A DNA stretch of 64,000 bases, taken from Ligilactobacillus cholophilus. GTDB taxonomy: Bacteria > Bacillota > Bacilli > Lactobacillales > Lactobacillaceae. The notes beneath the pieces are model-generated. The model did no database searches and had not been told where the DNA came from. It saw only the letters and a program-made list of their open reading frames with translations. Below, piece by piece: positions 1 through 64,000 of the stretch. Positions within the stretch are counted from its first letter, which is position 1. Every line of letters starts with the position of its first letter. The position numbers and the translations under genes were made by a program. Location: assembly GCF_030389495.1 (NCBI RefSeq), contig NZ_CP127832.1:372001-436000 (forward strand), read 5' to 3'.

Positions 1-2
1 AA

Positions 3-281
3 GCTGGTTTAGATGGATTACGCAATAAAATTGAACCACCAAAATCTATTGATCGTAATATTTATGCAATGGATGAAGAAGAACGTAATCAAAACGGAAT
101 TAAGGATTTACCATCAACCTTACATAATGCACTTAAAGAATTAAAGAATGATGAAGTAATGCAAAATGCACTTGGAAGTCATTTGTATAATAACTTCATG
201 GAAGCTAAGAGACTTGAATGGGATTCATATCGTCAAGAAGTCTCACAATGGGAAAGAGATCAATACTTAGAAATGTACTAA
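3..281 (+). CDS. glnA: Glutamine synthetase, C-terminal fragment
   Basis: This is the 3' end of a gene that begins before the window; the frame is open from base 3. The translated tail contains a glycine-leucine-rich segment followed by [13 protein letters not shown] and SLHL-like helices ([12 protein letters not shown]), then ends in [10 protein letters not shown]. This is the conserved C-terminal domain of bacterial type I glutamine synthetase (ATP + glutamate + ammonia to glutamine, cytosolic dodecamer). About 92 residues are visible of the usual ~445. An ATG at 69 lies inside the gene and is not a start. A terminator follows at once, so glnA is the last gene of its own unit. The recognition rests on family memory of the GS C-terminus and is strong. 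Confidence 0.9.
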
Positions 282-290
282 TTAGAGCGT

Positions 291-350
291 AAAATATCGG
301 TTTTGTAGATTTAATCAATTTTGGTTAAGTTTCTTAACCGATATTTTTTA
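291..350 (+). terminator. Intrinsic terminator after glnA
   Basis: The inverted repeat AAATATCGGTT (about 292-302) and AACCGATATTTTTT (335-350) encloses a long loop and ends in a T run. It separates glnA from gmk. Confidence 0.75.
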
Positions 351-434
351 TTTAATATATTTTTGCTTTTTTAATAATTTTTTATAAAATTATGAGATAT
401 TCATTAGAAAAATAATCAAAGATTGTAATAACAC

Positions 435-464
435 TTGAAAAATCAACGTTTTAAGTGAGATAAT
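435..464 (+). promoter_or_regulatory. Putative sigma-A promoter for gmk-rpoZ
   Basis: TTGAAA (435-440) is followed after 18 bp by GATAAT (459-464), about 30 bp before the gmk start. The -35 lies inside an imperfect inverted repeat, CACTTgAAAA/TTTTAAGTG (433-457), which could be an operator or chance. The match is moderate. Confidence 0.45.
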
Positions 465-495
465 ACTGTATAAATTAATCTAGAGGAGAATTTAT

Positions 496-1116
496 ATGCC
501 AAAACGTGGGATGCTCATTGTTCTTTCAGGACCTTCTGGTGTGGGTAAGGGAACTGTTAGAAAAGAAATTTTTTCACAAAAAGATAATACTTTCCATTAT
601 TCTGTTTCAATGACTACAAGAGAGAAACGACCTGGTGAGATAGATGGTAAAGATTATTTCTTTGTTTCAAAAGAAGAATTTGAAAATGAAATTAAAAATG
701 GTGGAATGTTGGAATATGCAAAATATGTTGACAATTATTATGGAACACCATTAAAATATGTTAATGAAATGTTAGACCAGGGAAAAGACGTTTTTTTGGA
801 AATTGAAGTTAAAGGTGCAATGCAAGTTCGTGAAAAAGTTCCTGATGGCTTGTTTATCTTTTTAACTCCTCCTGATTTAATGGAGTTGCGCCAACGTATT
901 ATTAATCGTGGAACTGACGATTTAGAAACAATTGATAAGCGAATGGAAAAAGCAGTCAAAGAAATTGAAATGATGCAAAATTATGATTATGCAGTTGTAA
1001 ATGACGAAGTTCCAAAAGCTGCTGAAAAAATTCAAACTATAATTCGCGCAGAACGTTGGCGTGTTAAACGTTTCTTACCTGATTATAAAAAGCAATTAGG
1101 GTTAGATAAAAATTAA
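496..1116 (+). CDS. gmk: Guanylate kinase
   Basis: This enzyme phosphorylates GMP to GDP with ATP in the cytosol, a step of purine nucleotide supply. The P-loop GPSGVGKGT is at residues 12-20, and the GMP-binding segment [17 protein letters not shown] is at about 40-56. The length of 206 aa is normal for the family. The start is set by the Shine-Dalgarno AGAGGAGAA about 8 bp upstream. It is followed 14 bp later by rpoZ, the usual Firmicute pairing, and the two share the promoter at 435-464 and the terminator after rpoZ. Nothing is unusual in the coding sequence. Confidence 0.97.
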
Positions 1117-1130
1117 TGGAGGCAATTTAA

Positions 1131-1331
1131 ATGATTTTATATCCATCTGTTGATAAATTATTAGAACATGTTAATTCACGTTATTCTTTAGTAATGTTAG
1201 CAGCAAAAAGAGCGCATGAATTAGATGCAGGAGCATTACCTTTATTAAAAGAATACAAATCAGATAAAAATGTAGGTAAGGCTTTAGAAGAAGTTGAAGC
1301 TGGAAAACTTAAAATCAAAGGCGAAGATTAA
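1131..1331 (+). CDS. rpoZ: DNA-directed RNA polymerase omega subunit
   Basis: A 66-aa protein beginning [20 protein letters not shown], with the AAKRAHEL helix that wraps the C-terminal tail of beta-prime in omega subunits. Omega helps assemble and stabilise core RNA polymerase. The length is typical of lactobacillal omega. It has a strong ribosome binding site (GGAGGCAA) and lies directly after gmk. A strong terminator follows, so gmk-rpoZ may be its own transcript, separate from coaBC. Identification rests on the N-terminal motif and the gmk-rpoZ-coaBC-priA order. Confidence 0.95.
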
Positions 1332-1355
1332 TTGTTTTAATTGAATTCATATTAG

Positions 1356-1395
1356 ACAGAGGTTGTGTGATTATTTACACAACCTCTGTTATTAT
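1356..1395 (+). terminator. Intrinsic terminator after rpoZ
   Basis: A perfect 13-bp stem, ACAGAGGTTGTGT (1357-1369) with ACACAACCTCTGT (1377-1389), has a 7-nt loop and a T/A-rich tail. A TATAAT (1429-1434) downstream may be the -10 of a coaBC promoter, but no convincing -35 was seen. Confidence 0.85.
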
Positions 1396-1459
1396 ATTTA
1401 AAATAAAATAATAAATCTTGGTATACTATATAATAGACTTATTGAAGGGAATTTTTGAG

Positions 1460-2665
1460 ATGCATCATAAAAAGATTTTACTTTATATTACTGGAGGAAT
1501 TGCAAGTTATAAAGTTCCAGCTTTGGTTCGTATGCTTGTGAAAAATGACAACGATATAAAAATAATTATGACAAAGTCAGCAACTAAATTTGTTACGCCA
1601 TTAACATTAGAAACTTTGTGTAAAAACAAGGTTTATGTTGATTTTGAAGATGCATTTAATGAAGGTGATTATATTCCACATGTTAGTTTAGCAAAATGGG
1701 CCGATTTTTCGATGATTGTTCCAGCGACAGCTAATATAATTGGAAAGTTAGCAAATGGAATTGCTGATGATTTAGTTACTAGTACATTAATTGCTTCAAA
1801 TCATCCTAAATATATAGTGCCAGCAATGAATGATCAAATGTGGGAAAATCCAGCCACTCAACGAAATGTTAAGCAATTAAACCTAGATGGATATAAAATA
1901 ATGGATCCAGAAGTGGGCTTTTTAGCAGAAGGATATAATGCTAAAGGACGAATGCCAGAAATTGAAGATATTTATAATTGGATTCAAAATGATTTATTGC
2001 CTAAATCATTATCAGGTAAGTCAATTTTAGTAACTGCAGGGGGAACACAGGAACCAATTGATCCAGTAAGATTTATTGGAAACTATTCAAGTGGGAAAAT
2101 GGGAATTCAGATTGCAAAAGCTGCAAAAAATTTAGGTGCGAAAGTAACATTAATTATTGGTGCAACAAATCAAATAATTCCAACTGGAATGAAAGTAATT
2201 AAAATTAAAAGTTTTAAAGATTTACAAAAAGCTTTGTATTCAGAGTTCCCTAAAAATGATGTGTTAATTATGGCAGCAGCTGTTTCAGATTATCATGTTA
2301 AGAATACAGCAAATCAAAAGATTAAAGCAAAAGAAAATGATGAAGTTCAAATCACACTTGAACGAAATCCTAATTTGTTAAGAAATTTAGGAAAGTCGAC
2401 GCATAATCAATTATTAATTGGATTTGCTGCGGAAACAAATCATTTAATTGAGAATGCACAGTTTGAATTGAAAAATAAAAATTTAGATATGTTAATTGCA
2501 AATGATGTTTCAAGAACAGATATTGGTTTTGGAAGTGATGAAAATGAGGTCTATTTAATTACACCAAATGACCCAGTAGAGAAAATTAAAAAGACCACTA
2601 AAAAGCAAATTGCGCAAAGGATAGTTCAAAAAGTAGCTAGTTTAATGAAGAAAGAAGAGGATTAA
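1460..2665 (+). CDS. coaBC: Bifunctional phosphopantothenoylcysteine decarboxylase/phosphopantothenate-cysteine ligase
   Basis: This fusion enzyme makes 4'-phosphopantetheine for coenzyme A. The N-terminal flavoprotein half (CoaC) has the catalytic His in IPHVSLAKW (H74) and the substrate-clamp motif PAMNDQMW (121-128). The C-terminal half (CoaB) starts near residue 190 with GGTQEPIDPVRFIGNYSSGK, typical of the CTP-dependent ligase. The ATG at 1460 is chosen because AGGGA precedes it and MHHKKILLYITGG matches the family's N-terminus; an in-frame start at 1418 would lie in the promoter region. The 401-aa length is normal. The end overlaps the probable priA start. Confidence 0.95.
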   Translation: MHHKKILLYITGGIASYKVPALVRMLVKNDNDIKIIMTKSATKFVTPLTLETLCKNKVYVDFEDAFNEGDYIPHVSLAKWADFSMIVPATANIIGKLANGIADDLVTSTLIASNHPKYIVPAMNDQMWENPATQRNVKQLNLDGYKIMDPEVGFLAEGYNAKGRMPEIEDIYNWIQNDLLPKSLSGKSILVTAGGTQEPIDPVRFIGNYSSGKMGIQIAKAAKNLGAKVTLIIGATNQIIPTGMKVIKIKSFKDLQKALYSEFPKNDVLIMAAAVSDYHVKNTANQKIKAKENDEVQITLERNPNLLRNLGKSTHNQLLIGFAAETNHLIENAQFELKNKNLDMLIANDVSRTDIGFGSDENEVYLITPNDPVEKIKKTTKKQIAQRIVQKVASLMKKEED

Positions 2666-2666
2666 A

Positions 2667-5087
2667 ATAGCAAAATATGCACAAGTGATTGTAGATGTTC
2701 CTGCAATGCAAACTAATCATCCTTTTACTTATAAAATTCCTGAGAAATTTAGGATGATTCTTCAAATTGGCATGCGTGTAACTGTAAGCTTTGGAAATGG
2801 AAACAGAAAAATTCAAGGATTTGTGGTTGGATTATCTGATGAATGTTCAAATGAACATCAATTAAAATCAATTATTGATGTTTTAGATTTAAAACCAGTT
2901 TTGAATGATGAAGCGTTACAGTTAGCTGACTGGTTAGTAACTGAAACATTTGCATTTAAAATTAAATGTTTGCAAGTAATGTTACCAAATGGACTACGTT
3001 CAAAATATGAAAAGACAATTAAGATAAAAGACGACTTTATAGAAGATGAAGAAATTCAGCAGCTATTTCAAGGGAAAAATGAATTAAAATATAATAGTCA
3101 AAAATTTAGTAGTAGACAATTAAAACAAATTGAGAAGTTACGTCGAGAAAAGAAAATTCTTGTAAATTATCATATTAAAGATAAAGCACAACCTAAAGAG
3201 GTCTGGGCATTTAAAGCAGAAACATCAATTGAAGCTTTAAAAAAGATTAAAGCTGATTTGAGAAAAACTGCTATAAAGCAAAAAAGACTTTTAGAGTTTT
3301 TAATTAGAAATCATGATCAAGAATTTATTCAATCTACAGTAACACGAGAATTTAATTTTACTGCAGTTGATATTAAAAAGGCTGCCGAAAAAGGGTGGCT
3401 TAAAAGATTTAAAATTACTAAGTATCGTAATCCCTATGATATTAAAGAAGTAGAACGATCATTTCCCAAAAAATTAACACCTGATCAAAGAAAAGTTACT
3501 GACAGTGTGAATAAATCAATAGATGAAAAATTATCACAAACATTTTTATTAGAAGGTGTAACTGGAAGTGGTAAAACAGAAGTTTATTTGCAGATAATTC
3601 AACATGCATTAGAACTTGGAAAAACAGCCTTAATGTTAGTTCCTGAAATTTCTCTAACTCCTCAAATAGTAAGACAATTTAAAGAGCGATTTGGCAATGA
3701 AGTTGCATTATTACATAGTGCACTATCAGTCGGCGAAAGACTAGATGAATGGAGAAGAATTGAAGATGGAGATGCCAAAATAGTAATTGGCGCACGTTCA
3801 GCAATTTTTGCACCTTTGAAAAATATTGGTGTAATTATAATGGACGAAGAGCATGAAAGCAGTTATAAGCAAGAAGATATGCCTAGATATCATGCACGAG
3901 ATGTTGCTATTTGGCGTAGTAAACGGCATAAATGTCCTGTAGTTTTAGGAAGTGCAACTCCAAGTTTAGAATCTCGGGCGCGTGCACAAAAGGGAGTATA
4001 CAAATGGTTAACGTTAGATAAACGGATAAATGGACGCCCTTTACCAGAGGTTAAACTAATTGATATGCGATCTGCAATACAGTCTGCACCGAATTTAGAT
4101 ATTTCATCAGAATTAGCTAGAGAAATAGAAAAAAGACTTGCACGTCATGAACAAATTGTATTAATGTTAAATCGCAGGGGATATGCCGCATATATTATGT
4201 GTCGGCAATGTGGTGAAGTAATTAAGTGTCCTAATTGTGATATTTCATTAACATACCATAAAGATACAAATTCATTAAAATGTCATTATTGTGGACATGA
4301 GGAATTTGTGCCATCGGTTTGTCCTAACTGCCATAGTAAGAAATTACGTTGTTTTGGAACGGGAACACAAAAAGTTGAAAAAGAACTTATAGAGTTATTT
4401 CCAAGTGCTAGAATTATTCGAATGGATGTGGATACTACTTCGCGTAAAGGGTCACATGAGCGATTATTAAAGCAATTTTCAGATGGAAAAGCAGATATTT
4501 TACTCGGTACTCAAATGATTGCAAAGGGATTGGATTTTCCAAATGTAACGCTTGTTGGAGTACTGAATGCAGATACAACATTAGCATTACCGGATTTTCG
4601 AGCAAGTGAACGTACATTTCAATTATTAACACAGGTTAGTGGACGAGCAGGAAGAGCTGAAAAAGATGGAAAAGTAATTATTCAAACTTTCAATCCTGAG
4701 CACTATGCAATACGTTATGCCCAAAAGCAAGATTATGAATTGTTTTTTAAAAAGGAAATGTATATACGGCATCGTGGGGGATATCCACCTTATTTTTATA
4801 CGATTCAAATTACTGCAAGTCATAAAAATGAGTCTGTTGCAGCTAAAAAAATGTATGAAATACAAGGTGAATTATTAAATCATATTTCATCAAAAGCAAT
4901 GATATTAGGACCAACTCCTGCATCAATTGCTCGAATTAATAATCAATACTATTATCAATTAGTAATTAAATATAAAAATGAACCAGAATTAGAAAAATAC
5001 TTACAATCATTAATGAATGAAGTACAAAAAGAAGAGAGAAATGGATTGAAATTAATAATTGATAGAAATCCGATAAACTTTATGTAA
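2667..5087 (+). CDS. priA: Primosomal protein N' (replication restart helicase PriA)
   Basis: PriA recognises stalled forks and reloads the replicative helicase. An N-terminal 3'-DNA-binding domain (YAQVIVDVPAMQTNHPFTYKIP) leads to a helicase core with Walker A GVTGSGKTE and DEEH box (MDEEHESSYKQED). Eight zinc-binding cysteines follow, from CRQCGEVIKCPNC to CPNCHSKKLRC, then helicase motif VI (QVSGRAGR). The only conventional in-frame start before the conserved N-terminus is GTG 2685, which has no ribosome binding site and deletes part of the first conserved strand. AAGAAGAGG (2652-2660) instead suits ATA 2667 or ATT 2661, both just at or past the coaBC stop. The start coordinate is therefore an inference; the body is certain. 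Confidence 0.93.
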   Translation: MAKYAQVIVDVPAMQTNHPFTYKIPEKFRMILQIGMRVTVSFGNGNRKIQGFVVGLSDECSNEHQLKSIIDVLDLKPVLNDEALQLADWLVTETFAFKIKCLQVMLPNGLRSKYEKTIKIKDDFIEDEEIQQLFQGKNELKYNSQKFSSRQLKQIEKLRREKKILVNYHIKDKAQPKEVWAFKAETSIEALKKIKADLRKTAIKQKRLLEFLIRNHDQEFIQSTVTREFNFTAVDIKKAAEKGWLKRFKITKYRNPYDIKEVERSFPKKLTPDQRKVTDSVNKSIDEKLSQTFLLEGVTGSGKTEVYLQIIQHALELGKTALMLVPEISLTPQIVRQFKERFGNEVALLHSALSVGERLDEWRRIEDGDAKIVIGARSAIFAPLKNIGVIIMDEEHESSYKQEDMPRYHARDVAIWRSKRHKCPVVLGSATPSLESRARAQKGVYKWLTLDKRINGRPLPEVKLIDMRSAIQSAPNLDISSELAREIEKRLARHEQIVLMLNRRGYAAYIMCRQCGEVIKCPNCDISLTYHKDTNSLKCHYCGHEEFVPSVCPNCHSKKLRCFGTGTQKVEKELIELFPSARIIRMDVDTTSRKGSHERLLKQFSDGKADILLGTQMIAKGLDFPNVTLVGVLNADTTLALPDFRASERTFQLLTQVSGRAGRAEKDGKVIIQTFNPEHYAIRYAQKQDYELFFKKEMYIRHRGGYPPYFYTIQITASHKNESVAAKKMYEIQGELLNHISSKAMILGPTPASIARINNQYYYQLVIKYKNEPELEKYLQSLMNEVQKEERNGLKLIIDRNPINFM

Positions 5088-5100
5088 GGAGAAATGTATT

Positions 5101-6054
5101 ATGACTTCAATTGTATTTATGGGAACACCTGCATTTGCAGCTAATATTTTACAAGGAATTTTTGATTCGAATAAATATGATGTTCAAGCAGTTGTAACTC
5201 AACCAGATCGAAAAGTAGGAAGAAAACATAAACTAACTCCTACGCCTGTTAAAGAGGTTGCATTAGCTCATAATGTTCAAGTTTTACAGCCTGAAAAAAT
5301 TAGTAAAAGTGATGAAGCAGATAAAATTATAGAATTAAATCCTGATATTATTATTACAGCAGCATTTGGACAATTTTTGCCAATGAGTGTGATAAATGCA
5401 GCAAAAATTGGAACAATAAATGTTCATGGATCATTATTACCAAAATATAGAGGTGGCGCTCCAATTCAACGAGCAATTATGAATGGTGATTCAGAAACGG
5501 GAGTATCCATTATGTATATGGAAAAGAAAATGGATGCAGGTGATGTTTTAGTTCAAGCAACAATGCCAATTAATGATAATGATGACTCAGGAACAATTTT
5601 TGAAAAAATGAGTGATTTAGGGCGTGATACGCTTTTAAAAATGTTGCCTGATTTTATTGATAATAAAATCAAAGCAGTTCCTCAAAATGAAGCAGAGGTA
5701 GTATTTGCACCTAATATTAAACCAGAGGAAGAAGAATTGCATTTATCACAAAATGCAAAACAATTAGATTGGAAGATTCGTGCATTACGTCCTTATGTAG
5801 GTGCTTATTTTAATGATTTTAAAGGTAAAAGAGTCAAATTATGGGATATTACTGTTTTAGATGAAAAAACGAATGAGTCAGCGGGGACAGTTGTGGGAGT
5901 TGGCAAACATAATTTAAAAATTGCCGCAGCAGAAGGTACAGTTTATCAAATTAATAAATTACAAGTTGCAGGCAAACCACAAATGGATATTACTGCATAT
6001 TTAAATGGATTAGGACAAGGAATTAAGGTAGGTCAAAAATTAATAAATGAGTAA
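5101..6054 (+). CDS. fmt: Methionyl-tRNA formyltransferase
   Basis: It formylates initiator Met-tRNA using 10-formyl-tetrahydrofolate. The N-terminal formyltransferase fold contains the signature VHGSLLPKYRGGAPIQ (108-123) with the catalytic Asn-x-His (N107, H109), and an OB-like C-terminal domain follows. The 317-aa length is normal. AAGGAGAAA precedes the ATG. It sits 13 bp after priA and its last 8 bp overlap the rsmB start, so the two are translationally coupled. The priA-fmt-rsmB-stp-pknB-rsgA order is a classic Firmicute cluster. Confidence 0.96.
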   Translation: MTSIVFMGTPAFAANILQGIFDSNKYDVQAVVTQPDRKVGRKHKLTPTPVKEVALAHNVQVLQPEKISKSDEADKIIELNPDIIITAAFGQFLPMSVINAAKIGTINVHGSLLPKYRGGAPIQRAIMNGDSETGVSIMYMEKKMDAGDVLVQATMPINDNDDSGTIFEKMSDLGRDTLLKMLPDFIDNKIKAVPQNEAEVVFAPNIKPEEEELHLSQNAKQLDWKIRALRPYVGAYFNDFKGKRVKLWDITVLDEKTNESAGTVVGVGKHNLKIAAAEGTVYQINKLQVAGKPQMDITAYLNGLGQGIKVGQKLINE

Positions 6055-7384
6055 TATAAAAAAATCACCTCGATTTTTAGCAATGGAATTGCTTGTTAAA
6101 ATTCGAAAGCAAAAAACATATTCTAATATTGGATTAAATCAATTTATAAGGAAAAATGATTTAAATAATGCAGATGCAAGTTTATTAACTAATTTAGTAT
6201 ATGGAGTTTTACAATATCGATTAACTTTAGAATTCTATTTAAAGCCTTTTATAAAAAAGGCAAGGAAGATTGATCCTTGGGTTTATGAGCTATTATTATT
6301 AGCGATTTATCAAATGGAATATTTAGATAGGATTCCAATTCATGCAATTTTTAATGAAACAATTGAAATTGCTAAAATAAAGGGACATGCTGGAACAAGA
6401 AAATTTGTAACTGGTATTCTTCATAATATTAAAAGACAAGGATTGCCTAATTTTGATCATTTATCTGATGAACAATATTTAAGTATCAAAAATAGTGTTC
6501 CTATTTGGATTGTTAAACAGTTAATTAATTCTGTAGGTTTAGAAAAAACAAATAAAATTTTACAAAGTGTAAATCAAAAGCCTAATGAGAGTTTAAGAGT
6601 AAATGTAGTTAAAAATAGCAAAAATGACCTTCAAGTAGAATTGAAGGAAGAGGACATTGAAACAACCGATAGTAAAGTTGCTAAAGATGGCTTAGTTGCT
6701 CAGTCAGGATTTTTAGCAGGAACACAAGCTTTTAAAAATGGTAAATTTATTATTCAAGATGAGAGTGCAATGTTAGTGGAAGAGTCAATGAACGTTGCAC
6801 CTGGCGAAATAATTTTAGATGCATGTTCTGCTCCTGGTGGGAAAACAACTCAAATTGCAGCAGCATTAAAAAATAGTGGAAAAGTAGTTGCATTAGATAT
6901 TCATGAACATAAATTAAAGTTAGTAGAACAAAATGCTTTACGATTAGGAGTAAACAGTGTAATTGAAACTCAGAAACTGGATGCACGGAAAGTTTCAAAT
7001 GAGTTTCCTGATAATTATTTTGATCAGATTCTAGTTGATGCACCATGTTCAGGAATTGGTCTAATTAGAAGAAAACCAGAAATTAGATATGATAAAACAC
7101 TAAAAGATTCACTAAATTTAGCAAAAATTCAGTTATCAATTTTAGATTCAGTTGCTGATAAGTTGAAAGTTGGCGGAAAGCTAACATATAGTACATGTAC
7201 AATTTTGCCAACCGAAAATCAAACTGTAGTGGATAGCTTTTTAAAATCACATTCTAATTTTGTACAAATTAAGACTAAAACGGCCAAAGCAATAAAAGAT
7301 AGTCGGGAAGATTTAGGATTGACAATTTATCCAGATGATTTTAATTCTGATGGCTTCTTTATTGCAACACTAGTCAAAAAGTAG
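6047..7384 (+). CDS. rsmB: 16S rRNA (cytosine-967-C5)-methyltransferase
   Basis: RsmB (Sun) methylates C967 of 16S rRNA with S-adenosylmethionine. A NusB-like RNA-binding domain covers about residues 1-130. The Rossmann methyltransferase has the SAM-binding motif DACSAPGGKTTQ (about 258) and two cysteines in DAPCSGIG and TYSTCTI; the second is the usual nucleophile. The 445-aa length is as expected. It overlaps fmt by 8 bp and ends just before the phosphatase gene, so it lies inside the operon. Confidence 0.95.
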   Translation: MSNIKKSPRFLAMELLVKIRKQKTYSNIGLNQFIRKNDLNNADASLLTNLVYGVLQYRLTLEFYLKPFIKKARKIDPWVYELLLLAIYQMEYLDRIPIHAIFNETIEIAKIKGHAGTRKFVTGILHNIKRQGLPNFDHLSDEQYLSIKNSVPIWIVKQLINSVGLEKTNKILQSVNQKPNESLRVNVVKNSKNDLQVELKEEDIETTDSKVAKDGLVAQSGFLAGTQAFKNGKFIIQDESAMLVEESMNVAPGEIILDACSAPGGKTTQIAAALKNSGKVVALDIHEHKLKLVEQNALRLGVNSVIETQKLDARKVSNEFPDNYFDQILVDAPCSGIGLIRRKPEIRYDKTLKDSLNLAKIQLSILDSVADKLKVGGKLTYSTCTILPTENQTVVDSFLKSHSNFVQIKTKTAKAIKDSREDLGLTIYPDDFNSDGFFIATLVKK

Positions 7385-7393
7385 GTGAGAGTG

Positions 7394-8140
7394 TTGGAGT
7401 TTGCATACCAGACAGATAGAGGAAATGTTCGTAAAATTAATGAGGATTGTGGAGGCATTTTTAAAAATAAGAATGGCCTATACTTAGGAATAATAGCTGA
7501 TGGTATTGGTGGAAACCGAGGTGGAGATGTCGCTTCAGCAATGGTTACAAATCATCTTGGATACTTGTTTGAAGAGTCATCATTTACTGAAATTGAAGAT
7601 GCATATGACTGGTTGCAAGCGCGCTTACAACTTGAAAATGACTTACTAATAGAAAAGGGTCAACGATATATTGATCTTAAAGAAATGGGAACTACGTTTG
7701 TTTGTATATTAATTTCTGAATGTAGTTGTATCATAGCAAATATTGGTGATAGTCGCGGTTATCGTTTTCGTAATGGTAAATTATTGCAAATTACACAAGA
7801 TCATTCTTTAGTTAATGAATTAGTAAAATCAGGTGCAATTACGAAAGAAGAAGCTAAAAATCATCCGCAGAAAAATGTAATTATTAAAACACTGGGGATA
7901 AATAAAGATGCTCAGATGGATCGGCATACACTCAGAATTCAAAGAGATGATATTTTCTTATTATGTTCTGATGGCCTTTCAAAATTAATAAGTGATGATG
8001 AGATTATCAAAATATTAAATAATAAGAAGAGTAGTTTAGATGAAAAATGCAATAAATTAATTGAAAAAGCTAAAAATAATGGCGGAACAGACAACATTAC
8101 TGTAATTTTAGCATCAGAAGAAGGCGGTGATTCTCAATGA
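7394..8140 (+). CDS. stp: PP2C-family serine/threonine protein phosphatase
   Basis: It dephosphorylates targets of the partner kinase PknB and works with Mn2+ in the cytosol. Metal-binding motifs are visible: RKINEDC near the N-terminus, ADGIGGNRGGDVAS, NIGDSRGYRFR, LLCSDGLSKL and GGTDNIT. TTG 7394 is preferred (MEFAYQTDRGNVR) because AGGTGAG lies at a suitable distance; GTG starts at 7385 and 7391 are possible but sit on the binding site. The length is 248 aa. The stop codon overlaps the kinase start (ATGA), so phosphatase and kinase are coupled. Confidence 0.93.
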   Translation: MEFAYQTDRGNVRKINEDCGGIFKNKNGLYLGIIADGIGGNRGGDVASAMVTNHLGYLFEESSFTEIEDAYDWLQARLQLENDLLIEKGQRYIDLKEMGTTFVCILISECSCIIANIGDSRGYRFRNGKLLQITQDHSLVNELVKSGAITKEEAKNHPQKNVIIKTLGINKDAQMDRHTLRIQRDDIFLLCSDGLSKLISDDEIIKILNNKKSSLDEKCNKLIEKAKNNGGTDNITVILASEEGGDSQ

Positions 8141-9765
8141 GAATAGGTTACATTGTCGACCATCGTTATAAAATACTAAATTTTTTGGGTGAAGGCGGAA
8201 TGGCAAATGTTTATGAAGCTGAAGATTTAGTATTACATCGAAAAGTTACTTTGAAAATGTTGCGATTAGATTTGCAGGGTGATTCTAAAGCTGTAGATCG
8301 ATTTCGCAAGGAAGCAAATTCACTGACAAAGTTAAGTGATCCGCATATAGTTAAAATTTATGATTTTGGAAATAAATTGGGAATCCCATATTTGGTAATG
8401 GAATATATTAAAGGAATGGATTTAAAGTCATATTTAAAAAACAATTATCCATTATCTTTAGAAAAAGTTGTTGATATTATGCAACAAGTTCTATCTGCAG
8501 TAAAAGCTGCACATCAAATGGGAATAATTCACCGAGACTTAAAACCACAAAATATTTTGATAGATGATTTTGGAAAAATAAAAGTGACTGATTTTGGTAT
8601 TTCAATTGCGACAATTGAATCAGCAACAATTACAAAAACAAATACTATGGTTGGATCAGTACATTACATTTCACCTGAACAAGCTCGTGGTTCCATCATC
8701 ACAAACCAATCTGATATTTATTCATTAGGAATTATTTTATTTGAATTGCTAACAGGAAGGGTTCCTTATCAGGGAGAAACTGCGGTATCAATTGCTGTGA
8801 AACATTATCAAAATAAGCTTCCATCTGTGAAATCGATAAATCCTAAAATTCCACAATCAATGGAAAATATTGTATTACGTGCAACTGCCAAAAATTTGAA
8901 TGACAGGTATCAAACGATTGAAGAAATGCAGAGAGATCTAAAAACTGCATTACTTCCAATTAGAAAAAATGAGCCTAAGTGGGAACCAGAGGAATCATTG
9001 CAAGAAGAAACGAAGATACTTGAAATGCCAATTTCACAATCAAAGCAAAATAAAGAAAAAACTAAAACTAAAAAAAGAAAATTTAATCGTCATCCAATTG
9101 CTTTATCAGTTGGAATAGTTGGCATTTTATTTATTGCATTGATTTTTGTTTTATCATTAAAAGTTCAAGTTCCTGATTTAAGAGGAATGAATATAAAGGA
9201 AGCTCAAGAAGTTCTTTTAAGTAATAATCTTAAATTGGGTAAAAAAGTTTATCAGTACAGTAATTCGTATTTAAAAGGTCAAACTATAAAAACGATACCT
9301 GCACGACAAGCAACAGTAAAAAGAAATTCGAAGGTTAATATTGTAATTTCTAAAGGACCACATAAAATAAAGTTTGGCTCATATGTCGGACAAGATTATG
9401 AGAAAGTACGTAATAAACTTTTGAAAAAGGGCACACTTGTAAGTGAAGAAAAGGAATATTCTAATAAAGTTCCAAAGGGAAAGATTATTAGTCAGAATGT
9501 TAATCCAGATATGAAAGTTAATATGTATCAACTACCAGTAACGTTTACAGTGAGTCAAGGAATTAAGGAATTTAAAATTAGAGATTTAAGTGGATATACT
9601 CAAAAAAGTGTAGAAGATTATGCTTTAGAACATAATTTAACTGTAATTTTTAATGAAGAATATTCAGATACTGTTCCAGAAGGTCAAGTGATTTCACAGT
9701 CTCCTGAAGCAGATTCAGAAATTCAAGAAGGATCTCAAGTTACAGTTACAATTTCATTGGGATAG
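8137..9765 (+). CDS. pknB: PASTA-domain serine/threonine protein kinase
   Basis: A membrane sensor kinase that reads peptidoglycan or lipid II and controls growth and wall synthesis. The Hanks-type kinase domain (1-270) shows the glycine loop GEGGMANVYEAE (18-29), catalytic HRDLKPQN and the DFG loop DFGIS. A Lys/Arg-rich juxtamembrane linker and one transmembrane helix (about 325-345) are followed by three extracellular PASTA repeats (about 347-412, 413-482, 483-542). The length of 542 aa is slightly short because some relatives carry four or more PASTA units. It is coupled to stp and lies 17 bp before rsgA. Confidence 0.96.
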   Translation: MRIGYIVDHRYKILNFLGEGGMANVYEAEDLVLHRKVTLKMLRLDLQGDSKAVDRFRKEANSLTKLSDPHIVKIYDFGNKLGIPYLVMEYIKGMDLKSYLKNNYPLSLEKVVDIMQQVLSAVKAAHQMGIIHRDLKPQNILIDDFGKIKVTDFGISIATIESATITKTNTMVGSVHYISPEQARGSIITNQSDIYSLGIILFELLTGRVPYQGETAVSIAVKHYQNKLPSVKSINPKIPQSMENIVLRATAKNLNDRYQTIEEMQRDLKTALLPIRKNEPKWEPEESLQEETKILEMPISQSKQNKEKTKTKKRKFNRHPIALSVGIVGILFIALIFVLSLKVQVPDLRGMNIKEAQEVLLSNNLKLGKKVYQYSNSYLKGQTIKTIPARQATVKRNSKVNIVISKGPHKIKFGSYVGQDYEKVRNKLLKKGTLVSEEKEYSNKVPKGKIISQNVNPDMKVNMYQLPVTFTVSQGIKEFKIRDLSGYTQKSVEDYALEHNLTVIFNEEYSDTVPEGQVISQSPEADSEIQEGSQVTVTISLG

Positions 9766-9782
9766 TTATATAGAAAGGACCG

Positions 9783-10652
9783 ATGTATTTGAAGGGCCAA
9801 ATTCGGCAATCATTAAGTGGATATTACGATGTAGTAACACCAGATGGAGAAGAAGTTCGTACACGTGCACGAGGAGTATTTAGAAAAAAACGTCAATCGC
9901 CACTTGTAGGAGATTGGGTAGATTTTAAAGTAGAACATGATGAAGGATATTTGTTAAAAATTTATCCAAGAAAAAACCAATTAATTAGACCTGCAATTGC
10001 AAATGTGGATGCAGCAATTGTAGTTAGTGCTTGTGTACAACCTGATTTTTCTAGTAATTTATTAGACCGCCAATTAATAATGCTAGAGTCTAATAAAATA
10101 ATGCCAATATTATATTTTTCAAAAGTTGATTTATTAAATGAAGATCAAAAGAGTTCAATGGATAAAATTTTTGATTATTATAAAAAATTTTATCCTATTG
10201 CCACATCAATTGATGATATGTTAGATTTATTAAATACAATCTCTGAAAAAGTTATTGTAGTAATGGGGCAAACTGGAGCCGGTAAATCAACTCTTTTAAA
10301 TAAAATTGATCCTGAATTAAATTTACAAACAGGTGAAATTTCAAAAGCATTAAGCAGGGGAAAACATACTACTAGGAAAGTCACTTTGATTAGTGTACAG
10401 GATAATTTAATCGCTGATACACCTGGATTTTCATCGTTTGATCTTCTAGAAATTTCGAAAGAGGAGTTACCTAATTATTATCCAGATTTTATTATATATC
10501 GTGATAAATGTAAGTACAGGGGCTGTTTACATGTAAATGAACCTGGATGTGCTGTTAAAGATGCAGTTGCATCAAATGAGATTTTACAGTCACGATATGA
10601 TAATTATTTGCAATTTCATAAAATGATTTTGCAACAAAAACCTAAATATTAA
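9783..10652 (+). CDS. rsgA: Small ribosomal subunit biogenesis GTPase RsgA
   Basis: A circularly permuted GTPase that checks late 30S maturation. After an N-terminal OB fold (1-70), the GTPase motifs run in the order G4 (SKVDL, 113-117), G1 (GQTGAGKST, 162-170), G3 (DTPGF, 212-216). A C-terminal zinc site is formed by C243, C248, H250 and C256. The G4 motif reads SKVD in place of NKxD, which is tolerated in this family. TTG 9789 is an alternative start; AAAGGA at 9774-9779 suits either. The neighbouring pknB can phosphorylate this protein in some relatives. Confidence 0.95.
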   Translation: MYLKGQIRQSLSGYYDVVTPDGEEVRTRARGVFRKKRQSPLVGDWVDFKVEHDEGYLLKIYPRKNQLIRPAIANVDAAIVVSACVQPDFSSNLLDRQLIMLESNKIMPILYFSKVDLLNEDQKSSMDKIFDYYKKFYPIATSIDDMLDLLNTISEKVIVVMGQTGAGKSTLLNKIDPELNLQTGEISKALSRGKHTTRKVTLISVQDNLIADTPGFSSFDLLEISKEELPNYYPDFIIYRDKCKYRGCLHVNEPGCAVKDAVASNEILQSRYDNYLQFHKMILQQKPKY

Positions 10653-10672
10653 TTGAGAAATGGGGAAAAGTA

Positions 10673-11332
10673 ATGGAAATTGTGCCTTCTATTTTAAGTG
10701 CTAATTTTGCACATTTAGCAAAAGATATAAAGAAAGTTGAGAATAGTATAAACTATTTGCATATTGATATTATGGATGGACAATTTGTTGAAAATTTGTC
10801 ATTTGGTCCAATGATAGTTTCTGCTATTCGACCATTAACTGATTTAAAATTTGAATGTCATTTAATGGTTTTGAATCCTGAAAAATATTTAATTAAATTA
10901 AAAGAAGCTGGAGCTAATGTAATTGGAGTTCATGTTGAATCAACTGCTCATATACATAGAGTAATTGATGCTATTCATCGTTTAGGAATGGAAGCTGAGA
11001 TAGTTTTGAATCCTGGTACACCTATTGCTCTAATTGAGCCTTTATTAGATGAAGTAGAGTCAATTTTAGTCATGACAGTAGATCCAGGTGCAGGTGGTCA
11101 AAAAATGATAAAAAAATGTTTAAAAAAAGTTTTGACCTTATCGGAACTACGGGATATGAATGATTATAATTATCGTATTGAAATTGATGGAGGCGTTAAT
11201 AAAGATACTATTCAAAATGCTCAAAGCATGGGTGTTGATAGAGCGGTTGCTGGTTCTTATGTTTTCAAAAGCGATAATCCAAGTGAGAGAATAGCTACTT
11301 TAATGAAAGAATGCCAAAAAGATGAAAGTTAA
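10673..11332 (+). CDS. rpe: Ribulose-phosphate 3-epimerase
   Basis: It interconverts ribulose-5-phosphate and xylulose-5-phosphate in the pentose phosphate or phosphoketolase route. It is a TIM barrel of 219 aa. The start VPSILSANF, metal-binding HIDIMDGQF (H30, D32), VHVES and the phosphate-binding MTVDPGAGGQK are seen, and EIDGGV carries the second metal-binding acid. The ribosome binding site is TGGGGAAA. The end overlaps thiN by 11 bp. The rsgA-rpe-thiN order is standard for Bacillota. Confidence 0.96.
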   Translation: MEIVPSILSANFAHLAKDIKKVENSINYLHIDIMDGQFVENLSFGPMIVSAIRPLTDLKFECHLMVLNPEKYLIKLKEAGANVIGVHVESTAHIHRVIDAIHRLGMEAEIVLNPGTPIALIEPLLDEVESILVMTVDPGAGGQKMIKKCLKKVLTLSELRDMNDYNYRIEIDGGVNKDTIQNAQSMGVDRAVAGSYVFKSDNPSERIATLMKECQKDES

Positions 11333-11963
11333 AATTTTAACAGGTGGCCCTGATGATTGTATTCCTAATGAAATATATGATTATAAAAGTGATAATTGGT
11401 GTGGCGTAGATATTGGAGCTAGCAAACTGATTGAACATGATATTAATCCTTTATTATCGATTGGGGATTTTGATTCATCCACAGCAAGAGAATTAGAATT
11501 AGTTCGACTTAAGAGTAAAAAAACAATCTATAAACCATTAAAGGATGATATTACAGATACAGAATTAGCTTTAAGATATTTAATAACTAATTACGAAATC
11601 GACCAAATTGAGTTATATGGAGCAACAGGAGGACGATTAGATCAGTTATTAGCTAATATATTTTTTATCTTAAAGCCATGCTATCAGAATTATGTTGAAA
11701 AAATTCAAATTATAGATAAATGGAATAAAATAAAATTTTTCTTACCTGGAAGTCATCAATTGGAAAAAGATAATGATATGAAGTATTTAGCTTTTGTACC
11801 ATTAACTCAAGTAAAAGAACTTGAATTGCCTGATGAAAAATATACATTAAATAAAACTAATTTTATGGCACCTGTTTCTTTATCAAGTAATGAATTTATA
11901 GGAAAAAATGCTAGTTTTAGTTTTAGAAATGGTGTTGTAATGGTAATTCAAAGTAAAGATTAA
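11322..11963 (+). CDS. thiN: Thiamine pyrophosphokinase
   Basis: It transfers pyrophosphate from ATP to thiamine, giving the cofactor needed by the pyruvate dehydrogenase encoded at 28-30 kb. The motifs IGDFDS (47-52), DDITDTELAL and GATGGRLDQ are those of the TPK catalytic domain, and the C-terminal half carries the thiamine-binding beta sandwich. The length is 213 aa. Its start lies inside rpe, implying coupling. It is the last gene of the operon and is followed 2 bp later by a strong bidirectional terminator. Confidence 0.93.
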   Translation: MKVKILTGGPDDCIPNEIYDYKSDNWCGVDIGASKLIEHDINPLLSIGDFDSSTARELELVRLKSKKTIYKPLKDDITDTELALRYLITNYEIDQIELYGATGGRLDQLLANIFFILKPCYQNYVEKIQIIDKWNKIKFFLPGSHQLEKDNDMKYLAFVPLTQVKELELPDEKYTLNKTNFMAPVSLSSNEFIGKNASFSFRNGVVMVIQSKD

Positions 11964-11964
11964 T

Positions 11965-11999
11965 AAAAAAGAGGTTATGCAATGCATAACCTCTTTTTT
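11965..11999. terminator. Bidirectional terminator between thiN and rpmB
   Basis: A near-perfect stem AAAAAGAGGTTATGCA/TGCATAACCTCTTTTTT has T runs on both strands. It ends the plus-strand operon and the convergent rpmB transcript. Confidence 0.85.
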
Positions 12000-12008
12000 C
12001 GTCTTTAA

Positions 12009-12194
12009 TTAAACACGAGTAACTTTACCTGATTTTAAAGCACGTGTTGAAACCCAAACCTTCTTAGGTTTACCATCAACTAAGATACGAACTTTTTGCA
12101 AGTTTGGCTTCCAGCTACGATTTGTTTGGTTTAAAGCGTGTGAACGTTTTTTACCAAAAGTTGTCTTACGACCTGTAATATAATCTTTAGCCAT
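12009..12194 (-). CDS. rpmB: 50S ribosomal protein L28
   Basis: A basic 61-aa protein with [22 protein letters not shown] and the [11 protein letters not shown] core, typical of bacterial L28. It lacks the zinc-binding cysteines of the C+ version of L28, so it is the zinc-independent form. On its own strand it has a strong ribosome binding site (AAGGGAGGGAA). It is monocistronic and is transcribed divergently from the asp23 gene, an arrangement common in Bacillota. A good promoter lies about 75 bp upstream. Confidence 0.96.
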
Positions 12195-12269
12195 TTCAAA
12201 TTCCCTCCCTTAATTTAAATTCGATCTTAAATAAAGAATCTTTATTCACTAGATTAAGTTATCATAGAA

Positions 12270-12298
12270 ATAATATTTATGCAAGATATTTCTGTAAA
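12270..12298 (-). promoter_or_regulatory. Putative sigma-A promoter of rpmB
   Basis: Read on the minus strand, TTTACA (12298-12293) is followed after 17 bp by TATTAT (12275-12270). Spacing is ideal, and it lies 76 bp upstream of the rpmB start. Confidence 0.5.
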
Positions 12299-12379
12299 GT
12301 TAAATTACTTGTCACTAAATTATCAAATTTTGTGTTATTATAGTTAGGTATTGAATTGAATTTACCGGATTAAATTTAA

Positions 12380-12408
12380 TTAACTTTTTTTTCAAATTTG
12401 TGTATGAT
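12380..12408 (+). promoter_or_regulatory. Putative sigma-A promoter of asp23-fakA
   Basis: TTAACT (12380-12385), 17 bp and TATGAT (12403-12408) lie 46 bp before the asp23-family gene. Transcription would start at about 12415, inside the Fur-like box. Confidence 0.5.
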
Positions 12409-12416
12409 AAAATTAC

Positions 12417-12435
12417 GATAATGATTGTCATTATT
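12417..12435 (+). promoter_or_regulatory. Fur-family-like box at the asp23-fakA transcription start
   Basis: The 19-bp sequence GATAATGATTGTCATTATT matches 16 of 19 positions of the classical Fur box (9-1-9 GATAATGAT/ATCATTATC). Its core is a perfect inverted repeat, ATAATGA-ttg-TCATTAT. It lies right after the predicted -10 and just before the Shine-Dalgarno, a position suited to repression. Fur, PerR and Zur boxes are similar, and a plain hairpin is the alternative explanation. Confidence 0.35.
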
Positions 12436-12453
12436 TAAAGGAGGCAAATTGTC

Positions 12454-12816
12454 ATGGCAGTAAAGATTCAAAACCAACTAGGAAAGATCGATATTAGTAA
12501 TGATGTAATTGCAACTGTTGTTGGTGGAGCCGCAACTGAGATTTTTGGAATTGTTGGAATGGCAAGTAAGAATCAAATTCGTGATAACTTTAACGAAATT
12601 TTGAAACGTGACAATTATTCAAAAGGGGTAGTTGTTCGTCAAACAGAAGAAGGTATTGTGATTGATGTATATATCATTGTTGGATATGGTACTAAGATTT
12701 CTGAAGTTTGCCGGAATGTTCAAGAAAAAGTTAAATATAATCTGGACTCAATGCTTGGAGTTACAGCCAAAGCAGTTAACGTTATTGTTCAAGGTGTAAA
12801 AGTAATCGAAGATTAA
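12454..12816 (+). CDS. Asp23/Gls24 family envelope-stress protein
   Basis: A 120-aa soluble protein of the YloU/Asp23 type. It contains the family pattern ISNDVIATVVGGAATEIFGIVGMA at the start and IVIDVYIIVGYGTKI in the middle, with a C-terminal VNVIVQGVKV strand. In Bacillota the family is linked to envelope stress and membrane-anchored scaffolds, but this paralogue's biochemical role is not settled. AAGGAGGCAAA gives a strong start. It is 30 bp before fakA, the usual yloU-yloV pair, and may be controlled through the Fur-like box upstream. Confidence 0.9.
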   Translation: MAVKIQNQLGKIDISNDVIATVVGGAATEIFGIVGMASKNQIRDNFNEILKRDNYSKGVVVRQTEEGIVIDVYIIVGYGTKISEVCRNVQEKVKYNLDSMLGVTAKAVNVIVQGVKVIED

Positions 12817-12846
12817 CGTTAAGAGTACCAAGGAGGATTTTAAAGA

Positions 12847-14550
12847 TTGAAAGTTTCAAAGATTACTGAAAATGAATTTCGTAAAATGATTGCTGTTAGT
12901 TCAAATCGTTTGAATACAAATGCAGAATTTATTAATTCATTGAACGTTTTTCCTGTTCCAGACGGTGATACAGGTACAAATATGAGTCTTTCATTTGCTA
13001 GTGGAGCAAAGTATGTTTCTGAATCAACATCAACTGATGTTGGACAATTAGCACAAGCATTAGCTAAAGGATTATTAATGGGAGCACGTGGAAATTCTGG
13101 TGTTATTTTATCACAAGTATTTCGTGGCTTTAGTAAAAATGTTGCATCAAAAGAAACATTAACTCCTCAAGATTTAGCAGATGCTATTGTTGCTGGTGTT
13201 CAAACTGCATATAAAGCAGTTATGAAACCACAAGAGGGAACTATTTTGACAGTTGCTAGAAAAGCTGCTGAAGCAGCTACAAAAGTTGCAAAAAATTCAG
13301 ACGATTGTGTTGAAGTTATGAAAGCAACATATGATGCAGCTGAAGAAGCACTTAAAACTACACCTGATTTATTACCTGTCTTAAAAGAAGTTGGTGTAGT
13401 TGATTCTGGTGGACAAGGACTTACTTTTGTATATCAAGGATTTTATGATGCATTATCAGGTAATGTTCGTGATGAAAATGAATACCAATTAACACCTGCT
13501 GATATGGAGGATATGGTAAATGCAGAGCATCACAAGAGTGCCCAAGGTCAATTAAATACTGAAGACATTAAATATGGTTACTGTACTGAAATTATGATTC
13601 GTTTGGGTGCTGGTCGACTTGTAGATGAAGAATTTGATTATGATACATTTAGAGGATACTTATCAGAATTTGGTAATTCATTATTAGTTATTGCCGACGA
13701 TGAAGTTGTTAAAGTGCATGTGCATACTGAACAACCAGGTAAGGTTCTTTCTTATGGACAAAAATTTGGCTCATTGATTAAAGTTAAAGTTGATAATATG
13801 CGTTTACAACATGAAACAATATTGGAACAAGATCGTGAAGCTGAAAAAGTTCAAGAAAATGAACAAGAAGAAATCAGTAAGCAAATTGCTGGTGATTATG
13901 GAATTATTGCAGTTGCATCTGGAGATGGAATTGCTAAATTATTCCATAGTGTAGGTGTAACAAAAATTATTCATGGTGGACAAACTATGAATCCAAGTAC
14001 AAAAGATATTGTTGATGCAATCAATGAAACAGGTGCTAAAAAAGTATTAGTACTTCCAAATAATAAAAATATCTTTTTAGCTGCAGAACAAGCAAGTGAA
14101 GTAGTAGATGTAGATGTAAAGGTTATTCATACACGTACTATTCCACAAGGATTAACAGCAATGATCGAATTTTCATCTGATGCATCAATAGATGAAAATC
14201 AAGAAGCTATGGAAGAAGCATTGGAAGACGTTGTTTCTGGTCAAGTTACAGTTGCGGTTCGTGATACAGTAATTGATGGAACAGAAATCAAGAAAGATAA
14301 TTATATGGGAATTGTTGATGGTAAAATTACCATCACGGATTCTGATCGTAAAAAAACTACAATTGAAATGATTCGTTCAATGCTAGATGTTAATGACGGT
14401 GATGTAATTACTATCATTTATGGTAAGGATGCAACTTCAGAAGAAGCTAAAGAGATAGCTAAAGAGGTTGAGAAAATTGATTCTGATTATCAAGTAGAAG
14501 TACATGAAGGTGATCAACCAATTTATCCTTACTTAATTTCAGTAGAATAA
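12847..14550 (+). CDS. fakA: Fatty acid kinase, DhaL-domain ATP-binding subunit (YloV type)
   Basis: FakA phosphorylates fatty acids bound to FakB (DegV-family) proteins so that exogenous fatty acids enter phospholipid synthesis through PlsX/PlsY. The N-terminal DhaL domain carries the Mg-ATP motif FPVPDGDTGTNM (35-46, with D39 and D41) and GARGNSG, and central and C-terminal domains follow, 567 aa in all. No FakB is encoded in the window. A TTG start with AAGGAGGA fits well. The acyl-phosphate product ties it to plsX at 16.7 kb. Older annotation as dihydroxyacetone kinase-like is misleading. Confidence 0.9.
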   Translation: MKVSKITENEFRKMIAVSSNRLNTNAEFINSLNVFPVPDGDTGTNMSLSFASGAKYVSESTSTDVGQLAQALAKGLLMGARGNSGVILSQVFRGFSKNVASKETLTPQDLADAIVAGVQTAYKAVMKPQEGTILTVARKAAEAATKVAKNSDDCVEVMKATYDAAEEALKTTPDLLPVLKEVGVVDSGGQGLTFVYQGFYDALSGNVRDENEYQLTPADMEDMVNAEHHKSAQGQLNTEDIKYGYCTEIMIRLGAGRLVDEEFDYDTFRGYLSEFGNSLLVIADDEVVKVHVHTEQPGKVLSYGQKFGSLIKVKVDNMRLQHETILEQDREAEKVQENEQEEISKQIAGDYGIIAVASGDGIAKLFHSVGVTKIIHGGQTMNPSTKDIVDAINETGAKKVLVLPNNKNIFLAAEQASEVVDVDVKVIHTRTIPQGLTAMIEFSSDASIDENQEAMEEALEDVVSGQVTVAVRDTVIDGTEIKKDNYMGIVDGKITITDSDRKKTTIEMIRSMLDVNDGDVITIIYGKDATSEEAKEIAKEVEKIDSDYQVEVHEGDQPIYPYLISVE

Positions 14551-14560
14551 ATTAAATAAC

Positions 14561-14596
14561 ATGCAATTGACACTAATAATTTAGTGAGTTTTGCAT
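14561..14596 (+). terminator. Hairpin after fakA
   Basis: A two-tier stem, ATGCAA..CACTAA / TTAGTG..TTGCAT with an internal loop and a TAAT apical loop, is followed by TTTATTTAT. It probably terminates asp23-fakA. Confidence 0.5.
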
Positions 14597-14613
14597 TTAT
14601 TTATCTTTAAATT

Positions 14614-14648
14614 AAGAGATTATGGCTTTTCAGTCACAGTCTCTTTTA
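14614..14648 (+). terminator. Second hairpin upstream of recG
   Basis: AAGAGATTATG pairs with CACAGTCTCTT (one G-U, one mismatch) and ends in TTTTATA. It lies 18 bp after the first hairpin and 22 bp before recG, so it is either a backup terminator or part of the recG leader. Confidence 0.45.
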
Positions 14649-14669
14649 TATTAAGAAAGGAAGCTTCAA

Positions 14670-16712
14670 ATGGTAAGAAAATTAGAAGATTCTGTAGAAT
14701 GTTTACCTGGTGTAGGACCAAAGAAAACAATTGCTTTAAATAAATTGGGAATCAATACCATTGAAGATCTTTTAACATACTATCCTTTTAGATATGATAA
14801 TTTAGCAGCAAAAAGCTTATCAGAAATCAGTGAACAAGAAAAAGTAACTATTAAAGGAACAGTGGCTTCTGAACCAACTTTAATAAGATTTGGTCGAAAG
14901 AAAAACCGGCTTAATTTTAGATTGATAGTTGAAAATCAAGTTATTTTAGTTACTTTTTTTAATCAGCCATATTTGAAAGAAAAAGTTCAACTTGGAAATG
15001 ATATTGCAATATATGGCCGATATAATATCAAAAGACAAAGTTTTACAGGAATGAAAATTATTCCAGCAGGACAGAGTAATGATTTTAAGGGTGTATATCG
15101 TGCATCTAAAGAAATTAAGGCTAATCAAATTGAAAAATTAATTAAGTTAGCTTTTGATGAATATGAGTATTTACTAAACGATATTGTTCCTTTATCTTTA
15201 CGTAATAAATATCGTTTGGAAACACGAAAACAAATGATTCATGATATGCATTTTCCACAAAATAAAAAACAAGCAGATTTAGCAAGAAGATCAGCAATTT
15301 TTGAAGAATTTTTCCGTTTTCAAATTGGTTTACAGTTTTTGAAGAAAGAAGATAAAAAGAATTCTGGGTTATCAATAAAGTATGATAATGAAAAATTAAA
15401 GAAGTTCATTGAAAGCTTGCCTTTTGAGTTGACTAATGCTCAAAAACATGTTGTAAATGAAATTTGTTTTAACTTGCGACAGCCTGAAAAAATGAATCGG
15501 CTTTTGCAAGGAGATGTTGGGTCTGGAAAGACAATTGTTGCAGCAATTGCTATGTATGCAGTTGTGACAGCAGGCTATCAAGCTGCATTGATGGTTCCTA
15601 CTGAAATTTTGGCTCAGCAACACGCTGAAAAACTTGCTAAATTATTTATGCCATTAGGTATTAATGTTGGATTAATGACTAGCACTACAACAAGTAAAGT
15701 GGTTCAAAAACGAGAACTCTTAAAGCAATTAAAGAATAATACAATTCAAATTGTTGTTGGTACACATGCATTAATTCAAAATGAAGTGGAATTTGCAAAA
15801 TTGGGATTAGTTATTACAGATGAACAACATCGTTTTGGCGTAAATCAACGTAAATTATTGCGAGAAAAAGGAACTAATCCAGATGTGTTAGCAATGACTG
15901 CAACGCCTATTCCGCGAACCCTTGCAATTACTTCTTACGGAGAAATGGATGTTTCAATTATTAATGAGTTGCCAAGCGGAAGGAAAGCAATAGATACAAA
16001 GTGGATTAGAAAAAAACAATTAAATGAAGCTTTAAGTTTTATTCGTCAACAATTAGATGAGGGCGCCCAGGCATATGTTGTATCTCCATTAATTGAAGAA
16101 TCAGAAATGATGGATTTGCAAAACGCAGAAGAAGTTTTTGAAAAATTAAAAAAATATTTTGGAGAACAATATCGTATTGGATTATTGCACGGAAAGTTAA
16201 AGCCAGCTGAAAAAGAAAATATCATGAAAAAATTTGTGAAACATGAGTATGATATTTTAGTTTCAACTACAGTAATTGAAGTTGGTGTTGATGTACCTAA
16301 TGCATCCGTCATGATGATTTTAGATGCTGATCGTTTTGGACTAGCACAACTCCATCAACTTCGTGGTAGAGTTGGACGTGGAAGTAGAAAATCATATTGT
16401 TTCTTAGTTGCTGATCCTACTGGAGACTATGGTAAAGAACGAATGAAAACAATGGTTGATACATTAGATGGTTTCGTAATTGCGCAAAGAGATTTAGAAT
16501 TACGAGGACCGGGGGATGTTCTAGGTACGGCTCAAGCTGGATTACCAGAATTTAAGGTTGGCGATCCTGTAAGGGATTTAAAGATTTTACAAATCGCACA
16601 ACAGGAAGCGGCTAGAATTATTAATGATCCGAATTTAAAAGAAAAAGATGAAAATTTTGAATTATTAAAATTTTTAAAACGAAAAATTAATTGGAATAAT
16701 AATCTTGATTAG
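14670..16712 (+). CDS. recG: ATP-dependent DNA helicase RecG
   Basis: RecG regresses stalled forks and migrates Holliday junctions. A wedge (OB-fold) domain (about 60-150) precedes the helicase core. Walker A is GDVGSGKT, the DEAD-like box is DEQH in ITDEQHRFG, ATPIPRTL is motif III, and QLRGRVGRG is motif VI. The length of 680 aa is as expected. AAGAAAGGAAG supplies the ribosome binding site. The end overlaps the region just before plsX, so recG-plsX-acpP are probably one transcript, as in many lactobacilli. Confidence 0.96.
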   Translation: MVRKLEDSVECLPGVGPKKTIALNKLGINTIEDLLTYYPFRYDNLAAKSLSEISEQEKVTIKGTVASEPTLIRFGRKKNRLNFRLIVENQVILVTFFNQPYLKEKVQLGNDIAIYGRYNIKRQSFTGMKIIPAGQSNDFKGVYRASKEIKANQIEKLIKLAFDEYEYLLNDIVPLSLRNKYRLETRKQMIHDMHFPQNKKQADLARRSAIFEEFFRFQIGLQFLKKEDKKNSGLSIKYDNEKLKKFIESLPFELTNAQKHVVNEICFNLRQPEKMNRLLQGDVGSGKTIVAAIAMYAVVTAGYQAALMVPTEILAQQHAEKLAKLFMPLGINVGLMTSTTTSKVVQKRELLKQLKNNTIQIVVGTHALIQNEVEFAKLGLVITDEQHRFGVNQRKLLREKGTNPDVLAMTATPIPRTLAITSYGEMDVSIINELPSGRKAIDTKWIRKKQLNEALSFIRQQLDEGAQAYVVSPLIEESEMMDLQNAEEVFEKLKKYFGEQYRIGLLHGKLKPAEKENIMKKFVKHEYDILVSTTVIEVGVDVPNASVMMILDADRFGLAQLHQLRGRVGRGSRKSYCFLVADPTGDYGKERMKTMVDTLDGFVIAQRDLELRGPGDVLGTAQAGLPEFKVGDPVRDLKILQIAQQEAARIINDPNLKEKDENFELLKFLKRKINWNNNLD

Positions 16713-16728
16713 TGAAAGGAAGTCTAAA

Positions 16729-17745
16729 ATGAAAATTGCAGTTGATGCAATGGGTGGAGATAATGCACCTAAAAGTGTTGTTGAGGGAATTTTAAAGGCT
16801 AGAGATGAATATAATGATTTAGAGTTCATTTTGTTTGGAAAATTAGATCAAATAAAGCCTTTAATTAATAACGATGAACGAATTAGTTTTGTTCAAGCTA
16901 ATGAAGAAATTGTTATGAACGATGAGCCTGTAAAAGCAATACGTCATAAAAAAGAATCATCATTGGTTTTGGCTGCAAAAACAGTAAAAGATGGAGAAGC
17001 AGATGCATTATTTTCATGTGGTAACACAGGTGCACTATTAGCAGCTGGTTTATTGATTATTGGCCGTATTAAAGGAGTACAAAGACCAGGATTACTTTCA
17101 ACATTACCAGTTGTTGCTTCAAATCAAGGGGGATTTAATTTACTTGATAGTGGTGCAAACGCAGATAATAAGCCTGAATATTTATATCAATTTGCATTAA
17201 TGGGTAAATATTATGCAGAGAGTGTACGTGGAATTAAAAATCCTCGAATTGGGTTACTAAATAATGGTACTGAACCTCATAAGGGTAGTAAATTAACTCA
17301 GGCAGCATACCAAATGATTAGTGAAGATAAGTCATTGAATTTTGTTGGTAATGTTGAATCAAGAGATTTAACTACTGGTATTTGTGATGTTGTTGTTGCT
17401 GATGGATTTACTGGTAATGCTGTTTTAAAAGCAATTGAAGGTACTGCATCATCTGTAATGCATTTAGTCAAAGATAGTGTAAAAGATGCAAATATTTTTG
17501 GTAAATTAGGTGCATTAATGCTTAAGCCAAGTTTAATGAAGATAAAAGAACGAATGAATCCTTCTCGTTATGGCGGTGCTGTTTTATTAGGTGTAAAAGC
17601 TCCAGTTGTTAAGGCACACGGCTCAAGTGATGCACAAGCTGTATTTTATACAGTAAAACAAATAAGAGATATATTAAATGGTGATTTACTAACAAAATTT
17701 AGTGATACTTTCAAAAAAGAGCAAACAGAAAGTAAAGATATTTAA
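16729..17745 (+). CDS. plsX: Phosphate acyltransferase PlsX
   Basis: It converts acyl-ACP and phosphate into acyl-phosphate, the donor for PlsY at the first step of phospholipid synthesis; it works as a peripheral membrane protein. The sequence starts MKIAVDAMGGDNAPKSVVEG and includes the typical ALFSCGNTGALLAAG and NNGTEPHKGS. The ATG at 16729 is chosen over an in-frame start at 16705 because AAAGGAAG precedes it and the conserved N-terminus begins there. The length is 338 aa. The acyl carrier protein gene follows. Confidence 0.95.
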   Translation: MKIAVDAMGGDNAPKSVVEGILKARDEYNDLEFILFGKLDQIKPLINNDERISFVQANEEIVMNDEPVKAIRHKKESSLVLAAKTVKDGEADALFSCGNTGALLAAGLLIIGRIKGVQRPGLLSTLPVVASNQGGFNLLDSGANADNKPEYLYQFALMGKYYAESVRGIKNPRIGLLNNGTEPHKGSKLTQAAYQMISEDKSLNFVGNVESRDLTTGICDVVVADGFTGNAVLKAIEGTASSVMHLVKDSVKDANIFGKLGALMLKPSLMKIKERMNPSRYGGAVLLGVKAPVVKAHGSSDAQAVFYTVKQIRDILNGDLLTKFSDTFKKEQTESKDI

Positions 17746-17812
17746 TCTGTAAAAAACAATTAAAGAGTGTTAGTATTACTTTATATAAAATAAAGAAAAT
17801 GAGGAATTTAAC

Positions 17813-18055
17813 ATGACTGAACAAGAAATTTTTAACAAAATTGCTGACATAATGGTGTCTCATTTTGATATTAAAAAAGAAGATATCAAAATGGATTTAA
17901 ACTTTAAAACTGATTTAGATGCAGATTCAATTGATTTTGTTGAATTTATTTTAGACTTAGAAGATGCATTTGGTGAAGAAATTCCAGACGAAGATGCTGA
18001 AAAGTTAAATACAGTTGGAGATGCTGTTGAATACATTCAAAAAAATATCAAATAA
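17813..18055 (+). CDS. acpP: Acyl carrier protein
   Basis: An acidic 80-aa carrier whose phosphopantetheine arm is attached at Ser39 in the motif DADSID (36-41). It has the usual four-helix pattern and no extra domains. It follows plsX by 67 bp and is followed by a strong terminator. With plsX next door the likely role is acyl donation for phospholipid synthesis; a second ACP dedicated to the fatty-acid synthase cluster may exist elsewhere, as in many lactobacilli. Confidence 0.93.
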   Translation: MTEQEIFNKIADIMVSHFDIKKEDIKMDLNFKTDLDADSIDFVEFILDLEDAFGEEIPDEDAEKLNTVGDAVEYIQKNIK

Positions 18056-18067
18056 GTTATAGATTAT

Positions 18068-18101
18068 AAAGGTTGTGATTACTATCACAACCTTTTTTAT
18101 T
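18068..18101 (+). terminator. Intrinsic terminator after acpP
   Basis: A perfect 12-bp stem AAAGGTTGTGAT/ATCACAACCTTT with a 4-nt loop (TACT) is followed by TTTT. Confidence 0.85.
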
Positions 18102-18122
18102 AAAAATATTTGAAGCGATATA

Positions 18123-18131
18123 TGATATAAT
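18123..18131 (+). promoter_or_regulatory. Putative extended -10 promoter of rnc-smc-ftsY
   Basis: TGaTATAAT (TG at 18123-18124, -10 at 18126-18131) lies 41 bp before rnc and just after the acpP terminator. No good -35 was seen. Confidence 0.4.
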
Positions 18132-18171
18132 TATAGATTAGTAATAATGAAGTAAAGTCGAGGAGAACATA

Positions 18172-18867
18172 TTGATAATTGGACTAGCACAACATTTAAA
18201 AGAAAATTATGGAATAACAATTAAAGATATGAAATATTATGATGCAGCATTTACACATAAATCTTATGTAAATGAACATCCTAAAGAACATTTAGAATAT
18301 TATGAACGTACGGAATTTTTAGGGGATGCCGTAATGCAATTATGTGTATCCGAATATTTATTTAAGAGATTTCCAGAAATGCCAGAAGGAAAACTATCTC
18401 GTCTTAGAGCTGCAATGGTTTGTGAAGATAGTTTTAGTAAATTTGCAAAAGAATGCCATTTTGATGAATTTATAAGATTAGGAAAAGGTGAAGAAAAAAG
18501 CAACGCACGCCAAAGAGCCTCATTACTTTGTGATATTTTTGAGGCCTTCATTGGTGCATTGTATCTAGATCAAGGAAAAGATACTGTAATTAAATTTATT
18601 AGTGAAGTAGTTTTTCCAAAATTAGATATGGGTTGGTTTAATACTTTCTTTGATCATAAAACAGCTTTACAAGAACTTTTACAAGAGAACGGCGAATGCA
18701 ATATTGAATATATAGAAGTATGGGGCAAAGGTCCTGATAATGATCGAACATATAAAATGGAAGTTTTATATAATGGTGAAAAAATCGGCGAAGGTATTGG
18801 TCATACAAAAAAATCAGCTGAACAAGCTGCTGCCTTTGAAGCATTAAAAAAATTACAAAATAAATAA
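18172..18867 (+). CDS. rnc: Ribonuclease III
   Basis: A double-strand-specific endonuclease that processes rRNA precursors and structured or antisense RNAs. The catalytic signature is ERTEFLGDAV (45-54), the second metal-binding region DIFEAFIGALYLDQG, and a dsRNA-binding domain covers about 155-228. The length is 231 aa. The TTG start follows GAGGAGAA at good spacing. It is followed immediately by smc, as is usual (rnc-smc-ftsY). Confidence 0.96.
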   Translation: MIIGLAQHLKENYGITIKDMKYYDAAFTHKSYVNEHPKEHLEYYERTEFLGDAVMQLCVSEYLFKRFPEMPEGKLSRLRAAMVCEDSFSKFAKECHFDEFIRLGKGEEKSNARQRASLLCDIFEAFIGALYLDQGKDTVIKFISEVVFPKLDMGWFNTFFDHKTALQELLQENGECNIEYIEVWGKGPDNDRTYKMEVLYNGEKIGEGIGHTKKSAEQAAAFEALKKLQNK

Positions 18868-18884
18868 GGTGGAGGTTGAGTCAT

Positions 18885-21800
18885 TTGAAATTAAAAACAT
18901 TAACTATAAATGGCTTTAAATCTTTTGCTGATAAAACTGAAATAAATTTTCAATCAGGAATTACAGGAATTGTAGGCCCAAATGGTAGTGGAAAAAGTAA
19001 TATTATTGAAGCACTACGATGGGTTTTAGGTGAACAATCGGCTAAAAGTTTGCGTGGAAGTAAAATGCCAGATGTTATTTTTGTTGGATCGGAAAAACGG
19101 GCTCCATTAAATCGTGCTGAAGTATCAATAAAATTTGATAACTCTGATCATTTTCTAGCAGGAAAACCCGAAGAAGTGGAAATAACTAGAAGAATATATC
19201 GTAATGGGGAAAGTGAATTTCTATTAAACAATAAAAAAGTTCGTCTAAAGGATATAACAGAACTTTTTATGGATACTGGGCTTGGAAAAGAAAGTTTTTC
19301 AATTATTTCTCAGGGACGAGTTGAATCTATTTTTAATAGTAAACCTGAAGATAGGCGTATTTTAATAGAAGAGACCGCTGGCGTTTTAAAATATAAAAAA
19401 GAAAAAGAACGTGCTCAAAAAGAATTAAATGAAACTACTGATCATTTAAATCGTGTAGTTGATATTTTAACTGAGTTAAAGCGTCAAAAAGAACCTTTAG
19501 AGAGACAAGCAAGTATTGCCAGAGATTATTTAGCTCAGAAAGAAAAATATGATTATTTTTATTTGAATCAATTAGTATTAAAAATACAAGCTAGTCAACT
19601 AAAGAAAAAAGATCTTGATTCTCAAACTGAGAAACTAAAACAATTGATAACTAGGTATCAAAAAGAAGCAGATTCACAACAAGAAAATGTAAAAAATTTA
19701 CACGAACAGCAAAAAAAATTAGAATTAACACTTGATACGCTACAGAATAAATTAGTTATTTTAACTCAACAAAAAGAAAGACTAGCAAGCAAAAAAGATA
19801 TTACTGAACAACAAAATCGTTTTAGAAATGAAAAGAAGCAGGATCTTGAGAAGCAATTGTCTAGTAATCAAAAAGAGTTAAAAAGAATTATTGAACGTAT
19901 TAACAAAATTGATGATAACATTAAGGATTTACGTGAACAGAAAAAACAAATTGATATCCAGATAAAAGAGTTAGAATTAACTAAAAATATAGAACCCGAT
20001 AAGCTTTTAAATGATATTCAAGTTTTAAAAGATAACGTTAATAAGCATAAACAAAAGCAATTGGAATTAAAAAATGAATTAGAATTTTTAAAAAATAATT
20101 GTGATAAGAATTATGAATTAGTAAAAAAACTTGAGAATGAAAAAGAACAATTTATTAATCAGAAAAATGAAATAGAAAGTATTCTTGATGATAAAAGAAT
20201 TGAGATTAGTAAAATTGAGCAAAATATTGAAGCAACTGAAAATAAAAATAAGGCACTTCAAAATCAGCAAACAAAATTAAATTCAAAGCTTGATCAACAA
20301 CGAAAGAAATGGTTTCAAGCAAGTGAAATTTTGCAAAAGGCTCATGCAAAGTATAATGCACTAAAAAGTACAGAAAAAAGTTACTCAGGTTACTATACAG
20401 GAGTACGTGAAATCCTTAAGAAGCGTGATCAGTTTAATGGTGTAATTGGTTCAATTGCAGAATTAATTGATGTTAAACAAGAATATGCTTTAGCAATTGA
20501 AACGGCGTTAGGCGCACAATTGCAAAATATTGTTGTATCTAATGAATCTGTTGCAAAATCTTGTATTAATTTTTTAACTAAAAATAGATTAGGTAGAGCA
20601 ACATTTTTACCTCAGACTACTGTTAAAGAGAGAGCGGTAAAACCTTTAATTTTAGAAAAAGCAAAAAATTGTCCTGGATTTATTGGAATAGCAAGTGATT
20701 TAGTGAAGTTTTCATCTAATAACCAGTCAATAATTAAATATTTATTAGGTACAATATTAATTGTTAGTGACATAGATAGTGCTACAAATATTGCTAGAAA
20801 AATTAATTTTGGTGCTAAGATTGTTTCTTTAAATGGTGATGTTATTAATCCAGGAGGATCAATGACTGGTGGGGCTAGTCATAATACTCAAAATGGATTA
20901 TTAAAGAAAAAACAAGAAATCGAAAAAATAGAAAAACAATTATCTGTTATGAAGCAGCAACTTGCAGATTTGGAACTTGATGGTCAAAAACTAAAAAAAC
21001 AACTTAATGATATTTCAAATAGTATTCAAAATAATAATCTTCAAATTAACGAGTTAATACAGAAACGTAATTCATTGCAAAATGAATTTGAAAACCAAAA
21101 AATGAAATTTAATCGTGTTAAAACTCAATTGAAGGATAATCAAGATAGAATATCAGAATTAAATCAAAGTGATTTTCTTTCTCAAAAAGAGGAATTAGTT
21201 TCAAAATTAAAACAAGTTGAAGAGAAATTAAATAAAGATAATAAAGAGTTATCTAATAAAGAAAAAATAAGTGAGAATCAGCAAAGTGTAAAGCAACAGA
21301 ATGCGACAAAAGAAAATATGTTGCAACAGCAACTTTTACTTTTAACAGAACGTTTAACAAATGATAAAGTGCAGCAAAATGATCTAGTTACTCAAAAAAA
21401 GCAACTAGATAGAGCTATCAATCAAAATAAAGTGGATATAGAAAAAATAGAATTACAAAGTTCTGAAAATATGTTGCAAGGTGATGAGTTAAAACAAAAG
21501 CAATTAGATGCTAAACAAGAGTATGAGAAAATTCAAACTAAAGTTGATAAGCTTCAAAGGCAAAGAAAATCTCTGCATGATGATGTATCTTCTGCTGAAT
21601 TAGGATTGCAACGTATTAATGATTTACAACAAAATACCTATGATGAACAGAGAAAAATTAGTTTGCAAAATGGCAAGTTAACAACTAAATTAGACCAATT
21701 ACTTTCAAATCTATCTAATACATTTGGAATGTCATTTGAGAAAGCTAAAGATCAGGCAACTGAAACTAATTTAGATGATGTTTCTCGTCAATTAAAATTA

Positions 21801-22424
21801 TTAAAGCGAGGAATTGATGAGTTAGGAGACGTTAATTTAGGTGCAATTGATGAATTTGAAAATGTTAACGAACGATTTGAATTTTTAAATACACAGCAAA
21901 CTGATTTGAATAGTGCTAAAGAAACATTATTACAAAGTATGGATGAAATGGATTCTGAGGTAAAACTTAGATTTAAGGATACATTTGATAAAGTTTCAAA
22001 AGCATTTTCAGAACTATTTCCTAAAATTTTTGATGGTGGTAAAGCTAAATTATCATTAACTGATCCAGATGATTTATTAACAACAGGGATTGAAATTACC
22101 GCAGAACCGCCTGGAAAGAAGGCACAAAAGTTAAGTCTACTTTCTGGTGGAGAACGTGCTTTGACTGCTATTACATTATTATTTGCAATCTTAAAGGTGC
22201 GACCAGTTCCATTTGCTGTTCTTGATGAAGCTGAAGCTGCATTAGATGATGCAAATGTTGTGCGTTATTCTCAATATTTAAAGAACTTTGATGATGAAAC
22301 ACAATTTATTGTTATTACACATCGTAAGGGAACAATGATGCAGGCTGATGTATTATATGGGGTAACAATGCAAGAATCAGGAATTTCAAAAATGGTTTCA
22401 GTATCTTTAGCTGATGTAATTTAG
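18885..22424 (+). CDS. smc: Chromosome partition protein SMC
   Basis: The SMC ATPase forms the condensin core with ScpA and ScpB and organises and segregates chromosomes. Walker A GPNGSGKS is at 31-38. Long coiled coils rich in K, E, Q and N (about 170-510 and 680-1010) flank a hinge (about 515-670, from GVIGSIAELIDV). The C-terminal head has the signature LLSGGERALTA and Walker B VLDEAEAALDD. TTG 18885 is preferred because GGTGGAGG ends at 18875; the in-frame TTG at 18876 abuts it. The length is 1179 aa, typical. Confidence 0.96.
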   Translation: MKLKTLTINGFKSFADKTEINFQSGITGIVGPNGSGKSNIIEALRWVLGEQSAKSLRGSKMPDVIFVGSEKRAPLNRAEVSIKFDNSDHFLAGKPEEVEITRRIYRNGESEFLLNNKKVRLKDITELFMDTGLGKESFSIISQGRVESIFNSKPEDRRILIEETAGVLKYKKEKERAQKELNETTDHLNRVVDILTELKRQKEPLERQASIARDYLAQKEKYDYFYLNQLVLKIQASQLKKKDLDSQTEKLKQLITRYQKEADSQQENVKNLHEQQKKLELTLDTLQNKLVILTQQKERLASKKDITEQQNRFRNEKKQDLEKQLSSNQKELKRIIERINKIDDNIKDLREQKKQIDIQIKELELTKNIEPDKLLNDIQVLKDNVNKHKQKQLELKNELEFLKNNCDKNYELVKKLENEKEQFINQKNEIESILDDKRIEISKIEQNIEATENKNKALQNQQTKLNSKLDQQRKKWFQASEILQKAHAKYNALKSTEKSYSGYYTGVREILKKRDQFNGVIGSIAELIDVKQEYALAIETALGAQLQNIVVSNESVAKSCINFLTKNRLGRATFLPQTTVKERAVKPLILEKAKNCPGFIGIASDLVKFSSNNQSIIKYLLGTILIVSDIDSATNIARKINFGAKIVSLNGDVINPGGSMTGGASHNTQNGLLKKKQEIEKIEKQLSVMKQQLADLELDGQKLKKQLNDISNSIQNNNLQINELIQKRNSLQNEFENQKMKFNRVKTQLKDNQDRISELNQSDFLSQKEELVSKLKQVEEKLNKDNKELSNKEKISENQQSVKQQNATKENMLQQQLLLLTERLTNDKVQQNDLVTQKKQLDRAINQNKVDIEKIELQSSENMLQGDELKQKQLDAKQEYEKIQTKVDKLQRQRKSLHDDVSSAELGLQRINDLQQNTYDEQRKISLQNGKLTTKLDQLLSNLSNTFGMSFEKAKDQATETNLDDVSRQLKLLKRGIDELGDVNLGAIDEFENVNERFEFLNTQQTDLNSAKETLLQSMDEMDSEVKLRFKDTFDKVSKAFSELFPKIFDGGKAKLSLTDPDDLLTTGIEITAEPPGKKAQKLSLLSGGERALTAITLLFAILKVRPVPFAVLDEAEAALDDANVVRYSQYLKNFDDETQFIVITHRKGTMMQADVLYGVTMQESGISKMVSVSLADVI

Positions 22425-22438
22425 AAAGGAATTTTTAA

Positions 22439-23668
22439 ATGGGGCTATTTAACAAATTAAAAAAAGCATTCGGATTTGAAGATGAAGAAGAAAAAAAGCA
22501 AGCAACTCAGGATGAAACAGAAACAAAAAATAGTGATGAATTATCAGATGATGATAAAGAGATAAAACAAGAAAGCAAAGAACTTGACAAAGAAATAGAC
22601 GACGAGCATTCAGAAACAGAAACAGAAACAGAAACAGGAACAGAAACTGAGACAGAATGGGAAATCACAACGGATAACGCTAATCAAGAAGAAGTTGCCA
22701 CTAATGAAGAAAAAGAAGAAAAAAATGAAAAAGAACATTATACACATGGGCTGAAGAAAACGAGAGCTGGGTTTAAGGGTAGAATTAATGCGTTATTAGC
22801 TAACTTTAGACATGTTGATGAAGATTTCTTTGATGATCTTGAGGAAATGTTGATAGAATCGGATGTTGGATTCGACGCAGCTATGAAAATTAGTGATGAA
22901 TTGCGTGATGAAGTTAAATTTCAAAATGCTAAAACAAAAGATGAAGTTTCTGAAGTTATTGTTGAAAAATTAGTTGATTTATACGAAGAAGCTGGTAAAA
23001 ATGAAGATGAAAAATTACATTTTTCAAAAGATGGATTAACAGTTTTCCTTTTTGTAGGAGTTAATGGTGTTGGTAAAACAACTACAATTGGTAAATTAGC
23101 AAATAGATTTAAAAAAGAAGGGAAAAAAGTTTTATTAGCTGCGGGTGATACTTTCCGAGCAGGCGCAATACAACAATTAGACGAATGGGCACAGCGAGTT
23201 GGTGTTGATATTGTGAAAAAAGAAGAAAAAAGTGATCCAGCTGCAGTAGTGTTTGATGCAATTACTAAAGCTAAAAAAGAAAATTATGATATTTTACTTA
23301 TAGATACAGCAGGTCGATTGCAAAATAAAGTAAATCTAATGAATGAATTAGAAAAAATCCAAAGAATAATTACTCGCGAATTGCCTGATGCACCTCATGA
23401 GGTTTTATTAGCTTTAGATGCAACTACTGGACAAAATGCATTAACACAAGCAAAACAATTCAAAGATGTAACAAACGTTTCTGGTATTATTTTAACTAAG
23501 TTAGATGGTACTGCACGAGGTGGAATTGTACTTGCAATTAGAAATGAACTTCATATTCCAGTAAAATTAGTTGGTTTAGGCGAAAAAGTAGACGATTTAC
23601 GTGATTTTAACACAGAAGATTTTGCATATGGATTATTTAAAGGATTAATTACTCCTAAGAAGGATTAG
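22439..23668 (+). CDS. ftsY: Signal recognition particle receptor FtsY
   Basis: FtsY docks SRP-ribosome complexes at the membrane. A very acidic N-terminal A region (about 1-105) contains repeated Glu-Thr dipeptides from an in-frame DNA repeat. The NG GTPase domain follows, with G1 GVNGVGKTT, AGDTFRAGA, DTAGR and TKLDGTARGG. The length is 409 aa, and the start is set by GAAAGGAA. It lies 14 bp after smc and before ylxM-ffh, so receptor and SRP protein are made from one operon. Confidence 0.96.
   Translation: MGLFNKLKKAFGFEDEEEKKQATQDETETKNSDELSDDDKEIKQESKELDKEIDDEHSETETETETGTETETEWEITTDNANQEEVATNEEKEEKNEKEHYTHGLKKTRAGFKGRINALLANFRHVDEDFFDDLEEMLIESDVGFDAAMKISDELRDEVKFQNAKTKDEVSEVIVEKLVDLYEEAGKNEDEKLHFSKDGLTVFLFVGVNGVGKTTTIGKLANRFKKEGKKVLLAAGDTFRAGAIQQLDEWAQRVGVDIVKKEEKSDPAAVVFDAITKAKKENYDILLIDTAGRLQNKVNLMNELEKIQRIITRELPDAPHEVLLALDATTGQNALTQAKQFKDVTNVSGIILTKLDGTARGGIVLAIRNELHIPVKLVGLGEKVDDLRDFNTEDFAYGLFKGLITPKKD
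22611..22658 (+). repeat. Hexanucleotide repeat in ftsY
   Basis: About eight tandem copies of CAGAAA, the last ones degenerate (CAGGAA, CTGAGA, CAGAAT), encode an ET/TE run in the acidic region of FtsY. The unit is a multiple of three, so copy-number change keeps the frame. Confidence 0.9.
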
Positions 23669-23677
23669 GTGATATTA

Positions 23678-24016
23678 ATGGAAATTGAAAAAACTAATCG
23701 CATAAATGCATTATTTGAGTTTTATGAACCGCTATTAACAACAAAACAAATGGATTATTTAGCACAATATTATCGTGATGATTATTCATTAGGAGAAATT
23801 GCTGAAAATTATGATGTTTCTAGACAGGCAGTTTATGATAATATAAAACGGACAGAGAAAATATTAGAAGAGTATGAAAGTAAATTGCATTTATATGAAA
23901 ATTTTAAAAAAAATGCGTCAAACTTAGATGCTCTTTTAAATTACATTCAAGCTAATTATGCTGATGATAAAAAATTATTATACTTAGCACATCAGTTAGA
24001 AAGTATAGAAGAATAG
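23678..24016 (+). CDS. ylxM: YlxM family DNA/RNA-binding protein (UPF0122)
   Basis: A 112-aa protein with a sigma-70 region 4-like helix-turn-helix ([20 protein letters not shown], about 40-60). In streptococci YlxM associates with SRP and affects its assembly; its mechanism is not settled. The ATG at 23678 follows TAGGTGA; an in-frame GTG at 23669 is the alternative and has no room for a binding site. It sits between ftsY and ffh, the conserved position for this family. Confidence 0.92.
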
Positions 24017-24027
24017 GAGAATTATTA

Positions 24028-25467
24028 ATGGCTTTTGAAGGTTTAACCGAACGCATTCAAAATGCAATACATAGTTTACAACGTAAAGGAAAAATTACTG
24101 AAAATGATGTAAAAGAATCAATGCGTGAGATTCGCCTTGCTTTACTTGAAGCTGACGTTAATTACAGCGTAGTAAAAGATTTTATAAAAACAGTAAGCAA
24201 GCGTGCAGTAGGTGCAGAAGTTTTAGATAGTTTAACTCCAGCACAACAAATTGTAAAAATTGTTAACGAAGAATTAGTTAAAATAATGGGTGAAAAAGCA
24301 GTCCCATTAAATAAATCATCTAAGATTCCAACTGTTATTATGATGGTTGGGCTTCAAGGGGCAGGTAAAACTACTACTGCAGGAAAATTAGCTTTAAAAC
24401 TAAAGAATGAAGAAAATGCACGTCCATTAATGATTGCAGCAGACGTATATCGTCCAGCTGCGGTTGATCAATTAAAAATTTTAGGTGAACAAATCGATGT
24501 TCCAGTTTTTGAAATGGGAACAGATGTTGATCCAGTTGAAATTGTACGTAAAGGAATGGAATTAGCACATGAAAAGAAAAATGATTATGTGTTAATCGAT
24601 ACTGCAGGACGTTTACAGATTGATGAAAAATTAATGGATGAATTATCTAAAATTAAAGAGTTAGTTCATCCGGATGAAATTCTTTTAACTGTGGATGCAA
24701 TGACTGGACAAAGTGCTGTTGAAGTTGCTAAGGGCTTTAATGATCAACTTGATGTAACAGGAATTGTTCTTACTAAGTTAGATGGTGACACTCGTGGTGG
24801 TGCTGCCTTATCAATTCGTGCTGTAACTGGTAAGCCAATTAAATTTATTGGTCAAGGTGAAAAATTAACTGATTTAGATGTATTCCATCCAGATAGAATG
24901 GCTTCTCGAATTCTAGGGATGGGGGATATGCTTACACTTATTGAAAAAGCTCAAAAAGATTATGATGAGCAAAAAGCAATTGAGTTAAGAGATAAGATGC
25001 AAGCTAATTCTTTTGACTTTAATGATTTCTTAGAACAATTAGGTCAAGTTCAAAAAATGGGGCCAATGGAAGATTTAATTAAGATGATTCCAGGAATGGC
25101 AAATAATCCAGCATTAAAGAATTTACATGTTGATCCTAAAAATGTTGAACGAACTAAAGCAATTGTATATTCTATGACTTCTGAAGAACGAGAAAATCCA
25201 GATATTTTAAATCCAAGTCGTCGTCGTCGAATTGCAGCAGGTTCTGGAATGCCAATTCAGGATGTAAACAGAATGATTAAGCAATTTAAACAAATGCGTA
25301 AAATGATGAGCAAAGTATCTAAGGGTGATTTTTCTGGAATGGAAGGTTTATTAGGAAATGGAATGTCTGGGAAATTAGCCCAGATGTCAATGAAGAAAAT
25401 GGCTAATAAAAACAAGAAAAAGAAACTTAGAAAGTTACAAAAAGCACGTCGTCGTCGGAAAAAATAA
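24028..25467 (+). CDS. ffh: Signal recognition particle protein Ffh
   Basis: The SRP54 homologue binds signal peptides emerging from ribosomes, together with SRP RNA. The N domain is followed by the G domain: G1 GLQGAGKTT (108-116), DTAGRLQ, TKLDGDTRGG. The methionine-rich M domain (about 300-450) contains SRRRRIAAGSG, the SRP RNA-binding motif. The C-terminus is very basic (KKKLRKLQKARRRRKK). The length of 479 aa is normal. No SRP RNA gene is seen in this window. Confidence 0.97.
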   Translation: MAFEGLTERIQNAIHSLQRKGKITENDVKESMREIRLALLEADVNYSVVKDFIKTVSKRAVGAEVLDSLTPAQQIVKIVNEELVKIMGEKAVPLNKSSKIPTVIMMVGLQGAGKTTTAGKLALKLKNEENARPLMIAADVYRPAAVDQLKILGEQIDVPVFEMGTDVDPVEIVRKGMELAHEKKNDYVLIDTAGRLQIDEKLMDELSKIKELVHPDEILLTVDAMTGQSAVEVAKGFNDQLDVTGIVLTKLDGDTRGGAALSIRAVTGKPIKFIGQGEKLTDLDVFHPDRMASRILGMGDMLTLIEKAQKDYDEQKAIELRDKMQANSFDFNDFLEQLGQVQKMGPMEDLIKMIPGMANNPALKNLHVDPKNVERTKAIVYSMTSEERENPDILNPSRRRRIAAGSGMPIQDVNRMIKQFKQMRKMMSKVSKGDFSGMEGLLGNGMSGKLAQMSMKKMANKNKKKKLRKLQKARRRRKK

Positions 25468-25495
25468 AAAAATATGGCCTGTCAAGAATTTTTCC

Positions 25496-25524
25496 TTTAC
25501 AGGTAAATAAAAAATTGGTATATT
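25496..25524 (+). promoter_or_regulatory. Putative sigma-A promoter of rpsP
   Basis: TTTACA (25496-25501), 17 bp and TATATT (25519-25524) with TGG before the -10 (extended). The -35 overlaps the 3' arm of a weak hairpin (CCTGT..ACAGG, 25479-25503). Confidence 0.55.
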
Positions 25525-25557
25525 ATTAATTGTTGATAAATTATTAGGAGGTGCAAC

Positions 25558-25833
25558 ATGTCAGTAAAAATTCGTTTAAAGCGTATGGGTTCTAAGAAAC
25601 GTCCATTTTATCGTATCGTAGTTGCAGATTCACGTTCACCACGTGATGGTCGTTTTATTGCTAATGTTGGTACTTACAACCCATTAACAGAACCAGAAAC
25701 AGTTACACTTAAAGAAGAAGAAATTATGGAATGGTTAAACAATGGTGCTCAACCATCAGATACTGTTCGTAACATTCTTTCACGTCAAGGTGTAATGAAG
25801 AAGTTCCACGAAGCAAAATACTCAAAGAAATAA
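25558..25833 (+). CDS. rpsP: 30S ribosomal protein S16
   Basis: A 91-aa ribosomal protein beginning [34 protein letters not shown], the S16 signature. It is an assembly protein of the 30S body. The ribosome binding site is AGGAGGTG. It starts the rpsP-khpA-rimM-trmD group behind its own promoter. Codons here are the favoured set expected of an abundant protein. Confidence 0.97.
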
Positions 25834-25842
25834 GGTAATTAG

Positions 25843-26088
25843 ATGACAAAAGAAACGGTTAAGCAATTGTTAATTACAATTGTCCAAGCGTTAGTCACTA
25901 AACCTGACGATGTTTCGATAGACATCACAGAAGACGATCGTTTTATTAATTATAATATTACATTAAGTCCTGAAGATGTTGGCCGAGTAATTGGTAAAAA
26001 TGGAACAGTAATTCAAGCGATTCGTTCATTGGTTTATGGCATTCGGATTGACGATGTTTTGCGGATCAAATTGAACATTGCAGATTAA
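25843..26088 (+). CDS. khpA: KH-domain RNA-binding protein KhpA
   Basis: An 81-aa protein made of a single KH domain with the GxxG loop in GRVIGKNGTVIQAIRSL. In streptococci and lactobacilli KhpA pairs with KhpB (Jag/EloR) and affects cell elongation and small-RNA binding. It is 9 bp after rpsP, its usual position, and a terminator-like hairpin follows. Confidence 0.92.
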   Translation: MTKETVKQLLITIVQALVTKPDDVSIDITEDDRFINYNITLSPEDVGRVIGKNGTVIQAIRSLVYGIRIDDVLRIKLNIAD

Positions 26089-26095
26089 TTTTTGG

Positions 26096-26137
26096 ACCTC
26101 TGAATAAGACAGGTATGTTTTGTTTAGAGGTTTTTTT
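26096..26137 (+). terminator. Hairpin with T run between khpA and rimM
   Basis: ACCTCTGAATAAGAC pairs over 15 bp with GTTTTGTTTAGAGGT using three G-U pairs, with a 6-nt loop and TTTTTTT after it. It lies within what is often one operon, so it may give partial termination and lower rimM-trmD expression relative to rpsP. Confidence 0.7.
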
Positions 26138-26177
26138 GTTAATTGATATGTCATTATTAATTAGAAAGGAGACGCAA

Positions 26178-26690
26178 ATGAATTATTATCAAATCGGAAA
26201 AATTGTGAATACACATGGAATTAAGGGTGAAGTTAAGGTTCAAGCTGTTACGGATTTCCCTGAAAAACGATTTGCGGTTGGCGAAACAGTTTATGCTTTT
26301 AAAAATGGAAAATTAGTGAAAAGTTTAATTATTAAATCACATCGAAAACATAAACAATTTGATTTGTTAACATTTGAAGGATTAGAAGATATAAATTTAG
26401 TTGAAGATCTAAAACAAAATGATTTAAAAATTTCTGAACAGCAGCAAGATTCTTTATCAGATGGCGAATATTATTATCATGAAATAATAGGGCTAGATGT
26501 ATACGATTTAGAAGGAAATAAATTAGGAAAAATAAATGAAATAATTGAATCTGGTGCAAATGACGTTTGGGTTATTAAAAGAGAAGGAAAGCGTGATTTA
26601 TTGATACCAGCAATTAAAGATGTTGTTAAAGAAATTCAATGTGAAGACGGAAAAGTAATTATTGATTTATTAGATGGGTTAGATGATTAA
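26178..26690 (+). CDS. rimM: Ribosome maturation factor RimM
   Basis: RimM binds S19 and assists 30S head maturation. The N-terminal RimM domain begins [20 protein letters not shown] and the C-terminal PRC barrel includes [18 protein letters not shown] and [13 protein letters not shown]. The ATG at 26178 follows AGAAAGGAGA; an in-frame start at 26115 would lie within the terminator hairpin and is rejected. The length is 170 aa. The stop overlaps the trmD start by 1 bp. Confidence 0.94.
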
Positions 26691-27418
26691 TGCAAATTGA
26701 TATATTAAGTTTATTTCCTCAAATGTTTGATGGTCCGATGAATAGTTCAATGATTGGTAAAGCTCAAGAAAAGGGAATTGTAAATATAGATGTTACAGAT
26801 TTTCGTGAATTTACTACTAATAAACAGCATCATGTTGATGATACGCCTTATGGTGGCGGCGCAGGAATGCTATTGCAAGCACAACCAATATTTGATGCAT
26901 TAGATATGGTAGAACAAAAACACCCAGAGCCTGGGAAAGTCATTCTTTTAGATCCTGCTGGACGTAAATTTGATCAAAAAGTTGCAGAAGAGCTATCACA
27001 GGAAAAACATTTAACTTTTATATGTGGACATTATGAGGGATATGATGAAAGAATTAGAACGCGAGTTACTGATGAAATTTCATTGGGAGATTATGTTTTG
27101 ACTGGTGGTGAATTAGCAACAATGGTAATAATCGATGCTACTGTACGATTATTACCGGATGTGCTAGGTAATACAAATTCTGCAATTGGAGATTCTTTTT
27201 CTACTGGATTATTGGAGTATCCTCAATATACAAGACCAGCAGAGTTTCGAGGATTGAAAGTTCCTGAAGTATTAACTAGTGGTAATCATCAAAAAATTGC
27301 TGAATGGAGACATAAGGAAGCACTTAGAAGGACGTTTGAAAGACGCCCAGATTTATTAGAAGATTACCCGCTTACAGATCAAGATAAAAAATGGTTAAGA
27401 GAATTTAATAATAAATAG
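26690..27418 (+). CDS. trmD: tRNA (guanine-37-N1)-methyltransferase
   Basis: It methylates G37 next to the anticodon and prevents +1 frameshifting. The SPOUT trefoil-knot signature is present: [22 protein letters not shown] and [13 protein letters not shown]. The length is 242 aa. It is coupled to rimM (TAATG). The rplS leader and promoter follow, so L19 is at least partly expressed independently. Confidence 0.96.
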
Positions 27419-27420
27419 TC

Positions 27421-27450
27421 TTTACAAGTTAATTAATAGTATGGTAAAGT
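27421..27450 (+). promoter_or_regulatory. Putative promoter of rplS
   Basis: TTTACA (27421-27426), 18 bp and TAAAGT (27445-27450) preceded by TGG (extended -10). It lies directly after the trmD stop and before the structured leader. Confidence 0.5.
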
Positions 27451-27455
27451 AATAT

Positions 27456-27524
27456 TTGGCTGATTGCCATAATAACAATATTCCGCTGCAACTGGACATG
27501 AATATTGATGAAAGGAAGAAAAAG
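27456..27524 (+). promoter_or_regulatory. Probable L19 leader of rplS
   Basis: The ~70-nt untranslated stretch between the predicted promoter and the rplS start holds GGCTGATTGCC (a short hairpin, GGC/GCC) and ATTCCGCTGCAACTGGACATG. Bacillota carry a conserved ribosomal-protein leader (L19 leader) at this place. Identification is by position and partial sequence recall; a covariance-model match was not possible here. An ORF reading through this stretch in the rplS frame is not thought to be translated. Confidence 0.5.
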
Positions 27525-27881
27525 ATGTCAGTAAACCCATTAATCAAGAAGATTACTGAATCACAATTACGTGATGATATTCCAGAATTTCGTGCTGGGG
27601 ATACAGTACGTGTTCACGCACGTATCGTTGAAGGTAAACGCGAACGTATTCAAATTTTTGAAGGTGTAGTTATTAAACGCCGTGGTGAAGGTGTTTCAGA
27701 AACTTACACAGTTCGTAAAATCAGTAATGGTGTAGGTGTTGAACGTACTTTCCCAATTCACACACCACGTGTTGAAAAGATTGAAGTAGTACGTTATGGT
27801 CGTGTACGTCGTGCTAAGTTATACTACTTACGTGATCGTCAAGGTAAGGCTGCACGTATTCCAGAACGTCGTCGTAAATAA
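27525..27881 (+). CDS. rplS: 50S ribosomal protein L19
   Basis: A basic 118-aa protein with [24 protein letters not shown] and [20 protein letters not shown], the L19 signature, located at the subunit interface. GAAGGAAGAAAAAG gives the ribosome binding site and decides the start; a longer ORF from 27456 runs through the regulatory leader. It is followed by a terminator that ends the rpsP-rplS region. Confidence 0.96.
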
Positions 27882-27885
27882 TATA

Positions 27886-27917
27886 AAAGAGGCTAGGAAT
27901 TTCCTAGTCTTTTTTTA
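27886..27917 (+). terminator. Intrinsic terminator after rplS
   Basis: AAAGAGGCTAGGAA pairs with TTCCTAGTCTTT and is followed by TTTT. It closes the ribosomal block. Confidence 0.8.
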
Positions 27918-28000
27918 TATACAAAATATATATTACAAAAATGTTACATAATAAACGTTGTGCGCAATATTTATTATGCTTCAAGAAGTCCAAAATAAGT

Positions 28001-28131
28001 TTCAAGAACTTTTGAAATTTTCTCTTTAAAAATACATATACTAAGAATGTAAGTGTTAGAGAGAAAAGGACTAAGTGAATAACTTATTTAATCATTAGGG
28101 ATAAGGCTTTGGGGAAAGTCTTATTTTTTTT
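28001..28131 (+). promoter_or_regulatory. Candidate short transcript or attenuated leader upstream of pdhA
   Basis: This lies in the ~490-bp gap between rplS and pdhA. TTGAAA (28012-28017) and TATACT (28037-28042; 19-bp spacing, long) could form a promoter. The ~85 nt after it hold GTG AAT AAC TTA TTT AAT CAT TAG (28075-28098) behind AAAAGGA, a possible 7-codon leader peptide. A clear terminator follows: ATAAGGCTTT/AAAGTCTTAT with GGGG loop and eight T (28101-28131). Two TTCAAGAA copies (27980-27987, 28001-28008) and an inverted repeat TTCAA/TTGAA lie at the promoter. It may be a small RNA or an attenuator for pdh; neither is proven. Confidence 0.4.
28101..28131 (+). terminator. Terminator within the pdhA upstream region
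   Basis: Stem ATAAGGCTTT (28101-28110), loop GGGG, AAAGTCTTAT (28115-28124), then a T run. It is not associated with any annotated gene end. Confidence 0.75.
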
Positions 28132-28372
28132 GCCATGATTTTAATATATTCAGTAAAAAACATAATTTTTACAAATATTTCTTTTAAATTAAAAAAAAGT
28201 TAATAATAAAAAGCTATCATATCATAGCCTTTCAAATTAATCTCAATATGATTAGAAAATAAAATAATTAGTTTTATAAATTTACATATCATTTTAATTC
28301 ACATCAACAGAGTAATCGATTAAAATAAAAGCTATAAGAATTATAATTAGATAATCTAAAGGAGGGTCTAAA
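28132..28372 (+). promoter_or_regulatory. A/T-rich pdhA upstream region
   Basis: No gene is seen. Features are an imperfect hairpin AAAAGCTAT/ATAGCCTTT (about 28209-28232), a 10-bp palindrome TAATCGATTA (28313-28322), and TATAAT at 28342-28347, which could be the pdhA -10, though no good -35 is present. AAAGGAGGG immediately precedes pdhA. No clear catabolite-responsive element or Rex site was found. Confidence 0.4.
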
Positions 28373-29461
28373 ATGTCAAAAATTAACTTAAATGACTATA
28401 TGAATCAGCCTAATATGAAACCAATCCAAATAATGGATGAGAAGGGAAATATTGTTAACAAAGATTTATTTCCTGATTTATCAGATGAACAATTAGTTGA
28501 TCTATTTAAAAAAATGGTTTGGGAAAGAGTTTTAGATGAAAGATCTACAAAACTTAATCGTCAAGGCCGTTTAGGTTTTTATGCACCAACAGCAGGTGAA
28601 GAAGCAAGTGAAATGGGATCAAACTATGCAATGGAAAAGGATGATTTTCTTTTACCAGCATATCGTGATATTCCACAATGGGTACAACATGGAATGCCAT
28701 TATATAAAGCATTTTTATGGTCAATTGGTCATTATATGGGTGGACAAATTCCTGAAGGTGTACAAGCAACTACTCCACAAATTGTTGTTGCTTCTGCAAG
28801 TGTGCAAACTGCAGGTGTCGGTTTAGGTTTAAAGAAAAATGGCTCTCAAAATGTAGCATATATGTATACAGGTGATGGCGGAACTTCAGAAGGTGATTTT
28901 TATGAAGGAATAAATTTTGCCGGTGCATATAAAGTTCCAGCTATATTTATTGTTCAAAATAATGGATATGCTATTTCAGTTCCAAGAAAAGAGCAAACTG
29001 CAGCAAAAACAATTGCTCAAAAAGGTGTAGCAGTTGGTATTCCAGGTATTCAAGTTGATGGAATGGATGCATTGGCAGTTTATGCAGTAACTAAGGCAGC
29101 TCGTGAATGGGCAGTTTCTGGTAAAGGTCCAGTATTAATTGAAACTCTTACATATCGTTATGAACCTCATACATTATCAGGTGACGATCCTAAGAGATAT
29201 AGAACTGCAGATGAAGAAAAAAATTGGCATGAAAAAGATCCATTAATTCGATTAAGAACATATCTTGACCATCAAAATCTATGGAATGAAAAGATGGAAA
29301 AAGAATGGGAAGAGCAAATTAATAAAGAAATAGATGAAGCAATTGATAAAGCAGAACAAGCACCTCATCAAACTGTGAGTGATTTCTATAAATTATCATA
29401 TGCAGAAACTCCTGAAATGATTCAAGAAAAAATTGATGCATGCGAAAAGGAGGAAAATTAA
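28373..29461 (+). CDS. pdhA: Pyruvate dehydrogenase E1 component, alpha subunit
   Basis: With PdhB it decarboxylates pyruvate using thiamine diphosphate and transfers the acetyl group to lipoylated E2. The TPP-binding motif runs from [18 protein letters not shown] to the terminal NN of FIVQNN, and the phosphorylation-loop region RYRTADEE follows SGDDPKRY. The length of 362 aa is typical. It has a strong ribosome binding site AAAGGAGGG. It is the first gene of pdhABCD. The alternative identity, a branched-chain ketoacid E1 alpha, is less likely given the close fit and the lactobacillal pdh order. Confidence 0.94.
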
Positions 29462-29462
29462 C

Positions 29463-30440
29463 ATGGCTAAATTAACAATGATTAAAGCAATTACAAATGC
29501 TTTAGACCAAGAATTAAAACGTGATAAAAAAGTATTGATTTTTGGTGAAGACGTTGGTAGAAACGGTGGTGTATTTAGAGCTACAGAAGGTCTTCAAGAA
29601 GAAAATGGTAAAGACCAAGTTTTTGATACACCATTAGCTGAATCTGGAATTATTGGATTAGCAGCTGGATTAGCTTATGAAGGTTTTCGTCCAGTGCCAG
29701 AAATTCAATTCTTTGGCTTTTTATATGAATGTATGGATGAAGTAGTTGGTCAAATTGCACGTGAACATTTCCGTTCTGGTGGTACAAAGAAAATGCCAAT
29801 TACAATTAGATCAGCATTTGGTGGTGGTGTTCATACACCAGAAATGCACTCTGATAGTTTAGAAGGTCTAGTTGCACAAATACCAGGATTAAGGGTTGTA
29901 ATTCCAAGTTCACCATATGATGCAAAAGGATTATTAATTTCATCAATTCGTTGTGATGATCCAGTTGTATTTTTGGAACACATGAAGCTATATAGAACAA
30001 TTAAAGAAGAAGTTCCAGAAGAAGAATACACACTTCCTTTAGATAAAGCAGTTGTAAAGCGTGAAGGCTCAGATATTACATTGGTTTCATATGGATATAT
30101 GGTGCAAGAATGTTTAAGAGCTGCTGAAGAATTAAAAGAAGAAAATATCGATGTAGAAGTTGTTGATTTAAGAACAGTTTCTCCAATTGATGAAAAAACA
30201 ATCTTAGAGAGTGTAAGAAAAACTGGAAAAGTAGTAATTGTACAAGAAGCACAAGCTATGGCTGGAATCGGCGGACAAATTTCATCTATTATTGCAGAAA
30301 AAGCAATTTTAAGTCTTGATGCTCCGATTGCACGTGTTAGTGCACCTGATACAGTTTATGCATTTAGTGAAGCTGAAAATGAATGGATTCCTAATAAAGA
30401 AGACATTGTAGAAAAAGTACGAGAAACTATTAATTTTTAG
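29463..30440 (+). CDS. pdhB: Pyruvate dehydrogenase E1 component, beta subunit
   Basis: The partner of PdhA in the alpha2-beta2 E1 enzyme. It has [36 protein letters not shown] and the C-terminal transketolase domain ([24 protein letters not shown]). The ATG at 29463 follows AAAAGGAGGAAAA; an in-frame ATG at 29433 lies inside pdhA and would add ten unconserved residues. The length is 325 aa. It starts directly after the pdhA stop. Confidence 0.95.
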
Positions 30441-30454
30441 AAAGGAAGATATGA

Positions 30455-31750
30455 ATGGGTATTTATAAATTCAAACTTCCTGATGTCGGAGAAGGAATGG
30501 CGGAAGGAACAGTTGGAAAATGGCTAGTTAAAGTTGGCGATACTATTAAAAAAGATGCTGACTTAGTCCAAATCGAAAATGATAAATCTGTTGAAGAAAT
30601 TCCTTCACCTGTTGAAGGTGTTGTTGAAAAGATTGTTGTTCCTGAAGGTGATACAGCAAACGTTGGGGATACATTAGTTGAAATTAAAACAGACTCTGAT
30701 GAAGATGCTGCAGATGATTCATCTTCAGATAAGAAAGAGCAAGTTAAAGAAGAAAAAGCTAATACTAATGCACAACCAAAAGCTGTACCAGCTAAGAAAA
30801 AATTAACACCACAAGATCATAGTTTACCTGTTTTAGCAATGCCTTCAGTTAGAGCATTTGCACGTGAAAAGGGTGTAGATTTAACTAAAGTCACTGGAAC
30901 AGGAAATCATAATCAAATTACTAAATCTGATGTTGAAAATTACTTGAACAATGGTGAAACAGGTAAGAAAGTTGTTCCAACAGAAGATTTACGTGAACGT
31001 TCTGTAAACCAAATCAATAACGCTCAAAGTCAAGAAGGTATGCATGAACATCGTGAAAAGATGGATTCTGTTCGTTTAGCAACAGCAAAATTAGTATCTC
31101 AATCTGTAAGCGAAATTCCACATGTTACATTATTTGATGAAGTAGTTGTTGATAAACTATGGAACCAAAGAAATAATATTAAAGAAAAAGCTGCTAAGCG
31201 AGGCGTACATTTGACATTTATGCCATATATAGTTAAAGCTTTGGCAATCGTTGCAAAAGAATATCCAATTTTAAACTCATCTGTTGATATGGATAATGCC
31301 GAAATTATTTATAAAGATGATATTAATATTGGAGTTGCAACAGAAACAAGCAGAGGATTATTTATGCCAAACATAAAAAATGCTGATCGCTTGAGTATGT
31401 TTGAAATTGCTCGACAAATAAATCAAGATAAGACACTTATTGAAAGTGGAGAATTAGATTCTAATAAAGTTAAAAATGGATCTATTTCAATTACTAATAT
31501 TGGTTCAATTGGTGGAGGATACTTCACTCCAATTATTAATTATCCAGAAGTTGCAATTTTGGGAATCGGTCGAATTCAAAATCAACCAATTGTTGACCCA
31601 CAAGATGATCAAAAATTAACAGTTGGGAAAGTTTTGAAATTGTCATTAGTAGTAGATCATAGAGCTATTGACGGTGCAACAGCACAACAAGCATTAAATC
31701 GCTTGAAAGAGTTATTAGCTGACCCAGAATTATTATTGATGGAGGGATAA
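30455..31750 (+). CDS. pdhC: Pyruvate dehydrogenase E2, dihydrolipoamide acetyltransferase
   Basis: The E2 core protein carries acetyl groups on lipoate and hands them to CoA. A single lipoyl domain (1-80) has the modified Lys44 in ENDKSVEEI. An acidic/Ala-Lys linker (80-125) precedes the peripheral subunit-binding domain (VLAMPSVRAFAREKGVDL, about 128-165). The catalytic domain (about 205-431) ends with the active site VDHRAIDGA. The length is 431 aa. It relies on the lipoate ligase encoded two genes downstream. Confidence 0.95.
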   Translation: MGIYKFKLPDVGEGMAEGTVGKWLVKVGDTIKKDADLVQIENDKSVEEIPSPVEGVVEKIVVPEGDTANVGDTLVEIKTDSDEDAADDSSSDKKEQVKEEKANTNAQPKAVPAKKKLTPQDHSLPVLAMPSVRAFAREKGVDLTKVTGTGNHNQITKSDVENYLNNGETGKKVVPTEDLRERSVNQINNAQSQEGMHEHREKMDSVRLATAKLVSQSVSEIPHVTLFDEVVVDKLWNQRNNIKEKAAKRGVHLTFMPYIVKALAIVAKEYPILNSSVDMDNAEIIYKDDINIGVATETSRGLFMPNIKNADRLSMFEIARQINQDKTLIESGELDSNKVKNGSISITNIGSIGGGYFTPIINYPEVAILGIGRIQNQPIVDPQDDQKLTVGKVLKLSLVVDHRAIDGATAQQALNRLKELLADPELLLMEG

Positions 31751-31753
31751 TTA

Positions 31754-33157
31754 ATGGTAGTAGGAGATTTTGCAATTGATTTAGATACAGTTGTAATTGG
31801 ATCCGGCCCTGGTGGTTATGTAGCAGCAATTCATGCTGCAGAGTTAGGACAAAAAGTTACAGTTATTGAAAATAAATTTATCGGTGGAGTTTGTTTAAAC
31901 GTTGGATGTATCCCATCTAAAGCATTAGTTGAAGCAGCTCATCATTACCAAAGTGCAATGAATTCTCAAAAAATGGGATTGGAAGTTACTGCTGCAAAAT
32001 TAGATTTTGATCAAACACAAATTTGGAAACAAAGCGTTGTTAACAAATTAACAGGTGGAGTAGCTAGTTTATTTAAAAAGCACCATATTGATGTAATTTG
32101 GGGTACAGCGTATATTCGTGATGCACATAGTCTTCGTGTTATCAAGGATGATAATGCACAAACTTATACATTCAAAAATTTAATCATTGCAACAGGAAGT
32201 CATCCAGTTGAAATTCCTAACTTCAAATATGAAGATCGTGTTATTGACTCTACTGGAGCACTAGATTTAAAGAAAGTTCCAGAACACTTGATTGTTGTTG
32301 GTGGTGGCTATATTGGATGCGAATTAGCTTCTGCATATGCCAATTTAGGTGCACATGTATCAATTATAGAAGGTACAAACCAAATTTTATCTAACTACGA
32401 AGCTGATATGGTCAGAATTATTGAAAAACATTTCAGTTCACAAGGTGTTGACATTTATACTAATGCTTTAGCAAAAAAAGCTGAACAAACAGCTGATAAA
32501 GTAACAATTACTTTTGAAGTAGATGGAAAAGAAAAGGAATTAGTCGGCGATTATTGTCTAGTATCTGTTGGTCGTCGGCCAAATACTAAGAATATGGGCC
32601 TTGAACATGCTGGTGTTGAACTAGATGATCATGGATTGATTAAGGTAGATAATCAAGGAAGAACAACTGTGCCAAATATTTATGCGATTGGGGACGTTGT
32701 TCCAGGTTTTGCATTAGCTCATAAAGCGGAATACGAAGGCAAGGTTGCAGCTGAAGCAATTGCTGGGAAAAAGGCAACTGTTGATTACCATGCAATGCCT
32801 GCTGTTTGTTACACTGATATTCCGCTTGCAACAACTGGTTTAACAATGCAAGAAGCAAAAGATCAGGGGTTAGAAGTAGAACAAGCTCAATTCCCATTCA
32901 CTGCAAATGGACGTGCAATTTCAATGGATGCAGTTGATGGATTTGTACGTTTGATCTATTTAAAAGAAAACAATATCCTTGTTGGAGCTCAAATTGTGGG
33001 TGAAGATGCTTCAGATTTGATTAGTGAATTAACATTAGCAATTGAATCTGGAAATACTATTGATGACTTATCACTAACAATTCATCCTCATCCTTCATTA
33101 TCAGAAGCAATTTGGGATGCAGCAGATGTTGGCTTAGGATTTCCAACAAATATTTAA
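31754..33157 (+). CDS. pdhD: Dihydrolipoamide dehydrogenase (E3)
   Basis: A flavoprotein that reoxidises dihydrolipoamide with NAD+. It has an FAD-binding GSGPGGYVAA near residue 16, a redox-active disulfide C47/C52 in GGVCLNVGC, an NAD site GGGYIGCELA and the C-terminal catalytic HPHPSLSEA. The length of 467 aa is normal. It lies 3 bp after pdhC, completing the complex, and is followed by a terminator before lplA. Confidence 0.95.
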   Translation: MVVGDFAIDLDTVVIGSGPGGYVAAIHAAELGQKVTVIENKFIGGVCLNVGCIPSKALVEAAHHYQSAMNSQKMGLEVTAAKLDFDQTQIWKQSVVNKLTGGVASLFKKHHIDVIWGTAYIRDAHSLRVIKDDNAQTYTFKNLIIATGSHPVEIPNFKYEDRVIDSTGALDLKKVPEHLIVVGGGYIGCELASAYANLGAHVSIIEGTNQILSNYEADMVRIIEKHFSSQGVDIYTNALAKKAEQTADKVTITFEVDGKEKELVGDYCLVSVGRRPNTKNMGLEHAGVELDDHGLIKVDNQGRTTVPNIYAIGDVVPGFALAHKAEYEGKVAAEAIAGKKATVDYHAMPAVCYTDIPLATTGLTMQEAKDQGLEVEQAQFPFTANGRAISMDAVDGFVRLIYLKENNILVGAQIVGEDASDLISELTLAIESGNTIDDLSLTIHPHPSLSEAIWDAADVGLGFPTNI

Positions 33158-33198
33158 AAAATAGAAACTATGGGATTTTCCTATAGTTCCTATTTTTA
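33158..33198 (+). terminator. Terminator between pdhD and lplA
   Basis: AAATAG..AACTATGGGA pairs with TCCTATAGTT..CTATTT and is followed by TTT. It may only partly separate lplA from the pdh operon. Confidence 0.75.
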
Positions 33199-33228
33199 TA
33201 ATTAAATAAGTTACTTGGAGGGTAAAAA

Positions 33229-34248
33229 ATGCAATACTACGCAATGAAAACAAACGATATTAGAACTAATCTTGCTACAGAACAATATTTAATGAATTCA
33301 GATAAAATTACATTACCATTTATGTTATTTTATATTGAAAATCCATGTATTATTGTTGGTCGAAACCAAAATACAATGGAAGAAATCAATGATGAATACT
33401 GCCGAAATCATAATATTACGGTTACTCGACGCCTTTCAGGTGGTGGAGCAATGTATCAAGATTTAGGAAATCTATGTTTTAGTTTTATTGTGCCTGCAAA
33501 TGATCAAAGATTTGGTGATTTCAAAGATTTAGTCAAACCTATCGTTGATGCATTACATGAAATGGGAGCTACACAAGCTGAAGTAACAGGAAGAAATGAC
33601 ATTGTAATTGAGGGAAAGAAATTTTCAGGAAATGCAATGTATACGCGAAATGGTCGTACATTTAGTCACGGAACATTGATGTTTGATGTAAATACTGATG
33701 CTGTTGCTGATGCATTGAAAGTTCCTAAAGATAAAATTGAATCTAAGGGAATTAAATCTGTTCGTGCACGTGTAACAAACATCAAAAAATATTTAAAGCC
33801 TGAATACCAAAATTTAAATACCTTTGAATTTCGTGATGAATTGATTAAGAAAATTTGGAATGTTGATACAATTGAAGAAGCTCAAAAATTTGAGTATCAT
33901 TTAACAAAATCTGACGAAGAAGAAATCAAAAAGATTCAAGACAAAACATATAACAATTGGGATTGGGTATATGGACAATCACCTAAATTTACAGTACAAA
34001 AAAGAAAACACTTCACAGGTGGTACGATTGATGCAAGATTTGACGTTGAGGATGGCCATGTGAAGAATGTTAAAATTTATGGTGACTTCTTTGGTATTAA
34101 AAATGTAGAAGATGTTGAAAAAGCATTGATTGGAAAAGAGTATAATGCTGACGTATTGAAGGAAACGTTAGAAAATATTAATTTAAATAACTACTTCCAC
34201 GGAATTCCTGCAGAAGATATTATTAATTTAATTGCTTTACAACACTAA
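33229..34248 (+). CDS. lplA: Lipoate-protein ligase
   Basis: It activates lipoate with ATP and attaches it to lipoyl domains such as PdhC Lys44. The signature TVTRRLSGGGAMYQDLGNLCFSF is at about 65-86, with GRNDIVIEGKKFSGNA (lysine and nucleotide site) after it, and a C-terminal accessory domain (about 250-339). The length is 339 aa. GGAGGGTAAAAA is the ribosome binding site. Lactobacilli lack lipoate synthesis as a rule, so scavenging by this enzyme probably makes the PDH complex functional. Confidence 0.93.
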   Translation: MQYYAMKTNDIRTNLATEQYLMNSDKITLPFMLFYIENPCIIVGRNQNTMEEINDEYCRNHNITVTRRLSGGGAMYQDLGNLCFSFIVPANDQRFGDFKDLVKPIVDALHEMGATQAEVTGRNDIVIEGKKFSGNAMYTRNGRTFSHGTLMFDVNTDAVADALKVPKDKIESKGIKSVRARVTNIKKYLKPEYQNLNTFEFRDELIKKIWNVDTIEEAQKFEYHLTKSDEEEIKKIQDKTYNNWDWVYGQSPKFTVQKRKHFTGGTIDARFDVEDGHVKNVKIYGDFFGIKNVEDVEKALIGKEYNADVLKETLENINLNNYFHGIPAEDIINLIALQH

Positions 34249-34263
34249 GTAAGTTAAATAGAT

Positions 34264-34296
34264 ATGATCCTATTCTTTGAGTAGGATCATTTTTAT
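34264..34296 (+). terminator. Intrinsic terminator after lplA
   Basis: ATGATCCTA pairs with TAGGATCAT, then TTTT. It ends the pdh-lplA block. Confidence 0.8.
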
Positions 34297-34347
34297 TTAA
34301 TTCGTAAAAATAGTTAAAAGTTGAAATATTAACAATGTTTAAACTTA

Positions 34348-34376
34348 TTTACGCTTTAATGATAATATGTTAAAAT
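34348..34376 (+). promoter_or_regulatory. Sigma-A promoter of pyrH-frr
   Basis: TTTACG (34348-34353), 17 bp and TAAAAT (34371-34376), with TGT before the -10 (extended). It is 46 bp upstream of the pyrH ATG. Confidence 0.6.
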
Positions 34377-34421
34377 TAATTGGAAATTACATACGAATAT
34401 TTAGTTAATAGGAGGATACGC

Positions 34422-35141
34422 ATGGCTATTAAATATAAACGTGTGGTATTAAAGTTAAGTGGAGAAGCATTGGCAGGCGATGCTGGTAAAGGTATTAATC
34501 CACCTGAAATTCGTAAAGTTGCAGAAGAAATTAAAGAAGTACATGAATTAGGAGTTGAAATTGCTATTGTCGTAGGCGGTGGCAATATGTGGCGCGGTGA
34601 AACTGGCGCTCAATTAGGAATTGAACGTGCTCAAGCAGACTACATTGGTATGCTAGGTACTGTAATGAATGCATTAGCATTACAAGATACTTTAGAATCC
34701 TTAGATGTTCCTACACGTGTACAAACAGCGATTGAAATGAGACAGGTTGCAGAACCATATATTCGCCGTAAAGCAGTACGTCATTTAGAAAAGGGTCGTA
34801 TTGTAATTTTTGCTGCTGGCACTGGTTCACCATACTTCTCAACAGATACAACATCCGCACTTAGAGCATCAGAAATTAATGCAGATGTAATATTAATGGC
34901 TAAAAACGGCGTTGATGGAATTTACTCTGCCGATCCAAAGAAAGATCAAACAGCAGTTAAGTTTGAAACACTAACTCATTTAGATATTATAAACAAAGGT
35001 TTACATGTTATGGATTCAACTGCTTCAACATTATCAATGGATAACAATATTCCATTGGTTGTGTTCAATATGAATCAACATGGTAATATAAAGAAAGTTG
35101 TTGAAGGTGAAAATATCGGAACAACTGTGGAAGGAAAATAA
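34422..35141 (+). CDS. pyrH: Uridylate kinase
   Basis: It phosphorylates UMP to UDP. An amino-acid-kinase fold shows [16 protein letters not shown] at the start, [10 protein letters not shown], and [27 protein letters not shown]. The ATG at 34422 follows AGGAGGATA; the longer in-frame ORF from 34380 lacks a binding site and covers the leader just after the promoter. The length is 239 aa. In most Bacillota rpsB-tsf precede pyrH; here the pdh-lplA block does. Confidence 0.95.
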
Positions 35142-35143
35142 TA

Positions 35144-35707
35144 ATGAAAATTACAAATCCAATTATTCAAGACGGACAGGCACAAATGCTTAAAGCCCAA
35201 GATGCTTTAAGTCATGAATTAGGCGGAATTCGTGCTGGAAGAGCAAATGCAAGTATTTTAAACCGAGTAATGGTTGAATATTATGGTGCACCAACACCAT
35301 TGAATCAAATTGCACAAATTTCTATTCCAGAAGCACGAGTATTACTAATTACACCATATGATAAATCTTCACTAGACGATATTGAACATGCATTATTAGC
35401 ATCAGATTTAGGATTAAATCCAGTTAATGATGGAACTGTCATTCGTTTAGTTATTCCTCAATTAACAGAAGAACGTCGTAAAGAACTTGCAAAAGAAGTT
35501 AAAGCTATTGGTGAAAAAGCAAAGGGTTCTGTACGACATGCTAGACGTGATATTCGAGAAGGCTTAAAGAAATCACAAAAGAATGGTGAATTATCAGAAG
35601 ACGAATTGCACGATTTAGAAGATCAAGCACAACAAGTTACTGATGAGGCAATTAAGAAAGTTGACCAAATTGTTGCAGATAAGGAACAAGAAATTTTAGA
35701 AGGTTAA
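35144..35707 (+). CDS. frr: Ribosome recycling factor
   Basis: RRF splits post-termination ribosomes with EF-G. The tRNA-mimicking protein of 187 aa shows [31 protein letters not shown] and [13 protein letters not shown], conserved in the family. It is 2 bp after pyrH, so the two are translated together. A terminator follows. Confidence 0.97.
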
Positions 35708-35714
35708 TTTTTGT

Positions 35715-35751
35715 GGGGTAAAATAGACGATTGTCTAATTTTGCCCCTTTT
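35715..35751 (+). terminator. Intrinsic terminator after frr
   Basis: GGGGTAAAATAGAC pairs with GTCTAATTTTGCCCC (one bulge), then TTTTG. It separates pyrH-frr from uppS-cdsA. Confidence 0.7.
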
Positions 35752-35783
35752 GTCGTATTTAGTTTAATTTTGGAGGCAAAATA

Positions 35784-36566
35784 TTGTTCGATAAGTTATT
35801 TAATAAATTTTCTAATGATACAAAAGAGGAAATTAAATTAGATGAAAATAAAATGCCTCAACATATTGCTATTATAATGGATGGCAATGGTCGTTGGGCA
35901 CAAAAAAGAGACTTACCACGTGTCGCAGGACATAAACGGGGAATGGAAGTTGTTAAAGATATTACAAAAACAGCAAGTGGTTTAGGAGTTAAAGTATTAA
36001 CGCTTTATGCATTCTCAACTGAAAATTGGAAAAGACCTAAAAAAGAAGTTAATTTTTTGATGGATTTGCCAGTTAAATTTTTTGATACTTTTGTTCCTGA
36101 ATTAATTGAAAATAATATTAAAGTTAATGTTATGGGATATACGGAATATCTACCAGAAAAAACGCAAAAAGCGGTAAATGATGCAATCGAACAGACTAAA
36201 AATAATACAGGAATGATTCTAAATTTTGCATTAAATTATGGTAGTCGTGCTGAGATTATAACAGCAGTGAAAAAAATTGCATTAGATGTAAAAAATCAAA
36301 AATTAGCAGTTGATGAAATAGATGAGGATGTTATTTCAAAATCATTAATGACACAAAGTGTTGCACCATATAATGATCCAGAATTGTTAATTAGGACAAG
36401 TGGTGAAGAAAGAATATCCAATTTTTTACTTTGGCAATTAGCTTATAGTGAATTAGTATTTTCAGATAAATTTTGGCCAGAATATAAACCAAGCGATTTA
36501 ATTGAAGATATAAATAAGTATCAACATCGAGATCGGAGATTCGGTGGCGTAAAGGAAGGTAAATAA
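35784..36566 (+). CDS. uppS: Isoprenyl (undecaprenyl) diphosphate synthase
   Basis: A cis-prenyltransferase that makes C55 undecaprenyl diphosphate, the lipid carrier for wall polymers. The signature [15 protein letters not shown] has the catalytic Asp33, followed by [11 protein letters not shown] and [18 protein letters not shown]. The length is 260 aa. The TTG start has GGAGGCAAAA upstream. It overlaps cdsA by 1 bp (TAATG). Confidence 0.95.
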
Positions 36567-37363
36567 TGAAACAAAGAGTAACAACAGCGATTATCGCATT
36601 ATTAATATTTATTCCACTTTTAATTATTGGTGGAACTCCATTTAATATTTTAGTAGTTGCAATGGGAATTGTGGCAATGACAGAATTTGTATCTATGAAG
36701 AAATTATTTGTCGTTTCTCCTGCCGCATTTATTAGTTATTTTGCGATTGCGAGTTTATTAGTACCTAGAAACTGGCTTAATTTTTTGCCAGCTCCAGCTA
36801 ATGAAAGTTATATAGATTTATTTTTTGTATTCTTACTTTGCTTGCTAGCTTTTACAGTAATGTCAAAAAATATGTTTTCATTTGATGATGCAGGTGCATT
36901 AATTTTAGGTGCTGTATATGCAGGATTTGGCTTCCATTTTATGATTCAAGCACGTACTGAAAGTTTATGGATGCTCTTATATGCATTATTAATTGTTTGG
37001 ATTACAGATAGTGGAGCTTATCTAATTGGTCGGAAAATTGGAAAACATAAGCTTGCTCCAAAAATTAGCCCAAATAAAACATGGGAAGGTTCAATTGGTG
37101 GAACACTAGCAGCAGTAATAATTGTTGGTATTTATGTTTACATGCAACAATCTGTATTTAAATACAATATGCCAATTATGTTAGTTTTAACTTTAATCTT
37201 TTCAATTGGTGGACAATTTGGTGATTTAATTGAATCAGCATTTAAACGTCACTATGGAGTAAAAGATTCAGGTAAGATCTTACCTGGACATGGAGGAATT
37301 CTTGACCGATTTGACTCATTGTTATTTGTATTACCTTTGATGCACTTTGCAGGATTGATTTAG
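36566..37363 (+). CDS. cdsA: Phosphatidate cytidylyltransferase
   Basis: An integral membrane enzyme (about seven helices) that makes CDP-diacylglycerol from phosphatidate and CTP. The C-terminal signature from SPNKTWEGSIGG through GDLIESAFKRHYGVKDSG to LPGHGGILDRFDS is complete. The length is 265 aa. It is coupled to uppS and 28 bp before rseP, the standard order in Bacillota, and with plsX and fakA covers early phospholipid synthesis. Confidence 0.95.
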   Translation: MKQRVTTAIIALLIFIPLLIIGGTPFNILVVAMGIVAMTEFVSMKKLFVVSPAAFISYFAIASLLVPRNWLNFLPAPANESYIDLFFVFLLCLLAFTVMSKNMFSFDDAGALILGAVYAGFGFHFMIQARTESLWMLLYALLIVWITDSGAYLIGRKIGKHKLAPKISPNKTWEGSIGGTLAAVIIVGIYVYMQQSVFKYNMPIMLVLTLIFSIGGQFGDLIESAFKRHYGVKDSGKILPGHGGILDRFDSLLFVLPLMHFAGLI

Positions 37364-37391
37364 TTCATTAAGAGAGGAGTTAAGCCAAAAA

Positions 37392-38672
37392 ATGATTGTC
37401 ACAATTATTGCATTTATAATTGTTTTTGGTGTTTTAGTTTTCGTACATGAATTTGGACATTTTTATGCTGCTAAGAAATCAGGTATTTTAGTACGTGAAT
37501 TTTCAATTGGAATGGGACCAAAAATATTTGCATATCATAAAAATGGAACAACGTACACTTGGCGGCTTCTTCCATTAGGAGGATATGTAAGAATGGCTGG
37601 CCTTGAAGATGATGAAGATACATTGCAAAAAGGTGCACCTGTATCATTAGTTTTAAATGATGATCAGATTGTAACTAAAATCAATACAAGCCAAAAGAAA
37701 ATACTTAAAAACGCATTGCCATTAATTGTTACAGATTGGGACCTACAAAAAGGTTTATGGATTGAAGGTTATGAAAATGGCGATGAAGAACAAGTAAAAC
37801 GTTTTAAAGTCGATCATGATGCAATGATCATCGAAAATGATGGAACAGAAATTCAAATTGCTCCTCTTGATGTCCAGTATCAATCTGTCAGCGTTCCTAA
37901 AAGATTAATTACAAACGCTGCAGGTCCATTTAATAATTTCATTCTTGCAATTATTGCATTTGGATTAATTGCTTTTATTCAAGGTGGAGTTCAAGTTGAA
38001 ACTAATTCAAATCAAATTGGAACTGTTCAAACATCTTCAGTTGCTGCAAAAGCTGGATTGAAAGCTGATGATCGAATTGTTTCAGTAGATGGAAAGAAAA
38101 CTGATAATTGGCAAGAATTAGTAAATGCAATTAGCAGTCGCGGCGGTAAAGAAACTACTCTTGTTGTGAAGAATAAAAATAAAACACGACAAATCACGTT
38201 AGTGCCAAAGGTTGTAAAACAAAATGGAGAAAAAATTGGACAAATAGGAATTACTGAAAAGATTAAGACTAACCATTCTATTGGTGCAATTTTATCATAC
38301 GGATTTGTACGGACTTGGCAAATTATAGTAGCAATTTTTGCAGCATTAGGTCAAATGTTTACACATGGATTTAGTTTAAATGACTTTGGTGGACCAGTTG
38401 CAATGTACTCAATGACTTCAAAAGCTGCTCACTATGGAGTATTGAGTGTAATTAATTTAATGGCATTCTTATCTATAAACCTAGGTATTATGAACTTATT
38501 GCCTATTCCAGCATTAGACGGTGGAAAAATTGTTTTGAATGTTGTTGAAGGTATTAGGAAAAAACCAATTGATCCTAATAAAGAAGTTGTGATTACAATG
38601 ATTGGATTTGCCTTGTTAATGATTTTAATGATTTTAGTAACATGGAATGATATTCGGCGTTACTTCTTCTAA
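37392..38672 (+). CDS. rseP: Site-2 zinc metalloprotease RseP/RasP
   Basis: An intramembrane protease that cleaves anti-sigma factors, signal-peptide remnants and some membrane proteins. The zinc motif HEFGH is at 19-23 in the first helix, a PDZ domain covers about 205-285, and the second metal motif is in NLLPIPALDGG (about 372-382). The length is 426 aa. AGAGAGGAG precedes the start. It lies between cdsA and proS as in other lactobacilli. Confidence 0.94.
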   Translation: MIVTIIAFIIVFGVLVFVHEFGHFYAAKKSGILVREFSIGMGPKIFAYHKNGTTYTWRLLPLGGYVRMAGLEDDEDTLQKGAPVSLVLNDDQIVTKINTSQKKILKNALPLIVTDWDLQKGLWIEGYENGDEEQVKRFKVDHDAMIIENDGTEIQIAPLDVQYQSVSVPKRLITNAAGPFNNFILAIIAFGLIAFIQGGVQVETNSNQIGTVQTSSVAAKAGLKADDRIVSVDGKKTDNWQELVNAISSRGGKETTLVVKNKNKTRQITLVPKVVKQNGEKIGQIGITEKIKTNHSIGAILSYGFVRTWQIIVAIFAALGQMFTHGFSLNDFGGPVAMYSMTSKAAHYGVLSVINLMAFLSINLGIMNLLPIPALDGGKIVLNVVEGIRKKPIDPNKEVVITMIGFALLMILMILVTWNDIRRYFF

Positions 38673-38703
38673 AAAAATATGATAGACTAGAAAAAGAATT
38701 TAA

Positions 38704-40440
<1,737 letters not shown>

Positions 40441-40504
40441 TTTCTAGGATAAGGGAATAATAGTTAAGAGTTTAATTAATTTAAATCACTTTACAACGAA
40501 GTAG

Positions 40505-40597
40505 TTATAATACTAGTTGGAATTTAAGGTTTTAATTTAGCCCGACTGGAAATCTAAAAAAGACTGGGCTGAGTGCTGCAGTCTTTTTTAGACTTAA
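40505..40597 (+). promoter_or_regulatory. Possible polC leader with promoter and terminator
   Basis: TATAAT (40505-40510; no good -35) could start a transcript that meets a strong terminator about 45 nt later, before polC. The leader has two copies of GACTGG (40544-40549 and 40562-40567). The second forms the terminator's 5' arm and the first could compete for the same CAGTC 3' arm. AGCCC (40539-40543) can also pair with GGGCT (40566-40570). This is consistent with attenuation, but the terminator may only serve proS. Confidence 0.35.
40554..40597 (+). terminator. Terminator between proS and polC
   Basis: A perfect 13-bp stem, CTAAAAAAGACTG (40554-40566) and CAGTCTTTTTTAG (40579-40591), with a 12-nt loop. 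T residues lie within the 3' arm. Confidence 0.8.
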
Positions 40598-40619
40598 TAA
40601 ATAGGAGAGGAGAATAAGA

Positions 40620-43600
40620 TTGTCTTTAAGTAAACAAGAATTATTTAATAAATTGTTAGAACAAATAGATTGGCAGCCTAATGAAAATGATAAAGAGTTT
40701 TTAAAAGATGCCGCTATTGATAATGTTAAAGTTCATATAGATTCAAAGCGTTGGGATTTTTGTTTGCAAGTAGATAATATTTTGCCATTTAATTTATATG
40801 TTGATTTGGTTAATCACATTTCTGTTGCGTTTAAAGAAATTGCTGAAACTCATTTATTGATTAAAACGCAGAATCCTGAAGTAACAAATAAAAATTTGGC
40901 AGAATATTGGCAATGGGCAGTATCACATAGTGAAGTTCATTCTCCGATGATTAGTGAAGTTTTTCGTGGGAAGGTACCATCTATACAAGATGGTAGGCCT
41001 GTAATTGTTGCAGAAAATGAAATCGTTAAGAACTTTTTGACAAGTCAAGCTTTAGGTCCAATTGAAGATGAATATAGTAAAGTTGGTTTTCCTAAGTTAA
41101 CTTTCTCTACTTTAATTGATGATTCTAAATCTCAAGCCAAAATAAATGAGTTTAAAGAAAAGAAAGCTAAATCTGATGCTGAATTAGCACAGAGAGCAAT
41201 GAAAGCAATTAAGAAACAATCTGAAAAGAGAAAGAGCAAGCAAAAAGAAAATGTTAATTTAGATGGACCAATTGTTTTAGGTAAAAAAATAAGTGATGAT
41301 GTTCCAGTTCGGCAAATGTCTGAAATAAATGAAGAAGAGCGTTCAGTTGTTGTTCAAGGATATATATTTGATCGTGAAATAAGACAACTTCGTTCTGAAC
41401 GTAAATTGCTAATTTTAAAAGTTACGGATTATAGTTCATCTTTTGTAATTAAAAAGTTTTCGAGAGATGAGAATGATGAAGCAATTTTTGAAGCTTTAAA
41501 AGTAGGAAAATGGATAAAAGTTCGTGGAAGTGTGCAAGAAGATAGCTTTATGAGAGATTTAACTATTAATGCATATGACATTATGGAAGTTAAACATGAG
41601 AAACGTAAAGATACGATGCCCGATGGGGAAAAAAGAGTTGAATTACATTTACATACTAATATGAGTCAAATGGATGCAACTAATAGTATTTCTGATTATG
41701 TTTCTCAAGCAGCTAAATGGGGACATAAAGCAATTGCGGTGACTGATCATGGAGGATTGCAAGCTTTCCCTGAAGCTCATACGGCTGGTCAGAAGAATAA
41801 CGTTAAAATTTTGTATGGTGTAGAAGCTGATATTGTGAATGATGGTATGCCAATTGCATATAATGAAGCACATGTAAACTTGAAAGATAGCACATATGTT
41901 ATTTTTGATACGGAAACAACAGGGCTTTCTGCACGGTATGATAAAGTAATTGAATTAGCGGCAGTTAAAATGAAAAATGGTACAGTTATTGATCGTTTTG
42001 AACAATTCATTGATCCTGGTCATCCGCTTTCACAAACTACAATCAATTTAACAAGTATTACTGATGACATGGTGAAGGGTTCTAAATCTGAAGAAGAAGT
42101 CTTTAAAATGTTCCAGGAATTTTGTAAAGGATGCATAATTGTTGGTCATAACGCAACTTTTGACGTTGATTTTATGAATACTGGATATGAACGTCATCAT
42201 TTGCCTTTGATTAAAGAACCATGGATTGATACATTACCATTAGCACGCTTTTTGTATCCTGAGATGAAGGGGTTCAGACTAAATACATTGGCTAAAAAAT
42301 TAGATGTAAATCTAGAACATCATCACCGTGCTATATATGATGCTGAAGCAACAGGTTACATTTACTATGCAATGTTAAAAGATGCAGAAGAAAATTATGA
42401 TATAAAATATCATGACGATTTCAATAAATATGTAGGTGAAAATGATGCATATAAACATGAACATCCTTTCCATGCAACTATTTTAGCCAAAACACAAGAA
42501 GGACTTAAAAATTTATTTAAATTGATGTCTGATGGAATGACGAAGTACTTTTATCGTGTAGCACGAATTCCAAGGTCAGTTTTAAATAAGTATCGTGAAG
42601 GATTATTGATTGGTTCAGCATGTGCTAATAGTGAAGTATTTACTGCAATGATGCAGAAGGGATATGGCGTAGCAAAAGAAAAAGCTAAATATTATGATTA
42701 TTTGGAAGTTCAGCCAAAACCATTGTATGAACCACTAATTGAACAAGAATTAGTAAAAGATGAAGCAAATCTAGAAGAAATTATCTCCAATATGATAGAT
42801 TTAGCTCATGAATTGCAAATTCCGATTGTTGCTACTGGTGATGTTCATTATATGAATAAAGAAGATGCAATATATCGTAAGATTTTGATTCATTCTCAAG
42901 GTGGAGCTAACTCTTTAAATAGATTGCATAAACTTCCAGATGCTCATTTTAGAACGACAGATGAAATGTTAGATGATTTTTCATTTTTAGATGAAAAAAC
43001 TGCTAAAGAAATTGTTATAGATAACCCAACTAAGCTAGCAGATGAAATAGATGATATATCTCCTGTTAAAGACAAGTTATATACACCAAATATGCCTGGG
43101 GCAAATGAGCAAATTAGAGAGTTAGCGCTAAATAAGGCTCATGATTGGTATGGTGATCCGCTACCAGAATTAGTACAAGCAAGATTAGATAAAGAACTAA
43201 AATCTATTATTGGAAATGGTTTTGCGGTTATTTATTTAATTGCACAAAAATTGGTATTTAAATCAAATAAGGACGGATATTTAGTAGGTTCTCGTGGATC
43301 AGTTGGTTCAAGTTTTGTTGCTACAATGACTGGAATTACTGAAGTAAATCCATTACCACCACATTATCGTTGTCCTAAATGTAAATACTCAGAATTCTAC
43401 ACTAAAGGTGAGTATGGATCTGGTTATGATTTACCTGATAAAAAATGTCCAGAATGTGGAACAGAATTGATTAAAGATGGACAAGAAATTCCATTTGAAA
43501 CATTCCTTGGTTTTAAGGGAAATAAGGTTCCTGATATTGATTTAAACTTTTCAGGTGACTACCAACCAATTGGGCATAATTATACTAAGGTACTATTTGG

Positions 43601-44969
43601 TGAGAATAATGTTTTTCGGGCTGGAACTATTGGTACTGTTGCTGATAAAACTGCGTATGGTTATGTAAAAGCATATGAAAGAGATACAGAACAAACTTTA
43701 AGAAGTGCAGAAGTTGATCGTCTTGCAAAGGGAGCAACTGGTGTAAAACGTACTACTGGTCAACACCCTGCTGGAATTTTAGTAGTTCCAGATAATATGG
43801 AAATTTATGATTTTTCACCAATTCAATATCCTGCTGATGATTTGAGTGCACCATGGAGAACTACACACTTTGATTTCCACTCAATTCATGATAATATTCT
43901 TAAGCTTGATATTTTAGGGCATGATGATCCTACAATGATTCGTATGTTGCAAGATTTATCTGGAATTGAGCCAAAATCAATTCCTACAGATGATCCTGGG
44001 GTTATGGCATTGTTTTCAGGAACGGAAATTCTTGGTGTAACTCCAGAGCAAATTCAGTCTAAAACTGGGACACTGGGAATCCCTGAATTTGGAACTAGAT
44101 TTGTTCGTGGAATGCTTGAAAAAACGCATCCATCTACATTTGCCGAATTATTAAAAATTTCAGGATTATCTCATGGTACTGATGTTTGGTTAGGAAATGC
44201 AGAAGAATTAATTGAAAATGGAACAGCTAAAATGAGTGAAATTATTGGATGTCGTGATGATATTATGATGGATTTAATTCACTTTGGCGTAGATTCTGAA
44301 ACTTCTTTCCAAATTATGGAACACGTACGTAAAGGTCGAGGAATTCCTGACGATTGGCAAAAAGAAATGAAAGAAGCAGATGTTCCAGAGTGGTATATTG
44401 GATCATGTTTGAAGATTAAATATATGTTCCCTAAGGCACACGCTGCTGCTTATGTTTTAATGGCTTTACGTATTGCTTACTTTAAGGTTTATTTCCCAAT
44501 TATTTACTATGCAGCTTATTTTTCAGTTCGTGCAGATGATTTTGACTTAGTTGCGATGGCACATGGAAAGGAATCTGTAAAAGCAGCAATGAAGGAAATA
44601 AATGATAAAGGAATGGAAGCTTCAACTAAAGAAAAGAACTTATTAACTGTTCTAGAAATAGCTAATGAAATGCTTGAACGTGGATTTAAATTTAAAATGG
44701 TAGATATTAATAAATCTGATTCTTCAGACTGGTTAATTATGGATGATGGAAAAACATTACTAGCTCCATTTTCTGCAATCCCAGGTTTAGGACTAAATGT
44801 TGCTAAACAAATAATTGCAGCACGTGAAGAAAAACCATTTCTTTCAAAAGAAGATTTAGCTAAACGAGGTAAAGTTTCTCAATCAATTATTGAATTTATG
44901 AATGAACAACATGTTTTAGATGATTTACCAGATGAAAATCAATTAAGTTTATTTGATAGCATGTTTTAA
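40620..44969 (+). CDS. polC: DNA polymerase III PolC-type alpha subunit
   Basis: The Gram-positive replicative polymerase, with built-in 3'-5' exonuclease. N-terminal and OB domains (1-330) are followed by a split PHP domain (from [15 protein letters not shown]). The exonuclease has Exo I in FDTETTGL and ends near [12 protein letters not shown]. The polymerase core includes the zinc cysteines CPKCKYSEF and CPECGTE and the catalytic acids in PDIDLNF. The C-terminus QLSLFDSMF includes a clamp-binding motif (QLSLF). The length is 1449 aa. A TTG start with AGGAGAGGAGAA is used. Confidence 0.97.
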
Positions 44970-44973
44970 AAAT

Positions 44974-45007
44974 AAAGGCTCATAACAGTGATGTTATGGG
45001 CTTTTTT
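44974..45007 (+). terminator. Intrinsic terminator after polC
   Basis: AAAGGCTCATAAC pairs with GTTATGGGCTTT, then TTTT. It ends the unit, so the next genes are transcribed separately. Confidence 0.85.
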
Positions 45008-45072
45008 GTAACAATTTAGTGACTTATATAAAATCAATCGAATATCAGATAGTTTAATTTATAAAAAATATC

Positions 45073-45101
45073 TTTACATATCTATTAAATACCTATAAAA
45101 T
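45073..45101 (+). promoter_or_regulatory. Sigma-A promoter of the small unknown gene
   Basis: TTTACA (45073-45078), exactly 17 bp and TAAAAT (45096-45101), 67 bp before the TTG start at 45168. Confidence 0.55.
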
Positions 45102-45167
45102 CATATTGAAGAAAGAATTTTTGGATTTTTAGTAGCGTTTTTAATAAAACGTAAAGAAGGTAACATA

Positions 45168-45449
45168 TTGTATATCATTGTGAATACTGAAGATAATCGT
45201 ATTTGCTCAGAATGGAACTATTTAAATCGTCCAGAAAAATTTATTTGTTGGAAAACGCATAGTGAAATTGAAGCTGAAAATAGTTATCGTACAAATAATG
45301 TTTATATTAAAAAATTGGCAAAAGAATTTATAAAAAGAGAGTTTGATCAATTAGATTGCTATATAGTTATGCCATCAAATTCCTTTATCAAGTTTTTTGA
45401 TAATTTTATTAATATAGCAAAGGTAAGTTTATATCTAATTTTTAATTAA
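45168..45449 (+). CDS. Small protein of unknown function
   Basis: A 93-aa soluble-looking protein starting MYIIVNTEDNRICSEWNYLN, with a mixed charged middle and a C-terminal hydrophobic patch (IKFFDNFINIAKVSLYLIF) that is too short and polar to call a firm membrane helix. I do not recognise a family. The TTG start has AAGAAGG 7 bp upstream. Its own promoter and terminator make it a free-standing transcription unit between polC and the membrane protein gene, where most relatives have none. This supports a real gene, but expression should be confirmed. Confidence 0.6.
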   Translation: MYIIVNTEDNRICSEWNYLNRPEKFICWKTHSEIEAENSYRTNNVYIKKLAKEFIKREFDQLDCYIVMPSNSFIKFFDNFINIAKVSLYLIFN

Positions 45450-45459
45450 AGAATGATTT

Positions 45460-45488
45460 AAGGTACTAGAGAAGTCTAGTACCTTTTT
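45460..45488 (+). terminator. Intrinsic terminator after the small unknown gene
   Basis: AAGGTACTAGA pairs with TCTAGTACCTT, 4-nt loop, then TTT. Confidence 0.85.
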
Positions 45489-45541
45489 ATTTTTAATAAA
45501 ATATTTAATTTATGATTTTTATGAAAAAAATTTTGGATGAT

Positions 45542-45550
45542 TGATATAAT
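45542..45550 (+). promoter_or_regulatory. Extended -10 promoter of the membrane protein gene
   Basis: TGaTATAAT (-10 at 45545-45550) lies 33 bp before the ATG at 45583. A weak -35 (ATGAAA, 45521-45526) is 18 bp upstream. Confidence 0.45.
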
Positions 45551-45582
45551 AAAATTATTAGATTTGAGGAGTGAGTTTATAT

Positions 45583-47244
45583 ATGAGTACGGAAGTTGGT
45601 AAAAAACAATGTATTAAGAAAAATGTTTTGCGTATATTGTTTTTTATTATATTAAGTTTTTGCTATATTTATTTTTTTACAAATAGTACAGGGCAAGCAA
45701 TTATTAAAGCAAATATTGATGGAGAATTTCATATTTCACGAATATTAAGTTTGGAAAATATCTTTAATTCACCAGTTAACTTTAAATATTTTGCACATAC
45801 TGGGCAAATAGTAAATTTAATGTATCCTTGGGTATTAGTTTATCCAATGTATTTGTTATATAAGTTAACCAATGATGTAGTATTAGCTTATTATTTGTAT
45901 TTTACAATAATAACATTTGTTACACTTGAATTAACTTATTATTGCAGTAAAAAAATGAAACAATCTACTTTAGGGGCAATGCTTGTTGCTGTCCTATATT
46001 CGTTTTCGATGGTACGTACTTCTGATATATATTTTCGAATGGCAATAGGGGAAGTGTTAGGAATTACATTTTTCCCTCTAGTATTATTAGGAATATACCA
46101 AATATTTTATGAAAAGAAACCTAAATGGATAGCCTTAACACTAGGAATGACATTATTAGTATATAGTCATGTAATTTCTGTAGTGTTAGCAAGTTTGTTA
46201 ATTTTAATGTTTTTCTTCATTAATATTTTACGCAAAAAAATTAATAAAGAACGACTTTTAGCTTTATTGAAAGCAACTGGAATGACGTTACTATTAGGAT
46301 TAGGATTTTTGTTACCAATGTTACAGATGTTAATAAGCGTAGATATTAGCAAACCTGTAGTTTACAATTTATTCCAAGCAGCATTGAAGCCTAATGATTT
46401 AATCAGCAAATCAATTAGTAATGAAGTTAGCAGTGTAATTACTTTTAATTTTGTCTATATTGTTTTGATTGTTATTTTATTATTTAATTTGAAAAAGATT
46501 AAGGGATTTTGTAGAGATACCTTATTATTAGGAACTATTTTTACAATTATGTCTACTACATTATTTCCATGGGATGTTTTCCAGAATTTATTACATGTAA
46601 TTCAATTTCCATGGCGTTTAATTGGAATAGCATCACTTTTATTAGCATTTTCATTTGGCTCGCTATTTGGAAATTTTGTAAATCAAAGTCATCATAATAA
46701 AAAAAGATTACAGTTATTTGCGATGACCATTTGTTGTATCGTTTTATGTCATTTTGGAACTCTTGATATGATTGGAAATATAAATGGTTTAAACAATGGA
46801 GATACTTCGGAAAAATTTGTTAAAGAAGTATCTAAAAATCCTAATTTTAATGGACTAGATGATTATGCACCTAAAGATGCGGGATATGATTTACAATTTA
46901 TTCATGATCAAAAAATTTGTGCTAATGCAAGCTGGCATTCTGTAAAAATAAAAAGAACGGCTAATAAAGTAATTTATAAATATGATTCACCTAATGCGAC
47001 GACTGCATTTTTACCAGTATTCTATTATCCTGGAGAAGTTGTTAAACAGAATGGAGATCGGATTTTTGTGCAAAAAGCTCAAGATGGTGCAACATTAGTA
47101 AATTTAAAAGAGGGAGAAAATACATTTGAAGTTTCTTTTGAATATACTAAATTGGCAAAAGCTTCTTGGACTATTTCTTTAATTAGTTTTGTTGTTTTAT
47201 GTGGTTATCTAATTTTTAAAAAGAAGAGGGTATTAGCAAATTAA
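45583..47244 (+). CDS. Multi-spanning membrane protein, probable GT-C type (PTPS-related/YfhO-like)
   Basis: A 553-aa protein with about ten to twelve transmembrane helices, an N-terminal loop IDGEFHISRI after the first helix, and a C-terminal extracellular beta-rich domain (about 430-530) before a last helix and KKKR tail. The DGxxH loop and helix layout resemble the 6-pyruvoyl-tetrahydropterin-synthase-related and YfhO families, large GT-C-fold proteins thought to use polyprenyl-phosphate sugars in wall glycopolymer modification. Substrate is unknown. The ATG at 45583 follows GAGGAG; GTG 45571 overlaps that site. The gene breaks the usual polC-rimP junction. Confidence 0.65.
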   Translation: MSTEVGKKQCIKKNVLRILFFIILSFCYIYFFTNSTGQAIIKANIDGEFHISRILSLENIFNSPVNFKYFAHTGQIVNLMYPWVLVYPMYLLYKLTNDVVLAYYLYFTIITFVTLELTYYCSKKMKQSTLGAMLVAVLYSFSMVRTSDIYFRMAIGEVLGITFFPLVLLGIYQIFYEKKPKWIALTLGMTLLVYSHVISVVLASLLILMFFFINILRKKINKERLLALLKATGMTLLLGLGFLLPMLQMLISVDISKPVVYNLFQAALKPNDLISKSISNEVSSVITFNFVYIVLIVILLFNLKKIKGFCRDTLLLGTIFTIMSTTLFPWDVFQNLLHVIQFPWRLIGIASLLLAFSFGSLFGNFVNQSHHNKKRLQLFAMTICCIVLCHFGTLDMIGNINGLNNGDTSEKFVKEVSKNPNFNGLDDYAPKDAGYDLQFIHDQKICANASWHSVKIKRTANKVIYKYDSPNATTAFLPVFYYPGEVVKQNGDRIFVQKAQDGATLVNLKEGENTFEVSFEYTKLAKASWTISLISFVVLCGYLIFKKKRVLAN

Positions 47245-47245
47245 C

Positions 47246-47274
47246 TTGAATTTTTAGTATCTGATTGATATAAT
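47246..47274 (+). promoter_or_regulatory. Sigma-A promoter of the rimP-nusA-infB operon
   Basis: TTGAAT (47246-47251), 17 bp and TATAAT (47269-47274), with TGA directly before the -10. This is one of the best promoter matches in the window, 91 bp upstream of rimP. Confidence 0.7.
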
Positions 47275-47298
47275 AAAGATGTATTTTTATAACTCGGT

Positions 47299-47328
47299 AA
47301 GAGTGAGCAGTAATGCTCACTCTTTTTA
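47299..47328 (+). terminator. Terminator hairpin in the rimP leader
   Basis: A perfect 11-bp stem AAGAGTGAGCA/TGCTCACTCTT with GTAA loop and a T run lies about 20 nt after the expected transcription start and 37 bp before rimP. Being downstream of the promoter, it is better read as a leader attenuator than as the end of the preceding gene. Confidence 0.75.
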
Positions 47329-47364
47329 GTGGAATGAGTTTATATTGAATGAGGAGGATATTTA

Positions 47365-47838
47365 GTGAGCAGTGTAGTAGAAACAGTGACTGATTTAGTT
47401 ACACCAATTTTAGATAACTATCATTTTGAATTGGTAGATATTGAATTTGTTAAAGAAGGTAAAAATTGGTATTTGCGCGTGTTCATTGACAAACCAAATG
47501 GCATTACAATAGATGAGTGTGCATTGGTAAGTGATCAATTAAGTGAAAAACTTGATAATTGTGATCCAGATCCAATTCCCCAAGCATACTATCTAGAAGT
47601 TTCTTCCCCTGGTGCTGAACGCCCATTGAAAAAAGAAAAAGATTATGAGCGTGCCATTGGGAAGTATATTCATGTTTCTTTATATCAACAAATTGATAAA
47701 AGTAAGATTTATGAAGGAACAATGACAGAACTAACTAAAGATAGTTTAACTTTGGAATATCGAGATAAAACAAGAATTAAAACAATTACGATCCCTCGTG
47801 AAAAAATTGCGAAGGCTCGTTTAGCAATTGAATTTTAA
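47365..47838 (+). CDS. rimP: Ribosome maturation factor RimP
   Basis: RimP assists 30S maturation near S12. The 157-aa protein shows [28 protein letters not shown] and [26 protein letters not shown], the two conserved blocks of the family. The GTG start has GAGGAGGATA. It is the first gene of the conserved rimP-nusA-ylxR-ylxQ-infB-rbfA operon and ends 28 bp before nusA. Confidence 0.95.
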
Positions 47839-47866
47839 ACATCTTATACTAAGGGAGATTTTTTTA

Positions 47867-49003
47867 ATGAGTAAAGAATTATTAACAGCTTTAGATGTTC
47901 TTGAAAAAGAAAAAGGCGTTAAACAAGAAATTGTGATTGAAGCTTTGGAAAATGCATTGGTTTCAGCATACAAAAGAAACTATGGCCAAGCTCAAAACGT
48001 TGAAGTTGAATTTGATAGCAAAAAGGGCGATATTCATGTTTATGCGGTCAAAGATGTTGTAAATGAAGTCTTTGACTCACGTTTAGAAGTTAGTTTAGAT
48101 GATGCATTGCAATTGAATAAAGCATATGAAATTGGTGATCAAATTAGATTTGAAGTAACACCAAAAGACTTCGGAAGAATTGCTGCACAAACAGCTAAAC
48201 AAGTAATTATGCAACGTGTGCGTGAAGAAGAACATAATGTAATTTACAATGAATACATTAAATATGAAAATGAAATTGTAACTGGTGAAGTTGAAAGAAG
48301 AGACAATAAATATATTTATGTAAACTTAGGTAAAGTTGAAGCTGTTCTTTCTCATAAAGATCAAATTGATGGTGAAGAATATAAATCACATGATAAGATC
48401 AAGGTTTACATTTACAAAGTTGAAAATGGTTCTAAAGGACCTCAAGTATTTGTAAGTCGTTCACATCCTGATTTATTACGTCGATTATTTGAACAAGAAG
48501 TTCCTGAAATTTATAATGGTGAAGTAGAAATTGTTTCAATTGCACGTGAAGCAGGAGATCGTGCAAAAGTTGCAGTACGTTCAACAATCGATAATTTAGA
48601 TCCAGTTGGAACTTGTGTTGGTCAACGTGGTGAACGTGTTCAACAAATTGTTAATGAATTAAAGGGCGAAAACATGGATATTGTTAAATGGGATGAAGAT
48701 CCAGCAAAATATATTGCTAATGCTTTGAACCCAGCTGATGTAATTGAAGTTCGGTTTGATGATGAAAATGACCACAATTGTGTAGTTATTGTTCCTGATG
48801 ATCAATTATCATTAGCAATTGGTAAAAGAGGTCAAAATGTCCGCTTAGCAGCTCGTTTGACAGGTTATAAGATTGATATTAAATCTGAATCAGATATGCA
48901 AGAAGAAAATATCCAAGAAGATATCTCTTTAGCAGAAGAAGATGGTAATATGCCCGAAGATATTTCCATTGATACTGAAATTGATGAAAACACAGAGGAA
49001 TAA
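47867..49003 (+). CDS. nusA: Transcription termination/antitermination protein NusA
   Basis: NusA binds RNA polymerase and RNA, promoting pausing and termination. The N-terminal domain (1-125, MSKELLTALDVLEKEKGV) is followed by an S1 domain (about 135-200, GEVERRDNKYIYVNLGKVEA) and KH1/KH2 (GTCVGQRGERVQQI; LAIGKRGQNVRLAARLTGY). The C-terminus is acidic with no repeats, as in Bacillota. The ATG at 47867 follows AAGGGAGA; an in-frame start at 47828 overlaps rimP and is rejected. The length is 378 aa. Confidence 0.96.
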   Translation: MSKELLTALDVLEKEKGVKQEIVIEALENALVSAYKRNYGQAQNVEVEFDSKKGDIHVYAVKDVVNEVFDSRLEVSLDDALQLNKAYEIGDQIRFEVTPKDFGRIAAQTAKQVIMQRVREEEHNVIYNEYIKYENEIVTGEVERRDNKYIYVNLGKVEAVLSHKDQIDGEEYKSHDKIKVYIYKVENGSKGPQVFVSRSHPDLLRRLFEQEVPEIYNGEVEIVSIAREAGDRAKVAVRSTIDNLDPVGTCVGQRGERVQQIVNELKGENMDIVKWDEDPAKYIANALNPADVIEVRFDDENDHNCVVIVPDDQLSLAIGKRGQNVRLAARLTGYKIDIKSESDMQEENIQEDISLAEEDGNMPEDISIDTEIDENTEE

Positions 49004-49014
49004 GAGGTAATATC

Positions 49015-49311
49015 ATGGTACAACGCAAAATTCCGATGAGAAAAGATATTGTAACTGGCGAAATGCTTCCTAAAAAGGAATTAGTTCGTGTAGTTAAAAA
49101 TAAAGAAAATGAAGTTTTCATTGACCCAACAGGAAAGAAAAATGGTCGTGGAGCATATATTCATTTGGATGTAGACACAGCTAAAAAAGCAAAAGATGAA
49201 AAGACTTTCGATAAAACATTTGGAGTTAAAATTTCAGATGATTTTTATGATGAATTAATCGAATATGTAGATCATAAAGTTGCTCGAATTAAGTTATTTG
49301 GCCATGAATAA
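49015..49311 (+). CDS. ylxR: YlxR family RNA-binding protein
   Basis: A 98-aa basic protein with the DUF448 fold: QRKIPMRKDIVTGEMLPKKELVRVV and DPTGKKNGRGAYIHLD. YlxR binds RNA and has been reported in other Bacillota to modulate RNase P and transcription of metabolic genes; its role here is inferred. It lies 11 bp after nusA and overlaps ylxQ by 8 bp. Confidence 0.92.
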   Translation: MVQRKIPMRKDIVTGEMLPKKELVRVVKNKENEVFIDPTGKKNGRGAYIHLDVDTAKKAKDEKTFDKTFGVKISDDFYDELIEYVDHKVARIKLFGHE

Positions 49312-49609
49312 AAAAAGAATTTTAAATTTGCTTGGACTTGCACAACGTGCCCGTAAAAATGTTACAGGGGAACAACTTGTTCTAAAGCAAATTCAGAATA
49401 AGCAAGCACAAATTGTTTTTTTAGCGTCTGATAGCGGAAAAGCTACACAGAAAAAATTTATTGATAAGTGTAATAGTTATGAAATCCCATTATCAATGGA
49501 CTTTACACGTGCGGAATTAAGTGTGGCAATTGGACAGGTCCGTTCAAGTATTGCAATTACTGATGCGGGTTTTGGATTAAAAATTAAATCATTGCTGTTT
49601 TCAAAGTAA
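49304..49609 (+). CDS. ylxQ: L7Ae/YlxQ family ribosomal-associated protein
   Basis: A 101-aa protein with an L7Ae-type fold that recognises kink-turn RNA: MNKKRILNLLGLAQRARKNVTGEQLV and VFLASDSGKATQKKF. The ATG at 49304 lies inside the end of ylxR (8-bp overlap), so it is probably expressed by coupling since no strong binding site precedes it. A longer in-frame ORF from 49280 adds unconserved residues. It precedes infB by 59 bp. Confidence 0.9.
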   Translation: MNKKRILNLLGLAQRARKNVTGEQLVLKQIQNKQAQIVFLASDSGKATQKKFIDKCNSYEIPLSMDFTRAELSVAIGQVRSSIAITDAGFGLKIKSLLFSK

Positions 49610-49618
49610 TAAATCTCT

Positions 49619-49656
49619 CATTTGCGTTTTGAAAACACAATGACAATACGCGAAAT
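49619..49656 (+). promoter_or_regulatory. Hairpin abutting the infB ribosome binding site
   Basis: CATTTGCG pairs with CGCGAAATG (one bulged G), enclosing GTTTT-g-AAAAC. The 3' arm runs into GGAGGGA, the infB Shine-Dalgarno. It could modulate infB translation. Confidence 0.35.
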
Positions 49657-49668
49657 GGAGGGACTTAA

Positions 49669-51933
49669 ATGAGTAAAAAGCGAATTTATCAAATTGCAAG
49701 AGAATTAAATGTTAATAGTAAAGATATAATTGATATAGCTAAAAAGAATGGCATTAAAGTTGGAAATCATATGTCAATGCTTGATGAAAATGAAGAGAAA
49801 ACGGTGAGAAATAATTTGAAGAAAAACGATACAAAAGAAACTTCTAAGTCAAACAATAATAATTCTGTAAAAGTAAATAAGAATAACGAACATGCAAAGA
49901 ATGAGCATAAAAATAATGCTCGTCACAACAATGATAAAGAAATGAATAATAAAGCAAAGCATCATAATAAGCAAAATTCATCTGCTGAAGCTTCAAATTC
50001 GTTTAATAATTCAAATAATAAAAAGAAATTTAACAAAAATAATAAACGAAATAATAATAATTTCCAAAACAATAAATTTAGCAAGAAAAACAAAAAGAAA
50101 AATAAAAAAGAACGTCGTCAAGATCGTCATGCTCAAAAGAAAGCTCCAGTTACACAACGGAAGAATAAGCCATTGCCAGAAACACTTGTTTATACAGTAG
50201 GTATGAGTGTTGCTGATATTGCTAAAAAGATTCACCGTGAACCAGCAGAAATCATTAAGAAATTATTTATGATGGGTGTTATGGTGAACCAAAACCAATC
50301 ATTGGATAAAGATACGATTGAAATTTTAGCTGATGATTATGGTATTAAAGCAGAAGAAAAAGTCGAAGTTGATGTTTCTGATATCGATAAATTCTTTGAA
50401 GAAGAAGAAAAGAACCATAAACATTTGGAAGATCGACCACCTGTTGTTACAATCATGGGACACGTTGACCATGGTAAAACAACTTTACTTGATCATTTAA
50501 GACACTCACATATTACTGAGGGTGAAGCTGGTGGAATCACACAACACATTGGTGCTTATCAAGTTAAGCATGCAGGTAAGACAATTACATTCTTAGATAC
50601 ACCAGGACACGCTGCATTTACAAACATGCGTGCACGTGGTGCGGATATTACTGATATTACTGTACTTGTTGTTGCTGCTGATGATGGTGTTATGCCACAA
50701 ACAATTGAAGCTATTCACCACTCTCAAGCTGCTGGTGTTCCAATTATCGTTGCAGTTAACAAGATTGATAAGCCAGGTGCAAATCCAAATCACGTAATGG
50801 AACAATTAACTGAATATAGCTTGATCCCAGAAGATTGGGGTGGAGATACAATTTTTGTTGAAATCTCTGCAAAATTTGGCAAAAATATTGATGAATTGCT
50901 TGATATGATTCTTCTTCAATCTGAAATGATGGAATTGAAGGCAAATCCTAAGCAACATGGTGCAGGTTCTGTTATTGAAGCTCGATTAGATAAAGGTAAA
51001 GGATCAGTAGCTTCATTACTTGTTCAACAAGGTACATTACATGTAGGAGATCCAATTGTTGTTGGTAATACTTTTGGACGTGTTCGTACAATGACAAATG
51101 ATCATGGTCGTTCAATTCACAAGGCTAAGCCTGGTACACCAGTTGAAATTACTGGTTTAAATGATGTACCAGATTCTGGAGATCGTTTTGTTACATTTAA
51201 TGATGAAAAGACAGCTCGTGCTGCTGGTGAAAAACGTGCAGAACAAGCCTTAATTAAAGAACGTAATAAGACAACTCACGTAACTCTTGATAATTTGTTT
51301 GATACTATCAAGGATGGAGAAATGAAAGAAGTTGACTTGATCATCAAAGCCGATGTTCAAGGTTCTGTAGAAGCTTTAGCACAAAGTTTCCAAAAAATTG
51401 ATGTAGAAGGCGTAAGAGTTAATATTATTCACCAAGCTGTAGGTGCAATTAATGAAAGTGATATTACATTAGCTGAAGCTTCAAATGCTATTATCATTGG
51501 ATTTAATGTTCGTCCTACTCCACTTGCTAAGCAACAAGCAGATGCAGATGGTGTTGATATCCGATTACACAATGTTATCTATAAAGCAATCGACGAAGTT
51601 GAAACTGCTATGAAGGGTATGCTTGAACCAGAATACCGTGAAAAAGTTACTGGCCAAGTAGAAATCCGTGAAACATATAAGGTTTCTAAGTTAGGTACAA
51701 TTGGTGGTGGATATGTCATCGATGGATACATTAGTCGAAACAGTGGTGTTCGTGTAATCCGTAATGGTGTTGTTATCTACGAAGGAAAATTAGCTAGTTT
51801 GAAACGTTTCAAAGATGACGTTAAAGAAGTTAAATCTGGATATGAATGTGGTTTAATGATTGAAAAATATAACGACATTAAAGTAGGAGATCAACTTGAA
51901 GCCTTTGTCATGGAAGAAGTTCCAGTTGAATAG
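49669..51933 (+). CDS. infB: Translation initiation factor IF-2
   Basis: The GTPase that brings fMet-tRNA to the 30S and joins subunits. An N-terminal IF2N helix ([19 protein letters not shown]) is followed by a long, low-complexity Asn/Lys-rich region (about 55-155), a second IF2N module, and the G domain with G1 [10 protein letters not shown]3 DTPGHAAF and G4 NKIDK. Domains II-IV follow and end in VEEVPVE. The length is 754 aa, shorter than many because the low-complexity part is short. GGAGGGA precedes the ATG. Confidence 0.97.
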
Positions 51934-51951
51934 TAAAGGAGGCTGTTAGAA

Positions 51952-52311
51952 ATGGCACAACAAGTTCGAATTGGCAGACTTTCTCAAGAAATTCAAAGGG
52001 AAGTTAACGATATCTTGCAAAAAAGAGTTCGTGATCCTCGAGTACAAGGCATAACAATTACCGGTGTAGAGGTAACTGGTGATTTACAACATGCAACGAT
52101 TTATTATAGTATTTTGTCTGATTTAGCTTCAGATGCTGAAAAAACTCAACGCGGTTTAGATAAAGCAACTGGATTAATCCGACGTGAGTTAGGACATCGT
52201 TTAAATGTCTATGTAACACCTGAAATTAAATTTAAACAGGATGAATCAGTACGTTATGGTGATCACATTGATGAGCTTTTAAATAAACTACATCAGCAAG
52301 ATAATTTTTAA
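51952..52311 (+). CDS. rbfA: Ribosome-binding factor A
   Basis: A KH-like cold-shock-associated factor needed for 16S 5'-end maturation. The 119-aa protein shows RIGRLSQEIQREVNDILQKRVRDPRVQGITITGVEVTGDL in segments typical of the family, and ends after RYGDHIDELL. AAAGGAGGC gives the start. A terminator follows, so truB-ribF may be partly separate. Confidence 0.95.
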   Translation: MAQQVRIGRLSQEIQREVNDILQKRVRDPRVQGITITGVEVTGDLQHATIYYSILSDLASDAEKTQRGLDKATGLIRRELGHRLNVYVTPEIKFKQDESVRYGDHIDELLNKLHQQDNF

Positions 52312-52320
52312 AATATTTTA

Positions 52321-52355
52321 GAAAAGACTGTGACGTAAAAATCGCAGTCTTTTCT
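52321..52355 (+). terminator. Intrinsic terminator after rbfA
   Basis: GAAAAGACTGTGA pairs with TCGCAGTCTTTTC with an 8-nt loop; T residues lie in the 3' arm. It resembles the polC-upstream terminator (AGACTG/CAGTCT). Confidence 0.75.
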
Positions 52356-52379
52356 TAGTATTAGAAAGAAGTGAAGTAA

Positions 52380-53282
52380 ATGGATGGTATATTACCATTA
52401 TTTAAAGAAAGAAATATGACAAGTAACGATGCGGTTATTAAGTGTCGCAGAATTTTTAAGACAAAAAGAGTAGGGCATTCTGGAACCCTTGATCCAAATG
52501 TTGATGGAGTTTTGCCAATTTGCATTGGTAAAGCTACTAAAGTAGTAAATTATTTGATGGAATCTGGAAAGAAATATCGCGGACAAGTAACTTTAGGTTT
52601 TGCTACTACTACTGAAGATTTGGATGGCGAGATTGTATCTAAAAGTTTAATTGAAAAACCTTTTTCAGATAGTGAAATTCAAAAAGTAATGGATAGTATG
52701 ACAGGAAATATTGTTCAAATTCCACCGATGTATTCAGCAGTAAAAGTGAACGGGAAGAGACTTTATGAATATGCACGTGCTGGTGAAACAGTCGAACGTC
52801 CTCAAAGACATGTTAATATTAAGTCATTTAAAATGATTGGTGAAAGTGAATTTGATGAAAATCAAGGACTTCAAAAAATAAATTTTGAAGTTGAATGTTC
52901 TAAGGGGACTTATGTAAGAACTTTAGCAGTTGACTTAGGTAAAAAATTAGGAGTATCAGCAGTAATGTCTGATTTAACTCGACTACAAAGTGGTGGCTTT
53001 GACTTATCTCAAACAATAAGTTTATCAGAATTAGAAAATGCTGATAATTTAGAAGATAAACTTTTTCCAATAAGTTACGCATTAAAGGGCTTAGATTCAA
53101 TTTCATTAACAGATTTTCAATGGAAAATTGTTAAAAATGGTGGATTTTTGCAACCTAAGTATTTAAAGAAATCAAGTCCTGTGATTGTATTAAATTATAA
53201 AAATAAAACACGTGCAGTATATAAATTTGATGAGGATAAAAAGGTTTATAAACCACAAACAATGATTGATTTAACAGATTAA
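52380..53282 (+). CDS. truB: tRNA pseudouridine-55 synthase
   Basis: It makes the T-loop pseudouridine 55 in tRNAs. The start MDGILPLFKERNMTSNDAV matches the family N-terminus, the catalytic Asp38 lies in HSGTLDPNVDGVLPICIG, and KKYRGQVTLGFATTTEDLDGE and SCSKGTYVRTLAVDLG-like ECSKGTYVRTLAVDLG follow. The length is 300 aa. The binding site AGAAAGAAG is only moderate. It pairs with ribF 13 bp downstream, a standard order. Confidence 0.95.
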   Translation: MDGILPLFKERNMTSNDAVIKCRRIFKTKRVGHSGTLDPNVDGVLPICIGKATKVVNYLMESGKKYRGQVTLGFATTTEDLDGEIVSKSLIEKPFSDSEIQKVMDSMTGNIVQIPPMYSAVKVNGKRLYEYARAGETVERPQRHVNIKSFKMIGESEFDENQGLQKINFEVECSKGTYVRTLAVDLGKKLGVSAVMSDLTRLQSGGFDLSQTISLSELENADNLEDKLFPISYALKGLDSISLTDFQWKIVKNGGFLQPKYLKKSSPVIVLNYKNKTRAVYKFDEDKKVYKPQTMIDLTD

Positions 53283-53295
53283 GGAGAATTGAATA

Positions 53296-54234
53296 ATGCA
53301 AGTTATTCATATAAGTGAACCAATAGATTATAGTAAAATTGAAAATCAAAATATTGTGCTTGCGATGGGCTTTTTTGATGGGGTTCATCAAGGACATCAA
53401 GCAGTATTGAGTGAGGCAAAAAAGCAAGCAGTTAAATCAAATTTAAAATTAGCAGTGATGACATTTGATTGTTATCCTAAAATGTTTTTTAAAAAAATAA
53501 AACCAGATGATGTTAATTACTTAACGACTGTTGAAAAAAGAATTTCATTGTTTGAAAAATATGGTGCAGATATAGTTTATATTGCTCATTTTGATAAGAA
53601 TTTAGCTAAATTATCTCCACAAGATTTTGTAGATAAGTATATGGTTGGATTGCATGCCAAAATTTTAGTTGCAGGATTTGATTATACTTATGGAAAAAGA
53701 GAAATTGCTAATATGCAAACATTGCCTCAATATGCCCAAAATCGTTTTAAAGTTATTGAAGTATCTAAAAAAACAATGCGAAATGAAAAAATTGGGACTA
53801 CAAAGATAAAAAGGCTTTTAAATGAGGGAAAGATTGAAGAAATAAATTGTCTGTTAGGATATAAATTTAATTTTGATGGGGAAGTTGTTCATGGAAAAGC
53901 TCGTGGGCGTACTTTAGGTTTCCCAACACTAAATATTAAACCATTTAAGCAACAATGTATTCCTGGAATTGGTGTATATGCAGTAAAAGTAAAATACGAT
54001 AATCGTTGGTATGAAGGGATGGCATCTGTAAGTCATAATGAAACTTTTGGTGATAATCCATTAACGATTGAAATTAATGTATTCGATTTTGATCAAATGA
54101 TTTATGGTGAACAAGTTGAAATTGAATGGGATAAATATTTACGCGCACCAATTAAATTTGAGAGTGTTGATGAATTAATAGAGCAATTAAATGAGGATAA
54201 AAAGGTTACAAAAATGTATTTTGAAAATAATTAG
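53296..54234 (+). CDS. ribF: Bifunctional riboflavin kinase/FAD synthetase
   Basis: It converts riboflavin to FMN and FAD, the cofactor of PdhD. The N-terminal adenylyltransferase has GFFDGVHQGH (25-34), and the C-terminal riboflavin kinase starts near 185 with GEVVHGKARGRTLGFPTLNI. The length is 312 aa. AAGGAGAATTG precedes the ATG. The stop codon lies within the upstream degenerate CIRCE element of the hrcA operon. Confidence 0.95.
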   Translation: MQVIHISEPIDYSKIENQNIVLAMGFFDGVHQGHQAVLSEAKKQAVKSNLKLAVMTFDCYPKMFFKKIKPDDVNYLTTVEKRISLFEKYGADIVYIAHFDKNLAKLSPQDFVDKYMVGLHAKILVAGFDYTYGKREIANMQTLPQYAQNRFKVIEVSKKTMRNEKIGTTKIKRLLNEGKIEEINCLLGYKFNFDGEVVHGKARGRTLGFPTLNIKPFKQQCIPGIGVYAVKVKYDNRWYEGMASVSHNETFGDNPLTIEINVFDFDQMIYGEQVEIEWDKYLRAPIKFESVDELIEQLNEDKKVTKMYFENN

Positions 54235-54257
54235 CACTCTAATCATTTATCTGCTAA
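54231..54257 (+). promoter_or_regulatory. Degenerate CIRCE element (upstream)
   Basis: TTAGCACTC (54231-54239), 9-bp spacer, ATCTGCTAA (54249-54257). The left arm is a perfect CIRCE half-site; the right arm matches GAGTGCTAA at 6 of 9. It overlaps the ribF stop and lies before the predicted hrcA promoter. Confidence 0.55.
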
Positions 54258-54274
54258 AAAATTGGGTAAAAGCC

Positions 54275-54303
54275 TTGACTAACTTACAAATATTATGTAA
54301 TAT
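54275..54303 (+). promoter_or_regulatory. Putative promoter of the hrcA operon
   Basis: TTGACT (54275-54280), 17 bp and TAATAT (54298-54303), with TATAAT overlapping at 54301-54306. It lies between the two CIRCE elements. Confidence 0.5.
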
Positions 54304-54313
54304 AATAATGGAC

Positions 54314-54340
54314 TTAGCACTTAAGGGTGTTAAGTGCTAA
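54314..54340 (+). promoter_or_regulatory. CIRCE operator of hrcA-grpE-dnaK-dnaJ
   Basis: TTAGCACTT-N9-AAGTGCTAA is a perfect 9-9-9 inverted repeat, the HrcA target, differing from consensus only by the C to T/G to A pair at the inner edge of each arm. It lies just after the promoter, 14 bp before the hrcA start. Confidence 0.95.
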
Positions 54341-54354
54341 AGGGGTGATTGTAA

Positions 54355-55386
54355 ATGTTAACAGACAGACAGCTATCAATTCTGAAAGCTATTATTCGGA
54401 ATTATACTAATATCGGTCAGCCGATCGGATCTAAGAAGTTGCAAGAACAATTACCAATCCATGTAAGTTCAGCGACAATTCGTAATGAAATGGCAGCTCT
54501 AGAACATCAAGGCTTTTTAGAAAAGCAACACTCTAGTTCTGGAAGAATACCATCATTGCGTGGATATCGTTATTACGTTGATAATTTGCTCAAGCCTGAT
54601 AAAGTGGATCAAGATTTAATCAATAATATTCGGAATTCGTTTGATAACCAATTTTCGAAGGTTGATGATATTGTCGCTTTATCTGCACAGTTATTATCAC
54701 AGATGACTAATTATGTAGCAATTTCTTTAAAACCAGAATCTAGTGATGTAGTAATTGAAGGATTTAGATTGGTACCATTACATAATCGTCAAGTAATGAT
54801 TTTGCTTGTAACAAGTGATGGTTCAGTCCAAAGTCAGACATTCACTATTCCAGATAATATTCATGGTGATGAACTTGAGTCAGTAATTAAACTTATTAAT
54901 GATGAGATTGTTGGTTTATCATTAAACCAAGTCAGCGATAAGTTGAATGAAATTCTACCAAAGATAGTTACTTATTTACATCAATATGATGGGTTCTTGA
55001 ATACATTTGGTAGTATCTTAGACAAAGCAGTTTGTGAGCATGTTTATGTTAGTGGAAAACGTAATTTGTTGAACTTTGTGAATGATGATAATTTAGAGGA
55101 AATAAAGTCACTTTATTCTTTAATTGATCATTCAGTTGATTTAAACAAATTATTGAAAAAGACTGATAAAGATATTGCTGTTACTATAAATGATAAGGAT
55201 GAAGGTAATTCATTAGATTATAGTTTGGTTTCTGCAACGTATGACGACGGAAATAATGGACATGGATTGATTGCAATTCTTGGTCCAACAAACATGCCAT
55301 ATTCCAAGATGATTGGAATGATGGACACATTCCGTGATGAGTTGTCAAGAAGACTAATAAATTACTATCATGACTTTAAAGAATAG
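54355..55386 (+). CDS. hrcA: Heat-inducible transcription repressor HrcA
   Basis: The repressor of class I heat-shock genes; it binds CIRCE and needs GroEL to fold. An N-terminal winged helix (1-75: LTDRQLSILKAIIRNYTNIGQPIGSK; SSATIRNEMAALE; SSGRIPSLRGYRYYVD) leads to the GAF-like and dimerisation domains (80-343). The length of 343 aa is normal. It is autoregulated through the CIRCE just upstream. Confidence 0.96.
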   Translation: MLTDRQLSILKAIIRNYTNIGQPIGSKKLQEQLPIHVSSATIRNEMAALEHQGFLEKQHSSSGRIPSLRGYRYYVDNLLKPDKVDQDLINNIRNSFDNQFSKVDDIVALSAQLLSQMTNYVAISLKPESSDVVIEGFRLVPLHNRQVMILLVTSDGSVQSQTFTIPDNIHGDELESVIKLINDEIVGLSLNQVSDKLNEILPKIVTYLHQYDGFLNTFGSILDKAVCEHVYVSGKRNLLNFVNDDNLEEIKSLYSLIDHSVDLNKLLKKTDKDIAVTINDKDEGNSLDYSLVSATYDDGNNGHGLIAILGPTNMPYSKMIGMMDTFRDELSRRLINYYHDFKE

Positions 55387-55401
55387 AGAAGGGGTGTTCA
55401 A

Positions 55402-55974
55402 GTGGCTGACGAAGTAAAACATCCAGAGGAAAAAGCCGCAGAAGATTTGAATGTTGAAAAAGAAACAAAACATTCAAATCCAAAAGAAAAAAACGAATCA
55501 AAAGATGAAGTTAAAGATCTAGAAAAACAAATTGCATCTCTTCAAGAAAAATATGATGAGATGGAAGATAAGTTTCTTCGTGCTGAAGCAGAAATGCAAA
55601 ACATGACGAAACGTTTTAAAAATGAACAAGCTCAACTATTAAAATATGAGGGACAAAAGTTGGCAACTGAAATTTTACCTGTAATGGACAATTTAAATCG
55701 TGCATTACAATCTGAAGTTGAAGATGAAGCTTCAAGTCAGTTAAAGCGTGGAATTGAAATGGTTGCTAATGATATGGAAAAAGCTTTAAAAGATAATGAA
55801 ATCACAAAGATTAAAGCTTTAGGTGAAAAGTTTGATCCAACTAAACATCAAGCTGTAAAGACGGTTCCAGTTGAAGAGGGACAAGAAAAAGATACAGTTG
55901 TTGAAGTATATCAAGATGGATATATGTTAAAGGATCGCGTATTACGTCCTGCAATGGTCGTTGTAGCTCAATAA
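55402..55974 (+). CDS. grpE: Nucleotide exchange factor GrpE
   Basis: The cochaperone that releases ADP from DnaK. A charged N-terminus (1-45) and a long coiled coil (45-110: LQEKYDEMEDKFLRAEAEMQNM) precede the DnaK-binding beta domain (GEKFDPTKHQAVKTVP; LKDRVLRPAMVVVAQ). The length is 190 aa. GTG 55402 is the start after GAGAAGGGGTG. It is 15 bp after hrcA and part of the same operon. Confidence 0.95.
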   Translation: MADEVKHPEEKAAEDLNVEKETKHSNPKEKNESKDEVKDLEKQIASLQEKYDEMEDKFLRAEAEMQNMTKRFKNEQAQLLKYEGQKLATEILPVMDNLNRALQSEVEDEASSQLKRGIEMVANDMEKALKDNEITKIKALGEKFDPTKHQAVKTVPVEEGQEKDTVVEVYQDGYMLKDRVLRPAMVVVAQ

Positions 55975-55994
55975 TTTAGAAAGAGGTAAATTTT

Positions 55995-57854
55995 ATGTCA
56001 AAGATTATTGGTATTGATTTAGGAACAACTAACTCTGCAGTTGCTGTTCTTGAAGGTAAAGAAGCAAAAATTATTACAAACCCAGAAGGAAATCGTACAA
56101 CACCTTCTGTAGTTTCATTTAAAGATGGTGAAACACAAGTTGGTGAAGTTGCAAAGCGTCAAGCAATTACAAACCCAGACACAATTTCATCAATTAAGCG
56201 TCATATGGGTGAAGCTGGTTACAAAGTAACAGTTGATGGAAAAGACTACACACCACAAGAAATTTCTGCAATGATTCTTCAATACATTAAGGATTATGCA
56301 GAAGCATACCTTGGCGAAAAAGTTACTCAAGCTGTTATTACAGTTCCTGCTTACTTTAACGATGCACAACGTCAAGCAACAAAAGATGCTGGTAAGATTG
56401 CAGGTTTAAAAGTTGAACGTATTGTTAACGAACCAACAGCTGCTGCATTAGCTTATGGTTTGGACAAAACTGATAAAGATGAAAAAATCTTAGTTTATGA
56501 CCTTGGTGGTGGTACATTTGATGTTTCTATCCTTGAATTAGGGGATGGAGTATTCCAAGTATTATCAACAAATGGTGATACACACCTTGGTGGTGATGAC
56601 TTCGATAAAGCAATTATGAATTGGTTAATTGAAGAATTCAAGAATGAACATGGAATCGACTTATCACAAGATAAAATGGCAATGCAACGTTTGAAGGATG
56701 CTGCTGAAAAGGCTAAGAAAGACTTATCAGGTGTAACATCTGCACAAATTTCATTACCATTTATCTCTGCTGGTGAAAATGGCCCATTACACTTGGAAAC
56801 AACATTAACACGTGCTAAATTCAATGAATTAACACATGATTTAGTTGAAAAGACACGTATTCCTGTTCAAAACGCTTTGAAAGATGCTGGTTTATCAAAC
56901 TCAGATATTGATGAAGTTATCTTAGTTGGTGGTTCAACACGTATTCCAGCTGTAAAAGAATTAGTTAAGAACGAAACAGGTCACACACCAAACGAATCTG
57001 TAAACCCTGATGAAGCTGTTGCTTTAGGTGCTGCAATTCAAGGTGGTGTAATTACAGGTGATGTTAAGGATGTTGTATTGCTTGATGTTACACCATTATC
57101 ACTTGGTATTGAAACAATGGGTGGTGTATTTACAAAATTAATTGATCGTAATACTACAATCCCAACATCTAAATCACAAGTATTCTCAACAGCTGCTGAT
57201 AACCAACCTGCAGTAGATATTCATGTTTTACAAGGTGAACGTCCAATGGCTGCTGATAACAAGACATTAGGTCGTTTCCAATTAACAGATATTCCTGCAG
57301 CTCCACGTGGTGTTCCTCAAATTGAAGTTAAATTCGATATTGATAAAAACGGTATCGTAAACGTTTCTGCAAAAGATTTAGGAACAAACAAGGAACAAAA
57401 GATTACTATTAAGAGTTCTTCAGGTTTATCAGATGAAGAAATCGATCGTATGGTTAAGGAAGCTAAGGAAAACGAAGCTGCTGATAAGAAACGTAAAGAA
57501 GAAGTTGACTTGAAGAACGAAGTTGACCAATTGTTATTCCAAACAGATAAGACTCTTGAAGAAATCAAGGGCAAGGTATCTGATGAAGAAGTTAAGAAAG
57601 TTGAAGAAGCACGTGATGCATTGAAGAAGGCTCAAGAATCAAACAACGTTGATGAAATGAAGTCTAAGAAAGATGATTTAACAAAACTTATCCAAGATAT
57701 GTCAGTTAAGTTATACCAACAAGCACAACAAGCTCAACAAGCACAAGGTGCACAAGACAATGCAGGTGACGCTTCATCTTCATCAGACAACAACTCTGAT
57801 GACAATACAGTTGATGGAGACTTTAAAGAAGTAGATCCAGATGACAAGAACTAA
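55995..57854 (+). CDS. dnaK: Chaperone protein DnaK (Hsp70)
   Basis: The Hsp70 chaperone refolds and protects proteins. The ATPase domain starts [20 protein letters not shown] and includes [28 protein letters not shown] and [10 protein letters not shown]. The substrate-binding domain follows the linker [19 protein letters not shown], and the C-terminus is Gln/Ala- then Asp/Ser-rich. The length is 619 aa, the Gram-positive form that lacks a short ATPase segment present in proteobacteria. Codon use is strongly biased, as expected for an abundant protein. A terminator follows. Confidence 0.98.
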
Positions 57855-57868
57855 TTTGTCATAATTTA

Positions 57869-57909
57869 ATAAAAAGTCAAAGTCCATTGTGGTCTTTGAC
57901 TTTTTATTT
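57869..57909 (+). terminator. Terminator between dnaK and dnaJ
   Basis: AAAAAGTCAAAG (57871-57882) pairs with CTTTGACTTTTT across a 10-nt loop. It probably lets dnaJ be expressed at a lower level than dnaK. Confidence 0.8.
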
Positions 57910-57961
57910 TAATGAATAAATGGTAATCTAAAACAAGATAATAATTAGTTGGAGGAAAGTA

Positions 57962-59092
57962 ATGGCTGAACAAATTAATCCATATGATGTATTAGGAGTC
58001 AGTAAGGATGCAAGCGATGCTGAAATCAAAAAAGCATATCGTAAACTTTCTAAAAAATATCACCCTGACTTAAACCATGAACCAGGGGCAGAACAAAAAT
58101 TCAAAGAAGTTAATGAAGCTTATGAAATTCTAAGTGATCCACAGAAAAAGGCACAGTATGATCAATTTGGATCAACTGGTCAAGGATTTTCTGGAGCAGG
58201 TAATGGATACGGTGATTTTGGCGGATTTAGTGGATTTGGTGGCCAAGGAGGATTTGAAGATATTTTTGGCTCTTTCTTTGGAGGCGGTGCAAGTCGTGGA
58301 AATGCACAAAACGCACCTCGACAAGGTCGTGACCTACAATATGAGATGCATTTAACATTTGAAGAAGCCATCTTTGGTAAGAAAACTGAAATTGAATATA
58401 CACGTGAAGCAGCATGTAAGACATGTAATGGTACAGGTGCTAAACCTGGAACATCTCCTGTGACATGTTCAAAATGTCATGGTAGTGGTTATATTCAAGT
58501 TGAACGCCAAACACCACTTGGTCGTATGATGACACAACAAGAATGTGATGTTTGTCATGGTACTGGAAAAGAAATCAAAGAAAAATGTCCAACATGTCAT
58601 GGTTCAGGGCGTATAAACGAAAAGCATGCGGTTGAAGTTACAGTACCTGCAGGTGTAGAAGATGGCAACCAAATGCGCTTACAAGGACAAGGTGAAGCAG
58701 GATATAATGGTGGCCCATATGGTGATTTATTTATCATCTTTGATGTTGCACCAAGTAAAATTTACAAACGTGAAGGCTCAAATATTTATTTTGACCAACC
58801 AATTTCATTTGTTCAAGCAACATTAGGTGCTGAAATCTTGGTTAAGACTGTTCATGGTGATGTAAAATTAAACATTCCAGCTGGAACACAGACAGGAACA
58901 AAATTCCGGTTGAAGGGTAAGGGAGTTCCTAAATTACGTGGTTCAGGTAATGGTGATGAAATGGTTACTGTGCGCATTCAAACTCCTAAGAAGTTAAACA
59001 AGAAACAAAAAGAAGCATTGAAGATGTTTGCACAAGCATCAGGTGAAAAAGTAAATGAAGGATTTTTTGATAAATTAAAAGAAAAATTCTAA
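57962..59092 (+). CDS. dnaJ: Chaperone protein DnaJ
   Basis: The J-domain cochaperone that loads substrates on DnaK. The HPD motif is H34-P35-D36, a Gly/Phe-rich region covers 70-120, and four zinc-binding repeats follow: [24 protein letters not shown] and CPTCHGSG (about 145-210). Two beta-sandwich domains complete it. The length of 376 aa is typical. GGAGGAAAG precedes the start. Confidence 0.97.
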
Positions 59093-59103
59093 ATATAAAA
59101 AAA

Positions 59104-59141
59104 GATTAGGAGGCTATGACATCAGTCACAGCCTCCTAATT
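59104..59141. terminator. Terminator between dnaJ and the TauE-like gene
   Basis: ATTAGGAGGCTATGAC (59105-59120) pairs with GTCACAGCCTCCTAAT (59125-59140), one mismatch, 4-nt loop. A run of seven A on the plus strand at 59098-59104 gives a T run for the minus-strand gene. Confidence 0.85.
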
Positions 59142-59145
59142 ATAC

Positions 59146-59871
59146 TTAAATAAAAATTTTAATGAAATGATAAATTCCAGCAAATATCATGACTGTATAT
59201 GCTAAACGACGAACAATTTTCATTGATATTTTTTGAGTAAAATGGATTCCGATACTAGTAGCAACTAAGCAACAGATAATTGAGATTGATAAGGGAGCTA
59301 TTAATGAGGAAGTAAGATTACCACAAAAAATATTATTTAAGATCACATTAACGGTAGTAATTAAAAAGTATAGTTGAAGGGTTGCTTGGTATTCTATTGG
59401 ACTTTTAATTATAGAATCAAAATATGCAACCATTGGAGGTCCTCCGATAGCAAACATGCCATCCATGAATCCACCAAAAGATCCGGCTAGGAATCCATTG
59501 AAAATACTTTCTTTAAGATGGATTCGATTTGCAATAAAAATCATATAAAAAGCAAGACTGCAAAGGAAGATTCCAAGGATTAAATCCATAACAGCTGAAC
59601 TTAAATTAAGCATTAGGTGTACACCGATGCTACCAAATATAATGGCAGCAATTCCAGGTGTGATAACTAATTTGAAGTTAATGTGTTTTCTAAATTTTAT
59701 TATTGTAAAAAGTTGTAAACAAAAAACAGTTATCAAAGTTAAAATATTTGCTTCCTTATATGGAAGGAATAGTGGAAGTAGAGCCATTGAAAAGATTCCA
59801 AAGCCAAATCCACTTGTACTTTGGATTATCGCGGCAATAAATACGACTATTCCTAAAAGGAGATAAGTCAT
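59146..59871 (-). CDS. TauE/SafE family (sulfite exporter-like) membrane protein
   Basis: A 241-aa protein with about seven to eight membrane helices, beginning MTYLLLGIVVFIAAIIQSTSGFGFGI, and with GGFMDGMFAIGGPPMVAY in the second half. These paired STSGFGFG and IGGPP repeats are the mark of the TauE/SafE (DUF81) family, anion or organosulfur exporters whose substrates are mostly unknown. The start at 59871 is chosen because AGGA precedes it and a promoter-like element begins its transcript near 59899, downstream of the longer in-frame start. It is convergent with dnaJ and divergent from clpB. Confidence 0.85.
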   Translation of the reverse strand: MTYLLLGIVVFIAAIIQSTSGFGFGIFSMALLPLFLPYKEANILTLITVFCLQLFTIIKFRKHINFKLVITPGIAAIIFGSIGVHLMLNLSSAVMDLILGIFLCSLAFYMIFIANRIHLKESIFNGFLAGSFGGFMDGMFAIGGPPMVAYFDSIIKSPIEYQATLQLYFLITTVNVILNNIFCGNLTSSLIAPLSISIICCLVATSIGIHFTQKISMKIVRRLAYTVMIFAGIYHFIKIFI

Positions 59872-59905
59872 AAAAACACGTCCTAACTTTAAATAATATT
59901 TGTAA

Positions 59906-59914
59906 ATTATAGCA
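59906..59914 (-). promoter_or_regulatory. Extended -10 promoter of the TauE-like gene
   Basis: On the minus strand TGCTATAAT (-10 at 59911-59906). A weak -35 TTAAAC (59934-59929) is 17 bp away. It lies 35 bp before the gene. Confidence 0.45.
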
Positions 59915-59983
59915 TACAATCTGAATCAGTTTAAATAAAAAAATAAAAAGTTACTTTAACCATTATGAATAGGAGTGATTTAT

Positions 59984-62578
59984 ATGAATAATGATCAATT
60001 AACGCAAGCAGTTCAAGATGCGATTGCTGAGGCGCAACAAATTGCGATAACACGACATCAACAAGAGATCGACGTACCTCATTTGTTTAAATTTTTAGTA
60101 CAACCAAATGAACTTGGTGAAGAGATTTATCAAAAAGCTGGGTTAGATATAAATGCAATTAATAAAGAATTAGATAATGAAATTGATCATATTTCATCAA
60201 TTGAGGGAAATGTTCAATATGGACAAACATTAAGTCAGAATCTATTTCAATTGCTACAACAAGCTGACACTTTAAGAAAAGAAATGAATGATGATTTTGT
60301 TGCTGTTGATACGGTAATTTTAGCGTTGATGAAATTGCAATATAATCCATTTAAACTTTTCTTGGAAAAGCAAGGTGCAACTTATAATAAGTTAGTTGAA
60401 ATTGTAAAAAGTTTACGAGGAGGTAGCCGAGTGACAAGTAAGAATCAAGAAGAACAATACCAAGCTTTAGAGAAATATGGTGTTGATTTAGTAGCAGAAG
60501 CTGTTAAGGGAAAACAAGATCCAATTATTGGTCGTGATGATGAAATTCGCGATGTTATTCGTATATTGTCTAGAAAGAGTAAGAATAATCCAGTATTAAT
60601 TGGAGAACCTGGTGTAGGTAAGACTGCTATTGTTGAAGGATTAGCACAACGAATTGCTAAAAAGGATGTTCCTGAAAATTTACGTGATAAAACAATTTTC
60701 TCTTTAGATATGGGCTCATTAATTGCTGGTGCGAAGTATCGTGGAGAATTTGAAGAACGGTTAAAAGCAGTTTTAAAACAAGTTCAAAAAAGCGAAGGTA
60801 AAATTATATTATTTATTGATGAAATTCACAATATTGTTGGCGCAGGAAAAACAGAGGGAAGTATGGATGCAGGTAATTTATTAAAACCAATGCTTGCTCG
60901 TGGAGAACTTCACTTGATTGGTGCAACAACTTTAGATGAATATCGTGAATATGTTGAAAAAGATAAGGCATTAGAACGTCGATTCCAAAAGGTTTTAGTT
61001 AAGGAACCAACTGTTGAAGATACAATTTCAATTTTACGTGGCTTGAAAGAACGTTATGAAATTCATCATGGAGTAAGAATTCATGATAATGCTTTAGTCG
61101 CTGCAGCAACTTTATCTAATCGTTATATTACAGATCGTTTCTTACCAGATAAGGCAATTGATTTGGTTGATGAAGCTTGTGCGGAAATTCAAGTTGAAAT
61201 GAATTCAATGCCAACAGAACTTGATCAAAGCAATCGTCAATTAATGAGATTACAAGTTGAAGAAGCAGCATTGAAAAAAGAAACAGATGCTGCATCTCAA
61301 AAACGTTTGAAAGAATTGCAAAAAGAACTTGCAGATACAAAGGAAAAAGTTAATAAGCTTAAATTGAAGTGGGAAAACGAAAAGAATGACATTCAAAAGG
61401 TCAGTGATAAAAAAGCAGAATTAGATAAAGCTAAACATGATTTAGAGAATGCAGAAAGCAACTATGATTTAGAAAAAGCTGCAAAATTGCAACATGCAAC
61501 AATTCCTCAATTGCAAAAACAACTTAAAGAACTTGAAGAATCTGAACGTCCAAGCGAATGGATGGTAGAAGAATCTGTAACTGAAAATGAAATTGCGGAA
61601 GTTGTTAGCCGACAAACAGGAATCCCAGTTGCTAAATTAGTGCAGGGAGAACGTGAAAAATTATTACATTTGGCTGATACGCTTCATAAGCGTGTAATTG
61701 GTCAAGATGAAGCTGTAGATGCTGTTGCAAATGCAGTTTTAAGATCACGTGCCGGATTACAAGATCCATCTAAACCATTAGGATCATTTATGTTTTTAGG
61801 ACCAACTGGTGTAGGTAAAACAGAATTAGCAAAGGCATTGGCAGATGATTTATTCGATTCAGAAAAACATATGATTCGAATTGATATGAGTGAATACATG
61901 GAAAAAGCATCAGTCTCACGGTTAGTGGGGGCTGCTCCAGGATATGTTGGTTATGAAGAAGGAGGCCAATTAACTGAAGCTGTTCGCCGGAATCCTTACA
62001 CAATTGTGTTATTTGATGAAATTGAAAAAGCACATCCAGATGTCTTTAATATTCTTCTTCAAGTGTTAGATGATGGTCGTTTAACAGATGGACAAGGAAG
62101 AACTGTTGATTTTAAGAATACGATTTTGATTATGACATCAAACTTGGGTTCAGAAATCTTACTTGATAGCTCAGAAAGTGATGGCAAGATTTCAGATGAA
62201 ACTAAGGAAAAGGTCATGAAGTTAGCACAAAGTCATTTTAAACCTGAATTTTTAAACAGAATTGATGACATCATTATGTTTAGTCCACTTACATTGAGTG
62301 TTATTGAAAAGATTGTTGATAAATTTATTGATCAACTTTCATCACGACTTAAATCACAAGAAATTGAATTATCAATTGATGATAAAGCAAAAGAATTTAT
62401 TGCTAAAGAAGGATATGATCCAGCATATGGTGCTCGTCCATTGCAACGGTTTATTACAACTAACATTGAGACTCCATTGGCTAAGGAGATTATTGCGGGT
62501 AAAGTTCAGCCTAATTCAAAGGTTATGATTTCATTAGATGATGATGAAAGCGGTATTATTTTCAAAATTTGTAAATAA
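59984..62578 (+). CDS. clpB: ATP-dependent disaggregase ClpB
   Basis: ClpB threads aggregated proteins for refolding with DnaK/DnaJ, encoded just upstream. The N-terminal Clp_N domain (1-145), first AAA+ module (Walker A GEPGVGKT, 207-214), a coiled-coil M domain (about 400-530) and second AAA+ module ([14 protein letters not shown]) are complete. The length is 864 aa. The ATG at 59984 follows AGGAG; an in-frame GTG at 59975 lies on that site. No CtsR box or CIRCE was recognised in the 110-bp upstream region. It is the last clear housekeeping gene before the accessory segment. Confidence 0.97.
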
Positions 62579-62655
62579 AAAAGTACTAAATTTACAAATT
62601 TTTTAGAGCATTCTAATAGAACTATAAAGAAAAAGTTATCATAATTAGATTTATA

Positions 62656-62686
62656 AGGATAGGTATTTAATAACCTATCTTTTTTT
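62656..62686 (+). terminator. Intrinsic terminator after clpB
   Basis: GATAGGT (62658-62664) pairs with ACCTATC (62673-62679), followed by seven or more T. It marks the end of the clpB unit. Confidence 0.85.
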
Positions 62687-62694
62687 GTTATAAT
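62687..62694 (+). promoter_or_regulatory. Extended -10 promoter of the small RHH-like gene
   Basis: The terminator's T run is followed at once by TGtTATAAT (-10 at 62689-62694). A weak -35 (TTTAAT, 62666-62671) is 17 bp upstream and inside the terminator loop. Confidence 0.4.
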
Positions 62695-62733
62695 TAGATG
62701 AATAAATGACCTAAAGAAAGGAGAGTTATTTAT

Positions 62734-62928
62734 ATGGCAACTTATAAACAAATTAAATTAAGACCAGATAAATTTAAAATGCTTAAATATCTATCAATAA
62801 CAGAGGGTAAAAATATGACTGATTTACTTGATGAATTGCTTGAGATAGGTTTTGAAACAAAATACAAAGGTGTGTCTATTGGGGAAATTGTAAACAAAGA
62901 TATTCAAAATAATAGAGATAAGTTTTAA
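62734..62928 (+). CDS. Small ribbon-helix-helix-like protein
   Basis: A 64-aa basic protein beginning MATYKQIKLRPDKFKMLKYLSI, then EGKNMTDLLDELLEIGFE. The pattern of a short beta strand of alternating residues followed by two helices with a TDLLDELLE-type second helix resembles the ribbon-helix-helix (CopG/Arc) fold of plasmid copy-control proteins and antitoxins; the family itself was not recognised with certainty. The ribosome binding site is AAAGGAGAG. No toxin partner lies next to it. It immediately precedes the candidate non-coding RNA, so it may be its regulator or simply a plasmid- or phage-type neighbour. Confidence 0.6.
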   Translation: MATYKQIKLRPDKFKMLKYLSITEGKNMTDLLDELLEIGFETKYKGVSIGEIVNKDIQNNRDKF

Positions 62929-62935
62929 TTTTTAC

Positions 62936-62964
62936 TTGCATTAAAAATAATATGATATTATAAT
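62936..62964 (+). promoter_or_regulatory. Sigma-A promoter of the candidate long non-coding RNA
   Basis: TTGCAT (62936-62941), exactly 17 bp and TATAAT (62959-62964), which predicts a start near 62971. No credible ORF follows for over 700 bp. Confidence 0.65.
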
Positions 62965-63009
62965 ACTTAATAAGATGATTATTCATCATAATTAAATAAA
63001 GAGATAAAT

Positions 63010-63101
63010 AAAAAAGCCTTCCCGGTACTGCAATACCGAAAAAGCCAATAGTTTCATAGGTTTGTATAATAAAGAAACTAAGTTTATTATAAGGCTTTTT
63101 T
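63010..63101. repeat. 92-bp palindromic element with terminator-like ends
   Basis: AAAAAAGCCTT (63010-63020) and AAGGCTTTTTT (63091-63101) are perfect terminal inverted repeats. Inside are the hairpins CGGTA/TACCG and TATAATAAA/TTTATTATA, plus a GTTTC/GAAAC pairing that competes with the latter. Both strands would end in a T run. It is either the first domain of the non-coding RNA, a bidirectional terminator, or a small repeat element. Confidence 0.6.
63057..63078 (+). repeat. Direct repeat, copy 1
   Basis: A 22-bp copy (TAGGTT-TG-TATAATAAAGAAAC) that recurs with one gap and one change at 63655-63675. Confidence 0.75.
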
Positions 63102-63540
63102 AGTGGTTTGACAAGCCTTAATTATCGTCTAAGGGTTGCTACCTTTCAACTAGTCCTTAAAATAGCACGTGAGACCTAACAGAGAAGGTCTTGTAGTTAG
63201 CAGGGTTTAAATACCTTATCTGTGTAATAATGATAAAAAACTTGGGTGGAAGACCATGTTATTAATTTAACGGAATCATTAAAAGCCTATGTTCCTTTTG
63301 TCCATTTCACGAGTTGGGACGATAAACCATAACTCTAGGAACGGGTTGCTCTAGGGGTGGTTGCGAGCTATAAATTTTAGTGTTGGTTGCATTTATTGAA
63401 ATTATTATGTAGTTTGAATAAATGTAATCAAAGACAAACAAAAAAGCATAAACTTTTTTTCTTTTCTCTTTTTCTAGGGGAAAAGACTAAAAAAAAAAAG
63501 CTACGCTACCACGTATCACAATCAGTACTAGATATATAAA

Positions 63541-63576
63541 TAGAGTTACTTATTAATAGTAATTCTATTTTTTTTT
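63541..63576 (+). terminator. Intrinsic terminator closing the non-coding segment
   Basis: TAGAGTTACT pairs with AGTAATTCTA (one G-U pair) across a 7-nt loop, followed by nine T. A weaker A/T-only hairpin, AAAAAAG/CTTTTTT (63440-63460), lies upstream and may be an earlier stop. Confidence 0.75.
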
Positions 63577-63654
63577 AAGTCTATAAATATTAAATAATAA
63601 TAAAGATGAAAAAATGACTAGACTATTAGTCATTTTAGTGTATAATAATAAATG

Positions 63655-63675
63655 TAGGTTATATAATAAAGAAAC
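63655..63675 (+). repeat. Direct repeat, copy 2
   Basis: A 21-bp near-copy (TAGGTT-A-TATAATAAAGAAAC) of 63057-63078, just before the ribosome binding site of the small membrane protein gene. Confidence 0.75.
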
Positions 63676-63688
63676 GAGGTATTTTATA

Positions 63689-63868
63689 ATGTTAAAATGT
63701 TCAGATATTGAGTTATTACTACTATTTAGTATTGTATTAAGTGGCTTGTTGGGAAATGTACAACTTACAACATGGTTGATATTATCATTCCTAGTATTGG
63801 TAATTGTACATATGTTACTAAATAATGAATATGCTGAAAGAATTGCAAACTTTATTTTTAAAGACTAG
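63689..63868 (+). CDS. Small membrane protein of unknown function
   Basis: A 59-aa protein with two hydrophobic stretches (ELLLLFSIVLSGLLG, about 7-21; TWLILSFLVLVIVHMLL, about 27-43) and a short charged tail ending FIFKD. The family is not recognised. The ATG at 63689 follows AACGAGG; a longer in-frame ORF from 63614 would run through a hairpin (ATGACTA/TAGTCAT) and a TATAAT and is not preferred. The lengths and arrangement are like small phage (holin-like) or plasmid membrane proteins, but no such function can be claimed. Confidence 0.55.
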   Translation: MLKCSDIELLLLFSIVLSGLLGNVQLTTWLILSFLVLVIVHMLLNNEYAERIANFIFKD

Positions 63869-63891
63869 GAGAGGTTATAGAATAATTTATT

Positions 63892-64000
63892 ATGGTAAAA
63901 AAGTATGAAAAACGAAAAGAATTAGTAGACATTGTACAATACATTGCAAATGAATTTATTTTTTATTATGTTAAGGACACTGGAGAGAATCCACCTAAAA
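63892..64000 (+). CDS. Truncated ORF at window edge, unknown
   Basis: An ORF starting at ATG 63892 (MVKKYEKRKELVDIVQYIAN..) runs open for 36 codons to the end of the window, rich in Lys and Tyr. AGGAGAGG lies about 18 bp upstream, further than usual. It follows the small membrane protein gene by 23 bp and is likely co-transcribed. The family cannot be judged from 36 residues. Confidence 0.45.
   Translation, partial: MVKKYEKRKELVDIVQYIANEFIFYYVKDTGENPPK

Follow-up and report, generated by a model that had tools for sequence, protein, structure and literature searches.

Judged by its sequence, the segment at 62936..63576 forms the control locus at the left end of a prophage of ~34 kb, which is inserted into the 3′ end of a Ligilactobacillus clpB. 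Covarying helices support a structured RNA of ~600 nt encoded here, and comparison of homologous loci supports an allele-specific complementarity between a small RNA (sRNA) predicted on the opposite strand and the leader of the following membrane-protein gene, which the sRNA is predicted to repress. We tentatively explain the locus as an RNA-based lysogeny/immunity switch with an sRNA like c4 of phage P1 and with the long RNA as decoy, a reading that in our judgement falls a little short of probable. The window, that is the whole stretch of 64,000 nucleotides analysed, corresponds to G000:C1:372001-436000 of one single-contig genome of 1.59 Mb.

The preliminary description had placed the RNA beside a chromosomal clpB; the adjacency to clpB holds, but a prophage attachment site there had been overlooked. 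The left att copy is an exact run of 125 bp inside the 3′ end of clpB (62421..62545, plus strand), repeated at the right junction (L032 3561-3685). Downstream of the window lie terminase, portal, lysin and integrase genes, with the clpB repeat behind the integrase gene; head and tail genes in between, and dnaE, pfkA and pyk beyond the prophage, were read from translations. In a genome of the same species (G060), clpB is uninterrupted and its translation ends in another tail. The repeat behind the integrase and the intact clpB in G060 therefore place a prophage in the 3′ end of clpB, with the segment at its left end. The clpB stop codon lies at 62578, and a new C-terminal tail of ClpB is supplied by the prophage. 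The host ClpB tail, displaced by integration, is still present beyond the right junction (window 62421-62578; L032 3561-3720). An equal arrangement with a repeat of 91 bp is found in L. aviarius (G003), and L. araffinosus (G010) carries a related prophage at a gene read as mscL. A second terminase large subunit, 31% identical, is encoded at G000:C1:127213-128868, making a second prophage probable in the same genome.

The homologue and covariation search outlined in the preliminary description yielded four distinct homologues and the covarying helices P10 and P6. The four versions are those of the window, of Ligilactobacillus aviarius DSM 20655 (G003, L007), of L. araffinosus DSM 20653 (G010, L009) and of IMG/VR contig 2744054799 (L010), hereafter the window, aviarius, araffinosus and IMG/VR versions; where four values are given, they follow this order. 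All four lie between a gene for a 61-64-aa regulator and a gene for a 57-59-aa membrane protein, in related prophages. As a comparison set they form two closer pairs (window/aviarius and araffinosus/IMG/VR), and two duplicates that are identical over the RNA, IMG/VR 2700989116 (= G003) and 2660238151 (= G010), were removed before any counts were made.

The predicted structured sense RNA covers ~605 nt of the plus strand (62971..63576), as delimited by a promoter and a terminator and marked by covarying helices and by the lack of an ORF shared by all homologues. The TTGCAT-17-TATAAT promoter reported earlier is present at 62936..62964 (plus strand; TTGCAT 62936-62941, 17 nt, TATAAT 62959-62964) and scores 9, 12, 9 and 9 of 12 in the four versions. 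The closing terminator is likewise seen in sequence and fold, as a plus-strand hairpin with a T-run at 63541..63576; the terminator scan listed the aviarius counterpart, not the window copy. No ORF of at least 25 aa is common to the four homologues, in agreement with the preliminary description, which had found no credible ORF. Two overlapping ORFs in the P10 region, one per strand, occur in the window and aviarius versions and are absent from the araffinosus and IMG/VR versions, and the longest stop-free runs of the homologues vary in frame and length. A coding gene was accordingly rejected, no ORF being common to all four. Over 62965-63480, the plus-strand fold is better than that of shuffled sequences (z −3.4, 0 of 100 as good). 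The motif GGGTTGCT does occur twice, at 63133 and 63343, as had been described, but the duplication is not conserved: the aviarius and IMG/VR homologues contain one copy and the araffinosus homologue none, and the duplication was therefore given no weight.

That this is a large structured non-coding RNA, as had been claimed, is backed at the level of sequence comparison by homologues with covarying helices. The list of helices was drawn up by hand from the sequences, and pair probabilities were taken from single-sequence folding. Hairpin P10 (63384..63430, plus strand) has a covarying outer stem, a nearly invariant inner part and a fixed G-G mismatch. Its 20 pairs are formed in 80 of 80 cells of the four-sequence comparison, and five of them covary with changes on both sides, G-U pairs being among the compensatory changes; the covariation score exceeds those of all 500 shuffles and is far above that of slid controls, and the count of covarying pairs was reached by 5 of the 500. 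Being nearly invariant, the inner part looks as if it were a protein site. All six pairs of hairpin P6 (63172..63191, plus strand) covary. Hairpin P5 (63131..63145, plus strand) has one covarying pair and a low pair probability in the window and aviarius versions; for P5 and P6 together, 38 of 40 cells are paired and seven pairs covary, with a score above all 500 shuffles and a pair count reached by 2 of 500. Folding of the four aligned sequences with RNAalifold gave −138.5 kcal/mol. When columns were shuffled class by class, the value was −69.8 kcal/mol, and 0 of 60 shuffles came as low (z −10.5). Between the araffinosus and IMG/VR versions, five helices have at least two compensatory pairs (mean 0.64 and maximum 2 in 100 column shuffles). 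The same helix test was not significant for the window/aviarius pair, with eight helices against a mean of 6.6 and 33 of 100 shuffles as high.

The other helices complete a tentative architecture of the plus-strand RNA. In the 5′ domain (63010..63101), P1 (63010-63020/63091-63101) encloses P2 (63023-63038), which carries two compensatory changes between the window and aviarius versions, and P3 (63049-63080). Hairpins P7 and P8 occupy 63204..63236; P8 covaries between the araffinosus and IMG/VR versions and is weak by folding in the window. P9 (63291-63296/63337-63342, spanning 63291..63342) is tentative, with compensatory changes in both homologue pairs and low single-sequence pair probability, and a possible H-type pseudoknot within it (63300-63303/63317-63320; 63311-63315/63331-63335) is tentative as well. 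Covariation supports P8 and P9 more weakly than P10 and P6. P11 and P12 (63453..63507), tentative in the window, keep their layout and differ in sequence in the other RNA subtype. By folding, P2, P6 and P10 are strong, as are P1 and the terminator in all but the aviarius version and P3 in all but the window (0.30). Folding of single sequences gives weak values for P4a, P9 and the pseudoknot, for P5, P8 and P11 in the window and aviarius versions and for P12 in the window; the basis of these elements is comparison.

From the promoter to ~63100 the window is closer to the araffinosus and IMG/VR versions, and from ~63100 to ~63480 it is closer to the aviarius version. The window RNA (62936-63480 compared to L007, L009 and L010) is in this respect a recombinant, with an araffinosus-like 5′ module and an aviarius-like 3′ module. 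Identity between the window and aviarius versions is 80.7% over the RNA core (63100-63480) and 59.8% over the 5′ part (62972-63105), with 51-68% for seven phage genes, 75.7% for the host clpB and 79.1% for dnaJ. Between the araffinosus and IMG/VR versions, identity is 88.5% for the RNA, compared to 99.5% for the regulator, 78.7% for the membrane protein and 89.5% for the gene that follows it, so that the RNA of this pair is not conspicuous in its conservation.

Two models, R1 for P10 and R2 for the sRNA with its promoter, were used in genome scans with stricter filters, under which weak matches are lost. Among 397 genomes of the family R1 matched 3, and among 295 of the order it matched 1, which was the window's own; R2 matched 3 of 369 genomes. 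Within the genus, the RNA is present in the three genomes whose large terminases are 55-100% identical, the next best terminase being 41% identical. An early protein of the araffinosus prophage, used as query, retrieved three IMG/VR contigs, and all three contain the RNA. Searches of viral contigs by pattern and protein returned two, then repeatedly the same three contigs, with one search adding four that have no R1 match. A pattern scan of genome contigs gave eight stretches, two of which are Ligilactobacillus prophages; the other six were judged to be chance, five of them reaching at best 27 bits or less with R1 or not being listed. Comparison to plasmids and phages by blastn gave short matches only (best E 0.05 and 0.01), and further blastn runs gave none; among 20 family genomes compared by blastn, 17 were dropped as having short matches only (E 8.8e-6 or weaker). 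A search for phages with the 57-aa protein found none.

The preliminary description offered two readings of the RNA, one of the ROOL/GOLLD kind and one as an undescribed class. No Rfam family reached its gathering score in the window or the homologue loci, and the first reading found no model match in the covariance-model scan: neither ROOL (RF03087) nor GOLLD matched the window segment or the three homologue-bearing loci at E up to 10, and other families gave chance-level matches only. The ROOL model does work in congeners, matching 5 of 26 Ligilactobacillus genomes (L056-L060), none of them among the three carriers of the new RNA, and membership in ROOL or GOLLD was rejected. An undescribed class fits, as no Rfam family matches, and the literature search gave no report of this RNA among the matches listed.

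By size and setting, the nearest known RNAs are ROOL and GOLLD. ROOL, which includes the L. salivarius lncRNA, resembles the new RNA in being structured, in its length of about 550 nt and in its occurrence on mobile elements, among them those of Ligilactobacillus. It is often, not always, found near phage tRNA islands, whereas for the new RNA a tRNA search that covered the window and ten loci of these prophages gave 0 genes. GOLLD is similarly large, is encoded by prophages and combines conserved with variable sequence, but many of its members exceed 800 nt and the new RNA is shorter, with no tRNA found beside it. ROOL forms an RNA-only cage. GOLLD expression rises in lysis; of the traits of GOLLD, the location in a prophage was observed for the new RNA. 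Passages of PMC12286853 describe cages formed by ROOL and GOLLD, without known function, and passages of PMC5643018 report that deleting the L. salivarius lncRNA reduced megaplasmid copy number.

On the minus strand, an antisense sRNA of 73 nt is predicted at 63007..63079, composed of hairpin 1, a terminator hairpin and U6, and this two-hairpin layout recurs in all four versions, with R2 scores of 101-115 bits. Its promoter, TTGTCA-17-TATAAT (63086..63114, minus strand), scores 11, 11, 10 and 11 of 12; each version has TTGTCA or TTGATT, a spacer of 17 nt and TATAAT, and each has a minus-strand terminator. With the start set by rule at about 7 nt past the −10 element, the predicted sRNA is 65-73 nt long in the four versions; the 5′ arm of its hairpin 1 comes first, and the terminator hairpin and six U come last. 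The top-scoring promoter in the window scan was that on the minus strand (63114-63086), followed by the minus-strand terminator; the aviarius scan gave the same antisense promoter/terminator pair, but there the sense promoter was on top (12/12). Such promoter and terminator matches are a prediction, not proof, of transcripts. The earlier reading of the locus as a single RNA is supported by sequence as regards the long RNA itself, and had overlooked the antisense sRNA, its target leader and the operator-like sites. The antisense promoter overlaps the conserved sense-strand GCTTTTTTAGTG, which is therefore in part antisense promoter. P2 and P3 may equally be hairpins of the antisense strand, so that their conservation is not creditable to the sense RNA alone; the sRNA includes no part of P6, P8, P9 or P10.

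The proposed target of the sRNA is the gene for a 59-aa hydrophobic protein, seen in the sequence at 63689..63868 (plus strand). PHROG and Pfam gave no family for a longer ORF reading of this membrane protein at E up to 0.001, and Pfam gave one meaningless row for the 59-aa reading (E 0.085). The leader segment at 63655..63675 (plus strand), which abuts the GAGG at 63676-63679, is mirrored by P3 and complementary to hairpin 1 of the sRNA. In all four versions, P3 is a near copy of its own leader just upstream of GAGG (20/20 nt in the araffinosus version), with 0 of 2000 shuffles as good in any of them. The own leader scores highest of the four leaders in every version, narrowly so in the IMG/VR version (15.0 vs 14.5), and it is the best match of P3 outside the RNA (~34 kb searched in the window and aviarius versions, 20 kb in the araffinosus and IMG/VR versions). 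As P3 copies the leader, the antisense hairpin 1 is complementary to it: the hairpin-1/leader duplexes have energies of −22.4, −23.0, −29.1 and −19.3 kcal/mol, with 0, 1, 0 and 1 of 1000 shuffles as low. The own leader gives the best hairpin-1 duplex in three of the four versions, and the IMG/VR hairpin pairs slightly better with the araffinosus leader (−20.5 vs −19.3). Hairpin 1 was tested alone because the duplex scores of the whole sRNA were unclear. The full-length sRNA/leader duplex was unconvincing (z −2.1 in the window, −1.3 in the aviarius version); in the window, the 57-aa gene at L006 8537 (−31.8) and TerL (−28.5) lie below the own leader (−26.1), and in the aviarius version int (−28.7) is lower than the own leader (−26.3).

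A coarse scan of the early region with the whole sense RNA returned the P3/leader match on top in the window, araffinosus and IMG/VR versions. In the aviarius version the leader was outside the top eight, which include a T-rich match and a P10-like one at L007 8878. Matches of segments of the sense RNA that occur in a single element were taken as chance. The long sense RNA was also considered as an antisense to phage gene starts, and this was rejected, since RNAduplex, run on 4-8 starts in each element, yielded no target that the elements share; isolated values were z −2.8 for gene3 of the window, z −3.1 for TerL of the aviarius version and z −2.2 for the membrane gene of the araffinosus version. 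In the window only, the P3 region has a second match, upstream of a Rep-like gene (20.0 vs 20.5 for the leader). This P3-like stretch, just upstream of that gene at L006 10785-10809 (G000), exceeds all 150 shuffles with its 20.0 and is a possible second target or relic.

The gene preceding the sense RNA (62734..62928, plus strand) encodes a 64-aa regulator, for which weak profile hits and a low-confidence structural model suggest a ribbon-helix-helix (RHH) fold. Pfam RHH families gave no match for the window regulator and weak matches for its aviarius counterpart (E 0.14 and 0.22), and its best PDB sequence match is ORF E73 (E 0.29). The model has a mean pLDDT of 63 and a pTM of 0.37; Foldseek with this low-confidence model gave best rows that include Arc, Reg576, ParG, CopASO and CopG, with a best E of 1.5 and 0 of 57 at E ≤0.001. 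The top rows are mostly what we take to be RHH proteins. Given the low confidence of the model, the RHH reading is barely raised or lowered by it. The window regulator is 91% identical to the araffinosus and IMG/VR regulators and 25% identical to that of the aviarius version.

Operator-like sites were found in the promoters of this locus by motif search. In the window, GATGAATAA lies in the regulator promoter (62697..62705, plus strand); the palindromic GATGATTATTCATC (62974..62987) spans roughly positions +4 to +17 of the sense transcript and is the only copy in the 34-kb prophage, the corresponding site of the aviarius version lying in the spacer of the sense-RNA promoter. The membrane-protein promoter of the window (TATAAT at 63641) holds a different palindrome, ATGACTAGACTATTAGTCAT (63614..63633). 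Both copies of GATGAATAA in the window prophage, and all three in the araffinosus prophage, fall within the regulator, sense-RNA or membrane-gene promoters (expected 0.007). In the aviarius prophage, both copies of ACTAGNTNNCTAGT are in these promoters (expected 0.001), GATGAATAA occurs once, elsewhere, and the promoters hold two of the five copies of the half-site ACTAGGTA. Over the 6.8 kb covered of the IMG/VR version, three of four GATGAATAA copies are in the RNA and membrane-gene promoters and one is elsewhere, with no exact copy at the regulator. No operator-like site was seen at the antisense promoter. Judged from the sequences, these sites, imperfect as their pattern is, argue well for a regulator and operators that belong together and whose alleles change together.

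HTH_3 had no match among the scanned early proteins of the window, of the aviarius version and of part of the araffinosus version, and one aviarius early protein matched HTH_36 weakly (E 0.035). Five congeneric prophages (G007, G012, G013, G020 and G023), with large terminases 37-41% identical, have HTH-like repressor genes at this place; HTH_3 was found in four of the five sibling fragments tested, and Cro-like, antirepressor-like and ordinary replication genes were read there from translations. A sixth sibling (G004) was left out, as it ends too near the contig edge. R1 gave nothing significant in the five sibling prophages. Because no CI-type repressor was found among the early proteins scanned here and the siblings have HTH-like genes, the locus is proposed as the lysogeny switch. 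The early region of one sibling (L088 9906-10140, G012) also has a group I intron match of 51.3 bits (gathering score 50).

We hypothesize that in the lysogen the predicted 65-73-nt antisense sRNA would be transcribed from a promoter of its own, at which no operator-like site was seen. Hairpin 1, by its complementarity, would pair upstream of the Shine-Dalgarno sequence and block the early gene for the 57-59-aa membrane protein, while the RHH-like protein, through the sites described above, would hold low its own promoter and those of the sense RNA and the membrane gene. On loss or absence of this repressor, the ~600-nt sense RNA would be transcribed through the sRNA gene. As both perfect complement and target mimic, it could remove the sRNA, with convergent transcription adding to the effect, and the early gene would be turned on. 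The conserved P4-P12 part might stabilise the RNA or bind a protein, which is the weakest step. The model predicts repression by the own allele and none by a foreign allele. A more far-reaching version, which we regard as doubtful, is that in this Gram-positive phage lineage a CI/Cro switch has been replaced by an RNA switch in which the sRNA is allele-specific, the opposite-strand ~600-nt RNA serves as antisense, target mimic and sink, the whole is gated by the RHH protein, and specificity is re-set by recombination between phages.

By mechanism, and as an analogy, the nearest known system is c4 of phages P1 and P7. The c4 RNA is ~77 nt long, and the predicted sRNA of 65-73 nt is like it in having two hairpins, with hairpin 1 complementary to a ribosome-binding leader in all four versions. 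It differs in that the sRNA would have its own promoter and lies opposite a structured RNA of ~600 nt in which the sequence of the target leader is repeated; furthermore, the target of c4 is an antirepressor gene, whereas here it is a 57-59-aa hydrophobic membrane protein, and the host is Gram-positive. Passages of PMC12197685 describe c4 as an antisense RNA and as the basis of heteroimmunity: its complementary stretches, which are likely located in loops, base-pair with a phage mRNA in the region of the ribosome-binding site. The locus adds a large structured phage RNA that matches no Rfam family and has both covariation support and a testable regulatory context. To our knowledge, RNA-based lysogeny control is rare in Gram-positive phages; if the proposed switch is real, it would provide such a case and a clue to the purpose of large phage RNAs.

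A point against the proposed switch is that a decoy role would need only the 5′ ~130 nt. P4-P12 would be accounted for if the long RNA were a particle-forming ornate phage RNA like GOLLD or ROOL, a homo-oligomeric cage abundant in the lytic cycle, which the sRNA would keep off in the lysogen. The size, the prophage location, the elaborate covarying structure and the combination of a variable middle with conserved modules agree with this, as does the core at 63100-63480, which is 80.7% identical to the aviarius version compared to 51-68% for phage genes. We nevertheless think it unlikely, since the allele-specific match between the sRNA and the membrane-gene leader would be left unaccounted for, there is neither an Rfam match nor a tRNA nearby, the 5′ part is only 59.8% identical to the aviarius version, and the araffinosus/IMG/VR RNA is less conserved (88.5%) than the regulator (99.5%). 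A particle function of P4-P12 could coexist with the decoy role. Chance repeats in AT-rich intergenic DNA, or a function of the DNA itself, for instance as one arm of attP or as a series of operators, would dispense with a functional RNA altogether; the segment is very AT-rich, palindromes are common and homologues few, but the compensatory changes, G-U pairs included, the R1 scores of 87-97 bits on the plus strand vs ≤23 bits on the minus strand at the same places, and the higher conservation of the window/aviarius RNA core than of the neighbouring genes make this very improbable.

The ColE1 (RNA II/RNA I/Rop), pIP501 and pMV158 loci likewise combine a long RNA, an antisense RNA over its 5′ part and a small protein regulator, and the locus could by this likeness belong to plasmid-type replication or copy control with a Cop-like protein, in a phage with an iteron origin. 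Such a role would agree with the antisense RNA at the 5′ part of the ~600-nt RNA and with the small CopG/Arc-like protein, whose own promoter carries a site. It would also agree with the tandem repeats of 22 bp and 43 bp that precede the Rep-like gene 5-6 kb downstream and, in the window only, with the match to the P3 region that lies 40-70 bases ahead of this gene. That match was not seen in the other three versions, and its duplex with the sRNA reaches only −14.8 kcal/mol; no consistent pairing was found between the long RNA and the rep start, the sRNA target in all four versions is the membrane-gene leader, and the assignment of the Rep-like gene lacks meaningful Pfam or PDB support. Compared to the plasmid loci, there is a second, proposed antisense target in trans, the predicted RNA stops at a terminator of its own before the membrane gene, and the Rep-like gene is 5 kb off. 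Copy control is thus improbable in our view, and we give no better prospects to a type I toxin-antitoxin system in which the membrane protein would be the toxin and the sRNA the antitoxin, while the long RNA would merely arise from convergent transcription. A 57-59-aa hydrophobic protein with a ribosome-binding leader complementary to a short structured sRNA is what such a system would have, but the sRNA is encoded ~600 bp upstream of its target, which it does not overlap, on the strand opposite to a separate long RNA, and the covarying P6, P8 and P10 would not be accounted for.

Two further features of the early region were observed. At L006 8710-10850 and L007 10375-12050, ~2 kb without long ORFs precede the Rep-like gene and contain the tandem repeats of 22 bp and 43 bp; this stretch is perhaps a plasmid-type iteron origin in a prophage. 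At L006 7590-8370 (G000), three repeats each have a promoter-like start and an end like a CTTGGTTGTTCATCAACTAAGG-T7 terminator, with a short hydrophobic peptide on the minus strand; by eye, this stretch looks like a small-RNA array with a type I toxin-antitoxin.
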